From: Clostridiisalibacter paucivorans DSM 22131
Lineage (GTDB): Bacteria > Bacillota > Clostridia > Tissierellales > Clostridiisalibacteraceae
Direction: 5' to 3'
Length of the DNA stretch: 64,000 bases
Assembly (NCBI RefSeq): GCF_000620125.1
Contig: NZ_JHVL01000003.1
Span: 1-64,000, forward strand
Under the pieces are notes generated by a model that made no database searches, was not told the DNA's origin, and saw only the letters and a program-made list of their open reading frames with translations. Shown here one piece after another: positions 1 through 64,000 of the stretch. Within the stretch, counting starts at the first letter, position 1. Each line of letters opens with the position of its first letter. Position numbers and translations under genes: made by a program.

Positions 1-167
1 AAACAAATCTAAATGGTAAAAAGAAAAAAGTTGCTCTCGTAGCCATAATGCACAAACTTCTAAATTATATTTTTGCAGTTTTAAGAGATCAAAAACCATA
101 TACACAGCGTTCTCCAAAGCTTCATAGTAAAATGTATTTAGAAAATGTTACTAGATTAACTGCCTAA
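1..167 (+). pseudogene. C-terminal part of an IS110-type transposase (cut by window edge)
   Basis: An open frame enters from the left edge in frame 3 and stops at TAA 165-167, giving about 54 residues. It contains HKLLNYIFAVLRDQKPY, which resembles the conserved tail that follows the Transposase_20 domain of IS110/IS116/IS902 recombinases. It is the only plus-strand coding sequence in the window and converges on dut. The rest of the gene is outside the window, so I cannot say whether the element is intact or a remnant. The family assignment rests on this short tail only. Confidence 0.6.
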
Positions 168-347
168 ATTCAAAAATAATTTTACAGATCTGTAATTTAG
201 CTATTGTTCGTGTTTTTCAATGGCTTGTTTGCTATACCCATTTTTACAAAATAACATTTTTAAAAATTAAATAGAAAAACTATTGACTTTTACTAGCTGG
301 TCTTTTTATTATTTTGTTTATCAATTATGATAATATTTTTTATGATA
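168..347. other. Non-coding flank between the transposase tail and dut
   Basis: 180 AT-rich bases with no gene. If the upstream frame is an IS110-family element, its right end should lie here. That family usually lacks terminal inverted repeats, and I could not fix the boundary. A plus-strand TTGACT (283-288) and TATTAT (307-312) with an 18-base spacer form a possible outward promoter that would read antisense into dut. No terminator with a clear U-tract is visible after the dut stop. Confidence 0.35.
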
Positions 348-779
348 CTAAATGCCTGTATGGCCAAATCCTCCTTGAGCTCTCTTGGTACTATCTAAAT
401 TATCAACCTCTTCAAAATCAACTTGTTCATATCTTATGAAAACCATTTGAGCAATCCTGTCCCCTTTTTTAATTTTAAAAGCCTTTTCTCCTAAATTTAT
501 AAGTATTACTTTTATTTCTCCTCTATAATCACTATCTATAGTACCAATTCCATTAGCCATAGTTATACCATACTTTAATGCTAATCCACTTCTAGCTCTA
601 ATTTGGGCTTCACAATTTTTCGGCATAGATATATATATACCAGTAGGAATTAAGACTCTCTCCATTGGAGCTATAACCATACTATCATCAATATTTGCAT
701 ATATATCTACCCCAGAAGAACCAGTAGTCTCATATTTAGGTAATGGGAATTCACCTTTATTTACTATTTTTACTTTCAT
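348..779 (-). CDS. dut: Deoxyuridine 5'-triphosphate nucleotidohydrolase (dUTPase)
   Basis: Trimeric dUTPase, which hydrolyses dUTP to dUMP and diphosphate, keeps uracil out of DNA and supplies dUMP for dTMP synthesis. All five motifs are present in the 143-aa product: motif I SGVDIYA (Asp25), motif II RSGLALKYG (from residue 63), motif III GTIDSDYRGE with Asp82 and Tyr85, motif IV GDRIAQ (106-111) and the glycine-rich C-terminal arm RAQGGFGHTG. The ATG at 779 is chosen because AAAGGAGT lies 7-8 bases upstream; a GTG nine bases earlier overlaps that site. It follows mlpA by 83 bases, has no obvious promoter of its own and is probably co-transcribed with it. Confidence 0.95.
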   Translation of the reverse strand: MKVKIVNKGEFPLPKYETTGSSGVDIYANIDDSMVIAPMERVLIPTGIYISMPKNCEAQIRARSGLALKYGITMANGIGTIDSDYRGEIKVILINLGEKAFKIKKGDRIAQMVFIRYEQVDFEEVDNLDSTKRAQGGFGHTGI

Positions 780-862
780 ACATAACACTCCTTTAATAAT
801 ATATATCCTTGTAAATACAAATATTACTAAATCAACTAACTTTTATTTGCAGACACAATAAA

Positions 863-2140
863 TTAGCTTCTAAAATATGTCTTTTTTATTATATCATTAA
901 CTTTTTTATTGTCATTTATTTTTCCTACATATGCTATATTGATCTTTTCTTTATTGAACACTAAGTCAGCCATATATATAATATCTTCACATTTTACACT
1001 GTCAATTTTTTGTAAAATTTCCCTTTGTGTATACACTTTATTCAATAATAATTGATTTTTTCCCATGGCAGACATCCTACTTGATGTACTTTCAAGTCCT
1101 AAAATATAATTCCCTTTCAGTTGTTCTTTAGACTTATATATTTCTTCTCGAGTTATATTTTTCTTTTCTTTTATTCCTTCAATCTCTTTTATTATAATAT
1201 TAGATACATTTTCTAATTGATTTGGATTTAACCCTACATATATATTAAAAGTCCCTATATCTTTATATAAAGTAGGATATGAATATACTGAATATGCTAA
1301 TCCCCGTTCTTCTCTAATAGACTGAAATAGCCTTGAACTCATACTTCCTCCAAATATATTGTTTAAAATCAATAACGGATAAAGCTTGTCCTCTCCCTGG
1401 GGAATACCCTGCATACCTATACATAGGTGTAATTGCTCTGTATCTTTATACCTTCCTTTTAATGTTTGATTAATTTCAGGTTTTTGAAATTCTTCATTTT
1501 TCCCATGCCTTAATCCCCAATCTTTAAAATATGAAGTCAATAAATCTAGTGTAGTATCTATATCAAAGTTTCCCGCTATAGATACTACTATATTATCTGG
1601 TACATAAAATCTATTATAATAATCCATTATAATAGATTTATTAAAAGATTTTAATGTGTTTTCTTTACCTAATATTGGATAAGATAGAGAATGCCTATTA
1701 AACAAAGCTTCAGCTAATAAATCATGTGCTATTTCTTCTGGAGAATCTTCATACATATTTATTTCTTCCATTACAACAGTCTTTTCTTTTTCTATTTCCT
1801 CCTCTTGAAACTTGGGATTTAAAATCATATCACCTAAAACATCTATAGCTATGGGAAGATGATTATCTAACACTTTAGCATAATAACAAGTACATTCTTT
1901 TCCAGTAAAAGCATTTAATTGTCCACCAATACTGTCTATAGATTCAGCAATTTCCTTTGCATTTCGCTTTTTACTTCCTTTAAATAACATGTGTTCAATA
2001 AAATGAGATACACCATTATTTTTAACTGTTTCATATCTAGAACCTGCTTCTATCCAAAATCCAATAGAAACTGATTTTACATAGGGTATTTTTTCCATTA
2101 CTACTGTTATACCATTTTCTAATATAAATTTATTATACAT
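863..2140 (-). CDS. mlpA: M16-family zinc metallopeptidase (MlpA/YmxG type)
   Basis: Single-chain M16 (insulinase/mitochondrial processing peptidase-like) protease of 425 aa. The inverted zinc motif HFIEH is at residues 46-50, and Glu126, 76 residues later in VVMEEINMYEDSPEE, fits the third zinc ligand. The second half carries the inactive M16_C-like region with GGSMSSRLFQSIREERGLAYSV. Its place after rpsO-pnp-ylxY matches B. subtilis mlpA (ymxG). No signal peptide is visible, so it should be cytoplasmic. AGGAGG precedes the ATG. The physiological substrate is not known from sequence. Confidence 0.92.
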   Translation of the reverse strand: MYNKFILENGITVVMEKIPYVKSVSIGFWIEAGSRYETVKNNGVSHFIEHMLFKGSKKRNAKEIAESIDSIGGQLNAFTGKECTCYYAKVLDNHLPIAIDVLGDMILNPKFQEEEIEKEKTVVMEEINMYEDSPEEIAHDLLAEALFNRHSLSYPILGKENTLKSFNKSIIMDYYNRFYVPDNIVVSIAGNFDIDTTLDLLTSYFKDWGLRHGKNEEFQKPEINQTLKGRYKDTEQLHLCIGMQGIPQGEDKLYPLLILNNIFGGSMSSRLFQSIREERGLAYSVYSYPTLYKDIGTFNIYVGLNPNQLENVSNIIIKEIEGIKEKKNITREEIYKSKEQLKGNYILGLESTSSRMSAMGKNQLLLNKVYTQREILQKIDSVKCEDIIYMADLVFNKEKINIAYVGKINDNKKVNDIIKKTYFRS

Positions 2141-2173
2141 TTTATCCTCCTAGTTTAACATAAAATTAGAAAT

Positions 2174-2211
2174 ACTTAATATATTATAGACTATAGTATA
2201 TTAAGTTTCAA
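2174..2211 (-). promoter_or_regulatory. SigA-type promoter of mlpA-dut overlapped by an inverted repeat
   Basis: On the minus strand, TTGAAA (2211-2206) and TATAAT (2188-2183) are separated by exactly 17 bases. A perfect 10-bp inverted repeat, ACTTAATATA/TATATTAAGT (arms 2174-2183 and 2197-2206, 13-base centre), starts next to the -35, covers the spacer and ends in the -10. This is the geometry of a repressor operator. No regulator can be named. Confidence 0.65.
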
Positions 2212-2218
2212 ACTATAT

Positions 2219-2932
2219 TTATGCTATAATATCTGAGACCTTCCCTATTTTATAACCTCTGTCCATTAATAATTTTATAATTGTTGGCAATGCCTTTATT
2301 GTCTCTTCTTTAGGATGCATAAGTACAATAGATCCTTTTCGAACTTTATTCATCACCCTACTTGTTATTTTTTCTTTAGTACTGTCTTTTCTCCAATCTA
2401 TAGTATCAACATCCCACATGATCACTTTATAACCAAATTCTTTTGCTGCTATTACAGTTTGATCATTATAAGATCCAGAAGGCGGAGCAAAAAAAACAGG
2501 TTCTAATCCTGTTTTTTCCATTATTATATCATTTGCTTTCTTTATCTCATTTCTATTTTCTTCATAGTTTAAATTTCCATAGTCTTTATGACTATATCCA
2601 TGACTACCTATTTCATGCCCCAATTCTTTCATTTTAATTAATAAATCAGTATTTTTTTCTGCCCATTTACCCGTCACAAAAAAAGTAATATGTATATTAT
2701 TTTCTTCAAAAATTTCAAACATCTTCGGCAAATATTCTTCTCCCCAATCTACATTGCAAGTAAATGCTACCACCTTTTCATCTATATTGCCTTTGTAAAA
2801 TACATCTTCCTTGTTATTAAATACTTCACTGCTTCTTTGAAAATTCAAAATTAGCATAAATAATATTAATAATATAACGATAATCAAAGCAATTATAGAT
2901 ACCTTTTTATAGTTTATAAAAAAAACCTTCAT
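2219..2932 (-). CDS. ylxY: Membrane-anchored polysaccharide deacetylase-like protein (YlxY type)
   Basis: 237-aa protein with an N-terminal transmembrane segment (about residues 10-30) and an extracellular NodB-fold domain. NodB landmarks are ITFFVTGKWAEKN, the HxxxH-type metal motif in EIGSHGYSHKDY, APPSGSYND, and a C-terminal GSIVLMHP. The first NodB motif, normally TFDDG, is replaced by TCNVDWG, so the usual catalytic and metal Asp pair is altered. As I recall, B. subtilis YlxY, which sits at the same place between pnp and mlpA, is altered in the same region. Enzymatic activity is therefore uncertain. The ATG at 2932 follows GGAGTGGAGGAA and is preferred over an in-frame GTG nine bases upstream. 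Confidence 0.85.
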   Translation of the reverse strand: MKVFFINYKKVSIIALIIVILLILFMLILNFQRSSEVFNNKEDVFYKGNIDEKVVAFTCNVDWGEEYLPKMFEIFEENNIHITFFVTGKWAEKNTDLLIKMKELGHEIGSHGYSHKDYGNLNYEENRNEIKKANDIIMEKTGLEPVFFAPPSGSYNDQTVIAAKEFGYKVIMWDVDTIDWRKDSTKEKITSRVMNKVRKGSIVLMHPKEETIKALPTIIKLLMDRGYKIGKVSDIIA

Positions 2933-2960
2933 TTCCTCCACTCCTTCTTTTATAATTATT

Positions 2961-2991
2961 TAATATAATTTTTCTTATATAAATATATTCA
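2961..2991 (-). promoter_or_regulatory. Possible ylxY promoter, perhaps forespore-type
   Basis: The pnp terminator upstream implies that ylxY needs its own promoter. The minus strand has TGAATA (2991-2986), 18 bases, then TATATTA (2967-2961). TGAATA equals the -35 box of SigG/SigF-type promoters, while the -10 only partly matches CATACTA. In such an AT-rich spacer this could be chance. Confidence 0.25.
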
Positions 2992-3008
2992 CAGGTAGAG
3001 AAAATATG

Positions 3009-3044
3009 AAAAAAAGACACAAACCTTTTTGGGTTTATGTCTTT
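3009..3044 (-). terminator. Rho-independent terminator after pnp
   Basis: The minus-strand transcript forms a stem from AAAGACATAAACCC and GGTTTGTGTCTTT with an A-rich loop, followed by a run of seven U (positions 3015-3009). The stem begins at the pnp stop codon. It separates rpsO-pnp from ylxY. Confidence 0.85.
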
Positions 3045-5136
3045 ATTTTTGTTCTTCTTTTTCTTCTAAGGCATCTTTTCTAGAGAGATTTATTCTTCCT
3101 TGATTGTCTATCTTTATTACTTTAACTAATACTTCATCTCCTACTGAAAGCACGCTTTCTACTTTATCTATTCTTTCCTTTGAAATATTTGATATATGGA
3201 CTAGACCTTCTTTACCAGGAGATATCTCAACAAATGCTCCAAAAGGCATTATTTTAATTACTTTTCCTAAATATATATCTCCAACTTCTACATCTTTTGC
3301 TATGCTTTCCACTATCGATATAGCTTTTTTACCCATTTCCATGTCTGTAGTAGCTACTTTTATACTACCATCATCCTCTATATCTATCTTTACTCCAGTT
3401 TCTTCTATTATTTTATTTATAGTCTTTCCGCCAGGACCTATAATATCTCTAATCTTATCTGGGTTTACAGTAGTCATTAATATCTTAGGTGCATACGGGG
3501 ACATCTCACTTCGTGGTTTGTCTATAACCTCATTCATTTTATTTAAAATATGGATTCTTCCTTTATATGCCCTTTCTAATGCTTCAGTCAAAATCTCTTT
3601 ACCTATACCTGCAATTTTAATATCCATTTGAATTGCAGTTATACCATCTTTAGTTCCAGCCACTTTAAAATCCATGTCTCCTAAAAAATCTTCCATACCT
3701 TGAATATCAGAAAGTACTGTAACCTTGTCTTCTAATTTTATAAGACCCATGGCTATTCCGGCAACAGAATCTTTTATAGGTACTCCCGCATCTAATAATG
3801 ACAATGTACTTCCACAAACACTAGCTTGAGAAGTAGATCCATTAGAACTTAGGACTTCTGAAACTAATCTTATTGTATAAGGAAATTCTTCTTCACTAGG
3901 TATAACAGGTTCTAAAGCTCTTTCAGCCAAGGCCCCATGTCCTATTTCTCTTCTCCCTGGACCTCTTAAAAATCTTGTTTCTCCAACACTATAAGGAGGG
4001 AAATTATAATGATGCATATATCTCTTTGACTCTTCTTCTCCTAAACCATCAATTATTTGTACATCTCCAGAAGCTCCTAATGTTGCTATAGTTAAAACCT
4101 GAGTCTGCCCTCTAGTAAATAATCCAGATCCATGAGTTCTAGGTAATAATCCTACTTCACTAGTTATAGGTCTAATTTCATCTGCTTTTCTATTATCAGG
4201 CCTTATGCCTTTTTCAACAATCATATATCTTACTTGTTCTTTAATAATATTATAAAGTGTTTCATCTATATCTTTTATGTTATCTGGATATTTTTCAGAG
4301 AAATATTCCATAACTTCCTCTTTTACTTTATCCATATTTTCCTGTCTTTCTTGTTTATCAACAGTTTGAATAGCTTCTACCATCTTATCTACTGCATATT
4401 CTCTAACTTCTTTTTCAATGTCTTCATCTACTTGAAATAATATTACTTCCTGCTTATCTTTTCCTACCTCTGTCCTAATTTCATTAATAAACTTACAAAT
4501 ACCTTTTATTTCTTCATGAGCCTTCAATATAGATTCAAGCATAATATCTTCACTAATTATATTAGCCCCAGCCTCAACCATCATTACAGCATCTTCTGTA
4601 CCTGATACAACTAACTGTAACGAAGACTTTTCCCTATCTTCGCTTTTAGGATTAGTTAAAAGTTTTCCATCTACTAAGCCCATAGATACTGAACCAGTTG
4701 GTCCATTAAATGGTATATCTGATATAGTCAATGCTATTGAAGATCCAATCATAGCAACAATATCAGGGGTACAATCTTGATCTACAGACAATACTGTAGC
4801 AATAACTTGAACATCGTTTCTATATCCTTTAGGGAACAAAGGTCGAATAGGTCTATCAATAAGTCTAGATGTTAATATTGCCTTTTCACTAGGTCTTCCT
4901 TCTCTCTTAATAAAGCCTCCAGGTATTTTTCCCACTGAATATAGCCTTTCTTCAAAATCTACACTTAGCGGAAAAAAGTCTATACCTTCTCTAGGTTCAC
5001 TTGATGCAGTAGCTGTAACTAATACAACTGTATCACCATATTTAACTATACATGAACCATTGGCTTGTTCTGTAACTTTACCAATAGTAACAGAGAGAGT
5101 GCGCCCAGCTAGTTCATATTCAAATGTTCTTTCCAT
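3043..5136 (-). CDS. pnp: Polyribonucleotide nucleotidyltransferase (PNPase)
   Basis: 3'-5' phosphorolytic exoribonuclease of 697 aa, full length. It has two RNase PH-like core domains: the first carries [20 protein letters not shown], and the second carries [14 protein letters not shown] and the catalytic region [15 protein letters not shown]-like [20 protein letters not shown] domain with the GxxG loop [10 protein letters not shown] and a C-terminal S1 domain ([20 protein letters not shown]) bind RNA. It is a ring-shaped homotrimer in known relatives and a core enzyme of mRNA decay. The ATG follows AAGGAGG. It lies 124 bases after rpsO, as in many bacteria. Confidence 0.97.
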
Positions 5137-5174
5137 ACTTTACCTCCTTAAATTACATTAAAACTCTTAAAAAT

Positions 5175-5203
5175 ATTATATCCTTCATTTAATAAATAAT
5201 CCA
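5175..5203 (-). promoter_or_regulatory. Possible pnp promoter
   Basis: In the rpsO-pnp gap the minus strand has a perfect TATAAT (5180-5175), with TGGATT 17 bases upstream (5203-5198) as a weak -35. It would give pnp expression independent of rpsO, beyond the hairpin that follows rpsO. Confidence 0.35.
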
Positions 5204-5239
5204 TACATACTAATTTTTTATTTATTAATTTAAAAGAAT

Positions 5240-5261
5240 AGAGCGGGTTTTCCCCCGCTCT
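5240..5261 (-). terminator. Hairpin after rpsO (partial terminator or processing site)
   Basis: An 8-bp GC-rich stem, AGAGCGGG/CCCGCTCT, with a six-base loop starts at the end of the rpsO stop codon. The following minus-strand sequence is ATTCTTTTA, a weak U-tract, so termination may be incomplete. In E. coli an RNase III-cut hairpin sits between rpsO and pnp; whether this one is cut is unknown. Confidence 0.6.
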
Positions 5262-5527
5262 TATTTTCTTAAACCAAGTCTATCTATTAAACTACGATAT
5301 CTTTCTATATCTTTGTCCATTAAGTAATTTAATAAACCCCTTCTCTTACCAACCATCTTAAGTAGGCCTCTTCTAGAATGAAAATCCTTTTTATGTTCCT
5401 TAAGATGTTCATTTAACTCATTGATTCTATAGGTCAAAATAGCTATCTGAACCTCTGGAGAACCAGTGTCTCCCTCATGAGTTTTATACTCTTCAATAAT
5501 ATTATTTTTTTCTTCTTTACTTAGCAC
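5261..5527 (-). CDS. rpsO: 30S ribosomal protein S15
   Basis: 88-aa S15, binding the 16S rRNA central domain early in 30S assembly. It contains the family signature [14 protein letters not shown] and [21 protein letters not shown], and ends IDRLGLRK. A longer open frame runs up to 5611, but the GTG at 5527 is the start because AGGAGGG sits seven bases upstream and the N-terminus MLSKEEK matches the family. The region upstream is a structured leader, not coding. Confidence 0.96.
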
Positions 5528-5612
5528 AGTAAACCCTCCTATTATTTTATTTGATTCACCTAACGCCATGCAAATCGCCGAGGATACGAATTGCTTAGCA
5601 CAAGGTATCACT
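5528..5612 (-). promoter_or_regulatory. rpsO 5' leader, candidate S15 autoregulatory RNA
   Basis: About 85 bases between the predicted transcription start and the rpsO start codon fold well on paper. An inner stem GCAATTCG/CGATTTGC has one mismatch, and CTAA/TTAG, ACCT/AGGT and GAT/ATC segments nest outside it. Ribosomal protein S15 is known to regulate its own mRNA through structured leaders in several bacteria, including Firmicutes. The match here is by position and foldability, not by a proven consensus. Confidence 0.55.
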
Positions 5613-5618
5613 TCATTA

Positions 5619-5647
5619 AGTTTATCATAAAGGAATTTATTTGTAAA
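5619..5647 (-). promoter_or_regulatory. SigA-type promoter of rpsO
   Basis: Minus-strand TTTACA (5647-5642) and TAAACT (5624-5619) with a 17-base spacer, just inside the gap after ribF. It predicts a start near 5612, directly before the structured leader. Confidence 0.6.
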
Positions 5648-5650
5648 TAA

Positions 5651-6562
5651 TTATTTGCATCCCTTGACTATTTCCATATCTTTCATAACTTGTTTAATTA
5701 GGTCTTCCCTACTATTGTATTTTCTTTCTCCCCTCACAAAAGAATCAAATCTAACTTCTATATTTTCACCATATATATCTTCTTGAAAATCATAAATATG
5801 AGTCTCAATATTAATGCCTTTGTCACCAAAAGTTGGATTCTGTCCCACATTAGTTATGCTTAAATACTCATCCCCATTTATTAATGAATATGTCTTATAT
5901 ACACCAAATTTAGGTATGACATAGTCAGTACCTAATCCTAGGTTTGCCGTACGAAAACCTAGGCCTTTTCCTCTACCCCTACCTTTTATAACATTTCCTT
6001 TAATACTATATTTTCTGCCTAATAAAGAATTAGCCTCTATTATATTGCCTTCATTTATCAAACTTCTTATTAAAGTGCTGCTTATTATTTTACTGTTTTT
6101 CTGTACAGGAGATATTACTTCAACTTGGAAACCATATTCTTGTCCAAATTTTTTTAACATATCAGTATCTCCCTTACCCTTATATCCAAATCTATAATTA
6201 TAACCTACTACGACATATTTAGCATTTAGTCTATTCACTAAAATATCCTTAACAAAATTTTCTGGATCCATCTTCATTAAGCCTTCATCAAAACTCATCA
6301 TATATAAAAAATCTATTCCAAAAGATTTTAACACTTCTATTTTCTGTTCATTATTCATTAAATATCTTGGTAATTCTCTTCCTTTAACCATAGTAGCTGG
6401 ATGGTTATAAAAAGTAAACACAGTGCTTTTAAGTCCATATTCCTTAGCTTTTAATTTCATACTGTTTATTAATTGTTGATGACCTAAATGTATTCCATCA
6501 AAACTTCCCAAACATACTGCAGTATTTTTTAAAGATATTTTCTTGTTTATTATAGTCTCCAT
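5651..6562 (-). CDS. ribF: Bifunctional riboflavin kinase / FAD synthetase
   Basis: 303-aa two-domain enzyme that makes FMN and then FAD from riboflavin. The N-terminal FMN adenylyltransferase domain shows GSFDGIHLGHQQL and ISSTLIR. The C-terminal riboflavin kinase domain shows GRGRGKGLGF followed by RTANL and ends near residue 303. The kinase motif is normally PTAN; here the codon is CGT (Arg) instead of a proline CCN codon, while Thr and Asn are kept. It lies 12 bases after truB in the same transcription unit, the usual Firmicute arrangement (ribC in B. subtilis). Confidence 0.95.
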   Translation of the reverse strand: METIINKKISLKNTAVCLGSFDGIHLGHQQLINSMKLKAKEYGLKSTVFTFYNHPATMVKGRELPRYLMNNEQKIEVLKSFGIDFLYMMSFDEGLMKMDPENFVKDILVNRLNAKYVVVGYNYRFGYKGKGDTDMLKKFGQEYGFQVEVISPVQKNSKIISSTLIRSLINEGNIIEANSLLGRKYSIKGNVIKGRGRGKGLGFRTANLGLGTDYVIPKFGVYKTYSLINGDEYLSITNVGQNPTFGDKGINIETHIYDFQEDIYGENIEVRFDSFVRGERKYNSREDLIKQVMKDMEIVKGCK

Positions 6563-6574
6563 AGCAATTCACCT

Positions 6575-7468
6575 TTATATAAATACTTTTTCCATTTTTA
6601 ATTCTAAATAAGTATTCACTATTTTGTTTATAATACCAATACCTATAAATCTATTTTTACAATAAACTCTAACCTTGCTATCTTTTTTATAATACTTTTC
6701 ATTTCTGATTTTAACACTTGCACCATTAATGATCTTATTATATAGCATATCATCTAAATAAATCTCTGTTAAGTTATCCAACGCATTGTCTATAGGAGTT
6801 AAAAGTTTTTTTATGTCATTTTTTTCTATAGTTTCTTTTATTTCTTCAATAGTAAACGTATCTTCAATGCTAAACTTCCCAACCTTAGTCCTCAATAAAA
6901 ATGTCATATGACCATATACACCTAAATCTGCCCCAATATCATTGCAAAGGGTCCTAATATAAGTACCTTGAGAACACATAACATCAAATAATACCCTCTT
7001 ATTTTGAATATTATTTAATATATTAAGTTCATATATATGTCTTTTTCTAGGTTCAACATCAACAGTTTTACCTTGTCTAGCATACTCATAAAGTTTTTTC
7101 CCTTTTATCTTTATAGCAGAGTATTGTGGAGGTATTTGATATATTTCTCCTTTGTATCTATTAAAAGTAGTATTTATCTCTTCTTCTGACACTGTATTGT
7201 GAGAAACATCCAAAATTTTTCCATATTTATCTTGAGTATCTGTTTTAGTCCCAAATAAAACTTCTCCTATATAACTTTTCATGTCTAAGTTCATATATTG
7301 TATAGCTTTAGTTGCTTTTCCAATACATATGGGCAATACTCCAGCAGCATTAGGGTCAAGAGTCCCTGTATGCCCAACCTTTTTTATATTAAAATTTTTT
7401 CTAATAAATCCTACAACATCATGAGATGTCATACCTGTAGGCTTTAATACATTAATTATTCCATCCAC
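6575..7468 (-). CDS. truB: tRNA pseudouridine(55) synthase TruB
   Basis: Isomerises U55 in the T-loop of tRNAs. The catalytic Asp lies in GHTGTLDPNAAGVLP (Asp38 from the chosen start), and the N-terminus DGIINVLKPTGMTSHDVV is typical. A C-terminal PUA-like segment follows. I choose the GTG at 7468, six bases after AAGGTG. An in-frame GTG at 7477 would overlap the nrnA stop and lies inside that ribosome-binding site. Confidence 0.95.
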   Translation of the reverse strand: MDGIINVLKPTGMTSHDVVGFIRKNFNIKKVGHTGTLDPNAAGVLPICIGKATKAIQYMNLDMKSYIGEVLFGTKTDTQDKYGKILDVSHNTVSEEEINTTFNRYKGEIYQIPPQYSAIKIKGKKLYEYARQGKTVDVEPRKRHIYELNILNNIQNKRVLFDVMCSQGTYIRTLCNDIGADLGVYGHMTFLLRTKVGKFSIEDTFTIEEIKETIEKNDIKKLLTPIDNALDNLTEIYLDDMLYNKIINGASVKIRNEKYYKKDSKVRVYCKNRFIGIGIINKIVNTYLELKMEKVFI

Positions 7469-7473
7469 ATATA

Positions 7474-8442
7474 TCACCTTAGATGTATTTTTATTTTTTC
7501 TAATAAATCTTTTTTAATATCTTGTTGCTCTCCTGTTATAGTGCATCCTGAAGCCTTTGCATGGCCACCACCTCCATATATGGTAGCTATCTTTGATACA
7601 TCTACATATGTTTTTGACCTGAAACTTAGTTTAAAAATATTATTTTCAGTTTCTTTTAGTACACATGCGACTTCGACACAATCAATATCTCTAATAAATT
7701 CAACTATACCATCTACGTATTCAGTTGTTCCGCCCCATTTATCTATTAAATCCAAAGGTACAGTGACCATTCCTACCTTATTATCTAAATAAAACTCTAT
7801 GTTTACAACAGCATCTATAAAAAGCATTACCTTTTCAAAGGGTTTATTTTGATATAATTTAGTGTTTATTTCACCAATATTAATATTTTGCTCTAAAAGC
7901 TTCGATACCGCAATATGAGTAGATGAAGATGTATTATCATATTTAAAGCTTCCTGTATCTGTAGATATAGCCACATATAAATTAATTGCTATGTCATTAT
8001 CTATATCTAATTTCATACTCTCTAATATAGATAAGACCATCTCTCCTGTTGAACTGGCATATGGGTTAATAATATTAATTGATCCATATTTATCATTTGT
8101 TATATGATGATCTATATTTATAATCTTATTAGCATCAATACATCTATTTTCTCCTATCCTGTATATGTCGCTACAATCTAATAATATATATAATTCTTGT
8201 TTACCTATATCATCTAAATTCATAATCTCTTCATTGCCAGGTAAAAAACTATACTTTGCAGGAACATTATCAGGAATAGCCATATATATCTTATTGCCAT
8301 ACTTTTTTCTTAATGCAAGTCCAAATCCCAATAGAGAACCTAAACTATCTCCATCGGGATTTAGATGAGAAATTAGACAAACACTGTTGGCATTTTCAAT
8401 TCTTTTACTTAATTCCTTAATATCATTTAAATACTCATTCAT
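7474..8442 (-). CDS. nrnA: DHH/DHHA1 phosphoesterase, NrnA-type oligoribonuclease / pAp phosphatase
   Basis: 322-aa protein with the DHH domain (SHLNPDGDSLGS, LLDCSDIYRIG and NIDHHITND) and a C-terminal DHHA1 domain with GGGGHAKASGC. NrnA degrades nanoRNAs to mononucleotides and dephosphorylates 3'-phosphoadenosine 5'-phosphate in Firmicutes. The ATG at 8442 overlaps the rbfA stop (ATGAATGA), which suggests translational coupling. It sits between rbfA and truB, a common clostridial order, and continues the RNA-metabolism theme of the operon. Confidence 0.9.
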   Translation of the reverse strand: MNEYLNDIKELSKRIENANSVCLISHLNPDGDSLGSLLGFGLALRKKYGNKIYMAIPDNVPAKYSFLPGNEEIMNLDDIGKQELYILLDCSDIYRIGENRCIDANKIINIDHHITNDKYGSINIINPYASSTGEMVLSILESMKLDIDNDIAINLYVAISTDTGSFKYDNTSSSTHIAVSKLLEQNINIGEINTKLYQNKPFEKVMLFIDAVVNIEFYLDNKVGMVTVPLDLIDKWGGTTEYVDGIVEFIRDIDCVEVACVLKETENNIFKLSFRSKTYVDVSKIATIYGGGGHAKASGCTITGEQQDIKKDLLEKIKIHLR

Positions 8443-8803
8443 CGGAACTATTACCATCCTTTTTAGATAAGTCATTTAATATTTTAGAAATTCTAATACC
8501 ATTTTCTATTGAATCATCTAAATAAAATATAGGTTCCGGAGTATATCTAAGTTTCATATTATTGCCTATTTCTTTTCTAACAAATCCTGCCGCATTTTTA
8601 ATTGCTGTTAAAGTATTTTCTTTTTCTCCTTCATCTCCCAATACAGTTATATAAACTTTAGCATATCTATGATCTCTAGTAACCTCAACCTGTGTTACAC
8701 TGGTCATAGGAGATATTCTAGGATCTTTCAATCCTTTGATTAATAACCTACTTACAATTTTCTTTATTTCTTCAGAAATCCTAGCATTTCTTTTATTACC
8801 CAT
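8435..8803 (-). CDS. rbfA: 30S ribosome-binding factor A
   Basis: 122-aa KH-like protein for late 16S rRNA maturation and cold adaptation. It has RISEEIKKIVSRLL at the N-terminus, KDPRIS, and the family C-terminal signature RYTPEPIFYLDDSIENGIRI. It lies 25 bases after infB and overlaps nrnA by eight bases. The small gene ylxP, found before rbfA in B. subtilis, is absent. Confidence 0.95.
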   Translation of the reverse strand: MGNKRNARISEEIKKIVSRLLIKGLKDPRISPMTSVTQVEVTRDHRYAKVYITVLGDEGEKENTLTAIKNAAGFVRKEIGNNMKLRYTPEPIFYLDDSIENGIRISKILNDLSKKDGNSSDE

Positions 8804-8828
8804 AATTAATCACCTTCCTAAGAAAGTT

Positions 8829-10826
8829 CTATCTTTCAACTTCCTCCATAATGTAGGCCTCTATTACATCTCCCACTTTAACATCATTATAGTTCTCTAT
8901 ACCTATACCGCCTTCATAACCTGAAGCTATTTCCCTAACATCATCTTTAAACCTTTTAAGTGATGAAATACTTCCTTCATGTATAACGACATTATCTCTC
9001 AATAATCTTACTTCAGAATTTCTAGTTACCTTTCCATTCAATACATATACACCTGCAACAACTCCAACATTGGGAACTTTAAAAGTAGCCCTTACTTCTG
9101 CTCTGCCCAATATTACTTCCTTGTATTCAGGCTCTAACATTCCCTTTATAGCTGCCTCAATATCCTCTATTGCATTGTAAATGACTCTGTATGTCCTTAC
9201 ATCAACATTCTCCCTATTTGCCAAATCTAATGCTGTAGATGTAGGTCTTACATTAAATCCTATTACAATAGCATTAGATGCAGATGCCAACATTATATCT
9301 GTCTCTCTTATAGCACCTACACCACCATGAATAGGATTCACCTTAACTTCTTCATTACTTAGCTTTATCAATGATTGTTTTACAGCTTCTATAGACCCTT
9401 TTACATCAGCTTTTACAATAACATTTAAGTCTTTTACTTCACCTGTTTTTATTTGATCAAATAGATCCTCTAAAGAAATATTCTGTTTTGACTTTATTTG
9501 TTCCCTTCTTTGAGTATCTTTTCTATTACTAGCTATATCTCTAGCACTTTTATCATCTTCCACTGCATAAAGTCTATCTCCTGCTTCTGGTACCTCAGAG
9601 AGTCCCAATATTTCAACAGCTGAAGATGGCCCAGCTTTTTTTACTCTCTTACCATTGCTATCAACCATAGCCCTTACTCTACCACTAGCTACTCCTGATA
9701 CTACAGCATCTCCTACATTAAGAGTTCCTTTTTGCACAAGTACAGTAGCAACTGGTCCTCTGGCCTTATCTAATTGTGCGTCTATTATAGTACCTACAGC
9801 ATTCCTGTCAGGATTGGCCTTTAATTCTTGCATTTCTGAAACTAATAATATCATCTCTAATAATTCTTTAATACCTTCATTTTTCAATGCAGAAACTGGA
9901 ACAACAATTGTATCTCCACCCCAGTCCTCAGGTACAAGCCCTTGTTCTGTAAGCTCTTGTAGTACTCTATCAGGATTAGCTCCAGGTTTATCCATCTTAT
10001 TTACAGCAACTATAAGAGGAACCTCGGCAGCCTTAGCATGATTTATAGCTTCAATAGTTTGAGGCATAACACCATCATCAGCAGCAACTACTAATATGGC
10101 TATATCTGTTACTTGAGCCCCTCTTGCCCTCATAGATGTAAAAGCCTCATGTCCTGGAGTATCTAAAAATACTATATTCTTTCCATTTATCTCTACAGTT
10201 GATGCTCCAATATGCTGTGTTATTCCTCCTGCCTCCTTAGCTGTAACATGGGATTTTCTAATTGCATCTAATAGAGATGTCTTACCATGGTCTACATGGC
10301 CCATTACAGTTATTACAGGTGGTCTTGGAATAAGATCCTCTGGTGCGTCTTCATAATCTAATTGTTCTTCTTCTTTTTCCTCAATAGTCTTTTTCTGAAT
10401 TACAGTATATCCAAATTCTTCTGCTATAATAGTGGCTGTATCAAAATCAATTTCTTGATTCATACTGGCCATTACTCCAAATCCCATAAGTTTTGTTATC
10501 AATTGTGTTGGAGATATGCCTATTTTTTCTGCAAAATCCTTTACCACTATTTTTTCTTCTGCTTCAATCTCTTTTGCTGAATCTGATTCTTCATCCTCTT
10601 CATCATTTGTTTTCTCAGTCTTTGTTTCCTCATTATTCTCTTTTATATCTTCTTCTACTTTTTCAGTCTCTTCAGAGAAAAAGTCTGATAGTATATCCGC
10701 TTCCTCATCTTCTATCGTACTCATATGGTTTCCTACTTCCATATCTAACTCTTTCATTTTTTCTATTAATTTTTTACTTGTCATTCCTAATTCTTTAGCT
10801 AACTGATATACTCTTTTTTTAGTCAT
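8829..10826 (-). CDS. infB: Translation initiation factor IF-2
   Basis: 665-aa GTPase that brings fMet-tRNA to the 30S subunit. Two IF2_N segments (residues 1-45 and about 90-140) flank a short acidic linker. The G domain has GHVDHGKT (about 177), [14 protein letters not shown] and SALK, followed by domains II-IV. The N-terminal region is short, as in many Firmicutes. The ATG follows AGGGGGTG. Confidence 0.97.
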
Positions 10827-10840
10827 ATATCATTCACCCC

Positions 10841-11161
10841 CTAATTATTTTCAGGTGATACACCATCAAAGAGCTTCAAAAATCCATTCAAAAACTCATT
10901 ATTACATACTGCTAATATAGATATACTTGATTTTCCAATGGAATACCCTATTTCATCTTTTTTACCAAATATTTTGAATGCAATGTTTTTACTATTACAC
11001 ATATTAACAAACTTCTTTTTAGTATTAAATGATGCATCATCAGCAATAAGTACAATCTTTGCTTTATTTTTTTTAATAGCATTAACACATGCAGTTTCAC
11101 CAACTTTTAAATACCCAGCACGGTTAGCTATCCCTATCATTGAATAAATTTTATTTACCAT
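10841..11161 (-). CDS. ylxQ: L7Ae-family K-turn-binding protein YlxQ
   Basis: 106-aa L7Ae/L30e-fold protein with IGIANRAGYLKVGETACVNAIKK-type and IVLIADDAS segments (GYLKVGETACVNAI, KAKIVLIADDAS). Firmicute YlxQ proteins bind kink-turn RNA in vitro; their cellular role is not settled. It lies in the nusA-ylxR-ylxQ-infB order and overlaps rnpM by 11 bases. Confidence 0.9.
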   Translation of the reverse strand: MVNKIYSMIGIANRAGYLKVGETACVNAIKKNKAKIVLIADDASFNTKKKFVNMCNSKNIAFKIFGKKDEIGYSIGKSSISILAVCNNEFLNGFLKLFDGVSPENN

Positions 11162-11423
11162 GGCTCTCTATCTCCTTTTGAAGCCTATCATAGACCTCAT
11201 CAGGTATATTTGTATTTAAATTTCTATTTAATCCATTGTTCTTCTTAGCCTTTATCAAACACTCAGTACTATTACAGATATATGCTCCTCTTCCATTCAT
11301 TTTACCTGTTAAATCAACGTTAATTTCATCTTCTTTATTTTTTACTATCCTTAGCAATTCTCTTTTATTTTTTCTTTCACCACAACCTACGCACTTTCTA
11401 AGAGGTACCTTTCTTTTTTTCAT
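11151..11423 (-). CDS. rnpM: YlxR/RnpM family nucleic-acid-binding protein
   Basis: 90-aa protein with the YlxR signature RKCVGCGERKNKREL and the GRGAYICNSTECL segment. B. subtilis YlxR has been renamed RnpM because it binds the RNase P RNA and modulates RNase P; older work also described effects on transcription. It is placed between nusA and ylxQ. AAGGGGTG precedes the ATG. Confidence 0.92.
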   Translation of the reverse strand: MKKRKVPLRKCVGCGERKNKRELLRIVKNKEDEINVDLTGKMNGRGAYICNSTECLIKAKKNNGLNRNLNTNIPDEVYDRLQKEIESHGK

Positions 11424-11441
11424 AAAACATCACCCCTTTTA

Positions 11442-12488
11442 CTAAACATTTTCTGTATTCATTTGTCCTTCACTCTTAATATCGATTTTCCAACTTGTGA
11501 GTTTGGCTGCTAACCTAGCATTCTGACCTTCCTTACCTATAGCTAAGGATAATTGGTAATCAGGAACAACAACAAGGGCTGACTTTTCTTTTTCGTTTAC
11601 ATCTACACTGACAACTTTAGCAGGACTAAGACTATTTGCAATAAATATTTCAGGATCTTTATCCCATGTGACTATATCTATCTTTTCACCATTTAATTCA
11701 TCAACTATAGCCTTAACTCTAGCTCCTTTATGACCAACACAAGCACCAACAGGGTCTACATTTTCATCTAAGGAATAAACTGCTATTTTAGTTCTAGAAC
11801 CTGCCTCTCTTGAAATACTGTATATGTCCACTATCCCATCATGTATTTCAGGAACTTCTAATTCAAATAATCTTTTAACAAATCCTGGATGTGTTCTTGA
11901 TAACAAAATTTGTGGTCCCTTTGTTGTCTTTTTAACTTCCAAGATATATGCCTTTATTCTATCACCTTGATTATATGTTTCACCTTCTATCTGTTCACTG
12001 GGAAGTAAAACGCCTTCTGTCTTACCTAGATTTACCATAACATTATTTCTGCTTACTCTTTGTATTAACCCTGTAATTATTTCACTTTCTCTACTATAAA
12101 ATTTCTCATATATAATCTCTCTTTCAGCTTCTCTTATTCTTTGAACAACTACTTGTTTAGCTGTTTGAGCTGCAATCCGACCAAAATTTTTAGGTGTAAC
12201 TTCTATTTTGACAATGTCTTCAATTTCATACTTGTTATCTATCCTCTTTGCATCTTCCAGAGCTATTTCTAAAAGATTATCTTCAACCTCATTTACCACC
12301 ATTTTATTGGCATATACTCTAATTTCTCCATCTTCCTTATCTATATATATTTCCACATTCTGAGAAGAACCAAAATTCCTCTTATAGGCTGAAACTAATG
12401 CAGCTTCAATGGCTTCAATCAAAGTATCCTTAGATATGCCTTTCTCTTTTTCAATTTCATCTAATGCCTGTATGAATTCAGCATTCAT
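11442..12488 (-). CDS. nusA: Transcription termination/antitermination factor NusA
   Basis: 348-aa protein with an N-terminal RNA polymerase-binding domain (MNAEFIQALDEIEKEKGISK), an S1 domain (residues about 130-200) and two KH domains (VGACVGHKGARVKAI and SLAIGKEGQNARLAAKLT). It has the short Gram-positive form without C-terminal acidic repeats. NusA stimulates pausing and hairpin-dependent termination. ATG 12488 lies ten bases after GGAGG; a TTG six bases upstream is less likely. The upstream leader with two hairpins may be its own target. Confidence 0.96.
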   Translation of the reverse strand: MNAEFIQALDEIEKEKGISKDTLIEAIEAALVSAYKRNFGSSQNVEIYIDKEDGEIRVYANKMVVNEVEDNLLEIALEDAKRIDNKYEIEDIVKIEVTPKNFGRIAAQTAKQVVVQRIREAEREIIYEKFYSRESEIITGLIQRVSRNNVMVNLGKTEGVLLPSEQIEGETYNQGDRIKAYILEVKKTTKGPQILLSRTHPGFVKRLFELEVPEIHDGIVDIYSISREAGSRTKIAVYSLDENVDPVGACVGHKGARVKAIVDELNGEKIDIVTWDKDPEIFIANSLSPAKVVSVDVNEKEKSALVVVPDYQLSLAIGKEGQNARLAAKLTSWKIDIKSEGQMNTENV

Positions 12489-12504
12489 CCCCAATAAACC
12501 TCCT

Positions 12505-12969
12505 TTAAAATTTAACAGCCAAATTTATTTTGGCAATAATATCTCTATCTATATTTATTACCTCGCCATCTTCATTCTCTATATCTAAACTCTTATCATT
12601 AAATCCTATGAGCCTTCCCATATGTTTTTTATGCCCTTTATAAGATTTATATAGACTAACCTCTACATCTTTTTTAATATTTAACTTTAAATCTTTATCT
12701 GTCTTAAGTGGTCTATCTAATCCAGGGGATGAAACCTCTAAAAAATAGTTTTCATCTATAGGGTCAACTTCATCTAATTTTTTGCTAAGTTTTTGACTTA
12801 TTTCCTGACAATCATCTATAGTTATCCCTTCAGGTTTATCTAAGTATATCCTCAAAAACATAGAAGCACCTTCTTTAACAAACTCTACATCTACTAGAAT
12901 ATAGTCTGTTTCAACTAATATCTCACTTACAATATCCTTAGTTACTTTTTCAATATCATTTTTCTTCAT
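12505..12969 (-). CDS. rimP: Ribosome maturation factor RimP
   Basis: 154-aa factor for 30S maturation, with the two-domain RimP pattern: LVDVEFVKEG, LRIYLDKPEGITIDDC and YFLEVSSPGLDRPLK. The open frame extends to 13047, but the ATG at 12969 has GGAGGTG five bases upstream and fits the family N-terminus. It is the first gene of the nusA-infB operon. Confidence 0.95.
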   Translation of the reverse strand: MKKNDIEKVTKDIVSEILVETDYILVDVEFVKEGASMFLRIYLDKPEGITIDDCQEISQKLSKKLDEVDPIDENYFLEVSSPGLDRPLKTDKDLKLNIKKDVEVSLYKSYKGHKKHMGRLIGFNDKSLDIENEDGEVINIDRDIIAKINLAVKF

Positions 12970-13102
12970 ATTTTCACCTCCATTGCTTGCATTAGAGATT
13001 AAAATAATATCTTTCCCTAATAATAATAATTTTAACTTAAATAACATTTCTTATTCTATAGATATATGATTATTTAATATACTTATATTTTTGCATAAAA
13101 AT

Positions 13103-13119
13103 TGGGCAGGGTTCTGCCT
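13103..13119 (-). terminator. Second leader hairpin before rimP (attenuator candidate)
   Basis: The minus-strand RNA forms a GGCAG/CTGCC stem with a four-base loop, followed by CCAATTTTTATG. The stem is short but the U-run is good. It is the second of two tandem terminator-like hairpins between polC and rimP. Confidence 0.5.
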
Positions 13120-13132
13120 TAAATAATAGTAA

Positions 13133-13158
13133 AAGGAAAGAGTGGGGTTCGCCCACTC
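13133..13158 (-). terminator. First leader hairpin after polC (terminator/attenuator)
   Basis: GAGTGGG/CCCACTC stem with a five-base loop, followed on the minus strand by TTTCCTTTT. It lies about 52 bases after the polC stop and about 20 bases after the predicted start of the rimP-nusA transcript. It can end polC transcripts and can also attenuate the downstream operon. Confidence 0.65.
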
Positions 13159-13185
13159 CTAAAATCAGCATAATTATTTACTTAT

Positions 13186-13214
13186 AATATATCATAAAAA
13201 TTTCTAAAAATCAA
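13186..13214 (-). promoter_or_regulatory. SigA-type promoter of the rimP-nusA-infB operon
   Basis: Minus-strand TTGATT (13214-13209, overlapping the polC stop codon) and TATATT (13191-13186) are spaced by 17 bases. The predicted transcript would begin about 13179 and run through both leader hairpins before rimP at 12969, a leader of about 210 bases. Confidence 0.5.
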
Positions 13215-16200
13215 ATGTTAAATAAACTTAGTTGGTTACTTTCCGGAAGACCTTTTAAACATCCATGAACTTTCAATGCCTCAACAGCAGTTTTGTTTAT
13301 TTTTGCTCTTTTCGTCAAGTCCTCTATAGATAAAAATTTTCCTTTTTCTCTTTCTTTCGCAATACTCCTAGCAGCATTTTCCCCGACACCCTGTAAAGAC
13401 TTTAATGGAGGTATTATACCTTGCTCCCCAATCAAGAATTTATCACTATCTGATTTATAAATATTTACTCTATCAAATTTAAAACCTCTGCAATACATCT
13501 CCAAAGCTACTTCTAATACAGTCAGAAGATTTTTTTCCTTTGCTGTCTTTTCATTACCCATATTCTCAAGTTCTTCTATTTTGTTTTTTACAACATCTTT
13601 TCCTTTTACTATTAATTCAGCATCAAAATCTACAGCTTTCATAGAAAAATACGTGGCATAAAACGCCTCAGGATAGTGCACTTTAAAATAAGCTATCCTA
13701 AAAGACATCATTACATATGCAACAGCATGGGCCTTTGGAAACATATATTTAATCTTTTTACAGGATTGTATATACCAATCGGGAATTTTCATATCTCTCA
13801 TATATTTTTCATCTTCTTCCGTAAGTCCTTTACCCTTTCTTACTTTCTCCATTATAGTAAAAGATCTTTTCTTTTCAAGACCATTATATATGAGATACAT
13901 CATTATATCATCACGTGTAGATATAACTTCACTTAATTTAGTTACACCATTCCTAACCAAATCTTGAGCATTATTCAACCATACATCAGTACCATGGGAT
14001 AAACCACTTATCCTTACAAGTTCCGCAAATGTAGTAGGTTTAGTATCTAAAAGCATTTGCCGCACAAATTTTGTTCCAAATTCTGGGATTCCAAAGGATC
14101 CTACTTCACTATTAATTTCCTCTTTATCGATACCTAAAACTTCAGTACTAGTAAATAAACTCATAGTCTTATTATCATCTAAGGGTATCTCTTGAGCATC
14201 CACACCAGTTAAATCCTCTAACATTTTTATAATAGTTGGTGTATCATGTCCTAGTATATCTAACTTTAGTATTCTTCCACTTATAGAGTGATAATCAAAA
14301 TGTGTTGTTATTACTCCAGAATTTTTATCATTTGCAGGATATTGTATAGGACTGAAATCATATATTTCTTTATCTCCAGGAACTATCATTACTCCGCCAG
14401 GATGTTGTCCAGAAGTTCGTTTTATACCAGTACATCCTTTAACTAACCTTGTAGCTTCTGCACTATTTAGTACCATTTCTTTTTCATCAAAATATTTTTT
14501 TACAAATCCATATGCAGTCTTATCTGCTATAGTACCTATAGTACCTGCTCTAAAAACATGTCCTTTACCAAATAATTCTTCAGTATACTGATGGGCATTA
14601 GGTTGATATTCTCCAGCAAAATTAAGATCTATATCAGGTTCTTTATCTCCTTCAAATCCTAAAAACACTTCGAATGGTATATCATGGCCATCTTTAATAT
14701 ATTTAGTCTGACATACGGGACAATATTTGTCCTCCATATCTACTCCAGAACCTACAGACCCATCAATTATAAAGTCACTATTTTTACAGTTTGGACACAC
14801 ATAGTGTGGAGGTAAAGGATTTACTTCAGTAATATCACTCATTGTAGCAACAAATGAAGAACCTACAGATCCTCTAGATCCTACTAAATATCCATCTTCC
14901 AAAGATTTTTTAACTAATTTTTGAGCAATTATATACATCACTGCATATCCATTCTGTATTATAGAGCTCAATTCTTTCTCTAACCTAGTTTCTACAATTT
15001 CAGGCAATACTTCACCATATATTTTTCTTGCCTTCTTATAAGTAATCTCTCTCAATTCTTCTTCTGCACCCTCTATTTTAGGAGGAAATGTTCCATCTGG
15101 TATAGGTAATAACTCTTCTATGCTATCAGCTATAGCATTAGTATTTGTAATAACAACTTCTCTAGCCTTTTCTTTTCCAAGATAAGCAAATTCATTAAGC
15201 ATCTCTTCTGTTGTCTTTAAATATAATGGTGGTTGATTGTCACTATCTTCAAATCCCTTACCTGCCATTAAAATCTTTCTAAAAACTTCATCCTGAGGGT
15301 CTAAGAAGTGTACATCTCCTGTAGCAATAACAGGTTTATTAAATTTCTCTCCTAAACTCACAATTTTTTTATTTATATTTCTCAACTCATCAACATCTTT
15401 TACCATGCCCTTATCAACTAAAAATCTATTATTACCTACAGGTTGTATTTCTAAATAATCATAGTAATTTACTATATCTCTTATCTCATTAAATCCTTTA
15501 TTTTTTAATATTGCCCTATATAACTCTCCAGCTTCACATGCTGTTCCCAAAATCAATCCTTCCCTATATCTATTTAAAATAGACTTTGGAATCCTAGGCT
15601 TTCTATAAAAATAATTTATATGGGATTCAGAAACCAATTTATATAAGTTTTTTAATCCCTTATAATTTTTAGCCAATAATATTATATGAAAGGATTCACT
15701 AGACTTATAATTTTGCCCTTCTACAGATAGTGTATTTAATTGATATAGCTTATTAACACCTCTTTCTGAAACCATATCTAAACACTTTAAAAGTATTTCT
15801 GCCGTAGCATAGGAATCATCCACAGCTCTATGATGGTTCTCAAGGCTAATATTTAAATGTTTAGCTACTACATTTAATTTATGTCTTTTTAATTTTGGAA
15901 ATAAATCTCTAGCTAACTGAAGTGTATCCAATACTGTATTATCAATGTTTATACCAATATCGGAAAAGTTTTTTGTTATAAATCCCATATCAAATTGAGC
16001 ATTATGAGCTACTAATACAGCATCACCAATAAACTCATAGAATTCAGGTAATATGTCCTCTATCTTAGGCTCACTTAAAACCATATTATCAGTTATACCA
16101 GTAAGTTTTACTATTTTTTCTGGTATCTTGACTCCAGGATTTACTAATTTACTAAACTTATCTACGATCTCATTATTTTTTATTTTTACTGCTCCTATTT

Positions 16201-17524
16201 CAGTAATTTTGTTATTTATAGGAGAAAAACCAGTAGTTTCTATGTCAAATACTACATATTCACAATCTATATCTTGTCCTTTGTCAAACAACACTACGGG
16301 ATTAGAGTCATTAACCACATATCCTTCTAATCCATAGATCATTTTTAATCCATATTTCTTTCCCGCATCCATACCCTCTGGAAAGCTTTGTACTACTCCA
16401 TGGTCAGTTATGGTCATAGCTTTATGTCCCCATTGAGACAGTTTTTTTGCCATGTCATCTATACTAGACATTCCATCCATATCACTCATTTTTGTATGTA
16501 GATGTAATTCTACCCTTTTATCTTCACTTTTATCTACTCTTTCAATTTTTTTTGTTATGGACATAGCTTTAGTCATCATTACCAATTCTCTAGAAAAAGA
16601 ATCAAAAACTATATCTCCTTTAATCTTTAAATTGGACCTTTCTTTAATTTTTCCCTCTAAAGACTCTTGTTGCTTCTTAGTGGCAAACAGCTTTACAACT
16701 AATGAACTAGTATAGTCGGTAACTTTATATATATATAATTTCTTATTTCCTTTAATATCCCTTGATTCTATATCAAATACCTCTCCCTCTATAGTTACTT
16801 GTCCAGAGTTTGTATTAATACTTGATATAGGAACCACTTCTTCATCAACTGCTTTACCATATACTATGCCAACAGCATTTCCACTATATTTTTTGTTATT
16901 TGAATTCTCATACTGGTCATTCCGTTTTGTGTCTTGTACTTGTATACTTTCCAATTTTTTTATAATCTTTTTTTCTTCAGCTTCTTTTATCTTATCATAA
17001 TCTAACTTTATATCTTCTGACTGTTTTTTTTCAATCTTCACTCCAATTTTTACTCCAAATTCTTTACAAAAAAAATCAGCTATAAGATTATCTATTTTTT
17101 TCTCTTTTAATTTAAAAAATCCATAATTATTTCTTACATCTATCTTAAAAATATTATTATTAAAACTCCATTTTAAATCTTCTATCCATGATCTGCTCGA
17201 AGGAATATTTTTGTTTATAATGTATAATATATTATTCCAATTTTCTTTGACCAAAACATTTAAATCTTCAATTAAACTAGAATCATAGTTTACTTTTAAT
17301 TCTATACATTCAAATTCTGCTAAATTCTTTTTAAATTGTTTTTTTATATAGTCAATATCACTATAATCTACTATTTCACTTGACTTGAAATAAATCTTAA
17401 TAGTTCTAGATTTTATATTGAGCAATACATTGTCTATTTGTAACTTTTTTATACTATTCTTTTTTATATCCAATCCAATATTTTTAAATATTTTTCCAGC
17501 TGTAGGCCTAGCAACAATAGTCAA
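13211..17524 (-). CDS. polC: DNA polymerase III alpha subunit, Gram-positive type (PolC)
   Basis: About 1437-aa replicative polymerase. In order: N-terminal domain and OB fold (to about 320), PHP domain with ELHLHTKMSDMDG, an inserted proofreading 3'-5' exonuclease (VVFDIETTGFSP, AHNAQFDMGF, HRAVDDSYAT), PHP continuation, a zinc-binding knuckle (CPNC...CPVC, about residues 895-935), the polymerase active site with EPDIDLNF, and a C-terminal HhH region. The TTG at 17524, eight bases after AAAGGGAG, looks the best start; a GTG at 17533 is also in frame but sits against the ribosome-binding site. Confidence 0.96.
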   Translation of the reverse strand: MTIVARPTAGKIFKNIGLDIKKNSIKKLQIDNVLLNIKSRTIKIYFKSSEIVDYSDIDYIKKQFKKNLAEFECIELKVNYDSSLIEDLNVLVKENWNNILYIINKNIPSSRSWIEDLKWSFNNNIFKIDVRNNYGFFKLKEKKIDNLIADFFCKEFGVKIGVKIEKKQSEDIKLDYDKIKEAEEKKIIKKLESIQVQDTKRNDQYENSNNKKYSGNAVGIVYGKAVDEEVVPISSINTNSGQVTIEGEVFDIESRDIKGNKKLYIYKVTDYTSSLVVKLFATKKQQESLEGKIKERSNLKIKGDIVFDSFSRELVMMTKAMSITKKIERVDKSEDKRVELHLHTKMSDMDGMSSIDDMAKKLSQWGHKAMTITDHGVVQSFPEGMDAGKKYGLKMIYGLEGYVVNDSNPVVLFDKGQDIDCEYVVFDIETTGFSPINNKITEIGAVKIKNNEIVDKFSKLVNPGVKIPEKIVKLTGITDNMVLSEPKIEDILPEFYEFIGDAVLVAHNAQFDMGFITKNFSDIGINIDNTVLDTLQLARDLFPKLKRHKLNVVAKHLNISLENHHRAVDDSYATAEILLKCLDMVSERGVNKLYQLNTLSVEGQNYKSSESFHIILLAKNYKGLKNLYKLVSESHINYFYRKPRIPKSILNRYREGLILGTACEAGELYRAILKNKGFNEIRDIVNYYDYLEIQPVGNNRFLVDKGMVKDVDELRNINKKIVSLGEKFNKPVIATGDVHFLDPQDEVFRKILMAGKGFEDSDNQPPLYLKTTEEMLNEFAYLGKEKAREVVITNTNAIADSIEELLPIPDGTFPPKIEGAEEELREITYKKARKIYGEVLPEIVETRLEKELSSIIQNGYAVMYIIAQKLVKKSLEDGYLVGSRGSVGSSFVATMSDITEVNPLPPHYVCPNCKNSDFIIDGSVGSGVDMEDKYCPVCQTKYIKDGHDIPFEVFLGFEGDKEPDIDLNFAGEYQPNAHQYTEELFGKGHVFRAGTIGTIADKTAYGFVKKYFDEKEMVLNSAEATRLVKGCTGIKRTSGQHPGGVMIVPGDKEIYDFSPIQYPANDKNSGVITTHFDYHSISGRILKLDILGHDTPTIIKMLEDLTGVDAQEIPLDDNKTMSLFTSTEVLGIDKEEINSEVGSFGIPEFGTKFVRQMLLDTKPTTFAELVRISGLSHGTDVWLNNAQDLVRNGVTKLSEVISTRDDIMMYLIYNGLEKKRSFTIMEKVRKGKGLTEEDEKYMRDMKIPDWYIQSCKKIKYMFPKAHAVAYVMMSFRIAYFKVHYPEAFYATYFSMKAVDFDAELIVKGKDVVKNKIEELENMGNEKTAKEKNLLTVLEVALEMYCRGFKFDRVNIYKSDSDKFLIGEQGIIPPLKSLQGVGENAARSIAKEREKGKFLSIEDLTKRAKINKTAVEALKVHGCLKGLPESNQLSLFNI

Positions 17525-17543
17525 TTCATTCACTCCCTTTAGA

Positions 17544-18206
17544 CTATCTATTGGATACTTCTAGTACCCCCTCTTGTTTACTTATCTCACTTAATAAATT
17601 TTGTCCTTGATTATCATCCTTTAACTTTACTAACATAGAAATAATTAAAATGTCCTCACTATTTTTCTCAAGTTCTATTCTATCAATGACTATACCTAAT
17701 TCCCCAGTAACTAATCCTATCTTTCCAATTTGACCCGGTTTGTTTTCAGAGACTATTCTTAGCTTCATAAATTTTCTTCTAGATTTAATTTTTGTCTCTA
17801 CTTTAGTAAATATAATTAATGTAATCAATATTATAATAACACTAAGTATAGAACCTGTATAAAATCCCGATCCAATAGCTAAACCCACACATGCAACAGC
17901 CCAAAGACTAGCTGCAGTAGTCAGACCCTTTACAGAGTCTCCTTCCTTTATTATAGTCCCCGCACCTAAGAATCCTATACCACTTATAACTTGAGCTGCC
18001 AATCTACCAGGATCTATATTAGTTTGATATTTATAAGTATCAAAAATATATAAACCCACCAGCATAACCAAAGTAGAACCTACACATACTAATATGTGTG
18101 TCCTAAAGCCGGCAGGCCTCTTTACACTCTCACGTTCCATTCCTATTAACCCTGATAATACTATAGATAATACAATCCTAAATACTATTTGTTTTGTTGA
18201 AATCAT
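17544..18206 (-). CDS. MgtC/SapB-family membrane protein
   Basis: 220-aa protein with about five N-terminal transmembrane helices containing the family signatures GLIGMERESVKRPAGFRTH and GIGFLGAGTI, then a cytoplasmic ACT-like domain (about 140-220, LRIVSENKPGQIGKIG). MgtC proteins are tied to low-magnesium adaptation and membrane ATPase control in some pathogens; in Firmicutes the role is mostly unknown. It sits between a glycosyltransferase gene and polC with gaps of 9 and about 19 bases, an unusual place, since B. subtilis has proS before polC. Confidence 0.85.
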   Translation of the reverse strand: MISTKQIVFRIVLSIVLSGLIGMERESVKRPAGFRTHILVCVGSTLVMLVGLYIFDTYKYQTNIDPGRLAAQVISGIGFLGAGTIIKEGDSVKGLTTAASLWAVACVGLAIGSGFYTGSILSVIIILITLIIFTKVETKIKSRRKFMKLRIVSENKPGQIGKIGLVTGELGIVIDRIELEKNSEDILIISMLVKLKDDNQGQNLLSEISKQEGVLEVSNR

Positions 18207-18215
18207 AAAAAACCC

Positions 18216-18869
18216 CTATCTTTTTCTACTAAACTCATCAAATTTCAACACCTTAATAACTTCCCAATACATCTTAACTCTTTCAGTTAGTCCTTTCATC
18301 AATCCCATTTTTTCTTCTTTCATTACATGAGTAAGATTTGATAAAGGAACTTCTTTATAATCTACATTATTAGTGCTGACGTATTTTGTTAGTGCTAACT
18401 CTATACCATATCTTGTCACATCTATATTTTTAATATCACTAATTATGCCTCTTTTCATAGCCCTTTGACCTGATAAAAAAGGTGTTATTTTCTGACCTAA
18501 ATCTGTAATTTTTCTTCCATCTTCAAAGACTCCAATAGTCATCTCGCATTCATCTAATATAACTGGCAATAAAAGGTCTGTAATATGTTTTTGTTTAAGT
18601 CCCAACAAATCTGCATCCAAAAACAATACAATATCACTGTCTGTTTCTCTTACTCCTGCATCTACTGCTCCGCCTTTACCCATATTCTTTTTTAGATCTA
18701 TGACTTCTGCACCAAAATTTCTTGAAATTTCAGCTGTTTTATCTGTAGAACCATCATTGACAACTATTATATCTTCAATCAAATCTACCTTTTTTAAAAC
18801 TGTAATTATATCTCCTATTGTTTTTTCTTCATTAAATGCAGGTATAATTCCAGTTATTTTATAATACAT
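18216..18869 (-). CDS. Family 2 glycosyltransferase
   Basis: 217-aa GT-A fold enzyme with the nucleotide-sugar motifs IIPAFNEEKTIG, VVNDGSTDKT and a DAD metal motif at residues 85-87 (LFLDADLLG), plus the GKGGA loop. There is no transmembrane segment, so it should act in the cytoplasm or at the inner membrane face. The acceptor is unknown. Position among isoprenoid and lipid genes (uppS, cdsA, dxr, ispG) hints at a lipid or polyprenyl acceptor, but that is inference. Confidence 0.82.
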   Translation of the reverse strand: MYYKITGIIPAFNEEKTIGDIITVLKKVDLIEDIIVVNDGSTDKTAEISRNFGAEVIDLKKNMGKGGAVDAGVRETDSDIVLFLDADLLGLKQKHITDLLLPVILDECEMTIGVFEDGRKITDLGQKITPFLSGQRAMKRGIISDIKNIDVTRYGIELALTKYVSTNNVDYKEVPLSNLTHVMKEEKMGLMKGLTERVKMYWEVIKVLKFDEFSRKR

Positions 18870-18890
18870 TAAATTCCCCCCTAAAGGTTC

Positions 18891-19937
18891 TTATAAATCC
18901 TCTATCTCATTTATTAATTCCTCTAAGAGCTTATCTTCTGGTACTTTCCTAATTATTTTACCTTTTTTAAATATTAATCCTTCTCCTATGCCACCAGCAA
19001 TGCCTATATCTGCCTCTTTTGCTTCTCCAGGTCCGTTTACAGCACATCCCATTATGGCAACTTTTATAGGCTTTCTTATGTTTTCCAATGCATTTTCAGC
19101 CCTCTTTGCTAAATCTATAAGGTCAATTTGTGTTCTTCCACAAGTTGGACAAGATATTATTTCTACACTATCTTCAAGCATATCCAAAGATCTCAATATT
19201 TGTCTTCCTACCCTTATTTCATCCAATGGATCTCCAGTTAATGATACCCTTATAGTATCTCCTATGCCATCTAGCAATAATGTTCCTATACCTATAGAGG
19301 ATTTTATAGTTCCTCTCCAAGGAGTTCCAGCTTCTGTTATACCTATATGCAACGGATAGTCAACCATTTTAGCTATCTTTCTATATGAGTCTATAGTTAA
19401 TCTAACATTAGATGCCTTTATTGAAATAATTATCTTATCATAATTTAATTTTTCTAAAATATTAACATGTTCCATAGCACTATAAACCATAGAATCTTTA
19501 TTGACACCACCATATTTCTCTACAAATTCTTTCTTTACAGAACCTGAATTAACACCAATCCTAATAGGTACATCCCTTTCTTTACAAGCCTTTACAACCT
19601 CTTTGACTTTTAAATGGCTTCCTATATTTCCAGGATTAATTCTAAGTCCATCTATATTATTTTCTATCGATTTTAACGCTAGTTTATAATCAAAATGAAT
19701 ATCCGCAATAATAGGTATACTAATTTGTTTTTTTATATCCTTTAATGCGTTGGCAGCAGTATCATCTAATACTGCAACCCTTACAATATTACATCCTTCC
19801 TTTTCCAGATCTTTTATTTGATTTACCGTAGATTCTACATCCCTTGTATCAGTATTAGTCATAGACTGTATTGTTATAGGATAATCACTACCTATCCCTA
19901 CATCTCCATATTTAAAATTTTTAGTTTTTCTTCTCAT
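18891..19937 (-). CDS. ispG: 4-hydroxy-3-methylbut-2-en-1-yl diphosphate synthase (flavodoxin/ferredoxin)
   Basis: 348-aa [4Fe-4S] enzyme of the MEP isoprenoid pathway (GcpE). The N-terminal TIM barrel starts near IQSMTNTDTRDV. The C-terminal iron-sulfur domain carries CPTCGRTQ and GCAVNGPGEAKEADIG, giving three Cys and a Glu ligand. It continues the pathway opened by dxr two genes upstream; ispDF, ispE and ispH are not in the window. Confidence 0.96.
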   Translation of the reverse strand: MRRKTKNFKYGDVGIGSDYPITIQSMTNTDTRDVESTVNQIKDLEKEGCNIVRVAVLDDTAANALKDIKKQISIPIIADIHFDYKLALKSIENNIDGLRINPGNIGSHLKVKEVVKACKERDVPIRIGVNSGSVKKEFVEKYGGVNKDSMVYSAMEHVNILEKLNYDKIIISIKASNVRLTIDSYRKIAKMVDYPLHIGITEAGTPWRGTIKSSIGIGTLLLDGIGDTIRVSLTGDPLDEIRVGRQILRSLDMLEDSVEIISCPTCGRTQIDLIDLAKRAENALENIRKPIKVAIMGCAVNGPGEAKEADIGIAGGIGEGLIFKKGKIIRKVPEDKLLEELINEIEDL

Positions 19938-19952
19938 CTATTTATCATCCCT

Positions 19953-20972
19953 TTAAATTATATCAAGTCTCATAATATCTTTATATGTCACAAAAACCAT
20001 TAGCATTAATAGCAAAACAAAACCTACCAAATGAACTAATCCCTCTTTTTCAGGGTCTATAGCCTTACCTCGTATGATTTCTAAAAACATAAACATTATT
20101 CTACTACCATCTAAAGCAGGAATAGGCAATAAATTAAAGAACCCTAAATTTACACTTATAATACCTGCAATATATAAAACATTTAGAAATCCAAACTTAG
20201 CCGCTTCTCCTACTACAGAGATTACCCCTATAGGTCCCATAACATCTCCTATTTTTTCAGTACCTCCAAATAATTTGCTAAAAAGCATACCAAAAAATTG
20301 AAACATCATCCCTATAGCAAGTATAGTTTTTTCTATTCCGCTATATAAAGAACCTAATAAAGATTTTTCCATAACTGGAGTTATTCCTATTATTTTTCTT
20401 TGAGTATTTTCTTCATATGTGGGGCTGATATCAAAAGTTAACTCTTCACCTTTTCTATTAACTGTCACCTTTATAATATCAGATTGTGAACCATTTATCT
20501 GTTCAACTAATCCTTCCCAATCATTGATATCTTCACCATTAATATTCTTTATAACATCTCCAGTCCTTACCCCTGCTTCGTAAGCTGGTAAATCTTTATT
20601 AGCTTTAGAAATTTCTATAGTTGGAATGCCTATATTGTAGGATATTACAGCAAAAACTACTGCTGCCAATACAAAGTTCATAAATGCCCCTGCTGCTAAC
20701 ACTAATATTCTTGATAAAGGAGGTTTATTATTAAAACTTCTCTCATCATCTGAAGCTTCATCCTCTCCTTCCATTTTCACATACCCTCCAATAGGCAATA
20801 TCCTTAGAGAATACTCAGTTTCTCCTTTAGTCATTTTACCTATCCTAGGTCCCATACCTATAGAAAACTCATGAACTTTAATGCCAACTAATTTCGCAAC
20901 TGTAAAATGACCTAGTTCATGAACTAAAACCACTACAAAAAATACAAAAATCGCTGCTATTGCTGTATTCAA
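19953..20972 (-). CDS. rseP: Site-2 intramembrane zinc metalloprotease RseP/RasP
   Basis: 339-aa S2P protease with HELGHF at residues 18-23 in the first membrane helix, a PDZ domain (about 120-195, PAYEAGVRTGDVIKNING) and a second active-site motif NLLPIPALDGSR. It cuts anti-sigma factors and signal peptides within the membrane in relatives. A TTG start follows GGTGGTG. It lies 11 bases after dxr, as in B. subtilis. Confidence 0.95.
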   Translation of the reverse strand: MNTAIAAIFVFFVVVLVHELGHFTVAKLVGIKVHEFSIGMGPRIGKMTKGETEYSLRILPIGGYVKMEGEDEASDDERSFNNKPPLSRILVLAAGAFMNFVLAAVVFAVISYNIGIPTIEISKANKDLPAYEAGVRTGDVIKNINGEDINDWEGLVEQINGSQSDIIKVTVNRKGEELTFDISPTYEENTQRKIIGITPVMEKSLLGSLYSGIEKTILAIGMMFQFFGMLFSKLFGGTEKIGDVMGPIGVISVVGEAAKFGFLNVLYIAGIISVNLGFFNLLPIPALDGSRIMFMFLEIIRGKAIDPEKEGLVHLVGFVLLLMLMVFVTYKDIMRLDII

Positions 20973-20983
20973 AAAATCACCAC

Positions 20984-22129
20984 CTATAATTGTTTAGATC
21001 TCAATAATTCCCTTGCCCACCTATCACTCTCTAATATATCTTCAATAGTAGGATCTAAAATATTGTTATGCTTTTCCATTATATCTTCAATAAACTTTGG
21101 TATTTCCATAAAACCTATCTTCCCATCTAAAAACCATTGGACTACTACTTCATTAGATGCATTTAATACCGATGGCATTGTGCCTCCAATTTTTAAGGCT
21201 TCCATAGCAAGAGATAAACATCTAAATGTCTTTGTATCTGGCCTTTCAAAATTAAGGTTTCCTATAGATACAAAGTCTAAAGAATCCAATGAATTCTTTT
21301 TTCGTTTCGGATAAGTTAATGCATATTGTATAGGAATTCTCATATCTGATACTCCCATTTGTGCAATTACGCTGCCATCTATATATTCCACCATAGAATG
21401 CACTATACTCTGAGGATGCACTGTCACATCTATTTTATCTAATTTTACATCAAATAACCACCTTGCTTCTATAACTTCTAATCCTTTATTCATTAATGTA
21501 GCAGAATCGATAGTTATTTTTTTCCCCATACTCCAATTAGGATGATTTAATGCATCTTTAACATTAACTTTTTTTAAATATTTCTCATCTTTTCCTCTAA
21601 ATGGCCCCCCTGAAGCTGTCAAGATCAATCTCTTTATTTCTTCTTTACTACCACCTTTAAGACATTGAAATATAGCTGAATGTTCACTATCTACAGGTAT
21701 AATATCAACAGCATTCTGCTCTGCCTCATCCATAACTATTTTTCCAGCTGTAACTAATGTCTCTTTATTAGCCAATGCAATAGTTTTTTTTGCCTTAATA
21801 GCACTTAAAGTTGGTTTTAATCCAACCATTCCTACTACTGCAGTTAACACCATATCTGCAGTAGACTCAGATGCTATATTATTTAAACCCTCTATGCCAG
21901 ACAATACTTCTATATTATATTGCTTGAGTCTTTTTTTTAGAATATTGGCCATAGATTTATCTACTACAGTTACAACTTCTGGTCTAAATTCTATTGCCTG
22001 CTTTTCTAAAAGATCTATATTTTTATTTGCTGATAAAGCAACAACCTTATACCCATTATCATTTCTTACCACATCTAATGTTTGAGTTCCTATGGACCCT
22101 GTAGAACCCAATATAGCAATTTTTTTCAT
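20984..22129 (-). CDS. dxr: 1-deoxy-D-xylulose 5-phosphate reductoisomerase
   Basis: 381-aa NADPH-dependent enzyme for the second MEP pathway step. It has the Rossmann start [16 protein letters not shown], substrate loop residues in ASGGPFRG and [21 protein letters not shown]-type core ([20 protein letters not shown]), and the metal-binding PVDSEHSAI. It supplies isoprenoids for UppS, whose gene lies two genes upstream. Confidence 0.97.
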
Positions 22130-22159
22130 AAGACCACCTCACAACCTCATTTATAAATT

Positions 22160-22933
22160 CTATCTAAGTACAAAAATTGTCATATAATAGTATACTGTAG
22201 GTGCAGTAAATAATATACTATCAAATCTATCTAAAACTCCCCCATGTCCAGGCATTATACTACCATAATCTTTAATACTAGCTATTCTCTTTATTTTAGA
22301 AGCAGTAAGATCTCCTAATTGAGCAATAATAGCACAAATAATACTCAATGGTAACAATTGTAGCAAATTTCCCGTTCCTATTGCTTTGACAAAAATAAAG
22401 GTAACTACAAAACTACCCAAAGTACCACCTATACTTCCCTCTATAGTTTTTTTAGGACTAAGAGTGGGACAAAGTTTGTTTTTCCCAAAAAACATCCCAG
22501 TGAAATAAGCAAAGGTATCAGTAGCCCAAGCTGTTATAAATATTATCCATATATAAATCGAGCCTGCCATAAATTGAACATGAAATATAAAAAATACAAT
22601 ATATATACTTCCTAGTAAATTCATTGCAATATCCTGAGGCCGTATTTCCTTTTTAAATACCATAATAATTAACAAGATAATTGTATAACAAAAAATCAAC
22701 GGTGAATGATAATTTCTCAATTCTATTAATTCTGATAAAAAAAACGCCAAAGAAAATACATAACTCATTTTAGATATTGGATTAAATCCCATTGATTTAA
22801 TTGCTCTATTGTATTCATAAATACCAATTGTAGCCATAGTAAATACACCAATATTTAACAAAATACCTCCAGTAAAAACTACAATTAATAAAAATATCAA
22901 TCCTATTATACCACTAATAACTCTTATTTTCAT
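22160..22933 (-). CDS. cdsA: Phosphatidate cytidylyltransferase (CDP-diglyceride synthase)
   Basis: 257-aa integral membrane enzyme with about seven helices, making CDP-diacylglycerol from phosphatidate and CTP. The family signature is complete near the C-terminus: SKIKRIASIKDYG followed by MPGHGGVLDRFDS. It lies between uppS and dxr in the conserved order. Confidence 0.95.
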   Translation of the reverse strand: MKIRVISGIIGLIFLLIVVFTGGILLNIGVFTMATIGIYEYNRAIKSMGFNPISKMSYVFSLAFFLSELIELRNYHSPLIFCYTIILLIIMVFKKEIRPQDIAMNLLGSIYIVFFIFHVQFMAGSIYIWIIFITAWATDTFAYFTGMFFGKNKLCPTLSPKKTIEGSIGGTLGSFVVTFIFVKAIGTGNLLQLLPLSIICAIIAQLGDLTASKIKRIASIKDYGSIMPGHGGVLDRFDSILFTAPTVYYYMTIFVLR

Positions 22934-22953
22934 TATAACACCATCCTATTCAG

Positions 22954-23700
22954 TTACAATCCACCGAATCTTCTATTTCTATTTTGATATTCCTTTATAC
23001 ATTTATAATATTCCATTGTATTAAAATCAGGCCAATATACATCACTGAATACAAACTCTGTATAGGCATTTTGATAAATCAAAAAATTGCTTAGCCTCAT
23101 CTCTCCACTGGTCCTTATTAGTAAATCAGGATCTGGCTGGTCTTTAGTATATAAATATTTTTTAAAACTTTCTTCATTTATATCTTCAATGTCTATTCTA
23201 TCATTATTTATATCTTCAAAAACCATTTTTATACCTCTAATTATTTCATCTCTTCCTCCGTAATTTAATGCTATATTCAAAACTAATTTTTTGTTTTGTT
23301 TTGTCAATTCAATAGTATTTTCAATTTCCTTCTTCAAAATGGGACTCAGTCTATTTATATCCCCCAATACATTTATTTTAACATCATTCTTTATAATTGT
23401 TTTTAATTCTTTTTTTATGAATTCTATTAATAATCCCATCAAATAATTTACTTCATCTTTTGGTCTATTCCAATTTTCAGTAGAAAATGCATATATTGTT
23501 AAATATTTAATGCCCATATCTCCAGATACTTCAACTATTTCTTTAACTCTATTGACACCTTCCCTATGACCAGCTGTTCTAGGTAAAAATCTCTTTTTTG
23601 CCCATCTGCCATTACCATCCATTATTATAGCGACGTGTTTAGGTATTTTAGATAAATCTATATTTTTCTTTAGTGTCTTTTCTTTATTTCCTTTAATCAT
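22954..23700 (-). CDS. uppS: Isoprenyl transferase (undecaprenyl diphosphate synthase)
   Basis: 248-aa cis-prenyltransferase that makes the C55 lipid carrier for cell-wall synthesis. Signatures: HVAIIMDGNGRWAKKR with the catalytic Asp, TIYAFSTENW, and the C-terminal DLLIRTSGEMRLSNFLI. TTGGAGG precedes the ATG. A strong terminator hairpin ends only about 30 bases upstream of this start, so the gene depends on read-through or on a promoter inside the hairpin region. Confidence 0.96.
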   Translation of the reverse strand: MIKGNKEKTLKKNIDLSKIPKHVAIIMDGNGRWAKKRFLPRTAGHREGVNRVKEIVEVSGDMGIKYLTIYAFSTENWNRPKDEVNYLMGLLIEFIKKELKTIIKNDVKINVLGDINRLSPILKKEIENTIELTKQNKKLVLNIALNYGGRDEIIRGIKMVFEDINNDRIDIEDINEESFKKYLYTKDQPDPDLLIRTSGEMRLSNFLIYQNAYTEFVFSDVYWPDFNTMEYYKCIKEYQNRNRRFGGL

Positions 23701-23730
23701 TTTGAACCTCCAAAAAATAATAGGGTCATT

Positions 23731-23760
23731 AAAAACCCCTTCTATGATTGTAGAAGGGGA
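23731..23760 (-). terminator. Perfect intrinsic terminator inside the frr-uppS interval
   Basis: A 9-bp perfect stem CCCCTTCTA/TAGAAGGGG with a six-base loop is followed on the minus strand by TTTTT. It begins directly after the stop codon of the 63-aa gene. Only 30 bases separate its end from the uppS start. Confidence 0.85.
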
Positions 23761-23952
23761 TTAAAAATCTCCTGAAATTATGGTTGCGTTATTACGATCT
23801 ATATCTATCCTCAATACTCTAGAATCCCTTAAATCAATATTATAGTTTTTATTCAAACCTTTTGTCTTTAATATTTTTACCTTGTAGCCTTCAGATTCTA
23901 AAAAATTTTTACCATATTGAAGTTTAGTTCCTAATAATCTATAATATCTCAA
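23761..23952 (-). CDS. Small conserved-position protein of unknown function between frr and uppS
   Basis: 63-aa protein starting at TTG, ten bases after GGAGG that lies in the last codons of frr; only five bases separate the two genes. I do not recognise the family firmly. The layout (short helix ending GYKVKILKTKG, then strands with RVLRIDIDRNNATIISGDF) recalls a single PASTA-like unit, but this is a shape impression only. No membrane segment or signal peptide. Tight spacing, good ribosome-binding site and a terminator directly after the stop support a real gene. Confidence 0.6.
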   Translation of the reverse strand: MRYYRLLGTKLQYGKNFLESEGYKVKILKTKGLNKNYNIDLRDSRVLRIDIDRNNATIISGDF

Positions 23953-23957
23953 AAGGT

Positions 23958-24515
23958 TTATACCTCCATAATTTCTTTTTCTTTTTTATCTGTCAATTTA
24001 TCTATTTCTTCTCCATATTTATTAGTCAAGTTTTGTACTTGTTCTTCAGCCTTTTTCAAATCATCCTCAGTTATATCACCATTTTTCTCCATTTTCTTCA
24101 GCTTATCATTTGCATCTCTTCTAGTATTTCTTATAGCTATTTTAGCATTTTCATTGATTTTACTTAATAATTTTACCAAATCTTTTCTTCTTTCTTCAGT
24201 TAACTGAGGAATCACTAACCTTATTACTTTTCCATCATTAGAAGGATTTATTCCTAAATCTGACTTTAAAATAGCTTTTTCTATCTCAGAAACTGAATTA
24301 GCATCCCAAGGCTGTATCAATAACATTCTAGGCTCTGGAGCTGATATATTAGCTATCTGATTCAATGGTGTAAGCGCTCCATAATAATCTACTTTTACCT
24401 TATCCAACAAACTAGGATTAGCTCTACCTGCTCTTATAGTTAATAATTCATCTTTAAATGCTTTAACTGTCTTTTTCATTTTCTCTTCTGTCTGCTTATG
24501 AACTTCTAAATACAT
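23958..24515 (-). CDS. frr: Ribosome recycling factor
   Basis: 185-aa full-length RRF, which splits post-termination ribosomes with EF-G. It has the family pattern [32 protein letters not shown] and [13 protein letters not shown] with a coiled-coil C-terminal half. It lies 17 bases after pyrH, the universal order. Confidence 0.97.
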
Positions 24516-24532
24516 TTAATTCCCCTCCTTTT

Positions 24533-25243
24533 TTATATTAATTTAGTTCCTATATTTTCTCCCATTACAACCCTTACAATATTATCAGCATCCTCGATGC
24601 CAAATACAATAATAGGTATTTTATTGTCCATGCATAATGACGCAGCAGTTGAATCCATAACCCCTAATTCAAGATTTAAAATATCTTTATAATTTAAATT
24701 ATCAAATTTCTGAGCCTCAGGATTCATGGACGGATCTGAATCATAAACTCCATCAACACCTTTTTTAGCTAATAATACAACTTCTGCTTCAATCTCTGCA
24801 GCTCTTAATGCAGCTGTAGTATCCGTGGAAAAGAAAGGATTTCCAGTTCCAGCAGCAAAAATAACTACTCGACCTTTTTCTAAATGTCTAACCGCTTTTC
24901 TTCTTATATATGGCTCTGCTATTTGCCTCATTTCTATGGCAGTTTGAACTCTAGTTAGTATACCATTATTTTCTAAAGCATCTTGTAATGCCAATGCATT
25001 GATAACTGTAGCAAGCATTCCCATATAATCGGCTGTCGTCCTATCCATACCTTTTCCACTTCTACCTCTCCAAAAATTGCCTCCACCAACCACTATAGAA
25101 ACTTCAACTTCATATTGGTGTAGTTTTTTTATCCTTTCTGCAATTTCTTCTATAATTTCTTCATCAATTCCAAATTCTTTTTTTCCTTTTAAAGCTTCAC
25201 CGCTTAATTTCAATATTACTCTTTTGTATGCAGGTTTTTTCAT
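24533..25243 (-). CDS. pyrH: UMP kinase
   Basis: 236-aa hexameric amino-acid-kinase-fold enzyme phosphorylating UMP to UDP. Key segments: [40 protein letters not shown] and [24 protein letters not shown] precedes the ATG. It lies between tsf and frr. Confidence 0.97.
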
Positions 25244-25338
25244 TTGAACACTCCCAGCCTATCAATAATATTCTATAATAAATTTAAAAATCCTCTATTA
25301 TTGGTTAATTTCCTATTTATTTTTTATATGCTTCTTAT

Positions 25339-25371
25339 TTAAATGGAGAACACGGCGTGTTCTCCATTTAA
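25339..25371 (-). terminator. Long perfect inverted repeat after tsf
   Basis: Arms AAATGGAGAACACG and CGTGTTCTCCATTT (14 bp, single-base centre) lie 15 bases after the tsf stop. There is no U-run on either strand, so it is either a weak terminator or an RNA stability or processing hairpin between tsf and pyrH. Confidence 0.5.
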
Positions 25372-25384
25372 TATAGATTAAAAA

Positions 25385-26035
25385 TTACTGATTTATTTGC
25401 TTTGCAACTTCATCTGCAAAATTTTCTTCTCTTTTTTCTAATCCTTCCCCTACTTCAAATCTTACAAATCTTCTTATTTTTAGATTTTCACCTATTTTAG
25501 CAATTTTATTTGTTAATAACTCAGTTACAGTTATATCTGGATCTTTTATAAAAGGTTGTTCCATTAAGCATACTTCTTTAAAATATTTTTCAATTCTTCC
25601 TTCTACCATTTTATCTACAATATGTTCTGGCTTTCCTTCATTTAAAGCCTGTTCTCTCAATATTTCTTTTTCTTTAGCTATCTCTTTCTCATCCACATCT
25701 TCCTTTGAAACATATTTAGGATTTTGTGCAGCTACTTGCATTGCCATATCTCTAACAAATTCTTTAAATTCTTCATTTTTAGCAACAAAATCAGTCTCTG
25801 AATTTACTTCTATTAGTACACCAATTCTTCCGCCGTGTATGTATGAATCTACAATACCCTCAGCAGCTATTCTACCAGACTTTTTAGCAGCTTTAGAAAG
25901 TCCCTTCTTTCTTAATGCTTCTATTGCGGCTTCTACATCTCCACCACACTCTACTAAGGCCTTTTTACAATCTAACATACCGGCACCAGTAGCCTCTCTT
26001 AACTCTTTTACCATTGCAGCTGTTACTTTAGCCAT
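25385..26035 (-). CDS. tsf: Elongation factor Ts
   Basis: 216-aa nucleotide exchange factor for EF-Tu. It has an N-terminal UBA-like domain with [17 protein letters not shown] and the core [13 protein letters not shown]. It is the shorter Firmicute/Thermus-like form with a reduced core, compared with about 283 aa in E. coli. AGGAGG precedes the ATG. Confidence 0.97.
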
Positions 26036-26104
26036 TTAATTTCCTCCTAACTGTATTTTATAAGATATTTATAGTACTCCTCTTAAATATTTCTTAATCA
26101 TAAT

Positions 26105-26153
26105 AAAAGGTAAGAGTAGTAAGGGAAAATTTCCCTTATAACCCTTACCATTT
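26105..26153 (-). terminator. Hairpin between rpsB and tsf (partial terminator)
   Basis: An imperfect long hairpin: GGTAAG/CTTACC at the base and AAGGG/CCCTT nearer the loop, followed on the minus strand by TTTTATT. Within the rpsB-tsf transcript it could reduce tsf relative to rpsB, as intercistronic hairpins do in other bacteria. Confidence 0.6.
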
Positions 26154-26164
26154 TAGTAAACATT

Positions 26165-26863
26165 TTATTCTTCTATTTGTTCCCCTTGTTTGCCTTCTAA
26201 AACGGCATTAGCCATTGTTTCTGTAAGTAATTTAACAGCTCTAATAGCATCGTCATTACCTGGTATTACATAATCAACTTCATCAGGATCACAATTAGTA
26301 TCTACTATAGCTATAACTGGTATTCCCAATATCTTAGCTTCTCTAACTGCTATCCTTTCTTTTCTAGGATCTACTACAAACAATGCATCAGGAATTCTAT
26401 TCATATTTTTAATTCCACCTAAGAACTTCTCTAATCTATCAGCTTCATGATTTAACTTTATAACTTCTTTTTTAGGTAACAAATCAAAAGTACCCTCTTC
26501 TTCCATTTGTCCTAAATCATGAAGTCTCTGAATCCTTCTTTTGATAGTCTTATAGTTAGTAAGCATACCTCCTAACCATCTTTGACTAACAAAATGCATT
26601 CCACATCTTTTGGCCTCATTCTCTATAGATTCTTGAGCCTGTTTCTTAGTTCCTACAAATAAGATTTCTCCGTCATTAGCTACTATTTCCTTTATGACAT
26701 TGTATGCATCTTCAACTTTCTTAACAGTCTTTTGCAAATCTATTATATAAATACCATTTCTTTCAGTAAATATATACTCTGCCATCTTAGGATTCCATCT
26801 TCTAGTCTGATGTCCAAAATGCACACCAGCCTCTAATAACTGTTTCATAGTAATAACTGACAT
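26165..26863 (-). CDS. rpsB: 30S ribosomal protein S2
   Basis: 232-aa S2 with [49 protein letters not shown] and [25 protein letters not shown]-type core motifs. The open frame extends to 26950, but AAGGAGGTG seven bases before the ATG at 26863 fixes the start. It is first in the rpsB-tsf-pyrH-frr unit and follows the fla/che operon as in B. subtilis. Confidence 0.97.
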
Positions 26864-26967
26864 ATATTTCACCTCCTTGTTTTTTACCTCCACTTGAATC
26901 AACTTTTTAAAGAACCTATATAATGTAGGCACAACTTTAAAAATCATCAAGTGTGTGTATTTTTACC
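26864..26967 (-). promoter_or_regulatory. rpsB 5' leader with a hairpin
   Basis: The roughly 104-base leader contains a two-part hairpin at 26907-26940: TTAAAG/CTTTAA outside and CCTA/TAGG inside. A second Shine-Dalgarno-like TGGAGG lies about 10 bases before the true AAGGAGG. S2 regulates its own mRNA in some bacteria; here this is only a positional guess. Confidence 0.35.
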
Positions 26968-26973
26968 ATATGT

Positions 26974-27002
26974 AGTATAACACAACCTAGGATTTTTGAC
27001 AA
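26974..27002 (-). promoter_or_regulatory. SigA-type promoter of rpsB-tsf
   Basis: Minus-strand TTGTCA (27002-26997) and TATACT (26979-26974) with a 17-base spacer. The -35 overlaps the last two bases of the 44-bp palindrome that closes the fla/che operon. Confidence 0.75.
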
Positions 27003-27044
27003 TAACTTTCTATATTATTTTTAAAAATAATATAGAAAGTTATT
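27001..27044. terminator. 44-bp perfect palindrome at the end of the fla/che operon
   Basis: Two 22-base arms (27001-27022 and 27023-27044) are perfectly complementary with no spacer, centred on TTTTTAAAAA. It starts inside the stop codon of the last gene and touches the rpsB -35 box. It would act as an AT-rich terminator or processing hairpin. There is no U-run beyond the stem on the minus strand. Confidence 0.55.
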
Positions 27045-27429
27045 GTCTAATCTCTGAATATTTCATTTTTATTATAATTTCTATTTCTCTAATACCTCTA
27101 TCTAACTCTTTAGCTATATCTTGTATAGAATAACCTTTTTCGTATAAATTGTATACTTGTTCTTCTTTTTCTATATTTTTATATTCTTTGTCAAAACTAG
27201 TATTATTATTTATTAAATTGTTTTTTTCATATTCTATAGAAGCCCTGTTATCTAAAATATTTTCAAATTTACTAATCTTTTTATTCATATTCTCTAGCTG
27301 TAACATTAAATTATTTTCTTCTGCTGTTATATCTTGAACTTTTAAATTTTGTTTCTGATTTTCAATAATTAAAAAAATTATTGAAAAAATAACTATTATT
27401 ATACCAAATATGAGTAAAAAAGTAATCAT
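27040..27429 (-). CDS. SwrB-like membrane-anchored coiled-coil protein
   Basis: 129 aa: one N-terminal transmembrane helix (about 2-23), a coiled-coil (about 35-65) and a C-terminal helix-turn-helix-like segment (YEKGYSIQDIAKELDRG, about 94-110). This layout and the position as the last gene of the operon before rpsB match B. subtilis SwrB, which activates the flagellar export apparatus. Sequence identity cannot be judged here, so I leave the symbol empty. Confidence 0.65.
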   Translation of the reverse strand: MITFLLIFGIIIVIFSIIFLIIENQKQNLKVQDITAEENNLMLQLENMNKKISKFENILDNRASIEYEKNNLINNNTSFDKEYKNIEKEEQVYNLYEKGYSIQDIAKELDRGIREIEIIIKMKYSEIRQ

Positions 27430-27442
27430 ACTCCACCCCTAA

Positions 27443-27766
27443 TTAAACCTTTAAATCAATTTTATTGCCTAAGTATTTTCCACTAGAATTTTTATCCTTA
27501 TGTTTTTTTTTCTTTTCGTTCTTTTCATCATCAGAATCACTGCTATAATTATTTTTCGAGTTATTTTTTTTATCTCTTTTAATCTTTTGGCTCTCTGATT
27601 TATTGGATTTATTTATTTTATTCATTTTTTCTTTTACTTTAATTTCATTTTTAGACAATTCGTTGTGTAAAAAATTCTTATTTCGAAAATTATCATTTTG
27701 TTCTGCTTTAGACATTTGTTGGGCTTTTGGTACTATGTTCTGAAAATCAATAGGTTTTATTGACAT
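27443..27766 (-). CDS. Small lysine/serine-rich protein of unknown function in the fla/che operon
   Basis: 107 aa. The first 25 or so residues (MSIKPIDFQNIVPKAQQMSK) look ordered, and I have an impression of similar N-termini in clostridial genes at this locus. From about residue 40 it is a disordered Lys/Asn/Ser/Asp tail, including KKNNSKNNYSSDSDDEKNEK. No membrane segment. Good ribosome-binding site (GGAGTGG) and 12-13-base gaps on both sides support expression with fapA and the SwrB-like gene. Function unknown. Confidence 0.6.
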   Translation of the reverse strand: MSIKPIDFQNIVPKAQQMSKAEQNDNFRNKNFLHNELSKNEIKVKEKMNKINKSNKSESQKIKRDKKNNSKNNYSSDSDDEKNEKKKKHKDKNSSGKYLGNKIDLKV

Positions 27767-27778
27767 AAAATACCACTC

Positions 27779-29599
27779 CTATTGGTCATAAGGAGCCACT
27801 TTAATCTCTCCTAATTCCCTATATATTATACAACTATCCAACTCATCTCTAATATACATAATACTATTTCCTATTATAATTTTCACTCCAGGATATATCT
27901 TCTCTTGTACCACTATTCTTCCCTTCGATAACAATTCTATCCTAGATTCCAATTCTATTGCAGTATCTTTTGATTTCTCATATTTACCTTGCAAAAATTT
28001 TTTAGTGTTTATAGCATTTACAAGCATTTCTTTTTTACTTTTAGTTAATCTCCCTCTTTTAGATAGCTTAGATAAAAGCATTATAGATTTATCTAATTTT
28101 TCCATATTGTTTTTCAACTCTAATATTTCATCTTTTAAAGACTCATACCTGCATTTGAGATTAGGATCAACTCCTACTTCTATAACAGTTTTAGTCTCCA
28201 TCTCAGATCCTATTACTCTAGCCTTAACCTCTTTTCTTGCTCTACATATACCTCCAACAATAAGACCTTTTTTACCCATTACTATAACAGAATTTTCACT
28301 ATTAGTTTCACTATGCATAATGGCTTCGGATTTTATATCTCCATGGGCATATAATTTAGCATTTTCTATAAATCTTGCTGCTATTTCACCTCTAGCTATA
28401 AGGTCTGCTCTGCCATATCCTTGTACCCCTCTATGTAATATGATATTTTCTTCACTTTTTAATATTGCACCTTCTACTACTCCAGATATTTCTATATCTC
28501 CAGTAGCAGTCACCTTAAATCCAGTCATTATATTACCTTGAACCTTTACAGCACCATTAAAATTGATATTACCAGTAGAATTATCCACATTTCCATTTAC
28601 ATTGTGCACTTCTAAAACTGACACCTTGTCATTTAAAAAAGAAACTTCACCTTCTTTTTCTGACACTAAATTCATACCATCTTCTGTTACCCTTACATTT
28701 TTGCCAAACTTAAACTTGACGTCTTTACCTGCCTTTGGAAAAATTTCTTTCCCAAAAACATCAAAACCCACTTCTCCATTATCAGGAGGCTGAATTCTTG
28801 CCAATATCTGTCCTTCATTAACATTATTTATCAGTCCTAAATTTCTATAATTTACTTTGCCATCTTCTAATATCTCTGGTGAATTATTACTTTTAGTATT
28901 AAATTTATACTCTATATAGCCATCTCTTCCATCAACAGGGTCTTTGCCCTCTCCTATAAGCATTTGCTTATTATATATTCTTTTTTCTACTAAATCTTTT
29001 ATAATATTTTTCTTTAGTGAACACTGCACTTTCTCCATTATCTTTTTTATAATATCTTCATAGGTCAATAAAACTCCTCCATCAGGTGGAATTAATGTTA
29101 AAAAAACTTTCATTTTATCCTTAGAAATTTCTATTAAAACAGTTTCATCAATCATTTCTTCTTCTTGTGATGGGGCTATCTTATTCCTTTTATATGTGCT
29201 TGTATCTAAAGTGTTTTTTATTGAATCAATATCAAAATTTTTCACATTTTTTTTCTTAATTTTACTTAGTACTTCCTCTAGGGTTACAATGTTTTTTACA
29301 TCAGTATTATCTATAATGAGATAAACGCCGTCTTCTTCATATTCTAAACTAAAATATCCATTTCTTTTCTCTTGATAACTAATGTCAACCACATCCTGTG
29401 TTTTAGTATCATCAATCTTTTTTTCTGATTTTTTAGGCCACACCTTTATTTTATAGTCTTTTATGTTTATCCCCATAACGGCAACACCTTTTTCCATTAT
29501 TTCAATATCCACGTCATCCTTTTTTCTATTTAATGTCTCTAAAGCGGTATTTATTAAATTTTCTAAATTTTTCCCCTGCAGAATAACAGGTTTATCCAT
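27779..29599 (-). CDS. FapA-family (DUF342) beta-helix protein
   Basis: 606 aa. It starts with a Jag-N/DUF-like domain (about 1-55, ETLNRKKDDVDIEIMEKG), has the FapA core with EGQILARIQPPDNGEVGFDV, then a right-handed parallel beta-helix with repeated GDIEISG-type rungs, and a C-terminal coiled-coil (about 495-565). FapA proteins are found beside fliA in many clostridia. A role in polar or flagellar organisation has been proposed for relatives, but it is not established for this one. Confidence 0.85.
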   Translation of the reverse strand: MDKPVILQGKNLENLINTALETLNRKKDDVDIEIMEKGVAVMGINIKDYKIKVWPKKSEKKIDDTKTQDVVDISYQEKRNGYFSLEYEEDGVYLIIDNTDVKNIVTLEEVLSKIKKKNVKNFDIDSIKNTLDTSTYKRNKIAPSQEEEMIDETVLIEISKDKMKVFLTLIPPDGGVLLTYEDIIKKIMEKVQCSLKKNIIKDLVEKRIYNKQMLIGEGKDPVDGRDGYIEYKFNTKSNNSPEILEDGKVNYRNLGLINNVNEGQILARIQPPDNGEVGFDVFGKEIFPKAGKDVKFKFGKNVRVTEDGMNLVSEKEGEVSFLNDKVSVLEVHNVNGNVDNSTGNINFNGAVKVQGNIMTGFKVTATGDIEISGVVEGAILKSEENIILHRGVQGYGRADLIARGEIAARFIENAKLYAHGDIKSEAIMHSETNSENSVIVMGKKGLIVGGICRARKEVKARVIGSEMETKTVIEVGVDPNLKCRYESLKDEILELKNNMEKLDKSIMLLSKLSKRGRLTKSKKEMLVNAINTKKFLQGKYEKSKDTAIELESRIELLSKGRIVVQEKIYPGVKIIIGNSIMYIRDELDSCIIYRELGEIKVAPYDQ

Positions 29600-29629
29600 T
29601 TATAACACCACCATTTTAATTTTAATATG

Positions 29630-30352
29630 TCATATACTATTAAGGGTCTTCTTTAGTTTTATAATTGCCTTACTATGTATCTGAGAAATTCTGGATTCTG
29701 AAAGATCTAAAACTTGTCCTATTTCTTTATAATTTAATTCATCAAAATAGTACATAGAAATGACTAATTTTTCATTTTCAGGCAGACTATCTATCGTTTC
29801 TCTAAGCAAATCATATATCTCTTGTTCTTGATATACAGATTCGGGAGTCTCTTCATCTCTGCCATAGTAATCCCCCTTTGAATATATTAATTCATCCAAA
29901 GAAATTACATTAAAGGTCGAGACTTGAGCCAAGATTGATTCCACTTCTCTCTGTGACATATCTAGTTCTTTTGATATATCATTAACAGTAATTTCCCTAT
30001 CTAATTTGTTTTCCAGTTTTCCTACAATTTGTTCTATCTCTTTAGATTTTTTTCTTAAAGACCTTGGTATCCAATCAATTTTTCTAAGACTATCAATAAT
30101 TGCTCCTCTAATTCTAATCTGAGCATAGGTCTCAAACTTTATTCCCCTATTTATTTCAAATTTTTCTACTGCATCTATAAGACCAAATACCCCATACCCT
30201 TGTAAATCATCGAATTCTACATTTCCACCGTAATAATTATACAATCTTCCAGCAACAATCTTTACAAGATGAACATAATTTTCAATAAGTTTTTTCTTGG
30301 CAGTAACATTCTTTTCATTTTTATATTTTTTCCATAAATGTTCATATGTCAT
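29630..30352 (-). CDS. fliA: RNA polymerase sigma factor for flagellar late genes (SigD/FliA)
   Basis: 240-aa sigma-28 family factor with region 2 (DDLQGYGVFGLIDAVEKFE and FETYAQIRIRGAIIDSLRK), region 3 and region 4 (LNYKEIGQVLDLSESRISQIH). It directs flagellin, motility and chemotaxis late promoters. As in B. subtilis it lies near the end of the fla/che operon, so distance from the promoter may influence how many cells switch motility on. An anti-sigma FlgM gene is not in the window. Confidence 0.95.
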   Translation of the reverse strand: MTYEHLWKKYKNEKNVTAKKKLIENYVHLVKIVAGRLYNYYGGNVEFDDLQGYGVFGLIDAVEKFEINRGIKFETYAQIRIRGAIIDSLRKIDWIPRSLRKKSKEIEQIVGKLENKLDREITVNDISKELDMSQREVESILAQVSTFNVISLDELIYSKGDYYGRDEETPESVYQEQEIYDLLRETIDSLPENEKLVISMYYFDELNYKEIGQVLDLSESRISQIHSKAIIKLKKTLNSI

Positions 30353-30384
30353 ATAAATACCTCCAAAGACTATAGAAAATAAAA

Positions 30385-30867
30385 CTATATTATGTTATTA
30401 CCATGTCCTATAGTCTTAACTAATAAAGAGCCGCTTTCTGCATCTATTTCTATAGTTCTACCAAAATTTCCTCCTGTATCTTCAGCTATTATAGGTATAT
30501 TTAGTTTTGACAATTTCTCCTTAGATGCAATTACATTTCTTTCTCCTATTTTTAATATATTATTGCTGGAATTAAAGCTAAACATCTGGGCTCCACCTGC
30601 CAGTTTTGCCCATAATTTTTTCTTATTGGCCCCAAGCTTTATCATTTCTTTAATTAAAACTTCAACAGCTGTATCAGCAAATTTGGCTTTATTGGAATTA
30701 TTTTTTATTTCTTTACTGGACGGTAACATTATATGAGCTAATCCTGCTACTTTAGTAGACTTATCATATAATACAATTCCAACGCAAGAGCCCAATCCCA
30801 AAGTAGTCAAAACTCCAGGAGCCTTTACTGCTGCTAAATCAGCCATTCCTACCTTCACAGTTTCCAT
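30385..30867 (-). CDS. cheD: Chemoreceptor glutamine deamidase CheD
   Basis: 160 aa. The catalytic Cys28 is in LGLGSCVGI and His45 in AGLAHIMLP. It deamidates receptor glutamines and, in B. subtilis, binds CheC to stimulate its CheY-P phosphatase. It starts two bases after the cheC stop, fitting that partnership. Confidence 0.95.
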   Translation of the reverse strand: METVKVGMADLAAVKAPGVLTTLGLGSCVGIVLYDKSTKVAGLAHIMLPSSKEIKNNSNKAKFADTAVEVLIKEMIKLGANKKKLWAKLAGGAQMFSFNSSNNILKIGERNVIASKEKLSKLNIPIIAEDTGGNFGRTIEIDAESGSLLVKTIGHGNNII

Positions 30868-30869
30868 AA

Positions 30870-31487
30870 TTATATTACCCCTAAACTATTTAATATTTTT
30901 TCAAAAGATTCTATTTCAGGTATCAAAAATAAATCTCCGTGCACTTGCTTATTGTCTTCTTGAAACTCAGTCTCTATAAACAATACCTTGTCACCCATGA
31001 TTCCAAATTGAACTGCAGGAACACTTATTATGGCTCCTGCCATATCAATAGCTACAGAAGGTATAGAAATTTTAATATTTAAACCTGTCAAAGTACTTAA
31101 TGAATTTATATAAGATGCAGCTAATATATTTCCAATCTCAGATAAGGCAGATATATCCATATCACTTAAATCTTTTTCATCACCTTCTCTATTCATTAAT
31201 ATATCTACCAAATTTCTAGCAGAACTTTGGTCTAAAATAAACATTATATTGCCTACAATATCTCCTTCCATTTCAAAGTATATGCCTATAACTGTTTTTT
31301 CAGCATTACCTAAGGCCTCGGAAACATCTTTGAAGTCCAAAATTTTAACCTGGGGTACCTCCATATCTACTTTTTTATTTATAAGTTTAGCTAAGGATGT
31401 TGTAGCATTTCCTGATCCGATATTTCCCAACTCTTTTAATACATCAATAAGAGTGGAGTTTAAATTATTCATATCTATATTCATCAT
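30870..31487 (-). CDS. cheC: CheY-P phosphatase CheC
   Basis: 205 aa with two phosphatase motifs of the Glu-x2-Asn type: VLKELGNIGSGNA near the N-terminus and LSEIGNILAASYIN in the second half. It dephosphorylates CheY-P and is stimulated by CheD. Both active sites look intact. It lies between cheW and cheD. Confidence 0.95.
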   Translation of the reverse strand: MMNIDMNNLNSTLIDVLKELGNIGSGNATTSLAKLINKKVDMEVPQVKILDFKDVSEALGNAEKTVIGIYFEMEGDIVGNIMFILDQSSARNLVDILMNREGDEKDLSDMDISALSEIGNILAASYINSLSTLTGLNIKISIPSVAIDMAGAIISVPAVQFGIMGDKVLFIETEFQEDNKQVHGDLFLIPEIESFEKILNSLGVI

Positions 31488-31498
31488 AACACCTCATA

Positions 31499-31951
31499 CT
31501 AATTATTATTTTTAATATCAAGCACCTTTTCCAAGTCTAAAATCATTATTAGCCTCTCATCTGATTTTCCAATAGCATTAACAAATCCTCTAGCTCCTTT
31601 TTCATCTAACTGTGGTGGAGGATCTATCTGGTCACTGGACAAGTGAATCACCTCTGATGAAGAATCCACTATTAATCCCACTACCATATCTTCTACTCCA
31701 ACAATGATTATTCTCACATCTCCGTCATAGTCTCTCTTTTCAAAACCAAACCTTTTTCTCAAATCAATTACTGTAACCACTTCTCCCCTTAAATTTACCA
31801 CACCTTCTATATATTCAGGGGCATTGGGTACTCTGGTCAAATCCATAAGCTTCTCAATAATTTTAACTTTATAAATATCAATACCATAATATTCTTCAGC
31901 CAGTTTAAAAACTACATACTGATTATCTGTAACTCTATTTGTTAATTGCAC
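31499..31951 (-). CDS. cheW: Chemotaxis coupling protein CheW
   Basis: 150-aa SH3-like adaptor linking receptors and CheA, with VPNAPEYIEGVVNLRGEV, VTVIDLRKRFG and the C-terminal SDERLIMILDLEKVL. A GTG start follows GGGGGTG. It is located directly after cheA. Confidence 0.96.
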   Translation of the reverse strand: MQLTNRVTDNQYVVFKLAEEYYGIDIYKVKIIEKLMDLTRVPNAPEYIEGVVNLRGEVVTVIDLRKRFGFEKRDYDGDVRIIIVGVEDMVVGLIVDSSSEVIHLSSDQIDPPPQLDEKGARGFVNAIGKSDERLIMILDLEKVLDIKNNN

Positions 31952-31966
31952 GTCTTCACCCCCTGA

Positions 31967-34018
31967 TTAAAATAAGGAATTAATATCTAATATTAATGAA
32001 ATCTTACCATTTCCTAATATAGTAGCCCCTGCTATATGTTTAATGCCTGCTAAAAATTTACCTAGAGATTTAATAACTATTTCTTGCTGTCCTATAAGAT
32101 TGTCCACTATTAAACCCGCTTCTTTTTCTCCTTTTTTAACTATTACAGTTATTAGTTCTTCACTTTCATTGTCTTCTGGTAATCCCAATATTCTATTTAA
32201 TCTCACTATAGGCAATGTTTTATTTCTAAATAATACAACTTCATTATTTTGCACTTTTCTTATATCACTCTTCAATATAGGACTAATCTCTTTTATTGAA
32301 CTCAATGGTATAGCATATATCTCATCTTTAAGCTTAATAAGTAACGCTTGAATTATAGCAAGGGTCAGAGGTATTCTAATGGTAAATTTAGTTCCTTTTC
32401 CTTGTAAAGTAGTAATCTCAACTATACCACCTATAGATTCAATCTTAGATTTTACTACATCTAGTCCTACTCCTCTTCCCGACACATCGGTTACCTTGTC
32501 AGCCGTACTAAAACCAGCCTCAAACAACAGCTCAGCTATTTCATCTTTAGATAATTGTTCTGCTTTTTCTTCACTTATTACTCCTTTTGATATAGCTTTA
32601 TCTTTGATTTTTTCATGATCAATACCCGCTCCATCGTCACTAACTTCTATAACTACATTATTACCATCAGGATATGCCTGTAATTTAACTACTCCATATT
32701 CAGGCTTGCCAATATTTTCTCTTTCCTCAGGTTTTTCAATTCCATGGTCTATAGAATTCCTTATAAGGTGAATTAATGGATCTCCAATCTCATCTATAAC
32801 AGTTCTATCCACTTCTGTTTCTTCACCATACATTTCAAGATTAATATTTTTACCCAACTCTTTAGATAAATCTCTAACCATTCTTGGAAATCTATTAAAT
32901 ACTCTCTCAATAGGAACCATCCTCACCTTCATAACTGCGTCATGAAGATTTGTAGTTATTCTCTCAAGATATTCTATTGCTTCATTCATATTTTGTTTTT
33001 TATCAGTATGCCCTATATCTTCCATCCTTGTCTTTATGATAATAAGTTCACTTACAAGATTCATTAGATTATCTAGCCTATCAATATCTACCCTAACAGT
33101 TTTTCCAACTTTATTGCTTTGCTTCTTTTTCTTGACATTATCTTTATGCAAATCATCCTTGTTTGATTTCAATGAATCATTAGTCTTTTCTTTTTTCGTA
33201 TCTCCCGATGCAGTTTTTTTATCAGGACCAGACATTTTCTCATCTTTATCTTTTTCAATATCTAGTTCAAGCTTTTTTACATCAACTTTTTTTATTTCAG
33301 ATATTAATTCAATTTCTTTCTTTATCTTCTCACTATCCAATTTACTAATAATTGTGAGCTTAAAAGAATTTTCAAATTTCTCATCTTCTATATCTTCAAC
33401 CGATGGTACAGATTGAATTATCTCAGAATGTTTTTCTAATGTGGTAAATATTATGAATGCCCTAGCCGCTTTAAGCATACAAGCCTCTTGTAATTCAACT
33501 TCTATAGTATATGCATTTAATCCTTTTTCTTCAGCTTTTTTCAATACATTAGAAACATAGTTATCCAATACCAATTCTTCATCTGTTTCTTTTATTAGAT
33601 CTTGTTCTTTATCTACTTTTCTTTCCACTTTGCCCCCTGTTTTCATAATATTAGTTAATATTTCTACTAAATGCTCGCTTTCTATATCTCCTTCTTCACC
33701 ATTTTCTCTTATGTAATCTATATTTTCCTGCAAAATATCAAAGCATTCAAATAATACATCAATAATATCAGTATTTATAGTCAGTTTCTCATTTCTTAAA
33801 GCATGTAATAAATTTTCCATTTCATGAGTCAAGTTAGCAATCTTGCTAAAACCCATTGTGCCAGACATACCTTTTAAGGTATGAGATACTCTAAATATTT
33901 CATTCAATAACTCAATGTTATCAGGCTCTTGTTCCAGCCTTAAGAGACTATCATTCATGCTCTGTAAATGTTCATTAGATTCCTCAATGAATATATCTAA
34001 ATATTGATTTATATCCAT
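31967..34018 (-). CDS. cheA: Chemotaxis histidine kinase CheA
   Basis: 683 aa. HPt domain with phospho-acceptor His46 (FRVSHTLKGMSG), a P2 response-regulator docking domain (about 155-250), a lysine-rich linker (about 255-300), P3 dimerisation helices, the P4 ATPase domain (N-box HLIRNSIDHGIE, G1 VSDDGAGID, G2 GRGVGLDVV) and a C-terminal CheW-like P5 domain. It phosphorylates CheY and CheB. Confidence 0.97.
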   Translation of the reverse strand: MDINQYLDIFIEESNEHLQSMNDSLLRLEQEPDNIELLNEIFRVSHTLKGMSGTMGFSKIANLTHEMENLLHALRNEKLTINTDIIDVLFECFDILQENIDYIRENGEEGDIESEHLVEILTNIMKTGGKVERKVDKEQDLIKETDEELVLDNYVSNVLKKAEEKGLNAYTIEVELQEACMLKAARAFIIFTTLEKHSEIIQSVPSVEDIEDEKFENSFKLTIISKLDSEKIKKEIELISEIKKVDVKKLELDIEKDKDEKMSGPDKKTASGDTKKEKTNDSLKSNKDDLHKDNVKKKKQSNKVGKTVRVDIDRLDNLMNLVSELIIIKTRMEDIGHTDKKQNMNEAIEYLERITTNLHDAVMKVRMVPIERVFNRFPRMVRDLSKELGKNINLEMYGEETEVDRTVIDEIGDPLIHLIRNSIDHGIEKPEERENIGKPEYGVVKLQAYPDGNNVVIEVSDDGAGIDHEKIKDKAISKGVISEEKAEQLSKDEIAELLFEAGFSTADKVTDVSGRGVGLDVVKSKIESIGGIVEITTLQGKGTKFTIRIPLTLAIIQALLIKLKDEIYAIPLSSIKEISPILKSDIRKVQNNEVVLFRNKTLPIVRLNRILGLPEDNESEELITVIVKKGEKEAGLIVDNLIGQQEIVIKSLGKFLAGIKHIAGATILGNGKISLILDINSLF

Positions 34019-34020
34019 TT

Positions 34021-35097
34021 TTACACCCCCACTCTCTTTATTATTTCAGAAGCAATATTTCCTAAAGGTAAAATTTTATCTATAGCGTTTTTAGCAACTG
34101 CTACCTTAGGCATACCGTAAACTATACTAGTACTTTCATCCTGAGCAATGGTATATCCCTTATTTAATTTAATTTTCTTAATTCCATCTGCTCCATCTGC
34201 TCCCATTCCAGTCAGGATAGCTGCAACTTTAGTTAAACTATCTATCTGTGATACAGATTCCATCATTTTATCAACTGATGGCCTATGTCCTGACACTGAT
34301 TTACCCTGGTCTAGTTTGATTATATACTTATTTCCATATCTTTCTTTTATTGTCATATGATAATCACCAGGTGCTATATAGCATGTCCCTCTCATCAATT
34401 CTTCTCCGTCTTTTGCCTCTTTGACATTTATTCGTGACATAGAATTCAGTCTTTTAGCTAGAGGCTTAGTAAAACCCGGTGGCATATGTTGAACCACCAT
34501 TATACTGGCATCTATATCTTCAGGTATATATGGTATTATTTCTTGTAATGCTCTTGGTCCACCAGTAGAAGTACCTATTGCAACCAAATTAGAAAATTTC
34601 TCATCTAATACTTTTTTAATGTGTACTTTAGGACTTATTATATCCTTCTTGTGATTCACATCTACTTTGTGTTTTACATCCACTTTATGCTTCACATTTA
34701 TCTTTGATGCAGTTTTAATCTTCTCTATTATTTCTAACTTTTTTTCATCTGAATTGATTTTAAATATATTAGTTGGTTTTGTTATAAAATCTACAGCACC
34801 TAAATCCAACGCTTTAAGAGTTAAGTCTGCTCCTTCCGAAGTCAAACTACTTAACATTAATACAGGAATTTCCCCATATTTCTGTTTCAATATTTCTAAT
34901 GTTTCAATGCCATTTAATATGGGCATTTCAACATCCAGTGTTATTATATCAGGCTTTATGTCTTTTAATTTCTCAATACATTCTTTTCCATTTTTAGCAA
35001 TTCCTACAACTTCAATATCTTTGTCCTCTGTTAACATATCCTTGATTATTCTTCTCATAAAAGCAGAATCGTCAACTATAAATACTTTATAAGCCAT
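34021..35097 (-). CDS. cheB: Chemoreceptor glutamate methylesterase CheB
   Basis: 358 aa. Receiver domain with Asp55 (IITLDVEMPI) and a C-terminal methylesterase/deamidase domain with Ser in AIGTSTGGPRAL, His in VVQHMPPGFT and Asp in GMGADGADG. The linker (about 130-150) holds three copies of a VKHKVD-like hexapeptide. The partner methyltransferase CheR is not in the operon. Confidence 0.96.
   Translation of the reverse strand: MAYKVFIVDDSAFMRRIIKDMLTEDKDIEVVGIAKNGKECIEKLKDIKPDIITLDVEMPILNGIETLEILKQKYGEIPVLMLSSLTSEGADLTLKALDLGAVDFITKPTNIFKINSDEKKLEIIEKIKTASKINVKHKVDVKHKVDVNHKKDIISPKVHIKKVLDEKFSNLVAIGTSTGGPRALQEIIPYIPEDIDASIMVVQHMPPGFTKPLAKRLNSMSRINVKEAKDGEELMRGTCYIAPGDYHMTIKERYGNKYIIKLDQGKSVSGHRPSVDKMMESVSQIDSLTKVAAILTGMGADGADGIKKIKLNKGYTIAQDESTSIVYGMPKVAVAKNAIDKILPLGNIASEIIKRVGV
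34650..34703 (-). repeat. Three 18-bp tandem repeats in the cheB linker
   Basis: Three adjacent degenerate 18-base units (34650-34667, 34668-34685, 34686-34703), such as TGTGTTTTACATCCACTT, encode successive VKHKVD/VNHKKD-like hexapeptides between the receiver and methylesterase domains of CheB. They are in frame, so copy-number change would lengthen the linker without a frameshift. Confidence 0.7.
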
Positions 35098-35757
35098 TTA
35101 CATCAACCCTTTTTTTCTCATTTTTCTTTGTTGCTCGAATATATATTTTACAATTTCCTCTCTATCTTCCATAGATATATTCTTAAACTTTAAACCTAAT
35201 GAAAATTTATATTCCTCTAAGTCAATAAAATCTTTTCTCACTATTTCACATTGTATTGTATATACTTTTTTATCAAGATCAAATTCACATAAAATAATAT
35301 CTCCTATATCATGATTATAATTAGACTTAATTTTTAATCCATTTCCACTTATATCTTCAGTTATACATTCTTCCTCTATAGATTCTTTTTTATTATTAGG
35401 TCTAAATACTTTTTTCAAATCTTTTGTAAAAGATAGTCTATAATAATCCCTTTCTTGAACCTTTTTTATTTTACCTTGTTTTTTAATCTGTAACTTATAT
35501 ATCCTTTTTAATGCTCTATCTGTAACCTTAGCATTAAATTTGAACCTACCTTTATTTTTCTTTATATACATAACTTCTATAATACTATTTATATGCAAGG
35601 GGACAATCATATTTCTCCTAATAGGTCCACTCAATACTAGTGTATCATCGTCTATTATATCTAATATCTGACTACTATACTTTGTAAATGTCTCTTTACC
35701 TTCTACCTTTATAATGACTTTATCTCCTATCCCTAGCCTATTATTTTCATCCATCAT
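35098..35757 (-). CDS. PilZ-domain c-di-GMP receptor, YcgR/MotI-like flagellar brake
   Basis: 219 aa. N-terminal YcgR-type beta-barrel (about 8-95) followed by a PilZ domain with the cyclic di-GMP motifs RDYYR (103-107) and DISGNG (135-140). Both motifs are complete, so binding is expected. B. subtilis MotI (DgrA/YpfA) of this family disengages the MotA stator when c-di-GMP is high. Its place between flhG and cheB inside the motility operon supports a motor-control role. Confidence 0.85.
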   Translation of the reverse strand: MMDENNRLGIGDKVIIKVEGKETFTKYSSQILDIIDDDTLVLSGPIRRNMIVPLHINSIIEVMYIKKNKGRFKFNAKVTDRALKRIYKLQIKKQGKIKKVQERDYYRLSFTKDLKKVFRPNNKKESIEEECITEDISGNGLKIKSNYNHDIGDIILCEFDLDKKVYTIQCEIVRKDFIDLEEYKFSLGLKFKNISMEDREEIVKYIFEQQRKMRKKGLM

Positions 35758-35766
35758 CGACCATGT

Positions 35767-36663
35767 CTACCCCCTTAGAAAAAAGTTCTTAAGTTTGTCT
35801 ACAAATTTTACCATGCCTCTGTCATCAGCAGAACCATATTTGTTTTCTATAATATTCATTGCTATGTATTTCATCTTTTTTGAAGGTATTGATTTAGGAT
35901 ATTTTAGAGAAAAAGGTTCTTGATTTCTTACTGCTTCTGAAACAAACTTACTATCATTTATATACCCAATATTATCAACATTTATTTTTAAAAATTTATT
36001 TGCTACCATATTTAATTTATTATATACTATCTTTCCCTCTTTCTCATGGGCAACTCTATTAATTATTACTTTAATATTTAAATCTTTATTTTTGTTGGCA
36101 AGAGTTTTTATCATTGCATATCCATCTGTTAATGATGTGGGCTCAGGAGTTATTATCAATATAACCTCATCTGAAGAATTGACAAAGCTCATAACTGTGT
36201 TAGACAATCCTGCACCAGTATCAATGATAATAAAATCCGCTAGGTTCTCTAAAGATATCAGTTGGTTTGTCAGCTTTGTTAACTGAACTTCACTGAGATT
36301 CATTATATCTTTTATACCTGAACCTCCTGCTATAATCCCTATATCATTTGGACCGTACTCTATTATATCATATATATCTTTATCCCCATTGAGTACATCT
36401 GCTATTGTATATTTAGGTATAATTCCCAATATAACATCTACATTGGCAAATCCTATATCTGCATCAAATACTATCACCTTATGACCTAATTTAGTTAAAG
36501 ATATGGCTAAATTAATAGCAATATTAGTCTTTCCTACTCCACCTTTACCACTTGTAATAGATATTACTCTAGTATGCCTTTTAATATTATCTTTTTTCTT
36601 ATCTCTATTATTATAAGTCTTTATATTAACTAATTCTCTTAATCTTTCTGCTTGATCTCTCAT
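35767..36663 (-). CDS. flhG: Flagellar number/placement ATPase FlhG (YlxH, MinD-like)
   Basis: 298-aa ParA/MinD-family ATPase with the deviant P-loop SGKGGVGKTN, VIFDADIGFANVDV and IIIDTGAGLS. The N-terminal DQAERLRELV segment is the activator helix that stimulates the FlhF GTPase in relatives. It lies five bases after flhF. Together FlhF and FlhG set flagellar site and number. Confidence 0.94.
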   Translation of the reverse strand: MRDQAERLRELVNIKTYNNRDKKKDNIKRHTRVISITSGKGGVGKTNIAINLAISLTKLGHKVIVFDADIGFANVDVILGIIPKYTIADVLNGDKDIYDIIEYGPNDIGIIAGGSGIKDIMNLSEVQLTKLTNQLISLENLADFIIIDTGAGLSNTVMSFVNSSDEVILIITPEPTSLTDGYAMIKTLANKNKDLNIKVIINRVAHEKEGKIVYNKLNMVANKFLKINVDNIGYINDSKFVSEAVRNQEPFSLKYPKSIPSKKMKYIAMNIIENKYGSADDRGMVKFVDKLKNFFLRG

Positions 36664-36668
36664 TGTAA

Positions 36669-37808
36669 TTACTCTCCAATCAATTTATTTGTTAATTGAT
36701 TGATATCAATTATTTCAATATCCTCTGGTACATTCTGACCATTGGTCACATAAGATAAGGGCTTTTTAGTATAATACTTAGTACTTAAAATTATTCCTAA
36801 AGTCTCTGATTCATCAATTTTTGTAAATATCAATTTATAATCTTCTAAAAAATTGTATTTACTCAGTATAGATTTTACGGTAGAAAAATTTGTAGTGGCA
36901 CTCAATACAAGATAAACCTCTTTATTTTTCACGGTATCTATAAGTTCCTTAAGCTCTTGAACCTTTGAAGAGTTTTTATGACTTCTACCAGCTGTATCTA
37001 TCAATATTAGTTGTTTATCCTTAAAATTCGACATAGCACTGTAAATATCCTTTGTATCATATACAATTTTTAAAGGCACCTCTAATATTTCACTATATGT
37101 CCTCAACTGCTCAACAGCTGCTATTCTATATGTATCTGCTGTTATAAGACCTATAGAATTTTTATCATTAATAGCATATTGAGCTGCCAGTTTAGCCAAT
37201 GTGGTTGTCTTACCAACACCAGTAGGGCCAATAAAAAATATCACCTTCTGAGATTTATTAACTTCTATAGGCTTAGGCTCCCCTAGATAATCTGAAATAT
37301 TGTATTTAACGATATCATATAGAGTCTCTTTATCTTTATTTTCAATATTTATTCTCTCTGATATATCTCTTAATATTCTCTCTGCAATTTCAGTTTCAAC
37401 GCCTTTATCAAGAAGATTATTTCTATAGTCCATTAAATTATCAGGCAAACCTATATCTTTAATATCTTCTTTTTTTTCAATATTGTTTGATAATGAATCT
37501 ATACTTTCTCTAATTTTCTTTAGCTCCCAATCAATTCCATCTGTTGAAGCCATATTTTTAAACAATGTTTTCTTTAATTGAATTCCATCACTAAATGATA
37601 AATCTGTATCTCTGTTTTTATTTTCTATTACATCTACATTGTTTTCTTCAGCAGCAACAATCTCTATTAAAGGTCTTCTAAATATACCCAGTATTCCTGG
37701 TTTTTTAATCTTTCTAGTATGCAATATTATAGCATTACTTCCCAATTCTTTCTTTACCTTTACCATAGCATCTTGGGTATTAGAACCAATATATCTTTTT
37801 ACTTTCAT
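36669..37808 (-). CDS. flhF: SRP-type GTPase FlhF
   Basis: 379 aa. A basic N-terminal B domain starts MKVKRYIGSNTQDAM, then a linker, the N domain and the G domain with [19 protein letters not shown], the IBD-type ITADTYRIAAVEQLRTY and LIDTAGRSHKN. It recruits early flagellar components to the membrane site. Its ATG overlaps the flhA stop by four bases. Confidence 0.95.
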   Translation of the reverse strand: MKVKRYIGSNTQDAMVKVKKELGSNAIILHTRKIKKPGILGIFRRPLIEIVAAEENNVDVIENKNRDTDLSFSDGIQLKKTLFKNMASTDGIDWELKKIRESIDSLSNNIEKKEDIKDIGLPDNLMDYRNNLLDKGVETEIAERILRDISERINIENKDKETLYDIVKYNISDYLGEPKPIEVNKSQKVIFFIGPTGVGKTTTLAKLAAQYAINDKNSIGLITADTYRIAAVEQLRTYSEILEVPLKIVYDTKDIYSAMSNFKDKQLILIDTAGRSHKNSSKVQELKELIDTVKNKEVYLVLSATTNFSTVKSILSKYNFLEDYKLIFTKIDESETLGIILSTKYYTKKPLSYVTNGQNVPEDIEIIDINQLTNKLIGE

Positions 37809-39838
37809 TGAATACTCACCATCCCCAAGGATTGAACTTCAACATTAGAGTCTATTTCATTATAAGATAAAACAATAATTTCACTGGTTATCTGTTCAGT
37901 TAACCTTTTAAAATATAATCTCACAATTGGTGCAGTCAATACAATTGGTTGCTCTCCTATTGCTGTAAGCTTTTCTACCTTTTTCGATAATTCATTTAAA
38001 ACCCTTTGTACTACATTAGGTTCTAAAGATAAATAGGATCCATTCTCGGTTTGATTAATAGAATCCATAATAAGTTGTTCTAATCTTCCATCTAAGGTTA
38101 TAACTTTTATTTGATTATTGTTGACATATTTTTTAGTTATATATCTAGCCATTTTTTGTCTTACATATTCAGTCAACATATCAGGGTCTCTAGTTATAGG
38201 GGCATAATCTGCTAAAGTTTCTAATATAGTTACCATATCTCTTATTGATATTTGTTCTTTAAGAAGATTTGCCAATACTTTTTGGACCTCTCCAATAGAC
38301 AATACCTTTGGCACTATTTCTTCGACTAATGCTGGATATTCTTCTTTAACATTATCTATTAGGACTTTTACATCTTGTCTTCCAACTAATTCATATGCAT
38401 TTCTTCTTATTATTTCAGTCAAATGTGTAGCAATAACTGAAGGCGGATCTACAACAGTATAACCTAATATTTCAGCCTTTTCTCTTTGTTGATCAGTAAT
38501 CCATTTAGCTGGAAGTCCAAAGGCAGGTTCCACTGTATCTATTCCCTCTATATCTCCCTGTGCTACTCCAGGATTCATAGCTAAATAATGGTCAAATAAT
38601 AGCTCTCCTGCAGATACTTCTACTCCTTTAATCTTTATTATATATTCATTAGGGTTTAATTGTATATTATCCCTCAACCTAACCATTGGAACCACAACTC
38701 CTAATTCAAGAGCTATTTGCCTCCTTATCATAACTATTCTATCTAGTAAATCTCCACCTTGATTTACATCTGCTAAAGGTATAATACCATATCCAAACTC
38801 CAATTCTATATCCTCGACTTTTAATAAAGACATAACATTTTCAGGTTTCTTAATTTCTTCTATTTCTTCTTTATCTATCTCTTCTTCCTCTTCTTCTATG
38901 GCTTCCCTCATACTAGAATACATACTATATCCACTAACTATAAATATTGAAGCCAATAGGAAAAATGGTATTGTAGGTAATCCAACAATGCCTAAAAATA
39001 TCAAAACTCCACCTACCAAAAACATAACCTTTGGATGAGTTCCAAATAGCTGTTTTATTAGGTCTTGTCCTAAATTAGAATCTGATGCTGCTCTAGTAAC
39101 CACTATACCTGTAGCAGTAGATATTAAAAGGGCTGGTATCTGACTAACTAAACCATCTCCTACAGTTAAAAGGGTATATTTGCCAAGGGCCTCTCCAAAA
39201 GTTAATCCTTTAGATAGTATGCCTATAGCAAATCCTGCTCCAATATTTAATATTGTAATTACTATTCCTGCTATGGCATCACCCTTTACAAATTTACTGG
39301 CACCATCCATAGCCCCATAAAAATCAGACTCTCTTTGTATATCCCTTCTTCTTATCTTTGCTTCTTGATCAGTCATTAGACCTGAATTTAAATCAGCATC
39401 AATAGCCATCTGTTTTCCAGGCATAGCATCTAAGGTAAACCTTGCAGCAACTTCAGCTACCCTTTCAGAACCTTTAGTAATAACTATAAATTGAATTATA
39501 ACTATTATTAAAAATATAATAAATCCAACTATTGCATTTCCTCTTATTACAAAATTTCCAAATGCTTCAATTACATCTCCTGCATATCCATCAGATAATA
39601 TATATCTAGTTGTGGAAATATTTAATGATAGCCTAAATAGTGTAGTAATAAGCAATAGTGAAGGAAATATAGAAAATTGTAATGGTTCCTTAGTATACAT
39701 ACTTATCATCAGTATTAATAACGCAATTGAAATATTTAAACTCAAAAGTATGTCTAATGTCCATAAAGGTACTGGAATAATTATTGTTATGACTATTGCT
39801 ATTATACCTAATGCAACATACATATCTCCAAATTTCAT
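37805..39838 (-). CDS. flhA: Flagellar export gate protein FlhA
   Basis: 677 aa. About eight N-terminal transmembrane helices with the FHIPEP-region loop (AKIRRRDIQRESDFYGAMDG), then a large cytoplasmic substrate-docking domain (about 330-677). It forms the nonameric export ring with FliPQR/FlhB. It lies between flhB and flhF. Confidence 0.97.
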   Translation of the reverse strand: MKFGDMYVALGIIAIVITIIIPVPLWTLDILLSLNISIALLILMISMYTKEPLQFSIFPSLLLITTLFRLSLNISTTRYILSDGYAGDVIEAFGNFVIRGNAIVGFIIFLIIVIIQFIVITKGSERVAEVAARFTLDAMPGKQMAIDADLNSGLMTDQEAKIRRRDIQRESDFYGAMDGASKFVKGDAIAGIVITILNIGAGFAIGILSKGLTFGEALGKYTLLTVGDGLVSQIPALLISTATGIVVTRAASDSNLGQDLIKQLFGTHPKVMFLVGGVLIFLGIVGLPTIPFFLLASIFIVSGYSMYSSMREAIEEEEEEIDKEEIEEIKKPENVMSLLKVEDIELEFGYGIIPLADVNQGGDLLDRIVMIRRQIALELGVVVPMVRLRDNIQLNPNEYIIKIKGVEVSAGELLFDHYLAMNPGVAQGDIEGIDTVEPAFGLPAKWITDQQREKAEILGYTVVDPPSVIATHLTEIIRRNAYELVGRQDVKVLIDNVKEEYPALVEEIVPKVLSIGEVQKVLANLLKEQISIRDMVTILETLADYAPITRDPDMLTEYVRQKMARYITKKYVNNNQIKVITLDGRLEQLIMDSINQTENGSYLSLEPNVVQRVLNELSKKVEKLTAIGEQPIVLTAPIVRLYFKRLTEQITSEIIVLSYNEIDSNVEVQSLGMVSIQ

Positions 39839-39853
39839 AGTTTGCTCCTTTCA

Positions 39854-40942
39854 TTAGCTTTTAAGGCTATATACGTATGCCAATATTTCAGCTACCCCTT
39901 GATATAGTTCCTCAGGGATTATATCTCCAATTTCAGTCATGCTATATAGACTTCTAGCTAAAGGTTTATTTTCAACTATAGGCAACGAAGACTTCTTTGC
40001 AATTTTTTTTATATTTTCAGCAATTAGATCCTTTCCCTTAGCTAAAACATAAGGGGCATCATACAGTTCCTTGTTATATTTCAATGCTATAGCATAATGA
40101 GTAGGGTTTGTTATTATTACATCTGCATTTGGTACATCTTGCATCATTCTACTCATAGCAACTTGCCTTTGTTTCTCTTTTATTTTAGATTTAATCTGAG
40201 GATCTCCCTCAGTCTGTTTATATTCTTCTTTTACCTCTTGTTTACTCATTTTTAAATTACGTTCGTAATCCCACCATTGATATGCATAATCCAATACAGC
40301 TAAAAGTAAAAGCACGCCAGCAGATCTTATCGCTACACCAAATGCCAAATCTCCAATAGTTTTAACAATACTACTTACACTCATATCATATAAGGAAAAT
40401 ATATCATATAATTTTTTAACACAATATACATAAATTATATATCCTAGTAAAAATATCTTTATGAAAGACTTTACAAGCTCCACTATAGACTTAGTAGAAA
40501 AAATCCGTTTAAAACCTTCTAGAGGATTTACTCTGCTAAATTTAACACCAAGAGTCTTTGTGGTAAATAAGAAACCAACCTGCATATAATTTGTTGCTAT
40601 ACCTATTACAAAAGCAACTGCCATTATAGGAAATACTAATTTCATTACTATATAAAATAACTTTAAAACAAAAATGTATATACCTTTCTTGTTAAAAAGA
40701 TCTAGGTAAATAGTATAATCAGCAAGTATCTTCTTTGTAAACTCTCCTAAGTTATCATTCATATACCCACCAAATATCTTTAACCCTAGAAATACAGATA
40801 TAAGTACCAATGCAGAATTTATTTCTTTGCTTTGTAAAACCTGACCTTTTTCTCTAGATTCTTTTCTTTTTTTACTAGTGGGCTTTTCTGTTTTCTCTTC
40901 ATCTGCAAATAATTGCAAATTTACATTATAAGGATAATTCAT
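39854..40942 (-). CDS. flhB: Flagellar export switch protein FlhB
   Basis: 362 aa. Four transmembrane helices after a basic N-terminus (KTEKPTSKKRKESREKGQV) and a cytoplasmic domain with the autocleavage site NPTH in ADVIITNPTHYAIALKY. Cleavage between Asn and Pro switches export from rod/hook to filament substrates. It lies four bases after fliR; in some clostridia the two are fused, but here they are separate. Confidence 0.97.
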   Translation of the reverse strand: MNYPYNVNLQLFADEEKTEKPTSKKRKESREKGQVLQSKEINSALVLISVFLGLKIFGGYMNDNLGEFTKKILADYTIYLDLFNKKGIYIFVLKLFYIVMKLVFPIMAVAFVIGIATNYMQVGFLFTTKTLGVKFSRVNPLEGFKRIFSTKSIVELVKSFIKIFLLGYIIYVYCVKKLYDIFSLYDMSVSSIVKTIGDLAFGVAIRSAGVLLLLAVLDYAYQWWDYERNLKMSKQEVKEEYKQTEGDPQIKSKIKEKQRQVAMSRMMQDVPNADVIITNPTHYAIALKYNKELYDAPYVLAKGKDLIAENIKKIAKKSSLPIVENKPLARSLYSMTEIGDIIPEELYQGVAEILAYVYSLKS

Positions 40943-40946
40943 ATTA

Positions 40947-41732
40947 TCATCCTTTACTTAATATCTTTAGCAATATCTGTATTTGCTCATACATATGTCC
41001 AAATATATTCTTAACTAATATAATATATAAGGGCATAACCACAATCACAGTAACTATACCCACTATGATTTTTAAAGGCATACCTACTATAAAGACATTC
41101 ATTTGAGGCATAGTTCTAGCCAATATACCTAAAAAAACATTGACTATAAAAATAGTTGCTAAAACAGGACTACTTATTTTAAACCCGATAATAAATATTT
41201 CCCCAAATATTTTTGTAATTAAAGAAATTAAAGATTCATCAAAAACCATACCATTTATTGGTATTATATTATAAGAGTCAATTATTCCCGTTAACAAAAT
41301 ATGGTGACCATCTATTGTTAAGAAAATCAAAAGAGCCATTATATAATAAAAGTTACCTGAAATAGGTACTTGAGCATTACTTTGGGGATCGAAAACATTT
41401 ACCATCCCAAACCCTATCTGCATATCTATTACCTGTCCTGCTATAAAGAAAGAAATAAAAAATAAATAAGAAATAAATCCCATAAGCAAACCAATAGATA
41501 GTTCTTTTATTAAAACTGTAATAACCTGAAGGCCTCTAATATTTTCAACATTTACTGTACTCACTAATACAAGAGAAAAAAATATAGATATCACTATTTT
41601 ATATATCATAGGTATATTCTTACGACTAAATATTGGGGTTATAATAAATATTCCTGATATCCTCATAAATATCAATAAAAAAACATCAAATTTTAAAAAA
41701 ATCTCATCTATAATAGTATTCATTATCCACAC
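40947..41732 (-). CDS. fliR: Flagellar export gate protein FliR
   Basis: 261-aa membrane protein of the FliP5-FliQ4-FliR1 export gate, with about six hydrophobic segments and the family stretch MGFISYLFFISFFIAGQVID and MVNVFDPQ. It follows fliQ by 13 bases. Confidence 0.95.
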   Translation of the reverse strand: MWIMNTIIDEIFLKFDVFLLIFMRISGIFIITPIFSRKNIPMIYKIVISIFFSLVLVSTVNVENIRGLQVITVLIKELSIGLLMGFISYLFFISFFIAGQVIDMQIGFGMVNVFDPQSNAQVPISGNFYYIMALLIFLTIDGHHILLTGIIDSYNIIPINGMVFDESLISLITKIFGEIFIIGFKISSPVLATIFIVNVFLGILARTMPQMNVFIVGMPLKIIVGIVTVIVVMPLYIILVKNIFGHMYEQIQILLKILSKG

Positions 41733-41745
41733 CTAAGCAAATCAT

Positions 41746-42015
41746 TTATTGTACGTATAAATTTATATTAGAAAATAAATTATAAGCAAAATCTATTATA
41801 ATATTTAGTATCCATGGTCCAAATATTATAAATGCTAATAGAACAGCCAAGATTTTTGGTATAAATGCAAGAGTAGCCTCTTGAATTTGAGTCGTAGCCT
41901 GAAAAATACTTACTAAAAGACCTACTATAAGGCCAAATCCTAACATTGGAGCCGATAACATAAGCACTGTTTTCATAGCATCATGGGCCAGTTTTACAAT
42001 ATCTCCTTGTTCCAT
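41746..42015 (-). CDS. fliQ: Flagellar export gate protein FliQ
   Basis: 89-aa protein with two hydrophobic helices and the family motif LVGLLVSIFQATTQIQE-type (GLLVSIFQATTQIQEATL). It forms part of the export gate with FliP and FliR. GGAGG precedes the ATG. Confidence 0.95.
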   Translation of the reverse strand: MEQGDIVKLAHDAMKTVLMLSAPMLGFGLIVGLLVSIFQATTQIQEATLAFIPKILAVLLAFIIFGPWILNIIIDFAYNLFSNINLYVQ

Positions 42016-42028
42016 TTTAGACCTCCTT

Positions 42029-42775
42029 TTAATTAAAGCCAGTTATTATAGATTTTATAATAAGATTCCATCCATCCACCATTATAAATAATAGTATCTT
42101 AAATGGCAGTGAAATCATTACTGGAGGCAACATCATCATACCCATAGACATAAGTGTACTAGCTACAACCATATCTATAACTAAAAAGGGTATAAATAAT
42201 ACAAATCCCATTTGAAATGCTGTTTTTAATTCACTAATCATAAAAGCTGGTACTAACACTTTAGTTGGTACATCATCTAGGTCAAAGTTCTCATCAATGT
42301 CTATTTCTGATACGCTCACAAATAATGCAAGATCCTTTGTCCTAGTCTGTCTATACATAAATTCTCTTAAAGGCTCCATTCCCTTTTCAATAGCCTCTGT
42401 TTGACTAATCTCTTCATTTATATATGGTTTTATAGCATCATGGTTTATCTCAGTAGCTACAGGTGCCATAGTAAAAAAAGTCAAAAACAACGCCAATCCT
42501 ATCAAAACCTGATTTGGCGGTGTTTGTTGAGTCGAAAGTGCATTCCTAATAAAAGATAAGACAATTATTATCCTAGTAAAACTAGTCATCATTATAAGAA
42601 TAGCAGGGACAAAAGTCAAAACAGTCAATAGTATTAGTAACTGTATACTAGTTGCATAGTCTTCTATCGCAAAGGGTTGTCCTAAAAAATTAATCTCTGG
42701 TGCAGCATAAACTGAAGTTCCTTTAATTAAAATTATAATCATTGCCGAAATAAGGACTTTATTCCTATTCTTCAT
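42029..42775 (-). CDS. fliP: Flagellar export gate protein FliP
   Basis: 248 aa with a cleavable-looking signal sequence (about 1-24, ending VYAAPEI), then helices with MMTSFTRIIIVLSFIRNAL and the C-terminal DMVVASTLMSMGMMMLPP signature. ATG 42775 has AAGGA eight bases upstream; the frame opens earlier but overlaps fliO further. It overlaps the fliO stop by 11 bases. Confidence 0.95.
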   Translation of the reverse strand: MKNRNKVLISAMIIILIKGTSVYAAPEINFLGQPFAIEDYATSIQLLILLTVLTFVPAILIMMTSFTRIIIVLSFIRNALSTQQTPPNQVLIGLALFLTFFTMAPVATEINHDAIKPYINEEISQTEAIEKGMEPLREFMYRQTRTKDLALFVSVSEIDIDENFDLDDVPTKVLVPAFMISELKTAFQMGFVLFIPFLVIDMVVASTLMSMGMMMLPPVMISLPFKILLFIMVDGWNLIIKSIITGFN

Positions 42776-43187
42776 CTGTGTCATCCTTATCATTTTTATT
42801 TGTTTTCTTAAATACATTTTGTTTTTTTAGTTTATAAGCTTTTAAATATTCTTTAAAAGAATAACTTAAGTCTTTATTTGAACCTTCGTGTTTAATTTCT
42901 ACTTCTCCATCTTCATATCTATCAATTACTTCAAAATTCTTTTCTCCTATCATAACAGCATAATATTTCCCTAATATATACAATAATACAATTTTATTTT
43001 TATTATCTATCATCATATATTCTAAGACTTTAATATTACCAGTAGATTTACTAGTTAAAGATCTCTTAGCCAAAAATTTGGTAAATATATACGCCAAAAA
43101 TAAGATTACTATAAAAAAAATAATATACAGAATAATATTGAATATATATCCAATTTGAGACTCTCCATAATAAAAAGCAAAAACCAT
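42765..43187 (-). CDS. fliO: Flagellar biosynthesis protein FliO (FliZ of Bacillus)
   Basis: 140 aa with one N-terminal transmembrane helix (about 12-32) and a small cytoplasmic FliO domain (NIKVLEYMMIDNKNKIVLLYI), then a highly charged tail. FliO assists FliP complex assembly. Assigned mainly by position before fliPQR plus this layout. Confidence 0.88.
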   Translation of the reverse strand: MVFAFYYGESQIGYIFNIILYIIFFIVILFLAYIFTKFLAKRSLTSKSTGNIKVLEYMMIDNKNKIVLLYILGKYYAVMIGEKNFEVIDRYEDGEVEIKHEGSNKDLSYSFKEYLKAYKLKKQNVFKKTNKNDKDDTDEE

Positions 43188-43191
43188 TATT

Positions 43192-43554
43192 TTACCCCAA
43201 TACTTTTTTTACTGCTTCAAGTACCCTATCTGCTTGAAATGGCTTAACAATAAAGTCTTTAGCCCCAGCCTGTATAGCTTCTATCACCATCGCTTGCTGT
43301 CCCATAGCAGAACACATAACAATTTTAGCATCATTATTAATCTTTTTTATTTCTTTAACTGCCTGTATACCATCTACTTCAGGCATAGTTATATCCATTA
43401 TTACTAAATCAGGACTCAATTCTTTGTATTTTTCTATTGCCTTAGCTCCATTTTCAGCCTCTCCTAAAATATCATATCCATTTTTTGATAAAATATCTTT
43501 AATCATCATCCTCATAAAAGCTGCATCATCAACTATTAAAATACCTTTACCCAT
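43192..43554 (-). CDS. cheY: Chemotaxis response regulator CheY
   Basis: 120-aa single receiver domain with acidic pair Asp9-Asp10, phospho-acceptor Asp54 (VIMDITMPEVDG), the Ser of MCSAMG and Lys of VKPF. CheY-P binds FliM and FliY. In B. subtilis-type systems CheY-P promotes counter-clockwise rotation. Located after fliY, as in B. subtilis. Confidence 0.96.
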   Translation of the reverse strand: MGKGILIVDDAAFMRMMIKDILSKNGYDILGEAENGAKAIEKYKELSPDLVIMDITMPEVDGIQAVKEIKKINNDAKIVMCSAMGQQAMVIEAIQAGAKDFIVKPFQADRVLEAVKKVLG

Positions 43555-43571
43555 ATTAATTCCTCCCTTTA

Positions 43572-44726
43572 CTATTTACTAATTCTTTTAGATGGTTTCA
43601 GTATATCTGTTACCCTAATTCCAAAATTATCATCAATTACAACTACCTCTCCCTTAGCAATGAATTTTCCATTAGCAAAAATCTCCAAAGGTTCTCCTAC
43701 CAACTTGTCCAATTCTATAATTGTTCCTGGACCATATTCCAATATTTCATTTATCTTCCTTGTAGTCCTTCCAAGCTCAACGGTTATTTCAATAGGTATA
43801 TCCTGTATCATATCAATGCTTTCATTATATATTATATTTTCCCTTTTATCAAAGGAGTTAAACTTAACTTTTTGTACATTTACTTGTTCTTCCTTTGACA
43901 CTTTATTTCCATTAGTTTTAGACTCTTCATAAGAATCACTATAATCAGCCTTTGGTGGCATATATATTTCTTCATTGTTGTCGTCATCCTGATAGTCTTC
44001 ATATGCCAAATTGTTAACTGATGTATCTATATTTGACTCATCTTTATGTTCATCACTTTTAAGCAGTTCAGTAGTTAACTTCTTAGCAAAATCAAAGGGT
44101 AATATTTGCATTATCTGGCTGTCAATCAAATCTCCTACTACCATTTTAAAGGAAACTTTTACAACCTTTCCATTTATATCAAATATATTAGTGTCAACAT
44201 CTGCATTATTAAACTGCATTTCAAAAGCTCGTGGTGGATCTATATCTATTTTCTTAGAGAAAATTTCAGACAAAGATGTACTTGCAGATCCTACCATCTG
44301 ATTCATAGCCTCACTTATAGCGCTTAAATCCATTTCATTTAAGTCTCTATCAGTATTGGTTCCATCTCCTCCCATCATTAAGTCAGTAATTACCTTAACA
44401 TCTTCAATTTTAAGTATCAAGAGGTTTGCACCTTGTAATCCTTCTTTATATTTTACATCAACAGCAACAAAAGGTCTTGGATATTCATCTGATAAATCTT
44501 CTAAAGTAATTACTTCCACATTTGGAGTGGTGATAAGTACCTTTTGGCCTAATAGTGTAAACAACGTGGTAGCTGCAGTACCCATGCTTATATTACCAAT
44601 TTCACCCAATGCATCTCTTTCTACATCGCTTAAATCTTCAAGATTATTATCTTCATTGGTATCTTCAGAGTCACTACCATTAAGAAGGGCATCTATTTCT
44701 TCTTGGGATAACATATCGCTATTCAT
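43572..44726 (-). CDS. fliY: Flagellar switch phosphatase FliY
   Basis: 384 aa. N-terminal CheY-P-binding peptide (MLSQEEIDALLNG), a CheC-like phosphatase region with two motifs (LSDVERDALGEIGNISMG and MDLSAISEAMNQMVGSAS), an acidic linker (about 230-275) and a C-terminal FliN/SpoA domain (ITVELGRTTRKINEILE to the end). It is the C-ring's CheY-P phosphatase. ATG 44726 overlaps the fliM stop by eight bases. Confidence 0.95.
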   Translation of the reverse strand: MNSDMLSQEEIDALLNGSDSEDTNEDNNLEDLSDVERDALGEIGNISMGTAATTLFTLLGQKVLITTPNVEVITLEDLSDEYPRPFVAVDVKYKEGLQGANLLILKIEDVKVITDLMMGGDGTNTDRDLNEMDLSAISEAMNQMVGSASTSLSEIFSKKIDIDPPRAFEMQFNNADVDTNIFDINGKVVKVSFKMVVGDLIDSQIMQILPFDFAKKLTTELLKSDEHKDESNIDTSVNNLAYEDYQDDDNNEEIYMPPKADYSDSYEESKTNGNKVSKEEQVNVQKVKFNSFDKRENIIYNESIDMIQDIPIEITVELGRTTRKINEILEYGPGTIIELDKLVGEPLEIFANGKFIAKGEVVVIDDNFGIRVTDILKPSKRISK

Positions 44727-45714
44727 CTGTATCATCACCATCCTTTTTAACCTTAGTTATTTTAACTGCCATATTATTTCCAATAGTTCCTGATTCACAG
44801 TAAAATTTCAAACTGGAACCTATCTTTATTTTAGCCTCATCTGTTTTCATATTATCTAATCTAATGACATCACCAATTTGGAGTTCCAATAGCTCTCTTA
44901 CACTTAAAGTAGCTGATCCCAATTCAGCTTTTAATAAAATGGATGATTTTTTTAACCTATCTTCAATAACTTCCATATCGTCCTTTTTACTACTTCTTTT
45001 AGTCTTTGTAAACCACAATTTAGTACTTAATCTATCCATTATAGATTCAATTACAATATGAGGTATACAGATGTTAAACATGCCTTCTATTGACCCTATA
45101 GATATATTTAAAGTAATAAGTGCTATAGTTTCACTAGGTGATATTATTTGTGCAAACTGAGGATTAGTTTCTATCTTACTCAATATAGGATTTAATTTTA
45201 TTACATTCTCCCACGCCTCAGCAATAAGAGCCATCATTCTCTGAATTATTCTTTTTAATAATGTAATTTCTATCTCTGTAAAAGACCTACTTTCAACTGT
45301 ATTCTCACCACTTCCACCAAGCAATCTTTCTAGCATCGCAAAGGCAATATCAGTAGAAATATCTATAATTATTTCTCCTGGCAAAGGATTAAATTCTATT
45401 ATAGAAAGAAATGCAGGATTGGTTATGGCATTACTAAATTCATTATATGCATATTGGTCTACTGTCAAAACCGACGTTTTAACAGGTGCCCTTAAATACC
45501 CAGATAAAAATGTCTGTAACAATCGTCCAAAGTTATCATGTATTATCTCAAGGGTTCTTAGTTGGTCTTTAGCCATTTTCTGTGGATTTCTAAAATCATA
45601 TTTCTTTACTCTCTTATCTTTAGAATCTTCCTTCATTTCTTTGGCATCAACTTCACCTTCATTCAAAGCCTTAAGTAGGGCATCTATTTCATTTTGGGAC
45701 AAAACTTCAGACAA
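44719..45714 (-). CDS. fliM: Flagellar motor switch protein FliM
   Basis: 331 aa. N-terminal CheY-binding peptide LSQNEIDALL, a CheC-like middle domain without the phosphatase motif, and a C-terminal SpoA domain (AELGSATLSVRELLELQIGD). It forms the C-ring between FliG and FliY. Confidence 0.97.
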   Translation of the reverse strand: MSEVLSQNEIDALLKALNEGEVDAKEMKEDSKDKRVKKYDFRNPQKMAKDQLRTLEIIHDNFGRLLQTFLSGYLRAPVKTSVLTVDQYAYNEFSNAITNPAFLSIIEFNPLPGEIIIDISTDIAFAMLERLLGGSGENTVESRSFTEIEITLLKRIIQRMMALIAEAWENVIKLNPILSKIETNPQFAQIISPSETIALITLNISIGSIEGMFNICIPHIVIESIMDRLSTKLWFTKTKRSSKKDDMEVIEDRLKKSSILLKAELGSATLSVRELLELQIGDVIRLDNMKTDEAKIKIGSSLKFYCESGTIGNNMAVKITKVKKDGDDTDE

Positions 45715-45727
45715 TATTAATACCCCC

Positions 45728-46141
45728 CTACTGTACTATTAATTCATTGAAATATATGTTAGTAATTGTATTTGTATCATATATTTTGTTTGCATTCTCA
45801 GTTATTTCTCTTTGAAGATTTTTCTGTCCTTCTTTACCTTCTATTTCATCCATTGTTTTACTTCTTACAATTTCATTTATCTTATTCTTTATTAAAAAAT
45901 TCTTTTGTTCCAAAGTAGTTTTTAATTCTTCATCTGTGAACTCTATAGTAATATCACATTTTAAAATCCTATTACTATCCTTTATGTTGCAAAATATACT
46001 ACCTATATTATAATATAGGTTTTCTTTAGGTTTCTCCACCTTATTCTTATTCATTGTATATATACCAAAAACTGTGCCTGAAATTATAGCTATGCCTATA
46101 AGTGCAGCAACTGCTATAACTATAGTTTTTTTTGTACTCAT
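45728..46141 (-). CDS. fliL: Flagellar basal-body-associated protein FliL
   Basis: 137 aa: one N-terminal transmembrane helix (about 7-29) and a periplasmic-side FliL domain ending YFNELIVQ. FliL surrounds the stator and helps its function. It sits directly after motB. Confidence 0.9.
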   Translation of the reverse strand: MSTKKTIVIAVAALIGIAIISGTVFGIYTMNKNKVEKPKENLYYNIGSIFCNIKDSNRILKCDITIEFTDEELKTTLEQKNFLIKNKINEIVRSKTMDEIEGKEGQKNLQREITENANKIYDTNTITNIYFNELIVQ

Positions 46142-46160
46142 GTAACCAACTCCTTGTCCT

Positions 46161-46898
46161 TTAGTTGGGTTCCCATTTATTATAGTCAGATTTGAGAATT
46201 ACTATATCCACCCTTCTGTTCTTTGCCTTATTAATTGAACTATTATTAGGTGCAACAGGCCTATTAGGTCCATATCCAGAAGCAGATATTCTTCTACCAT
46301 CTATACCCTTTTCTTCCTCTAAAAGCCTAAGTACATTAGTAGCCCTAATAACAGATAACTCCCAATTCGAAGGAAACCTTGCAGTATTTATCCTATCTGT
46401 GTCTGTATGCCCTTCTATTTTAATATGCTTATCTTTAAATTCCTCCTGAGTCAAAATATCACCAATATAAAGTATCACTTCTCTGGCCTTTGGCTTTAAC
46501 TCTGCTCTACCTGAATCAAAGAAAAGATTGTCTAAAACTCTTATAACAAGACCCCTTTCATCTATATTGGTACTAATTTTAGATTCTAACCCTTTGCCCT
46601 CAGCATATTCTTCTATGTATTGACTAAGTCTTTGGAAATCCTCAGCCTCCTGTGTATCAAAATCAACAATAGTATCATTCTCTCTGTTTATATAAGGGGC
46701 ATCTTGGATAGTTTTTCCTCCTTCAAAAACTCCTAATGAACCTTGAAAAGACTTTAATATAGCTTGAAATTTCTGAGAATCAACCTCTGAAAAGGAAAAT
46801 AATAGAACAAAGAAACACAATAATAAAGTTACCAAATCTGCATAGGTATTCAGCCATCCCTGAGTATTTTGTTGTGACTGTTTTTTACGACTCTTCAT
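46161..46898 (-). CDS. motB: Flagellar stator protein MotB
   Basis: 245 aa. One transmembrane helix carries the essential ion-binding Asp21 (NTYADLVTLLLCFFVLLF), then a plug/linker and a C-terminal OmpA-like peptidoglycan-binding domain (FFDSGRAELKPKA, IEGHTDTDRI, NRRVDIVI). It looks fully intact, although its partner gene motA is interrupted. It starts two bases after the motA stop. Confidence 0.95.
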   Translation of the reverse strand: MKSRKKQSQQNTQGWLNTYADLVTLLLCFFVLLFSFSEVDSQKFQAILKSFQGSLGVFEGGKTIQDAPYINRENDTIVDFDTQEAEDFQRLSQYIEEYAEGKGLESKISTNIDERGLVIRVLDNLFFDSGRAELKPKAREVILYIGDILTQEEFKDKHIKIEGHTDTDRINTARFPSNWELSVIRATNVLRLLEEEKGIDGRRISASGYGPNRPVAPNNSSINKAKNRRVDIVILKSDYNKWEPN

Positions 46899-46900
46899 AT

Positions 46901-47347
46901 CTATTCCTCACTTTCCATTGCAGCTTCCCTTTCCCTAAATTGAGGTGCAATAAAGGTTTTTAATTTTTCTTCTATAATTCTGGGGTTTTCACCAGCTTGT
47001 ATAGATAAAAGTCCCTCAACCATCATTTCTTTTTTAGCCAATTCTTTCTTACTCCTTCCTTTAAGCTTATTGGCCACAGGTAAAAAAATCAAATTGGCAA
47101 GTACTGCTCCATAGAACGTAGTTATCAAAGCCACAGACATATTAGGGCCAACAGTAGAAGGATCTTCTAACTCCTTAAGCATATTTATAAGCCCAATTAG
47201 CGTACCTATCATACCAAAAGCAGGTGCAAAGGTACCCATGGTTTCGAAGATTCCCTGTCCTTCACCATGCCTTTCTTCTGTAAATATAAGCTCTGTTTCC
47301 AATATATTTCTAACTAATTCAGGATCTGTTCCATCTACAATAAGCAT
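46901..47347 (-). CDS. MotA C-terminal fragment (TM3-TM4 half)
   Basis: 148-aa open frame starting at ATG 47347, nine bases after the in-frame stop. AAGGGA four bases before the ATG could allow re-initiation. It holds the rest of the cytoplasmic loop (LIVDGTDPELVRNILETEL), TM3 and TM4 with both conserved prolines, and the C-terminal cytoplasmic tail. Whether it is translated is unknown. Confidence 0.5.
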   Translation of the reverse strand: MLIVDGTDPELVRNILETELIFTEERHGEGQGIFETMGTFAPAFGMIGTLIGLINMLKELEDPSTVGPNMSVALITTFYGAVLANLIFLPVANKLKGRSKKELAKKEMMVEGLLSIQAGENPRIIEEKLKTFIAPQFREREAAMESEE

Positions 47348-47356
47348 AATTCCCTT

Positions 47357-47680
47357 TTAAAGAAATGTGTTCTCAGTATTGTTAACAGCTTCTTCTAATG
47401 CTAACAGTCCTTCTTTTCTCGCAATATTAGCTAAATCAATTATCTCTTTAATTAATTCATCTGCCTTAGAATCTTTTTCAGTAAAAACATTTTTCACTAC
47501 TTTAAAAGTATTTAGTACATTTTTTAATGGAAAACTAATAAGGGTAGCAGCTATAGTACCTCCCAACACAATAAATATAGATGCTGTATCCATAAAAGTA
47601 CCCAAGCTACCAGATAACATTATTCCCCAAACTATAAAACCTATTCCAGCAAAAAAACCTATACCAGTACCTAAATCCAA
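47357..47680 (-). CDS. MotA N-terminal fragment (TM1-TM2 half)
   Basis: 107-aa open frame from a TTG start six bases after GAGGTG. It contains TM1 (GIGFFAGIGFIVWGIML), TM2 (ASIFIVLGGTIAATLISFP) and the first part of the loop, then ends at the premature TAA. On its own it lacks TM3-TM4 that contact MotB. Confidence 0.55.
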   Translation of the reverse strand: MDLGTGIGFFAGIGFIVWGIMLSGSLGTFMDTASIFIVLGGTIAATLISFPLKNVLNTFKVVKNVFTEKDSKADELIKEIIDLANIARKEGLLALEEAVNNTENTFL

Positions 47681-47704
47681 TGTCTACACCTCATTTCTAT
47701 GTAA

Positions 47705-47896
47705 CTATATTTCCTCAATCAGATAGCGTCTTTTATAGCATGTAATTTTATCTATAATTTCATCAGCAGACTCTTTTACTACATATCTGTTTCCTGTAGT
47801 CAATTTAATAACAGTATTTGGTGTTTCCTCTACAAGCTCTATTAAATCTGCATTTATAATGAATTCTTTTCCATTCATTCTTCTTAATTTTATCAT
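47705..47896 (-). CDS. flbD: Flagellar protein FlbD (SwrD)
   Basis: 63-aa protein with the FlbD pattern MIKLRRMNGKEFIINADLIE and RYVVKESADEIIDKI. B. subtilis SwrD at the same place after flgE increases motor power for swarming. ATG 47896 follows AAGGTG by six bases. Confidence 0.92.
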   Translation of the reverse strand: MIKLRRMNGKEFIINADLIELVEETPNTVIKLTTGNRYVVKESADEIIDKITCYKRRYLIEEI

Positions 47897-47931
47897 ATTT
47901 TTCACCTTTTTTATACAAAATAGATGTTAAA

Positions 47932-47962
47932 ATGACAGCCCATAACAGCCATGGGCTGTCAT
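47932..47962 (-). terminator. Hairpin between flgE and flbD
   Basis: A 12-bp perfect stem, ATGACAGCCCAT/ATGGGCTGTCAT, with a seven-base loop lies nine bases after the flgE stop. On the minus strand it is followed by TTTAACATC, a weak U-run. It may lower flbD-motA-motB relative to hook genes or protect the flgE mRNA 3' end. Confidence 0.55.
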
Positions 47963-47970
47963 CTTAATCA

Positions 47971-49407
47971 TTATCTCTTAAGATTTACTAGTTCCTGTAA
48001 CATTTCGTCAGTTGTAGTTATAACCCTAGAATTGGCTTGAAATCCCCTTTGAGTAGTTATCATCTCAGTAAATTCCAATGATAAATCTACATTGGACATT
48101 TCCAAAGCCCCTGAAGCTATAGCTCCAAATCCACTATTTCCAGGTTTGCCTACCTGAGGCTCTCCTGAATTTCTGGTATCCATGAAAAAGTTATTTCCTA
48201 TCTTCTGAAGACCCATAGGATTATCAAACTTAGCCAACATAATTTGTCCCAATGCCTTCTTTTCTCCATTGGAATAGTTACCTATTACAACTCCAGAAGC
48301 ATCTATCCCATAAGATTCTATAGTACCTGCACTATTTCCTTGTACAATCTTGGGCTTGGCATCGGATTCCACTGCATATTGGGTAAGGCCAGCATAGTCT
48401 AGAGATATGGTATTGTCAAACTCCCCTGCATTTTCATCATATTTTCCAAACCCTGAAGGTAAGTTAGCTGCAGAGCCTACATTTCCACTATCATCTATAA
48501 ACTCTATGTCTAAACTTCCCGATGATAATTCTCCATTCTTATCAAAACTCACAGCAATGGGATCTGTGCCTCCATTAAATTGAAAATCCACGCCTTCAGG
48601 TAATCCTTCAATATCCTTTATATCCATATACCATTTGTTTGATACCCATGACAAATCTGGTTCATCTGAAGAATAAGTTTCCCCTCCATTTACTTCATTA
48701 GTTCCATCAGTAACAGCTTTTTCAAACTCTAGAGTTACCTTATAAGAATTTCCTAAACTATCTTTTATATAGGTATCTGTAGTATAAGTCATACTATCAT
48801 CTTTAACCACTGTATATGTTGGAGGAGTAGCACCATCAGACTCTACCCCAAAGGGTAATTCTGATCTAGAATCTAGGTTTCCACTTACATTGACTTCTGA
48901 TGTAGTAGAGGGAGCCTTCATATCCGACATATCTATCCTTATATCTCCCACTTCACTGGTCCTATTTCCATCTTCATCATATTTATACCCTAACACCTTA
49001 TATCCATCAGGTGTTACCAAATATCCTGCTCTATCCACCACAAAATTACCTGCCCTTGTATAATACCTATTTTCAAATTTAGTATCATCACTTACTATAA
49101 AATATCCATTTTCCCCATCTACCATTAGATCTGTAGGGTTATTTGTCCTTTGAACTGCACCTTTAGTATGTACAGTATTTATCGAGCCCAGTTTAAGACC
49201 TAAACCTATTTGTTGAGGATTTGTACCTCCCTTACCTCCTTGAGGTGCACTTGCTCCCCTAATTAATTCACTGAAAACTTCCTGAAAATTAACTTGTCCT
49301 TTTTTATATCCCACAGTATTTACATTTGCAATATTATTACCTATTACATCCATCTTTGTTTGGTGTACCCTCAATCCAGAAACTCCAGAGTACATTGACC
49401 TCATCAT
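47971..49407 (-). CDS. flgE: Flagellar hook protein FlgE
   Basis: 478 aa. N-terminal rod/hook signature (MYSGVSGLRVHQTKMDVIGNNIANVNTVGYKKG split as SGLRVHQTKMDVIGNN and IANVNTVGYKKG), the variable D1/D2 hook domains, and the C-terminal helix EFTEMITTQRGFQANSRVI. It polymerises into the hook after export. GGGAGG precedes the ATG. Confidence 0.95.
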   Translation of the reverse strand: MMRSMYSGVSGLRVHQTKMDVIGNNIANVNTVGYKKGQVNFQEVFSELIRGASAPQGGKGGTNPQQIGLGLKLGSINTVHTKGAVQRTNNPTDLMVDGENGYFIVSDDTKFENRYYTRAGNFVVDRAGYLVTPDGYKVLGYKYDEDGNRTSEVGDIRIDMSDMKAPSTTSEVNVSGNLDSRSELPFGVESDGATPPTYTVVKDDSMTYTTDTYIKDSLGNSYKVTLEFEKAVTDGTNEVNGGETYSSDEPDLSWVSNKWYMDIKDIEGLPEGVDFQFNGGTDPIAVSFDKNGELSSGSLDIEFIDDSGNVGSAANLPSGFGKYDENAGEFDNTISLDYAGLTQYAVESDAKPKIVQGNSAGTIESYGIDASGVVIGNYSNGEKKALGQIMLAKFDNPMGLQKIGNNFFMDTRNSGEPQVGKPGNSGFGAIASGALEMSNVDLSLEFTEMITTQRGFQANSRVITTTDEMLQELVNLKR

Positions 49408-49486
49408 TTTAAAAAACCTCCCTTTATTATACCGTCATATATCTTCTATCAGTCAGACATATATAGCCTCCTCAAAGAAGGTCCAG

Positions 49487-49861
49487 CTATATAATTACGG
49501 CACCGTCTATATTTGTAAATACATTTTCCTTTAACTCCTCAGTATTAGCTGTTGTAATTATAGTTTTGTTTTTTACACTGGCTATAAAAGCCTTATTTCC
49601 CATAACTATCAATGCTTCTTTTACTCCTTTAGCCTGGGCCTTATCTATGGCATTTTCAATCTTTCCTAAATCCTGATCACTTAAGTTTATATTCCTAGTA
49701 TTTATTCTCTGCTGAGCATGTTTTGAAAATTTAACACTTTTAGAATTTAAGGAATTCAATATCTGGTCAAAGTTTTTATTCTTTTTTATATCTTTTACTG
49801 TTCTTTTGTAATTATTTTTCGATACAATCTGATTTAACCTTTGTATCTGTATCTTATCCAT
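49487..49861 (-). CDS. TIGR02530-type flagellar operon protein
   Basis: 124 aa. The central SKHAQQRINTRNINLSDQD and terminal FTNIDGAVII segments match the small family annotated as flagellar operon protein TIGR02530, found between flgD and flgE in Firmicutes. No signal or membrane helix. The exact role is unknown, possibly in hook assembly. Confidence 0.85.
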   Translation of the reverse strand: MDKIQIQRLNQIVSKNNYKRTVKDIKKNKNFDQILNSLNSKSVKFSKHAQQRINTRNINLSDQDLGKIENAIDKAQAKGVKEALIVMGNKAFIASVKNKTIITTANTEELKENVFTNIDGAVII

Positions 49862-49879
49862 ACCATCAACTCCAGGATA

Positions 49880-50299
49880 TTATTCTTCTTGGCTTACATC
49901 TCCATCTTCTGTATCTCCATTGCCTTCTTCCACATTATTGTCCCCACTATATGATTCTAAGACTTCTTTTATTTGTGATATATCGTCTCTTATATTGTCA
50001 ATATTTACATTATTATTCATATTCATTATAGTTAATAAATCCTTTATATCTTGTTGAGACTGCTTCATATTTGCATTCATATTTTGCATTTGCTCTAATG
50101 AAGAAAACTGTGCCATCTGAGCTATAAATTCTTTGTCTTCAACAGGATTCATAGGGTCTTGATTCCTAAGCTGAGTTACCAGTAAATTTAGAAAGGTATC
50201 CTTATCTAAATCACCTTTTTTATCCTCTGTCTTCCGTTCCTCAGGCTTTGAATTTACATCCTTCCAAAGCATATCATTATTGGTTGATTCTACTGCCAT
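49880..50299 (-). CDS. flgD: Hook-cap (hook assembly) protein FlgD
   Basis: 139 aa: the conserved N-terminal FlgD segment ([41 protein letters not shown]) seen as [18 protein letters not shown] and [16 protein letters not shown], then a coiled-coil and an acidic tail. It lacks the C-terminal Ig/Tudor-like domains of enterobacterial FlgD, which is usual for Firmicutes. Confidence 0.92.
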
Positions 50300-50313
50300 A
50301 TTAACATCCCCTT

Positions 50314-51771
50314 CTACGCCATAAAATCTATATTACTATTTAAATACATCCCTTTTATAGTGTTATTATTATGGGTTTCATTTACGTATAGTGTATTGTT
50401 TTCATATTCTGCACTATTTAATATTTTCTTTTTATTGTTCTTGCTTTTATTACTCATCCAATTTAAAAATTGCCTTTGTTCATAACTACCATCATCTGTT
50501 ACAGAAACATCAAATGCACCTATGTCTAGACCTTGTTCATTCAAACTATCTTTTAATTGATTCATATTGGTCTCTATTAGCTGCTTTATTTCATGATTAT
50601 CCACCGTAGCCTTTGCAGTCAGTACACCCTTCTCAACTGCCAATTTTATCGACAACTTTCCTAGGAATTCTGGCTTTAATTTTATCTCCATTTCTGAAGA
50701 CTTATCTTTAATTACTACTTTTGCCTTGTCTAATATTTGTTCCAATATATTTTCTTTGTCTATAATAGCATTAAAACCTTTGCTATCTATTGCTTCCATA
50801 TTAGAAGATTTATTATTAGATACCATCTCTATATTAAAGTTGTTTCCATTGTTTGTGACATCTAAACTATGTCTTGTATTACCTTCTGTAGGCTTTACCA
50901 AGTCTATACTCTCTCTATTTACTTTACTCTCCATATTAACTTTAACTGCATTATCTTTTATATCCCTTTGTTCTTTCACATGCCTATTATCATCAATATC
51001 TTTGATAAAACCTATATCAATTTCTTCATTCTTTATATTTTCTATATGCTTTTGACCCTGCCTAATATCTTTATTGCTTTTAATATTGCCTTGGGTCAAT
51101 AATACGTTTAAATCTCTTTTTATATTCCGTAGACTGGATTTGTTATCCATATCTTCTTTCTTTAATATTTCATCTATATTGGCAACAATATCCTGTAGTT
51201 TATCTATCCCTTCTCCATCTTTTAAAATTTCTTTACTATGATTATTAAGCAATATATCAGATACTATTTTAATATCTTCCTTTAATGCCTTAATGCTATC
51301 AAATTTAATATGATTCTGCTTTTCAGCCTCTTTCCCCATATCCTTCAATTCATTATTTAGTACATTAAGCAAATCAATTATTTTCTCTTGATTAGGTGTT
51401 AATTCCACTTCAATATCCTGCTGTTGTTCTTCATACAATTTGTTATCTGATTTACATATTTTATCATCTTCTTCTGTCTTATCAGATTTATCAACATTGT
51501 CTATTTTTTTATCTTCTGTTACTTTATCATTTTTATTGTTTTTTAATTGATTTTTATTAGGTCTTTCTTCATTCTTTTCTTTACTTTTTATCGACTCATC
51601 TTTTTGATTAATATTTTTATTCTTTTTTGCTGGTCGTTTCATATTACTCTTTTCTAGATGAGACTCAAAAGTATTTTTTTCTTTTTTACTATATCTAGTA
51701 TTATCCTTAGCAGATACTTTCATTGGAGATTTTAGCTTCATTATATCTAATGCAACCATTTGTCCACTCAT
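50314..51771 (-). CDS. fliK: Flagellar hook-length control protein FliK
   Basis: 485 aa. Long, disordered, lysine/asparagine/aspartate-rich N-terminal ruler region, and a C-terminal Flg_hook domain (about 365-435) with [17 protein letters not shown] and [19 protein letters not shown]. It measures hook length and triggers the FlhB switch. ATG 51771 follows AAGGGGGTG; an in-frame GTG lies in that site. Confidence 0.9.
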
Positions 51772-51816
51772 CTTTTTCACCCCCTTTCAATAGCATTTAT
51801 ATATTATAAAGACATA

Positions 51817-53043
51817 TTACAAAGTAAGTTTTTTAGATAAATCAGCTGCTTTTCTTGGTTCCATATTTTCAAGTATTTCTGATACCTTTGACTTTTTAAT
51901 TTGATTCAAAACATCTACTGCAATCTTTAAATCATTAGTTTCATATATATCACTATTATCTACTTCAAAAAAGTCTATTTTTTCACCACTGCCACTCATC
52001 AATAGCCTCTCAAGTATATTAGCTACATCTTGCGAATTCATCTTATCGTATATAGATGCCAATTCCTTTATTTTACCTTCATAATAATTTAAGTAATTTA
52101 TTGCCTTAGTTATTTCTATAGTCTTAGTATCATCTATAGAGTATAATTGTTCGTATTCTCTAATCCCATTAAACAGGTTCTTTACAAACTCAGTGTCGTC
52201 ACCATATTTCAATATCCTTGCTGCATCAGCTATTTCCATATTCATGAAAATTTGAGATAATTGGTCAATACTATAATTATCCTCATTTCCTATTTCTCCA
52301 TATGCTTTTTCAGGGTCCATCACTGAATATTGTTGAGATAACTTTAGAAGCTCTTTTCCTTCAACATTTTTCGCCAATAATACGGGAACTATCTGCTCTT
52401 TTCTAATAGGATCTATTCTATTTAAAAAGTTTTCTTTTATTTCTTTATCATAAAAAAATAATTCTGCCAATTTATCTTGCTCCATACTATTAAATACTTT
52501 AACTAGATATTGGGATTTTTCTCTATTTCCTATATAATTTTCTTTTATATCTTTTATTAAAACATTAGTTTTGGTATCTTCGAATTTTTTGATATCCTCT
52601 TCTAATTTAGATAAACTATCTTCTTTAATTTCATCATACGTTGCAATCAATGGGTCCTTTTTTATTTCAATATTTCTTATCAATTTAACTATATCCTCAG
52701 TCCTTTGTGTAGATATATGTCTCATATTGCCAATAATATCATGAAACAGTTCCTCGTCTTGACCTTTTATAATGTACAGTTTTTCTGAAGCACTAGTTTT
52801 ATCTATACTAATATAATAATCTGAAATATATGCTATCTTTTCATCTCGCTCTTCTTCAGTGGGATATTTTGAAAAATAATCCCCTATAAATCCTGGGGCT
52901 TTTCTCAAATAACCCTCAGCCATATTATTGAATTTATCGTTGGTATTATATAAAATAATCATAATAAACATAGGTACCATTATAAATACAGCTAAAAATA
53001 TGGATATTACTTTTAATATATTTTTTTTCTTATCCTTGTCCAT
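51817..53043 (-). CDS. MotE/YlxF-like membrane protein with MgtE-N-type repeats
   Basis: 408 aa. One N-terminal transmembrane helix (about 10-30) and a large outside or periplasm-facing helical region. The C-terminal part has the MgtE intracellular-N-like motif (ILENMEPRKAADLSKKL) typical of the YlxF/MotE proteins between fliJ and fliK. It is about twice the usual length: the same M-x(4,6)-A-x(2)-L pattern recurs upstream in FNSMEQDKLAELF, MNMEIADAARIL and DKMNSQDVANIL. Relatives aid stator stability or secretion; the role here is inferred. Confidence 0.75.
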   Translation of the reverse strand: MDKDKKKNILKVISIFLAVFIMVPMFIMIILYNTNDKFNNMAEGYLRKAPGFIGDYFSKYPTEEERDEKIAYISDYYISIDKTSASEKLYIIKGQDEELFHDIIGNMRHISTQRTEDIVKLIRNIEIKKDPLIATYDEIKEDSLSKLEEDIKKFEDTKTNVLIKDIKENYIGNREKSQYLVKVFNSMEQDKLAELFFYDKEIKENFLNRIDPIRKEQIVPVLLAKNVEGKELLKLSQQYSVMDPEKAYGEIGNEDNYSIDQLSQIFMNMEIADAARILKYGDDTEFVKNLFNGIREYEQLYSIDDTKTIEITKAINYLNYYEGKIKELASIYDKMNSQDVANILERLLMSGSGEKIDFFEVDNSDIYETNDLKIAVDVLNQIKKSKVSEILENMEPRKAADLSKKLTL

Positions 53044-53054
53044 AATAATCACCA

Positions 53055-53492
53055 CTATTTTACCGTATTCTTAAAACTAACTAATTGATCTACCATTTTT
53101 TCTTCTTCCTTTTTCACTATATAATTATAACTTTCCTTATCTCTCTCTTTTAATTTTTCTAAAGTTTTCTTGTCAATAGAAGCTTTAACTAACCTGTCCT
53201 GTATTTCTTGTAATTCATTTCTAATCTCTAATATTAATTTGTTTTGTTCCTTTATTTTTATATTTAAATTTTTAATGTGCATATCTAACATTTTTAGTTC
53301 CATTACTTTGGCATTATTGGCCAGATCATTTTTCGATTTGTTTAATCCTTCTCTCTCTTTTAATAATCTATTAATAACCATCTCTGCTTTTTCTAGTCTA
53401 GACTTACAGTACCCAAATTCTTTATATATCTTGTCCTCAATAGTCTCCCTATAATCTAATATCCTTTGTAACTTAAATTTGAATTTTGTCAT
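53055..53492 (-). CDS. fliJ: Flagellar export chaperone FliJ
   Basis: 145-aa, almost wholly alpha-helical coiled-coil protein starting TKFKFKLQRILDYRETIED, the family N-terminus. It links the FliI ATPase to FlhA. ATG 53492 is preferred to a GTG nine bases earlier. Assigned by the N-terminal motif, coiled coil and position after fliI. Confidence 0.9.
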   Translation of the reverse strand: MTKFKFKLQRILDYRETIEDKIYKEFGYCKSRLEKAEMVINRLLKEREGLNKSKNDLANNAKVMELKMLDMHIKNLNIKIKEQNKLILEIRNELQEIQDRLVKASIDKKTLEKLKERDKESYNYIVKKEEEKMVDQLVSFKNTVK

Positions 53493-53510
53493 AGTAATCA
53501 CCCACTAATT

Positions 53511-54827
53511 TTATTCTAGAATACTTTTCAATATAGACAAAGTTTCTTCAAATTCAAACGACTCCATTGTATCTTGAGTTAAAAAATCATCAATAGCATC
53601 TATATGGTTAATGGCCTTGTCTATCTTAGGGTTGCTTCCCATTTTATACGCCCCAATATTGATAAGATCTTCAGAATTTCTATATGTAGCAATAATGTCC
53701 TTTATGCCATTAGAATCCTTTATATGTGTTTTATCGCATATATTTGGCATGACTCTACTCACACTGCCCAAAACATCTATAGCCGGATAATGATTTTGGT
53801 TAGCAAGTTTTCTAGACAAAACAATATGTCCATCTAATATACCTCTAGCAGCATCTGTTATAGGCTCATTCAAATCATCTCCATCTACCAACACCGTATA
53901 TAAGGCCGTCATATTTCCATTCTTAGAGTTTCCAGCCCTTTCTAATAATTTAGGTAATACAGCAAATACTGACGGTGTGAATCCCTTCGTTACTGGTGGT
54001 TCTCCTATAGCAAGTCCTATCTCTCTCTGAGCCATTGCAAACCTTGTAAGGGAATCCATAAGAAGAAGAACATTTTTTCCTCTATCTCTAAAATATTCCG
54101 CTATAGCTGTAGTCAATAAAGCACCCTTCATTCTAATTAGAGCAGGTTGATCTGAAGTAGCAACTACAACCACTGATTTTTTTAGACCTTCTTCCTTCAA
54201 ATCATTTTCAATAAACTCTCTAACTTCCCTGCCCCTTTCACCGATTAACCCTATTACATTAATATCTGCAATGGCATTTCTTGATATCATTCCCATTAAT
54301 GTACTTTTTCCAACACCACTACCAGCAAATATTCCAATCCTCTGTCCCTTTCCACAAGTAAGTAATCCATCAATAACCTTTATACCCAATGGCAATACTT
54401 CACTAATTTTTTGTCTGTCTAAAGGATTGGGTGGGTCATTGGAAACAGGGTATGATTGTGATATTTCTATGGGGCCTTTGCCATCTATAGGATTTCCCAA
54501 TCCATCCAGTACCCTACCTTTAAGATTGTCACTAACATTGACCTTTAATGTATGTCCACTGGCAACAACAGTGCTTCCCGGGCCTATCCCTGTCATATCT
54601 CCCAATGGCATTAAAAGTATTTTATCTTCCTTAAAACCTACAACTTCCGAAAGAATAGGATTCTTTTTATTATAGGGGTATATATAACATAATTCTCCTA
54701 ATTTTACCAATGGACCTGATGATTGAATTGTGAGCCCCGTAACTTGAGTTACTTTCCCTTTATATACAACTAATTCTGAATTATTCAATCTAGACTTATA
54801 TTTATTTATATTTATCACATCTATCAC
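53511..54827 (-). CDS. fliI: Flagellum-specific ATP synthase FliI
   Basis: 438-aa F1-beta-like ATPase with the Walker A IFAGSGVGKSTLMGMI, Walker B VLLLMDSLTRFAMAQRE and YPAIDVLGSVSRVM. It forms the hexameric export ATPase with FliH and FliJ. Its start overlaps the fliH stop by four bases. Confidence 0.97.
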   Translation of the reverse strand: MIDVININKYKSRLNNSELVVYKGKVTQVTGLTIQSSGPLVKLGELCYIYPYNKKNPILSEVVGFKEDKILLMPLGDMTGIGPGSTVVASGHTLKVNVSDNLKGRVLDGLGNPIDGKGPIEISQSYPVSNDPPNPLDRQKISEVLPLGIKVIDGLLTCGKGQRIGIFAGSGVGKSTLMGMISRNAIADINVIGLIGERGREVREFIENDLKEEGLKKSVVVVATSDQPALIRMKGALLTTAIAEYFRDRGKNVLLLMDSLTRFAMAQREIGLAIGEPPVTKGFTPSVFAVLPKLLERAGNSKNGNMTALYTVLVDGDDLNEPITDAARGILDGHIVLSRKLANQNHYPAIDVLGSVSRVMPNICDKTHIKDSNGIKDIIATYRNSEDLINIGAYKMGSNPKIDKAINHIDAIDDFLTQDTMESFEFEETLSILKSILE

Positions 54828-55555
54828 TCGCTATTCAATGTCTCTAATAGTATCTTTTTCACATTATCCATTTGTGTTTTAAAACCTACATCTACCGTAC
54901 CATTACTACTTTCTATAATACAGTCTCCCTTTTTTAGGCTAGAATCTATCTTGATATCAATGTTTTCTACCAAATTAGCCATTGCCAATACCTTATTCTT
55001 AGATAACTCGACTATATCGTAATCTTCTTTAGATACCCTTATGACTAGGCTGTCACTTATATTCAAACCATCTAACCCTTTAGATATCATAGATAAAATC
55101 GCCTCTTTATCCTCTTCAAGCTTCATATTTATAACCTTTTCAGATATGTTTATAATTAGGTCTATTACATCTTTTTCTATGGTATCTAGTACTAACTTTC
55201 TTTCATTAAGATATCCTTCTTTTATACTATTTGCCTCAGATATAAGTTTGTCAGATTCTTCCTTTCCTTCTGTATAACCAAGCTCATAACCTTCTTCATA
55301 TCCCCTCTTCTTACTATCCTCTATAATTTTTTTAGCTTCTTTATGGGCATCCTCTATTAATATTCTAGCATCCTCTTCAGCTTTTCTTCTAATCTCTTCA
55401 GCCTGCACTTTTGCCTCTTTCACTATACTATCTGATTTCATTTTCCCTTTATTAATAATCTTGTCATAATTAGTTTGAGGGTCTACATTGGTCTGTATAC
55501 CTTTATCTTTACTTTCCACCTCTACTATCCTAGAGGACTTTATTACTCTAGACAA
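54824..55555 (-). CDS. fliH: Flagellar assembly protein FliH
   Basis: 243 aa. A long coiled-coil (about 30-110) with GYEEGYELGYTEGKEE, the glycine-repeat motif of FliH, then a V-ATPase-E-like C-terminal domain. It regulates FliI. It overlaps fliG by eight bases. Confidence 0.92.
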   Translation of the reverse strand: MSRVIKSSRIVEVESKDKGIQTNVDPQTNYDKIINKGKMKSDSIVKEAKVQAEEIRRKAEEDARILIEDAHKEAKKIIEDSKKRGYEEGYELGYTEGKEESDKLISEANSIKEGYLNERKLVLDTIEKDVIDLIINISEKVINMKLEEDKEAILSMISKGLDGLNISDSLVIRVSKEDYDIVELSKNKVLAMANLVENIDIKIDSSLKKGDCIIESSNGTVDVGFKTQMDNVKKILLETLNSE

Positions 55556-56564
55556 TTACTTCATCTCCTCCTCTAGGTGTTACTATTTCACCAGCATCCT
55601 CTAACCTTCTTATGACATTAACTACATTTTGTTGAGCTTCTTCTATATCTTTTAGTCTCACAGGTCCCATAAATTCCATATCTTCTTTAATCATTTCAAC
55701 AAGACGCTTAGACATATTTGCAAAAATAACTTCTTTTACTTCTTCACTGGCACCTTTTAAAGCTACAGCCCATTGGTTATTATCTATTTCCCTAATAAAT
55801 CTCTGAATAGATCTACTATCCAGTGATACAATGTCTTCAAACACAAACATTCTCTTTCTAATTTCTTCTGATAACTCAGCATCTTGAGTCTCTAATTCTT
55901 CCATTATATGCTTTTCTGTTCCTCTATCAACTGAATTTAAAATAGAAACTATAGATTCTATGCCACCGGCAGAAGTGAAATCTTGAGATACGACGGTAGA
56001 AAATTTGCTTTCTATTACTCTTTCCACTTCTTTTATAATTTCAGGGGTTGTCCTATCCATTGTAGCAATTCTCTTAGCTACTTCTGCTTGCTTTTCAGGA
56101 GATAGCTTAGACATTATTTGTCCTGCCTGATTAGGAGACAAATATGCCAATATCAGTGCAATAGTCTGAGGATGCTCGCTTTGTATATAGTTTAATAATT
56201 GGTTGGGATCAGCTTTACGAATAAATTCAAAGGGTCTTACTTGTAATGATGTTGTAAGTTTATTAATTATGTCCACAGCCTTTTGAGAACCTAAAGCCCT
56301 TTCTAAAACATCTTTGGCATAATTAATTCCTCCCTCTGATATATATTCTTGTGCTAAACACATCTGGTAAAAATCTTCTATTACCTTTTCTTTTTCTTCA
56401 GGAGATACCATCCTCATATTGGCTATTTCTAAAGTCAACTCTTCTATCTCTTCTTCATTTAAATGTTTAAATATTTCCGCAGACTTTTGAGGTCCCAGTG
56501 TTATCAACAATATTGCTGCCTTTTCTTTTCCACTAAGTTCATTTTTTCTAGCCACACTTATCAC
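55548..56564 (-). CDS. fliG: Flagellar motor switch protein FliG
   Basis: 338 aa: N-terminal FliF-binding domain, middle ARM domain with the EHPQTIALILAYL motif, and C-terminal domain with the charged torque helix (DNNQWAVALKGASEEVKEVIFANMSKR region). Two GTG codons are possible starts (56564 and 56555); GAGGAG fits the first and GAGG the second. It starts two bases after the fliF stop. Confidence 0.96.
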   Translation of the reverse strand: MISVARKNELSGKEKAAILLITLGPQKSAEIFKHLNEEEIEELTLEIANMRMVSPEEKEKVIEDFYQMCLAQEYISEGGINYAKDVLERALGSQKAVDIINKLTTSLQVRPFEFIRKADPNQLLNYIQSEHPQTIALILAYLSPNQAGQIMSKLSPEKQAEVAKRIATMDRTTPEIIKEVERVIESKFSTVVSQDFTSAGGIESIVSILNSVDRGTEKHIMEELETQDAELSEEIRKRMFVFEDIVSLDSRSIQRFIREIDNNQWAVALKGASEEVKEVIFANMSKRLVEMIKEDMEFMGPVRLKDIEEAQQNVVNVIRRLEDAGEIVTPRGGDEVIV

Positions 56565-56566
56565 CT

Positions 56567-58111
56567 CTACTCCTCATTTATCCATGACCTTAACAGTTGG
56601 GCAACAGTTTCTGGTTTTTTATCAACAAAGTTGTCAACTTGACTTTTGTATCCCGATTTTTCTTTGTCAAAATTAATTTCCTCAACTTCATCAGATTCGA
56701 TAGACTTTTCTCCTAACATCCTTTGAAGTTCCTCTTCTTCATTGATTTTTCTTCTTCTATATATAATTATTCCAATTATGACTATCAATGCTAGTCCAAT
56801 TAATGCACCTATTATTATCATCATGTTTACACCGCTTTTTTCAGTATCTCCACCTACTGAACTTCCTGGGATTGATATATTAAATTTACCAGCAGTTACT
56901 GTTACATTTTTCACATCTGTACCAGTTGCACTTTCAACTAACTCAGATATCTCTTTTCTCTTTTCATCTGTTAATTCTCCATCTGATAAGGCATCTTGAT
57001 TTATTAAAATTGCAACAGACAAATCCTTAACTTTTCCTGGACTTTTATTGATTTGTCTATTTATCTCGTTTAATTCATAATTAATTATTTTACTTGCCTT
57101 ATCATATTTAGAATTTCCTCCATCCACTGTTCCATAATCAACTTGATCATTTGTATTGGACTCAGTGCCAGGTACTGCCCCTGAGGTTCCATTTACACTA
57201 TGTTCTTCTACTTGTTCCATACTTCTAATAAGCCCTTCATCATTTCCTTCCACTGGAGGAGCAAATAATGTTTGATTAGTAACCTCAGTATCAAAATCAA
57301 ATATAGCATTAGTCCTTACGTCAACATTACCATAACCAAATATGTTTTCAAGAAATCTCTTTACACTTGCATTCATTTTATTTTCAAATGCCTGCTTTAT
57401 ATTTAATTGATTATCTATATCATATCCATTATAAACATTTTCCTCATTATAAGACCTTCCATAATTATCAGTTATATTTACATCTTCTGCATTCATCTTT
57501 TTAAATGCACTAGAAACTAAATTCCTTATTGCTTTAGCACTTTCTTGATTTATAGGAGATTCATCATATAAGTTCAAAAAAACTGATGCTGTAGCTTTAC
57601 TGTCTCTATCTAAAAAATTATCATCATTTGGTATGTCTATGTATACAGTCGCACTATCTATTCCATCTATTTCAGATATCGTAGATGCCAGTTCATTCTG
57701 CAATCCAAACTTGACCCTTTCTCTTTTTTCGTATTCAGTCATCGTCCAACTACTATCTTCAAAGGCATCTAATACGCTATATCCTTCCTTTGGCAATCCT
57801 TGTGTTGCCAATTGTATCTTCACTTTATTTTTCATCTCTACAGGAACTCTAATAGTCCTTTCATCATTGTTTTCTCCATTTTCCCAGGGAACGCTCATTT
57901 CATCTAATTTTTCAGTTATCAGTCCAGCATCCTTTAGAGATAAATCTGTATATAAAACTTCGTATTCAGTCCTTGTTAAAAAATATATTACTCCAGTTAA
58001 TAATATAATTATTACTAGGCTGCCTACAATAAGTTTTATCTTTTTACTTTTATCCATTCCCTGCCAAAATTCCTCCAATTGGTTTTTGGCCTTTGCTATG
58101 GTTTCAGACAC
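56567..58111 (-). CDS. fliF: Flagellar MS-ring protein FliF
   Basis: 514 aa with two transmembrane helices (about 26-46 and 428-448), the secretin-like YscJ/FliF domains between them (EYEVLYTDLSLKDAGLITEKL, QLATQGLPKEGYSVLDAF) and a C-terminal cytoplasmic FliG-binding tail ending VAQLLRSWINEE. GTG start after GAGGTG. Confidence 0.96.
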   Translation of the reverse strand: MSETIAKAKNQLEEFWQGMDKSKKIKLIVGSLVIIILLTGVIYFLTRTEYEVLYTDLSLKDAGLITEKLDEMSVPWENGENNDERTIRVPVEMKNKVKIQLATQGLPKEGYSVLDAFEDSSWTMTEYEKRERVKFGLQNELASTISEIDGIDSATVYIDIPNDDNFLDRDSKATASVFLNLYDESPINQESAKAIRNLVSSAFKKMNAEDVNITDNYGRSYNEENVYNGYDIDNQLNIKQAFENKMNASVKRFLENIFGYGNVDVRTNAIFDFDTEVTNQTLFAPPVEGNDEGLIRSMEQVEEHSVNGTSGAVPGTESNTNDQVDYGTVDGGNSKYDKASKIINYELNEINRQINKSPGKVKDLSVAILINQDALSDGELTDEKRKEISELVESATGTDVKNVTVTAGKFNISIPGSSVGGDTEKSGVNMMIIIGALIGLALIVIIGIIIYRRRKINEEEELQRMLGEKSIESDEVEEINFDKEKSGYKSQVDNFVDKKPETVAQLLRSWINEE

Positions 58112-58136
58112 TTAATCACCTCATTCCCTACTACGA

Positions 58137-58436
58137 TTAGATTTGCATTCTCATGATTTCTTTATAGGCATCTACAACTTTATTTCTAATACTCGTTGTC
58201 AACTGCAAAGCAATACTTGCCTTTTCAGAAGCTATCATAACCTCATGAATATTATCAACTTTACCAACTGCCATCATTTCTTTGTATTTTTCAGATTCCA
58301 ATTGTAAACTATTTACATCATCTAAAGCACTCTTTAGATACTGAGAAAAATTTATTTTATTATCATTTGCTATATCTCCATTTGCATCTATATTTTTCTG
58401 TATTTTATACATGGAATCTAACCCTGTAATCTTCAC
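58137..58436 (-). CDS. fliE: Flagellar hook-basal body complex protein FliE
   Basis: 99 aa from GTG 58436, which follows GGAGGG by five bases and gives the normal N-terminus MKITGLDSM. An ATG 18 bases upstream has no ribosome-binding site. The C-terminal helix AIALQLTTSIRNKVVDAYKEI-type (ALQLTTSIRNKVVDAYKEIM) is the FliE signature. It joins the MS ring to the rod. Confidence 0.93.
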   Translation of the reverse strand: MKITGLDSMYKIQKNIDANGDIANDNKINFSQYLKSALDDVNSLQLESEKYKEMMAVGKVDNIHEVMIASEKASIALQLTTSIRNKVVDAYKEIMRMQI

Positions 58437-58537
58437 AAAATCCCTCCACTTCATATAAAATATGATAGCTAATATTATGTCTTATATAAATTATTTGATT
58501 TTATCTTTTACTATTAAATATATATAATAATTTTAAT

Positions 58538-58975
58538 TTATTTGCCAATACTTAATGCCTTCATAGCCATAGTTTTAGAAGAATTCAACGCAGTAATATT
58601 GGCTTCATACCCTCTAGATGCAGATATCATGTCCACCATTTCTTTAACTATATCTACATTAGGCTTTTTTACATATCCATTTTCATCTGCATCTGGATGC
58701 CCTGGTTCATAGGTTGATTTTAAAGGAGTCTTATCTTCTACTATTTTACTTACTTTTACTCCATCACTCTTTATGGCAGAATTAGTATATTTACTTAACA
58801 TGTTTTCAAAAGTATTATTATTTTCTTTAAACAAAACCATTTTTCTCCTATATGGAGTGCCATTAGACGTCCTTGTTGTATTGACATTGGCCATATTTTG
58901 AGAAATAATATCCATCCTCGTTCTTTCTGCTGTAAGTCCAGATGCACTTACATTTATAGAATTAAAAAAACTCAT
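58538..58975 (-). CDS. flgC: Flagellar basal-body rod protein FlgC
   Basis: 145 aa. Rod signature SINVSASGLTAERTRMDIIS and NMANVNTTRT at the N-terminus, and the C-terminal VDMISASRGYEANITALNSS pattern. ATG 58975 follows GGAGGAAGGTG; four bases after the flgB stop. The gap of about 100 bases to fliE has no clear structure. Confidence 0.95.
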   Translation of the reverse strand: MSFFNSINVSASGLTAERTRMDIISQNMANVNTTRTSNGTPYRRKMVLFKENNNTFENMLSKYTNSAIKSDGVKVSKIVEDKTPLKSTYEPGHPDADENGYVKKPNVDIVKEMVDMISASRGYEANITALNSSKTMAMKALSIGK

Positions 58976-58979
58976 TTTA

Positions 58980-59384
58980 TCACCTTCCTCCATTAATTAT
59001 AGTTTTTATTTTGCTAATTTCATCTGATGCCATTCGACTCAATGCATTATAATATACAGTATTTTTAGCTAAATTTGCCATCTCTACATCTATATTCACA
59101 TTATTGCCATCTTTTTTTGTAGAGTAGAAATTATCTTTTTTTACAATGGGCATAAAATTTTTATTGTCATATGTTTGGTTTATATGTCGATTATTGGTTG
59201 TATCAAGTTCCAAGTATTTCTTTTCAATACTATCATCTAATATTTTTTCAAAATCAACTTTTATTCTTTTATATCCCGGTGTATTGACATTAGAAATATT
59301 ATTAGAAATTGCTTCATTTCTCAACCAGGCCCCATCCATAGCTTTTTTCAAAAAATTAATTTTTCCATAAAATTCATTTATCAT
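58980..59384 (-). CDS. flgB: Flagellar basal-body rod protein FlgB
   Basis: 134 aa, first gene of the fla/che operon. N-terminal ISNNISNVNTPGYKRIKVDF is the rod-protein signature, and the C-terminal helix MANLAKNTVYYNALSRMAS completes the coiled-coil core. AAGGGGTG precedes the ATG. Confidence 0.95.
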   Translation of the reverse strand: MINEFYGKINFLKKAMDGAWLRNEAISNNISNVNTPGYKRIKVDFEKILDDSIEKKYLELDTTNNRHINQTYDNKNFMPIVKKDNFYSTKKDGNNVNIDVEMANLAKNTVYYNALSRMASDEISKIKTIINGGR

Positions 59385-59745
59385 AAATACACCCCTTCTA
59401 AAACAATTAATAGCATAAGATAAATTATTTAATGCAAACCTTCTTCACTAAATTCGAGTTTTTTAGTGCTTTTTCCTGCTTTTAATTGAAAATTCGACAT
59501 TAATATATAACACTTTTATATGTATATAAATATACCCTAAAAAAACCTATATATTTACTAATATCATAATTATTATATTATACTATTTTCATCACCACAA
59601 GAATAGTATTTTAGGTCCATATTTGACATATAATACATATTTTTTACAATATAGAATGCAATTTCATATAACAATATATCTGATTTTTCTACAAAATGCA
59701 ATTTTTATAAATTCAAGTATATATTTACAGTTTGATTTGTAATCA
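59385..59745 (-). promoter_or_regulatory. fla/che operon control region and leader
   Basis: About 360 AT-rich bases between the codY terminator and flgB without a gene. A weak SigA-like promoter, TTGTAG (59694-59689) and TTATAT (59671-59666) with a 17-base spacer, is the best I see. Closer to flgB the minus strand has TGTCGAA (59499-59493), equal to the Spo0A-box core; a second TCGAATTT copy; GCAGGAAAAAGC; and a hairpin CACTAAA/TTTAGTG (59468-59462 and 59452-59446). A 10/15 match to the CodY box lies at 59480-59494. Regulators are not proven. Confidence 0.45.
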
Positions 59746-59781
59746 TTATAAAAGACTCAGCAACTATATACTGAGCCTTTT
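59746..59781 (-). terminator. Rho-independent terminator after codY
   Basis: Stem AAAGGCTCAG/CTGAGTCTTT (10 bp, one G-U) with a ten-base loop, followed on the minus strand by TTTTATAA. It starts about 20 bases after the codY stop and separates hslVU-codY from the fla/che operon. Confidence 0.8.
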
Positions 59782-59800
59782 ATAATTTAATTCAATTTCA

Positions 59801-60583
59801 TTAATTTTTAAGCTTTTCCAGTTCATCCATCAATTTATTATTTAAAATCTTTATATATGTTCCCTTCATGCCTAAAGACCTGGACTCTATAACTCCAGCA
59901 CTTTCAAATTTCCTTAGTGCATTTACTATTACAGATCTAGTTATGCCTACTCTATCAGCTATTTTACTAGCCACAAGCAGCCCTTCATTTCCCTCTAATT
60001 CATTGAATATATGTTCCACCGCTTCCAGTTCTGAATAAGATAATGTACCTATAGCCATCTGTACAATAGCTTTTTTTCTAGCCTCAGCCTCTACTTCATC
60101 TGCCTTAGCCCTCAATATCTCCATCCCTACTATGGTAGCACTATACTCACCTAAAACCAAATCATCTTCATTAAATTCTTTACCTATCCTAGCTAAAACT
60201 AGGGTTCCTACTCTACCATTAGTAGTAATAACAGGTATAACTGTAACTATCTTATTATCATAATCACATTTACTCACCTGATCAAATACACATTTTCCTG
60301 ATTCAGTAATATTTGCCATAGTTTCATTGATCTTAAGCAGTTCATCATTATAATCTTTAGGGAATCTCCTCTCCTCAATTATTTCATTTTCAATAATTCT
60401 ACATTTATACCCTGGTGACAAGCAAAAACCAAATACTTTTCCTTTCCTGCTAGCTATATATACATTAGCTTCTAATATCGAACTTAATGTCTCAGCTATT
60501 TCACTAAATGATACCGGTTTAGAACCTGACTCCTGTATTATTTTGTTAATTCTTCTAGTCTTTTCTAATAAACTTTCACTCAT
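59801..60583 (-). CDS. codY: GTP-sensing transcriptional repressor CodY
   Basis: 260 aa. N-terminal GAF domain for branched-chain amino acids (about 1-150, with [11 protein letters not shown] and GTLVLARIG) and a C-terminal winged helix with [22 protein letters not shown]. It represses nutrient-scavenging and, in B. subtilis, motility genes. AAGGAGG precedes ATG 60583. Located between hslU and the fla/che operon. Confidence 0.97.
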
Positions 60584-60631
60584 TTTAATCCTCCTTCTTT
60601 TATCATCCATCACTAATTATTAATTGTTGTA

Positions 60632-62023
60632 TTAAAGAATATATTTTGAAATGTCTTTTTCTTTAATTTTATTTTCTAATTTTGACCTTACATATTCTAT
60701 ATCTATAATTATTTCTTTATCTTCTATATCAGGTGCATTAAAGGATATCTCTTCTAATAGTTCTTCTAAAATTGTATGCAGCCTTCTCGCTCCAATATTT
60801 TCTGTCTGCTCATTAATAATATAAGCCATTCGAGCTAATTCTTCCAATGCCTCATCAGTAAATTCCAATTTAATTCCTTCTGTTTCTAATAACAATTTAT
60901 ATTGCTTTATTAATGCATTTTGTGGTGTTACAAGAATTTCTTTAAAATCCATCTCACTCAGTTTTTGTAATTGTACTCTTATAGGAAATCTTCCTTGTAT
61001 TTCAGGAATCAAATCAGTTGTCTTAGCTACATGAAAAGCTCCTGCAGCTACAAATAGTATATGATCTGTTTTAACAGGACCATATTTAGTCATAACTGTA
61101 CTACCTTCTATTATAGGTAATATATCCCTTTGAACTCCTTCTCTGGATACATCCTGACCAGAATTATGGTTACTCTGGGCTATTTTATCTATTTCATCGA
61201 TAAAAATAATCCCCTCATTTTCTGCTGTTTTTATAGCTTTATCAGTTATTTCATCCATGTCAATAATCTTTTGAGCTTCTTGATTAGCCAAAACTTTTCT
61301 AGCTTCTTTAATTGTCAATTTCTTTTTTTTCTTTTTCCCAGGAATAATACCACCAAAAAAATCATTCATATTTATATTTAATTCTTCTAAACCAGAACCA
61401 GTAAACATTTCTAACGTCTGACCACGGTTTTCCTCTATCTCTATCTCTATTGTTTTATTTTCTAATTCATTTCTAAGAAGTTTCTGTTTTATGACTTCTC
61501 TTTTTTCTTCCATTTCTCTGTTTTCATCATTTTTTTCAATTTCATTTTCATTTGCTGTATTTCCAAACAATGCCTCCAAAGGATTGTTGAAATTACTCTT
61601 AGGCTTAAATCTAGGAACTAGTATATTAATGATTTTTTCGTCTGCTAACCTTTTAGCTCTATCATAAACTTTTTCAATTTTTTGACTTTTTACCATCCTT
61701 ATTGACGTTTCTACTAAGTCTCTAACCATGGATTCAACATCTCTTCCTACATAGCCAACCTCAGTAAATTTAGTAGCCTCAACTTTAATAAAGGGTGCTT
61801 CCACTAATTTTGCCAGTCGTCTCGCAATTTCTGTCTTACCTACACCAGTAGGTCCAATCATCAGTATGTTTTTAGGTTTAATTTCCTCCTGAAAATCAAC
61901 TTCTAATTTCCGTCTTCTGTATCTATTTCTAAGAGCTACAGCTACCGACTTTTTAGCCTTATGTTGTCCAATAATATATTTATCTAATTCATATACTATT
62001 TCCCGTGGAGTAAAGTTTTTCAT
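60632..62023 (-). CDS. hslU: ATP-dependent protease ATPase subunit HslU (ClpY)
   Basis: 463 aa AAA+ unfoldase. Start motif [20 protein letters not shown], Walker [16 protein letters not shown], an I domain (about 110-240) with a basic [11 protein letters not shown] stretch, Walker [12 protein letters not shown], sensor and C-terminal domain ending in the hydrophobic YIL that docks into HslV. ATG 62023 has AAGGAGAG eleven bases upstream. Confidence 0.97.
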
Positions 62024-62076
62024 TTCTATATACACTCTCCTTATAAAAGAACCCTTCAGCTTTTTTTCTTTAGTTT

Positions 62077-62085
62077 ATTATAACA
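62077..62085 (-). promoter_or_regulatory. Possible extended -10 promoter before hslU
   Basis: The 121-base hslV-hslU gap has TGTTATAAT on the minus strand (62085-62077), an extended -10, without a good -35. It could give hslU-codY transcription separate from hslV. Confidence 0.35.
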
Positions 62086-62144
62086 TTTAAAGTATCTTAA
62101 TAATGCTGGATTCTTTCAAACTTTATTTTCCTCCCATTAAGCCT

Positions 62145-62675
62145 TTATAAGCTCTTAACAATTATATTTTCATTAGTAAACACACATATGGAGGATGCTA
62201 TCAATAATGCTTCTTTAACTATATCTTTTGCATCTAAATCAGAATATTTTATCAAAGCCTTTCCTGCTGACAAAGCATAATTTCCTCCAGATCCTATAGC
62301 AACAATATCATCATCTGGCTCTATAACCTCGCCATTCCCCGATATTACAAGAAGGTCTTTGTGATTAGCCGCTATAAGCATAGCTTCTAATTTTCTAAGG
62401 ATTTTATCTTTTCTCCAATCCTTTGCCAATTCTACTGCAGCTCTTTTAAGATTCCCTTCAAACTCCTCTAATTTATCCTCTAACATTTCTGATAAAGTAA
62501 CAGCATCTGCAACTGAACCTGCAAAGCCTACTAGAACTTTACCATTATAAAGCTTCCTAACTTTTTTAGCTTTGCTTTTCATTATAGTTTTATCTCCCAT
62601 GGTAACCTGCCCATCTCCTGCCATGGCTAAATCACCATTTTTTCTAACAGCAATTATTGTAGTAGCTCTTAACAT
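62145..62675 (-). CDS. hslV: ATP-dependent protease peptidase subunit HslV (ClpQ)
   Basis: 176 aa, proteasome-beta-like Ntn hydrolase with [20 protein letters not shown] and [20 protein letters not shown] 62675 has AGGGG eight bases upstream. It places four residues (MLRA) before the first Thr, so a short propeptide must be removed to free the catalytic N-terminal Thr, as reported or predicted for several clostridial HslV; B. subtilis ClpQ instead uses an N-terminal Ser. Confidence 0.95.
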
Positions 62676-62838
62676 AGTTTCAACCCCTATCAAATACTTT
62701 AACTTTTTTATAGAACTCCAAACCCTTACATAATTTTCAAAGGATTAATTTGTCCTATAAAAATAAATCCTTCATCCAAATTCCTATATATCCCAGTACA
62801 AACGCCTAAGTTATTTATAGTTATTATAAAACATATGA

Positions 62839-62878
62839 ATATTATCATAATTTTAAACTTTATTCAACCTTTTGACAA
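62839..62878 (-). promoter_or_regulatory. Two overlapping SigA-type promoters of hslV-hslU-codY
   Basis: On the minus strand TTGTCA (62878-62873) with TAAAAT (62855-62850), and TTGAAT (62867-62862) with TAATAT (62844-62839), both with 17-base spacers and shifted by 11 bases. The leader to hslV is then about 160 bases; it has no clear terminator, though AAGGATT/AATCCTT segments could pair. Confidence 0.65.
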
Positions 62879-62912
62879 TAATTTTGTTATATTTTTAACT
62901 TTTATTTAATAA

Positions 62913-64000
62913 TTACTTCTTTGTTTCCTCTTCATAACCACATACAGTACATTTAAGTTTATCCTTTTTTTTCAATTTTTTTATTATCATAAGGCCTTCG
63001 CATTCTGGACATTTCTTTTTAGATGGCTTTTGCCAGGATACAAATTTGCAATCTGGATAATTGCTACATCCATAGAACTTTCTTCCCTTTTTAGACCTTC
63101 TTTCTATTATCTCTCCTCGGCATTCTGGACATTTAACTCCTATCTCTTTAAGTAAAGGCTTAGTATTTTTACATTCAGGATATCCAGGACAAGCTAAAAA
63201 TTTACCATATCTACCATGTTTAATTACCATGTTTCTTCCACATTTTTCACACTCTACATCCGTCACTTCTTCTTCTATTTCTATTTTACTTATCTCTTTT
63301 TCTGCTACCTCTAAAACTTTTTCAAAATCTTTATAAAAATCTTTTATAACACTCTTCCATGTTATTTTTCCTTCTTCAATCTTATCTAATTTCTGTTCCA
63401 TATCTGCAGTAAACTCTTCATTGACAATATTTTGAAAGTATTGTTCTAATATTTCTGTAACTAAAATTCCCAGTTCTGTTGGCATAAAATATTTGTTCTC
63501 TAAAATCACATATCCTCGAGCTAATATTGTACTTATAGTAGGAGAATAAGTACTAGGTCTACCAATTCCAAGCTCTTCTAAGATTTTAACTAAACTGGCC
63601 TCAGAGTATCTTGGTGGAGGTTGAGTAAAATGCTGATTTGGATTAATTTTATTTACATCTACCTTTTCTCCTTCCTCTAAATCAGGTATATTTATGTCTT
63701 TGCTATTATTGGAAATAGTGTACACTTTTAAAAAACCATCAAATTTAATTTTAGATCCATTACTTTTGAATATATAATTATTAGCCCTAATTTTTACAGA
63801 TAATGTATCATAAACTGCAGGTGTCATTTGACTAGCAACAAATCTATTCCATATTAACTTATACAGTTTATATTGATCCTTTGTCAATGAATCTTTTATT
63901 TTTTCAGGGTCTCTATAAACAGAAGTAGGTCTAATAGCTTCATGGGCATCTTGTATATCGTCCTTTTTCTTTTTCTTGAATTGTCTACCCTGTACACAAT
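62913..64000 (-). CDS. topA: DNA topoisomerase I, C-terminal part (cut by window edge)
   Basis: The frame is open to base 64000, so the gene continues beyond the window; 361 residues are visible. They include QDAHEAIRPTSVYRDP, RYSEASLVKILEELGIGRPSTYSPTIS-type core (EASLVKILEELGIGRPSTY) of the type IA fold and three C-terminal zinc ribbons of CxxC...CxxC type (CEKCGRN, CPECRGE, CPECEGL). The enzyme relaxes negative supercoils. trmFO and xerC, which usually lie between topA and hslV in Bacillus, are missing here. Confidence 0.95.
   Translation of the reverse strand, partial: CVQGRQFKKKKKDDIQDAHEAIRPTSVYRDPEKIKDSLTKDQYKLYKLIWNRFVASQMTPAVYDTLSVKIRANNYIFKSNGSKIKFDGFLKVYTISNNSKDINIPDLEEGEKVDVNKINPNQHFTQPPPRYSEASLVKILEELGIGRPSTYSPTISTILARGYVILENKYFMPTELGILVTEILEQYFQNIVNEEFTADMEQKLDKIEEGKITWKSVIKDFYKDFEKVLEVAEKEISKIEIEEEVTDVECEKCGRNMVIKHGRYGKFLACPGYPECKNTKPLLKEIGVKCPECRGEIIERRSKKGRKFYGCSNYPDCKFVSWQKPSKKKCPECEGLMIIKKLKKKDKLKCTVCGYEEETKK

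Follow-up and report, generated by a model that had tools for sequence, protein, structure and literature searches.

Motility and sporulation are often viewed as opposed programmes of the bacterial cell. SigH is the sigma factor of the transition phase and of entry into sporulation. The B. subtilis sigma-H consensus comprises RNAGGAWWW and RNNGAAT separated by 11–12 nt. In C. difficile, the flgB operon is preceded by a SigA-type promoter (PMC7438776; PMC3865298), SigH is reported to "negatively modulate" motility (PMC3865298), and a spo0A mutant is described as hyper-flagellate (PMC4028888). The heptamer TGTCGAA is the core bound by Spo0A of the same species (PMC3485338). In C. acetobutylicum, expression of the motility genes occurs during exponential phase and a second time late (PMC2530871).

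The window, by which the whole analysed stretch of 64,000 nucleotides is meant, belongs to a genome of 3.25 Mb in 85 contigs. The order of genes on its minus strand is hslV, hslU, codY, a gap of 416 nt with a GC content of 21%, and then flgB, flgC, fliE, fliF, fliG, fliH and fliI. HslU, CodY, FlgB, FlgC, FliE, FliF, FliG and FliI were named by NCBIfam models scoring above their curated cut-offs, and the names of hslV and fliH rest on position and sequence only. Because the gap opens with the terminator of codY, the promoter of the flagellar operon is expected in the remainder of the gap. The designation of the region as a leader of 361 nt in the initial annotation is therefore misleading, as the gap includes this terminator and a 5′ UTR of only some 60 nt is predicted. 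The features of the locus are as follows.

59801–60613, minus strand: codY, the upstream neighbour of flgB on the same strand (TIGR02787, above cut-off).
59745–59786, minus strand: terminator hairpin of codY, near-symmetric, which could act on both strands (−23.1 kcal/mol, z −8.15).
59602–59619, minus strand: weak, degenerate copy of a palindrome, TGGACCTAAAATACTATT (score 12.1, or 8.4 with the window site left out of training).
59493–59499, minus strand: TGTCGAA, candidate Spo0A box with an exact 7-bp core, 13 nt upstream of the −35 block.
59471–59479, minus strand: −35 of the predicted sigma-H promoter, GCAGGAAAA, with AGGA at 59477–59474 (part of the best sigma-H site in the gap).
59450–59457, minus strand: −10 of the predicted sigma-H promoter, TCGAATTT, with GAAT at 59455–59452, 18 nt after AGGA.
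59446–59468, minus strand: inverted repeat CACTAAA/TTTAGTG spanning the −10, with no evidence of function from shuffles, folding or pair counts.
59442–59446, minus strand: predicted region of the transcription start, with a 5′ UTR of about 60 nt (estimated from the GAAT-to-end distance in the promoters of Table 3 of PMC7438776).
59390–59399, minus strand: ribosome binding site of flgB, AGAAGGGGTG, recognised by sequence (GGTG in most rows of the alignment of the window with nine relatives).
58980–59384, minus strand: flgB, gene 1 of the fla/che operon (TIGR01396, above cut-off).

The letters on which the initial annotation had drawn are indeed present on the minus strand of the gap: TGTCGAA at 59499–59493, the purine-rich element GCAGGAAAAAGC at 59479–59468, and the hairpin arms CACTAAA at 59468–59462 and TTTAGTG at 59452–59446. 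The second copy of TCGAATTT was also found, at 59457–59450, but it does not lie wholly within the hairpin loop as had been proposed, since only TCGAA belongs to the 9-nt loop and TTT falls in the 3′ arm. The frequency of such motifs was estimated in dinucleotide shuffles of the 416-nt codY–flgB gap. Among 2000 shuffles, the core TGTCGAA/TTCGACA was present in 0.5% and the pair AGGAWWW-N10..12-NNNGAAT in 1.1%. A repeated 8-mer containing both C and G occurred in 35% of the shuffles, and a perfect stem of at least 7 in 76% of 200. The Spo0A core and the AGGA...GAAT pair are unusual, and the 8-mer repeat and the hairpin are ordinary for AT-rich DNA.

It is most likely, with a probability of about 0.85, that the flgB (fla/che) operon is driven by a sigma-H-type promoter at 59479–59450. 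The pair AGGA-N18-GAAT sits 93 nt before flgB. Its reading as a promoter draws on the sequence match, on recurrence and position in relatives, and on the presence of sigH and spo0A in the genome. The tie of this stretch to sporulation control had been anticipated in the initial annotation, but its main element, the sigma-H-type −35/−10 pair formed by the purine-rich block and the second octamer, had gone unrecognised. For the comparison, a matrix was built from Table 3 of PMC7438776, which gives 40 SigH promoters of C. difficile; 38 were used, and the two rows marked as low-scoring were omitted. C. difficile lies outside the genomes compared. The top site found by the matrix scan of the gap was GCAGGAAAAAGCACTAAAAAACTCGAATTT, with a score of 15.1, a spacing of 18 and AGGA at 59477 (p 0.015 against 200 shuffles), and the runner-up scored 6.5. 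The pair has an AGGA-type −35 and a GAAT-type −10 at the 17–18 nt typical of the class, and its score is low, inside the published range: it exceeds those of only six of the 38 training promoters. When the 64-kb window was scanned, 13 sites on the minus strand and none on the plus strand outscored the flgB site. Of these 13, the one before pyrH was placed, between genes, and the matrix score alone is not decisive for the site before flgB.

If the prediction is correct, RNA polymerase with SigH would read GCAGGAAAA as the −35 and CTCGAATTT as the −10, with 18 nt from AGGA to GAAT. Transcription would begin at about 59446–59442 and leave a 5′ UTR that is short, about 60 nt, and without structure. 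The start was estimated on the assumption that the sequences of Table 3 end approximately at the start, 6–10 nt after GAAT in those checked (PMC7438776). Spo0A~P bound at TGTCGAA (59499–59493), some 50 nt before the predicted start, may tune the promoter in either direction.

The genome encodes the factors that such a promoter would need. A sigH gene was identified at C17:976–1569 by TIGR02859 (380 bits, cut-off 294.8), and spo0A scored 427 bits (cut-off 200). Two sites in the same genome served as positive controls. The genome's own spo0A is preceded by a sigma-H site scoring 18.9, located 81 nt before the profile match and about 72 nt before the ATG. A strong intergenic sigma-H-like site (20.2; 25296–25270, minus strand) precedes the pyrH-frr genes, 51 nt before pyrH; in C. 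difficile, frr is among the SigH targets given in PMC7438776 (Table 3).

Other sigma-H-like sites of this genome were recorded as well. Three near-identical promoters (loci L114, L120 and L122, position about 1501 in each locus) scored 19.5–20.8, and about 90 nt downstream of the site in L122 there is a match to Rfam CRISPR-DR2, because of which at least one of the three may lie in a CRISPR leader; direct repeats of at least 22 nt were looked for on the downstream side of L114 and none was found. A gene for a dCache-HAMP-GGDEF diguanylate cyclase (C8:82746) has a site scoring 21.8 at 95 nt upstream, a possible input of SigH into c-di-GMP. A ruvC-like gene, named by eye (C4:35836), has a site scoring 21.0 at 67 nt upstream. 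In the window, a site scoring 21.5 (37051–37026, minus strand) lies about 390 nt before a MinD/FlhG-like gene, recognised by eye; it is probably inside the preceding gene and may be due to chance.

The recurrence of the site was assessed in regions upstream of flgB, taken from 80 loci of a public genome collection and from 86 flgB loci of the order to which the window belongs, the window included; 160 distinct regions remained once six duplicates were removed. The 86 genomes were drawn from 91 with a flgB-like match, G032, G073, G088, G143 and G145 being left out for partial or weak matches. At a cut of 14.9, a sigma-H site was found in 45 of the 160 regions in the sense orientation and in none in the antisense orientation, and at a cut of 13 the numbers were 53 and three. 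With the −35/−10 spacing falsified by −8 to +12 nt, 1–10 of 159 regions passed at 14.9, and four of 159 coding stretches of flgB of equal length did so (L056 was dropped from both controls, its upstream stretch being overlong). Recurrence before the same gene, by which a sigma-H assignment was judged here, is above these controls. Among the sites found, 44 are 58–214 nt upstream of flgB and one lies at 326 nt, and the spacing is 17 in 39 and 18 in six, including that of the window.

The window site, at 15.1, is close to the cut at which the wrong-spacing controls still pass. Together with its weak score and the occurrence of a similar pair in about one shuffle in ninety, this gives some room to the explanation that the motif has arisen by chance in an AT-rich spacer and that the real promoter lies elsewhere in the gap. 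Such an explanation seems unlikely, as, apart from a one-nucleotide shift at the −35, the site keeps the register of the proximal promoter found in two near families, f8 and f11. In these families a second, more distal site scoring at least 13.5 is present in six of seven regions, and it is the proximal one that the window's site matches. In the alignment of the window with nine relatives, TCGAA is common to nine of the ten rows, AGG to eight and the ribosome binding site to most; in the window, whose spacing of 18 is one longer, AGG is shifted by one nucleotide. At the −35, two rows, L086 (family f12) and L011, fall outside the alignment; a sigma-H-like site is present at another place in the region of each. 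The expectation that the elements would be conserved in relatives was thus borne out for the −35/−10 pair, but not for the hairpin.

Across the order, the promoter was found in 32 of the 86 genomes. It was detected in 30 of the 57 genomes with sigH above the cut-off and in two of the 29 without (Fisher p 1.7e-5, with phylogeny ignored); in the other 27 genomes bearing sigH, the flgB site is below the cut. One to five genomes each of families f1, f8–f13 and f15–f18 have the promoter, as do two of 20 in f5, four of 16 in f7, none of 19 in f19 and not the single genome of f6. Families f5 and f7 are mostly without the promoter despite the presence of sigH in 13 and 16 genomes, respectively. In the two promoter-bearing genomes G037 and G039, it was not possible to identify sigH by family or protein search; G037 possesses spo0A and is rated 100% complete. 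This absence of sigH is possibly an assembly gap, because in several genomes, that of the window included, sigH is found close to the start of a contig. In the collection, 19 of the 80 loci were positive, six of them from genomes also present in the order set, and the positives include Geosporobacter, Anaerosolibacter, Thermotalea, Lutispora, Maledivibacter and a genome of Gracilibacteraceae. No locus with a Lachnospiraceae title reached the 14.9 cut.

Another explanation would make TGTCGAA the working element of a SigA promoter controlled by Spo0A or CodY, the AGGA...GAAT pair being incidental. The rarity of the core in shuffles speaks for it, as does the lowering of flagella by Spo0A described for C. 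difficile (PMC4028888), and cores outside a sigma-H −10 were found in 28 of the 160 regions, where shuffles would predict 2.3 sites. But about nine or ten of these 28 regions have the core in the context of a c-di-GMP riboswitch, as read from the printed contexts, and most of the remaining ones fall in a few clades. A fixed position of the core relative to the promoter was not found in the relatives, where the cores varied in place and sometimes lay downstream of the promoter. The recurrence of the Spo0A core before flgB is consequently suggestive only. AGGA-N17/18-GAAT, by contrast, recurs with a fixed spacing in far more regions. As for CodY, which had also been proposed as a regulator, the best match to the box consensus AATTTTCWGAAAATT in the gap is 11/15, a value reached in 79% of 300 shuffles and therefore at the level of chance. 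It seems improbable on this evidence that a Spo0A- or CodY-controlled SigA promoter accounts for the locus. The Spo0A box itself remains a plausible candidate, as had been suggested initially; what does not hold across clades is its position.

Several other promoter assignments were considered. TGTCGAA as a second sigma-H −10 was rejected, there being no −35 and the site score being 6.5. A SigD promoter was rejected too, the best match to the SigD consensus being only 9/12. Promoter-like sites found by a SigA scan of the gap were no commoner than in shuffles, and a SigA promoter may still be present in a gap so rich in AT. Several loci of family f19, in which a c-di-GMP-I riboswitch precedes flgB, also have a TGTCGAAAAAGCTTGC-like sequence further upstream, possibly a conserved Spo0A box.

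The initial annotation had also raised the possibility of a structured RNA leader. A c-di-GMP-I riboswitch precedes flgB in 18 of 19 loci of family f19 (L168, L171–L187) and in six of 20 of family f5 (L162–L167), and a riboswitch or other structured leader before flgB of the window would resemble these relatives. The window itself has no Rfam match at the gathering threshold, and the weak matches below the threshold are far beneath it; nor was a c-di-GMP-I riboswitch found in the 15 scanned of 44 sigma-H-positive relatives. The hairpin stretch of 36 nt, folded alone, gave z −2.5. Against this, the 116-nt stretch 59500–59385 folds no better than shuffles (z 0.55) and the predicted 62-nt UTR folds worse (z +1.86). 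Over ten sequences, the columns of the hairpin pair in 51.4% of cases, against 49.2% in column shuffles, and RNAalifold predicted no pair in the consensus fold. With the start predicted at 59446–59442, the −10 lies within the hairpin, whose 5′ arm would not be transcribed from the predicted promoter. A structured leader is not supported and is very improbable.

Upstream of the predicted sigma-H promoter, many relatives share the palindrome TAGGACTTAAGTACTA, often 51–53 bp from the sigma-H site. The motif search upstream of the −35 in 45 positive regions yielded TAGGaCTTAAGTACTATT in all of the 40 best-scoring runs. In two-fold testing, which is only partly independent since the training sites were picked with the whole-set model, a score of at least 10 was obtained in 34 of 44 regions and in none of 44 reversed sequences. 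The distance to the promoter is 51–53 bp in 13 of the 31 regions with both elements; other spacings are 32, 42, 85–86 and 113–116 bp, with a few at 12, 107, 140, 172, 191 and 327. For the 16 distinct spacings, the resultant was 0.61 at 10.5 bp, 0.30 at 10.0 and 0.48 at 11.0, which is suggestive of placement with helical phasing, as judged by this resultant and by no formal test. The copy in the window is doubtful, because five or more other places of the window score as high.

The idea that the palindrome belongs to the c-di-GMP riboswitch was rejected, since no riboswitch was seen in those relatives with strong copies that were scanned; a palindrome score of at least 17 was recorded in three f19 regions. 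The palindrome as the mark of a large regulon was rejected as well: exact matches occur in 28 of 150 genomes, not clearly more than with the reversed-pattern control. In four genomes of family f13 (L211, L219, L222 and L230), the palindrome lies about 85–100 nt before an HlyD-like gene, assigned by Pfam in L211 and by sequence similarity judged by eye in the other three. The HlyD-like gene thus appears to be a second recurrent target besides flgB in these four genomes. The window's own genome has a copy of the palindrome class, TAGGACTAAAGACCTA, upstream of rpoN (C14:47944). FapR was considered as a candidate regulator because of the likeness of its box to the palindrome; no fapR was recognised by eye beside the palindrome sites.

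A broader picture can be drawn tentatively, with somewhat less than even odds: in a large part of the order the flagellar master operon would be switched on directly by SigH, the opposite of what SigH does in C. difficile, together with a regulator at the palindrome about 52 bp upstream or further away at roughly whole helical turns, and sister families would have swapped this arrangement for a c-di-GMP riboswitch. A SigH promoter before this operon would couple the building of flagella to the decision to stop growing, and, if the conserved SigH promoter is real, many spore-forming anaerobes would make flagella as they leave growth, perhaps for a search for food before commitment to the spore. 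That flgB would answer to SigH in certain families and to a c-di-GMP riboswitch elsewhere suggests a regulatory replacement that is testable. There is also a consequence for motif searches. Since TGTCGAAT can serve as a sigma-H −10, the two elements can be confused in exact searches for 0A boxes. The perfect 0A boxes reported before spo0A, lplA and ssuA of C. difficile (PMC3485338) look like the SigH −10 elements given for the same genes (PMC7438776).

In the titles and abstract openings of the open literature, subscription papers being mostly outside this scope, no report of SigH directly driving flgB was found among the matches listed. Compared with known systems, the candidate Spo0A box of the window is a single exact core recognised by sequence, and the motif overlaps sigma-H −10 elements in sequence. 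The c-di-GMP-I riboswitch (RF01051) that precedes flgB in sister family f19 and in part of f5 is not found in the window. The predicted promoter resembles the C. difficile SigH promoters of Table 3 of PMC7438776 in its AGGA −35, in its −10, which is GAAT or GAAA there, in the spacing, which is mostly 17–18, and in the start a few nucleotides downstream; the likeness extends to spo0A and the pyrH-frr operon, which have such sites in the window's genome also. Unlike the arrangement predicted here for flgB, that table names no flagellar gene. A direct SigH promoter on flgB would thus be a wiring different from that of C. difficile. In both organisms, an early flagellar operon headed by flgB is linked to SigH and Spo0A, by prediction in that of the window; in C. 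difficile the two regulators lower motility, whereas in the organism of the window the predicted action of SigH would be direct and positive.
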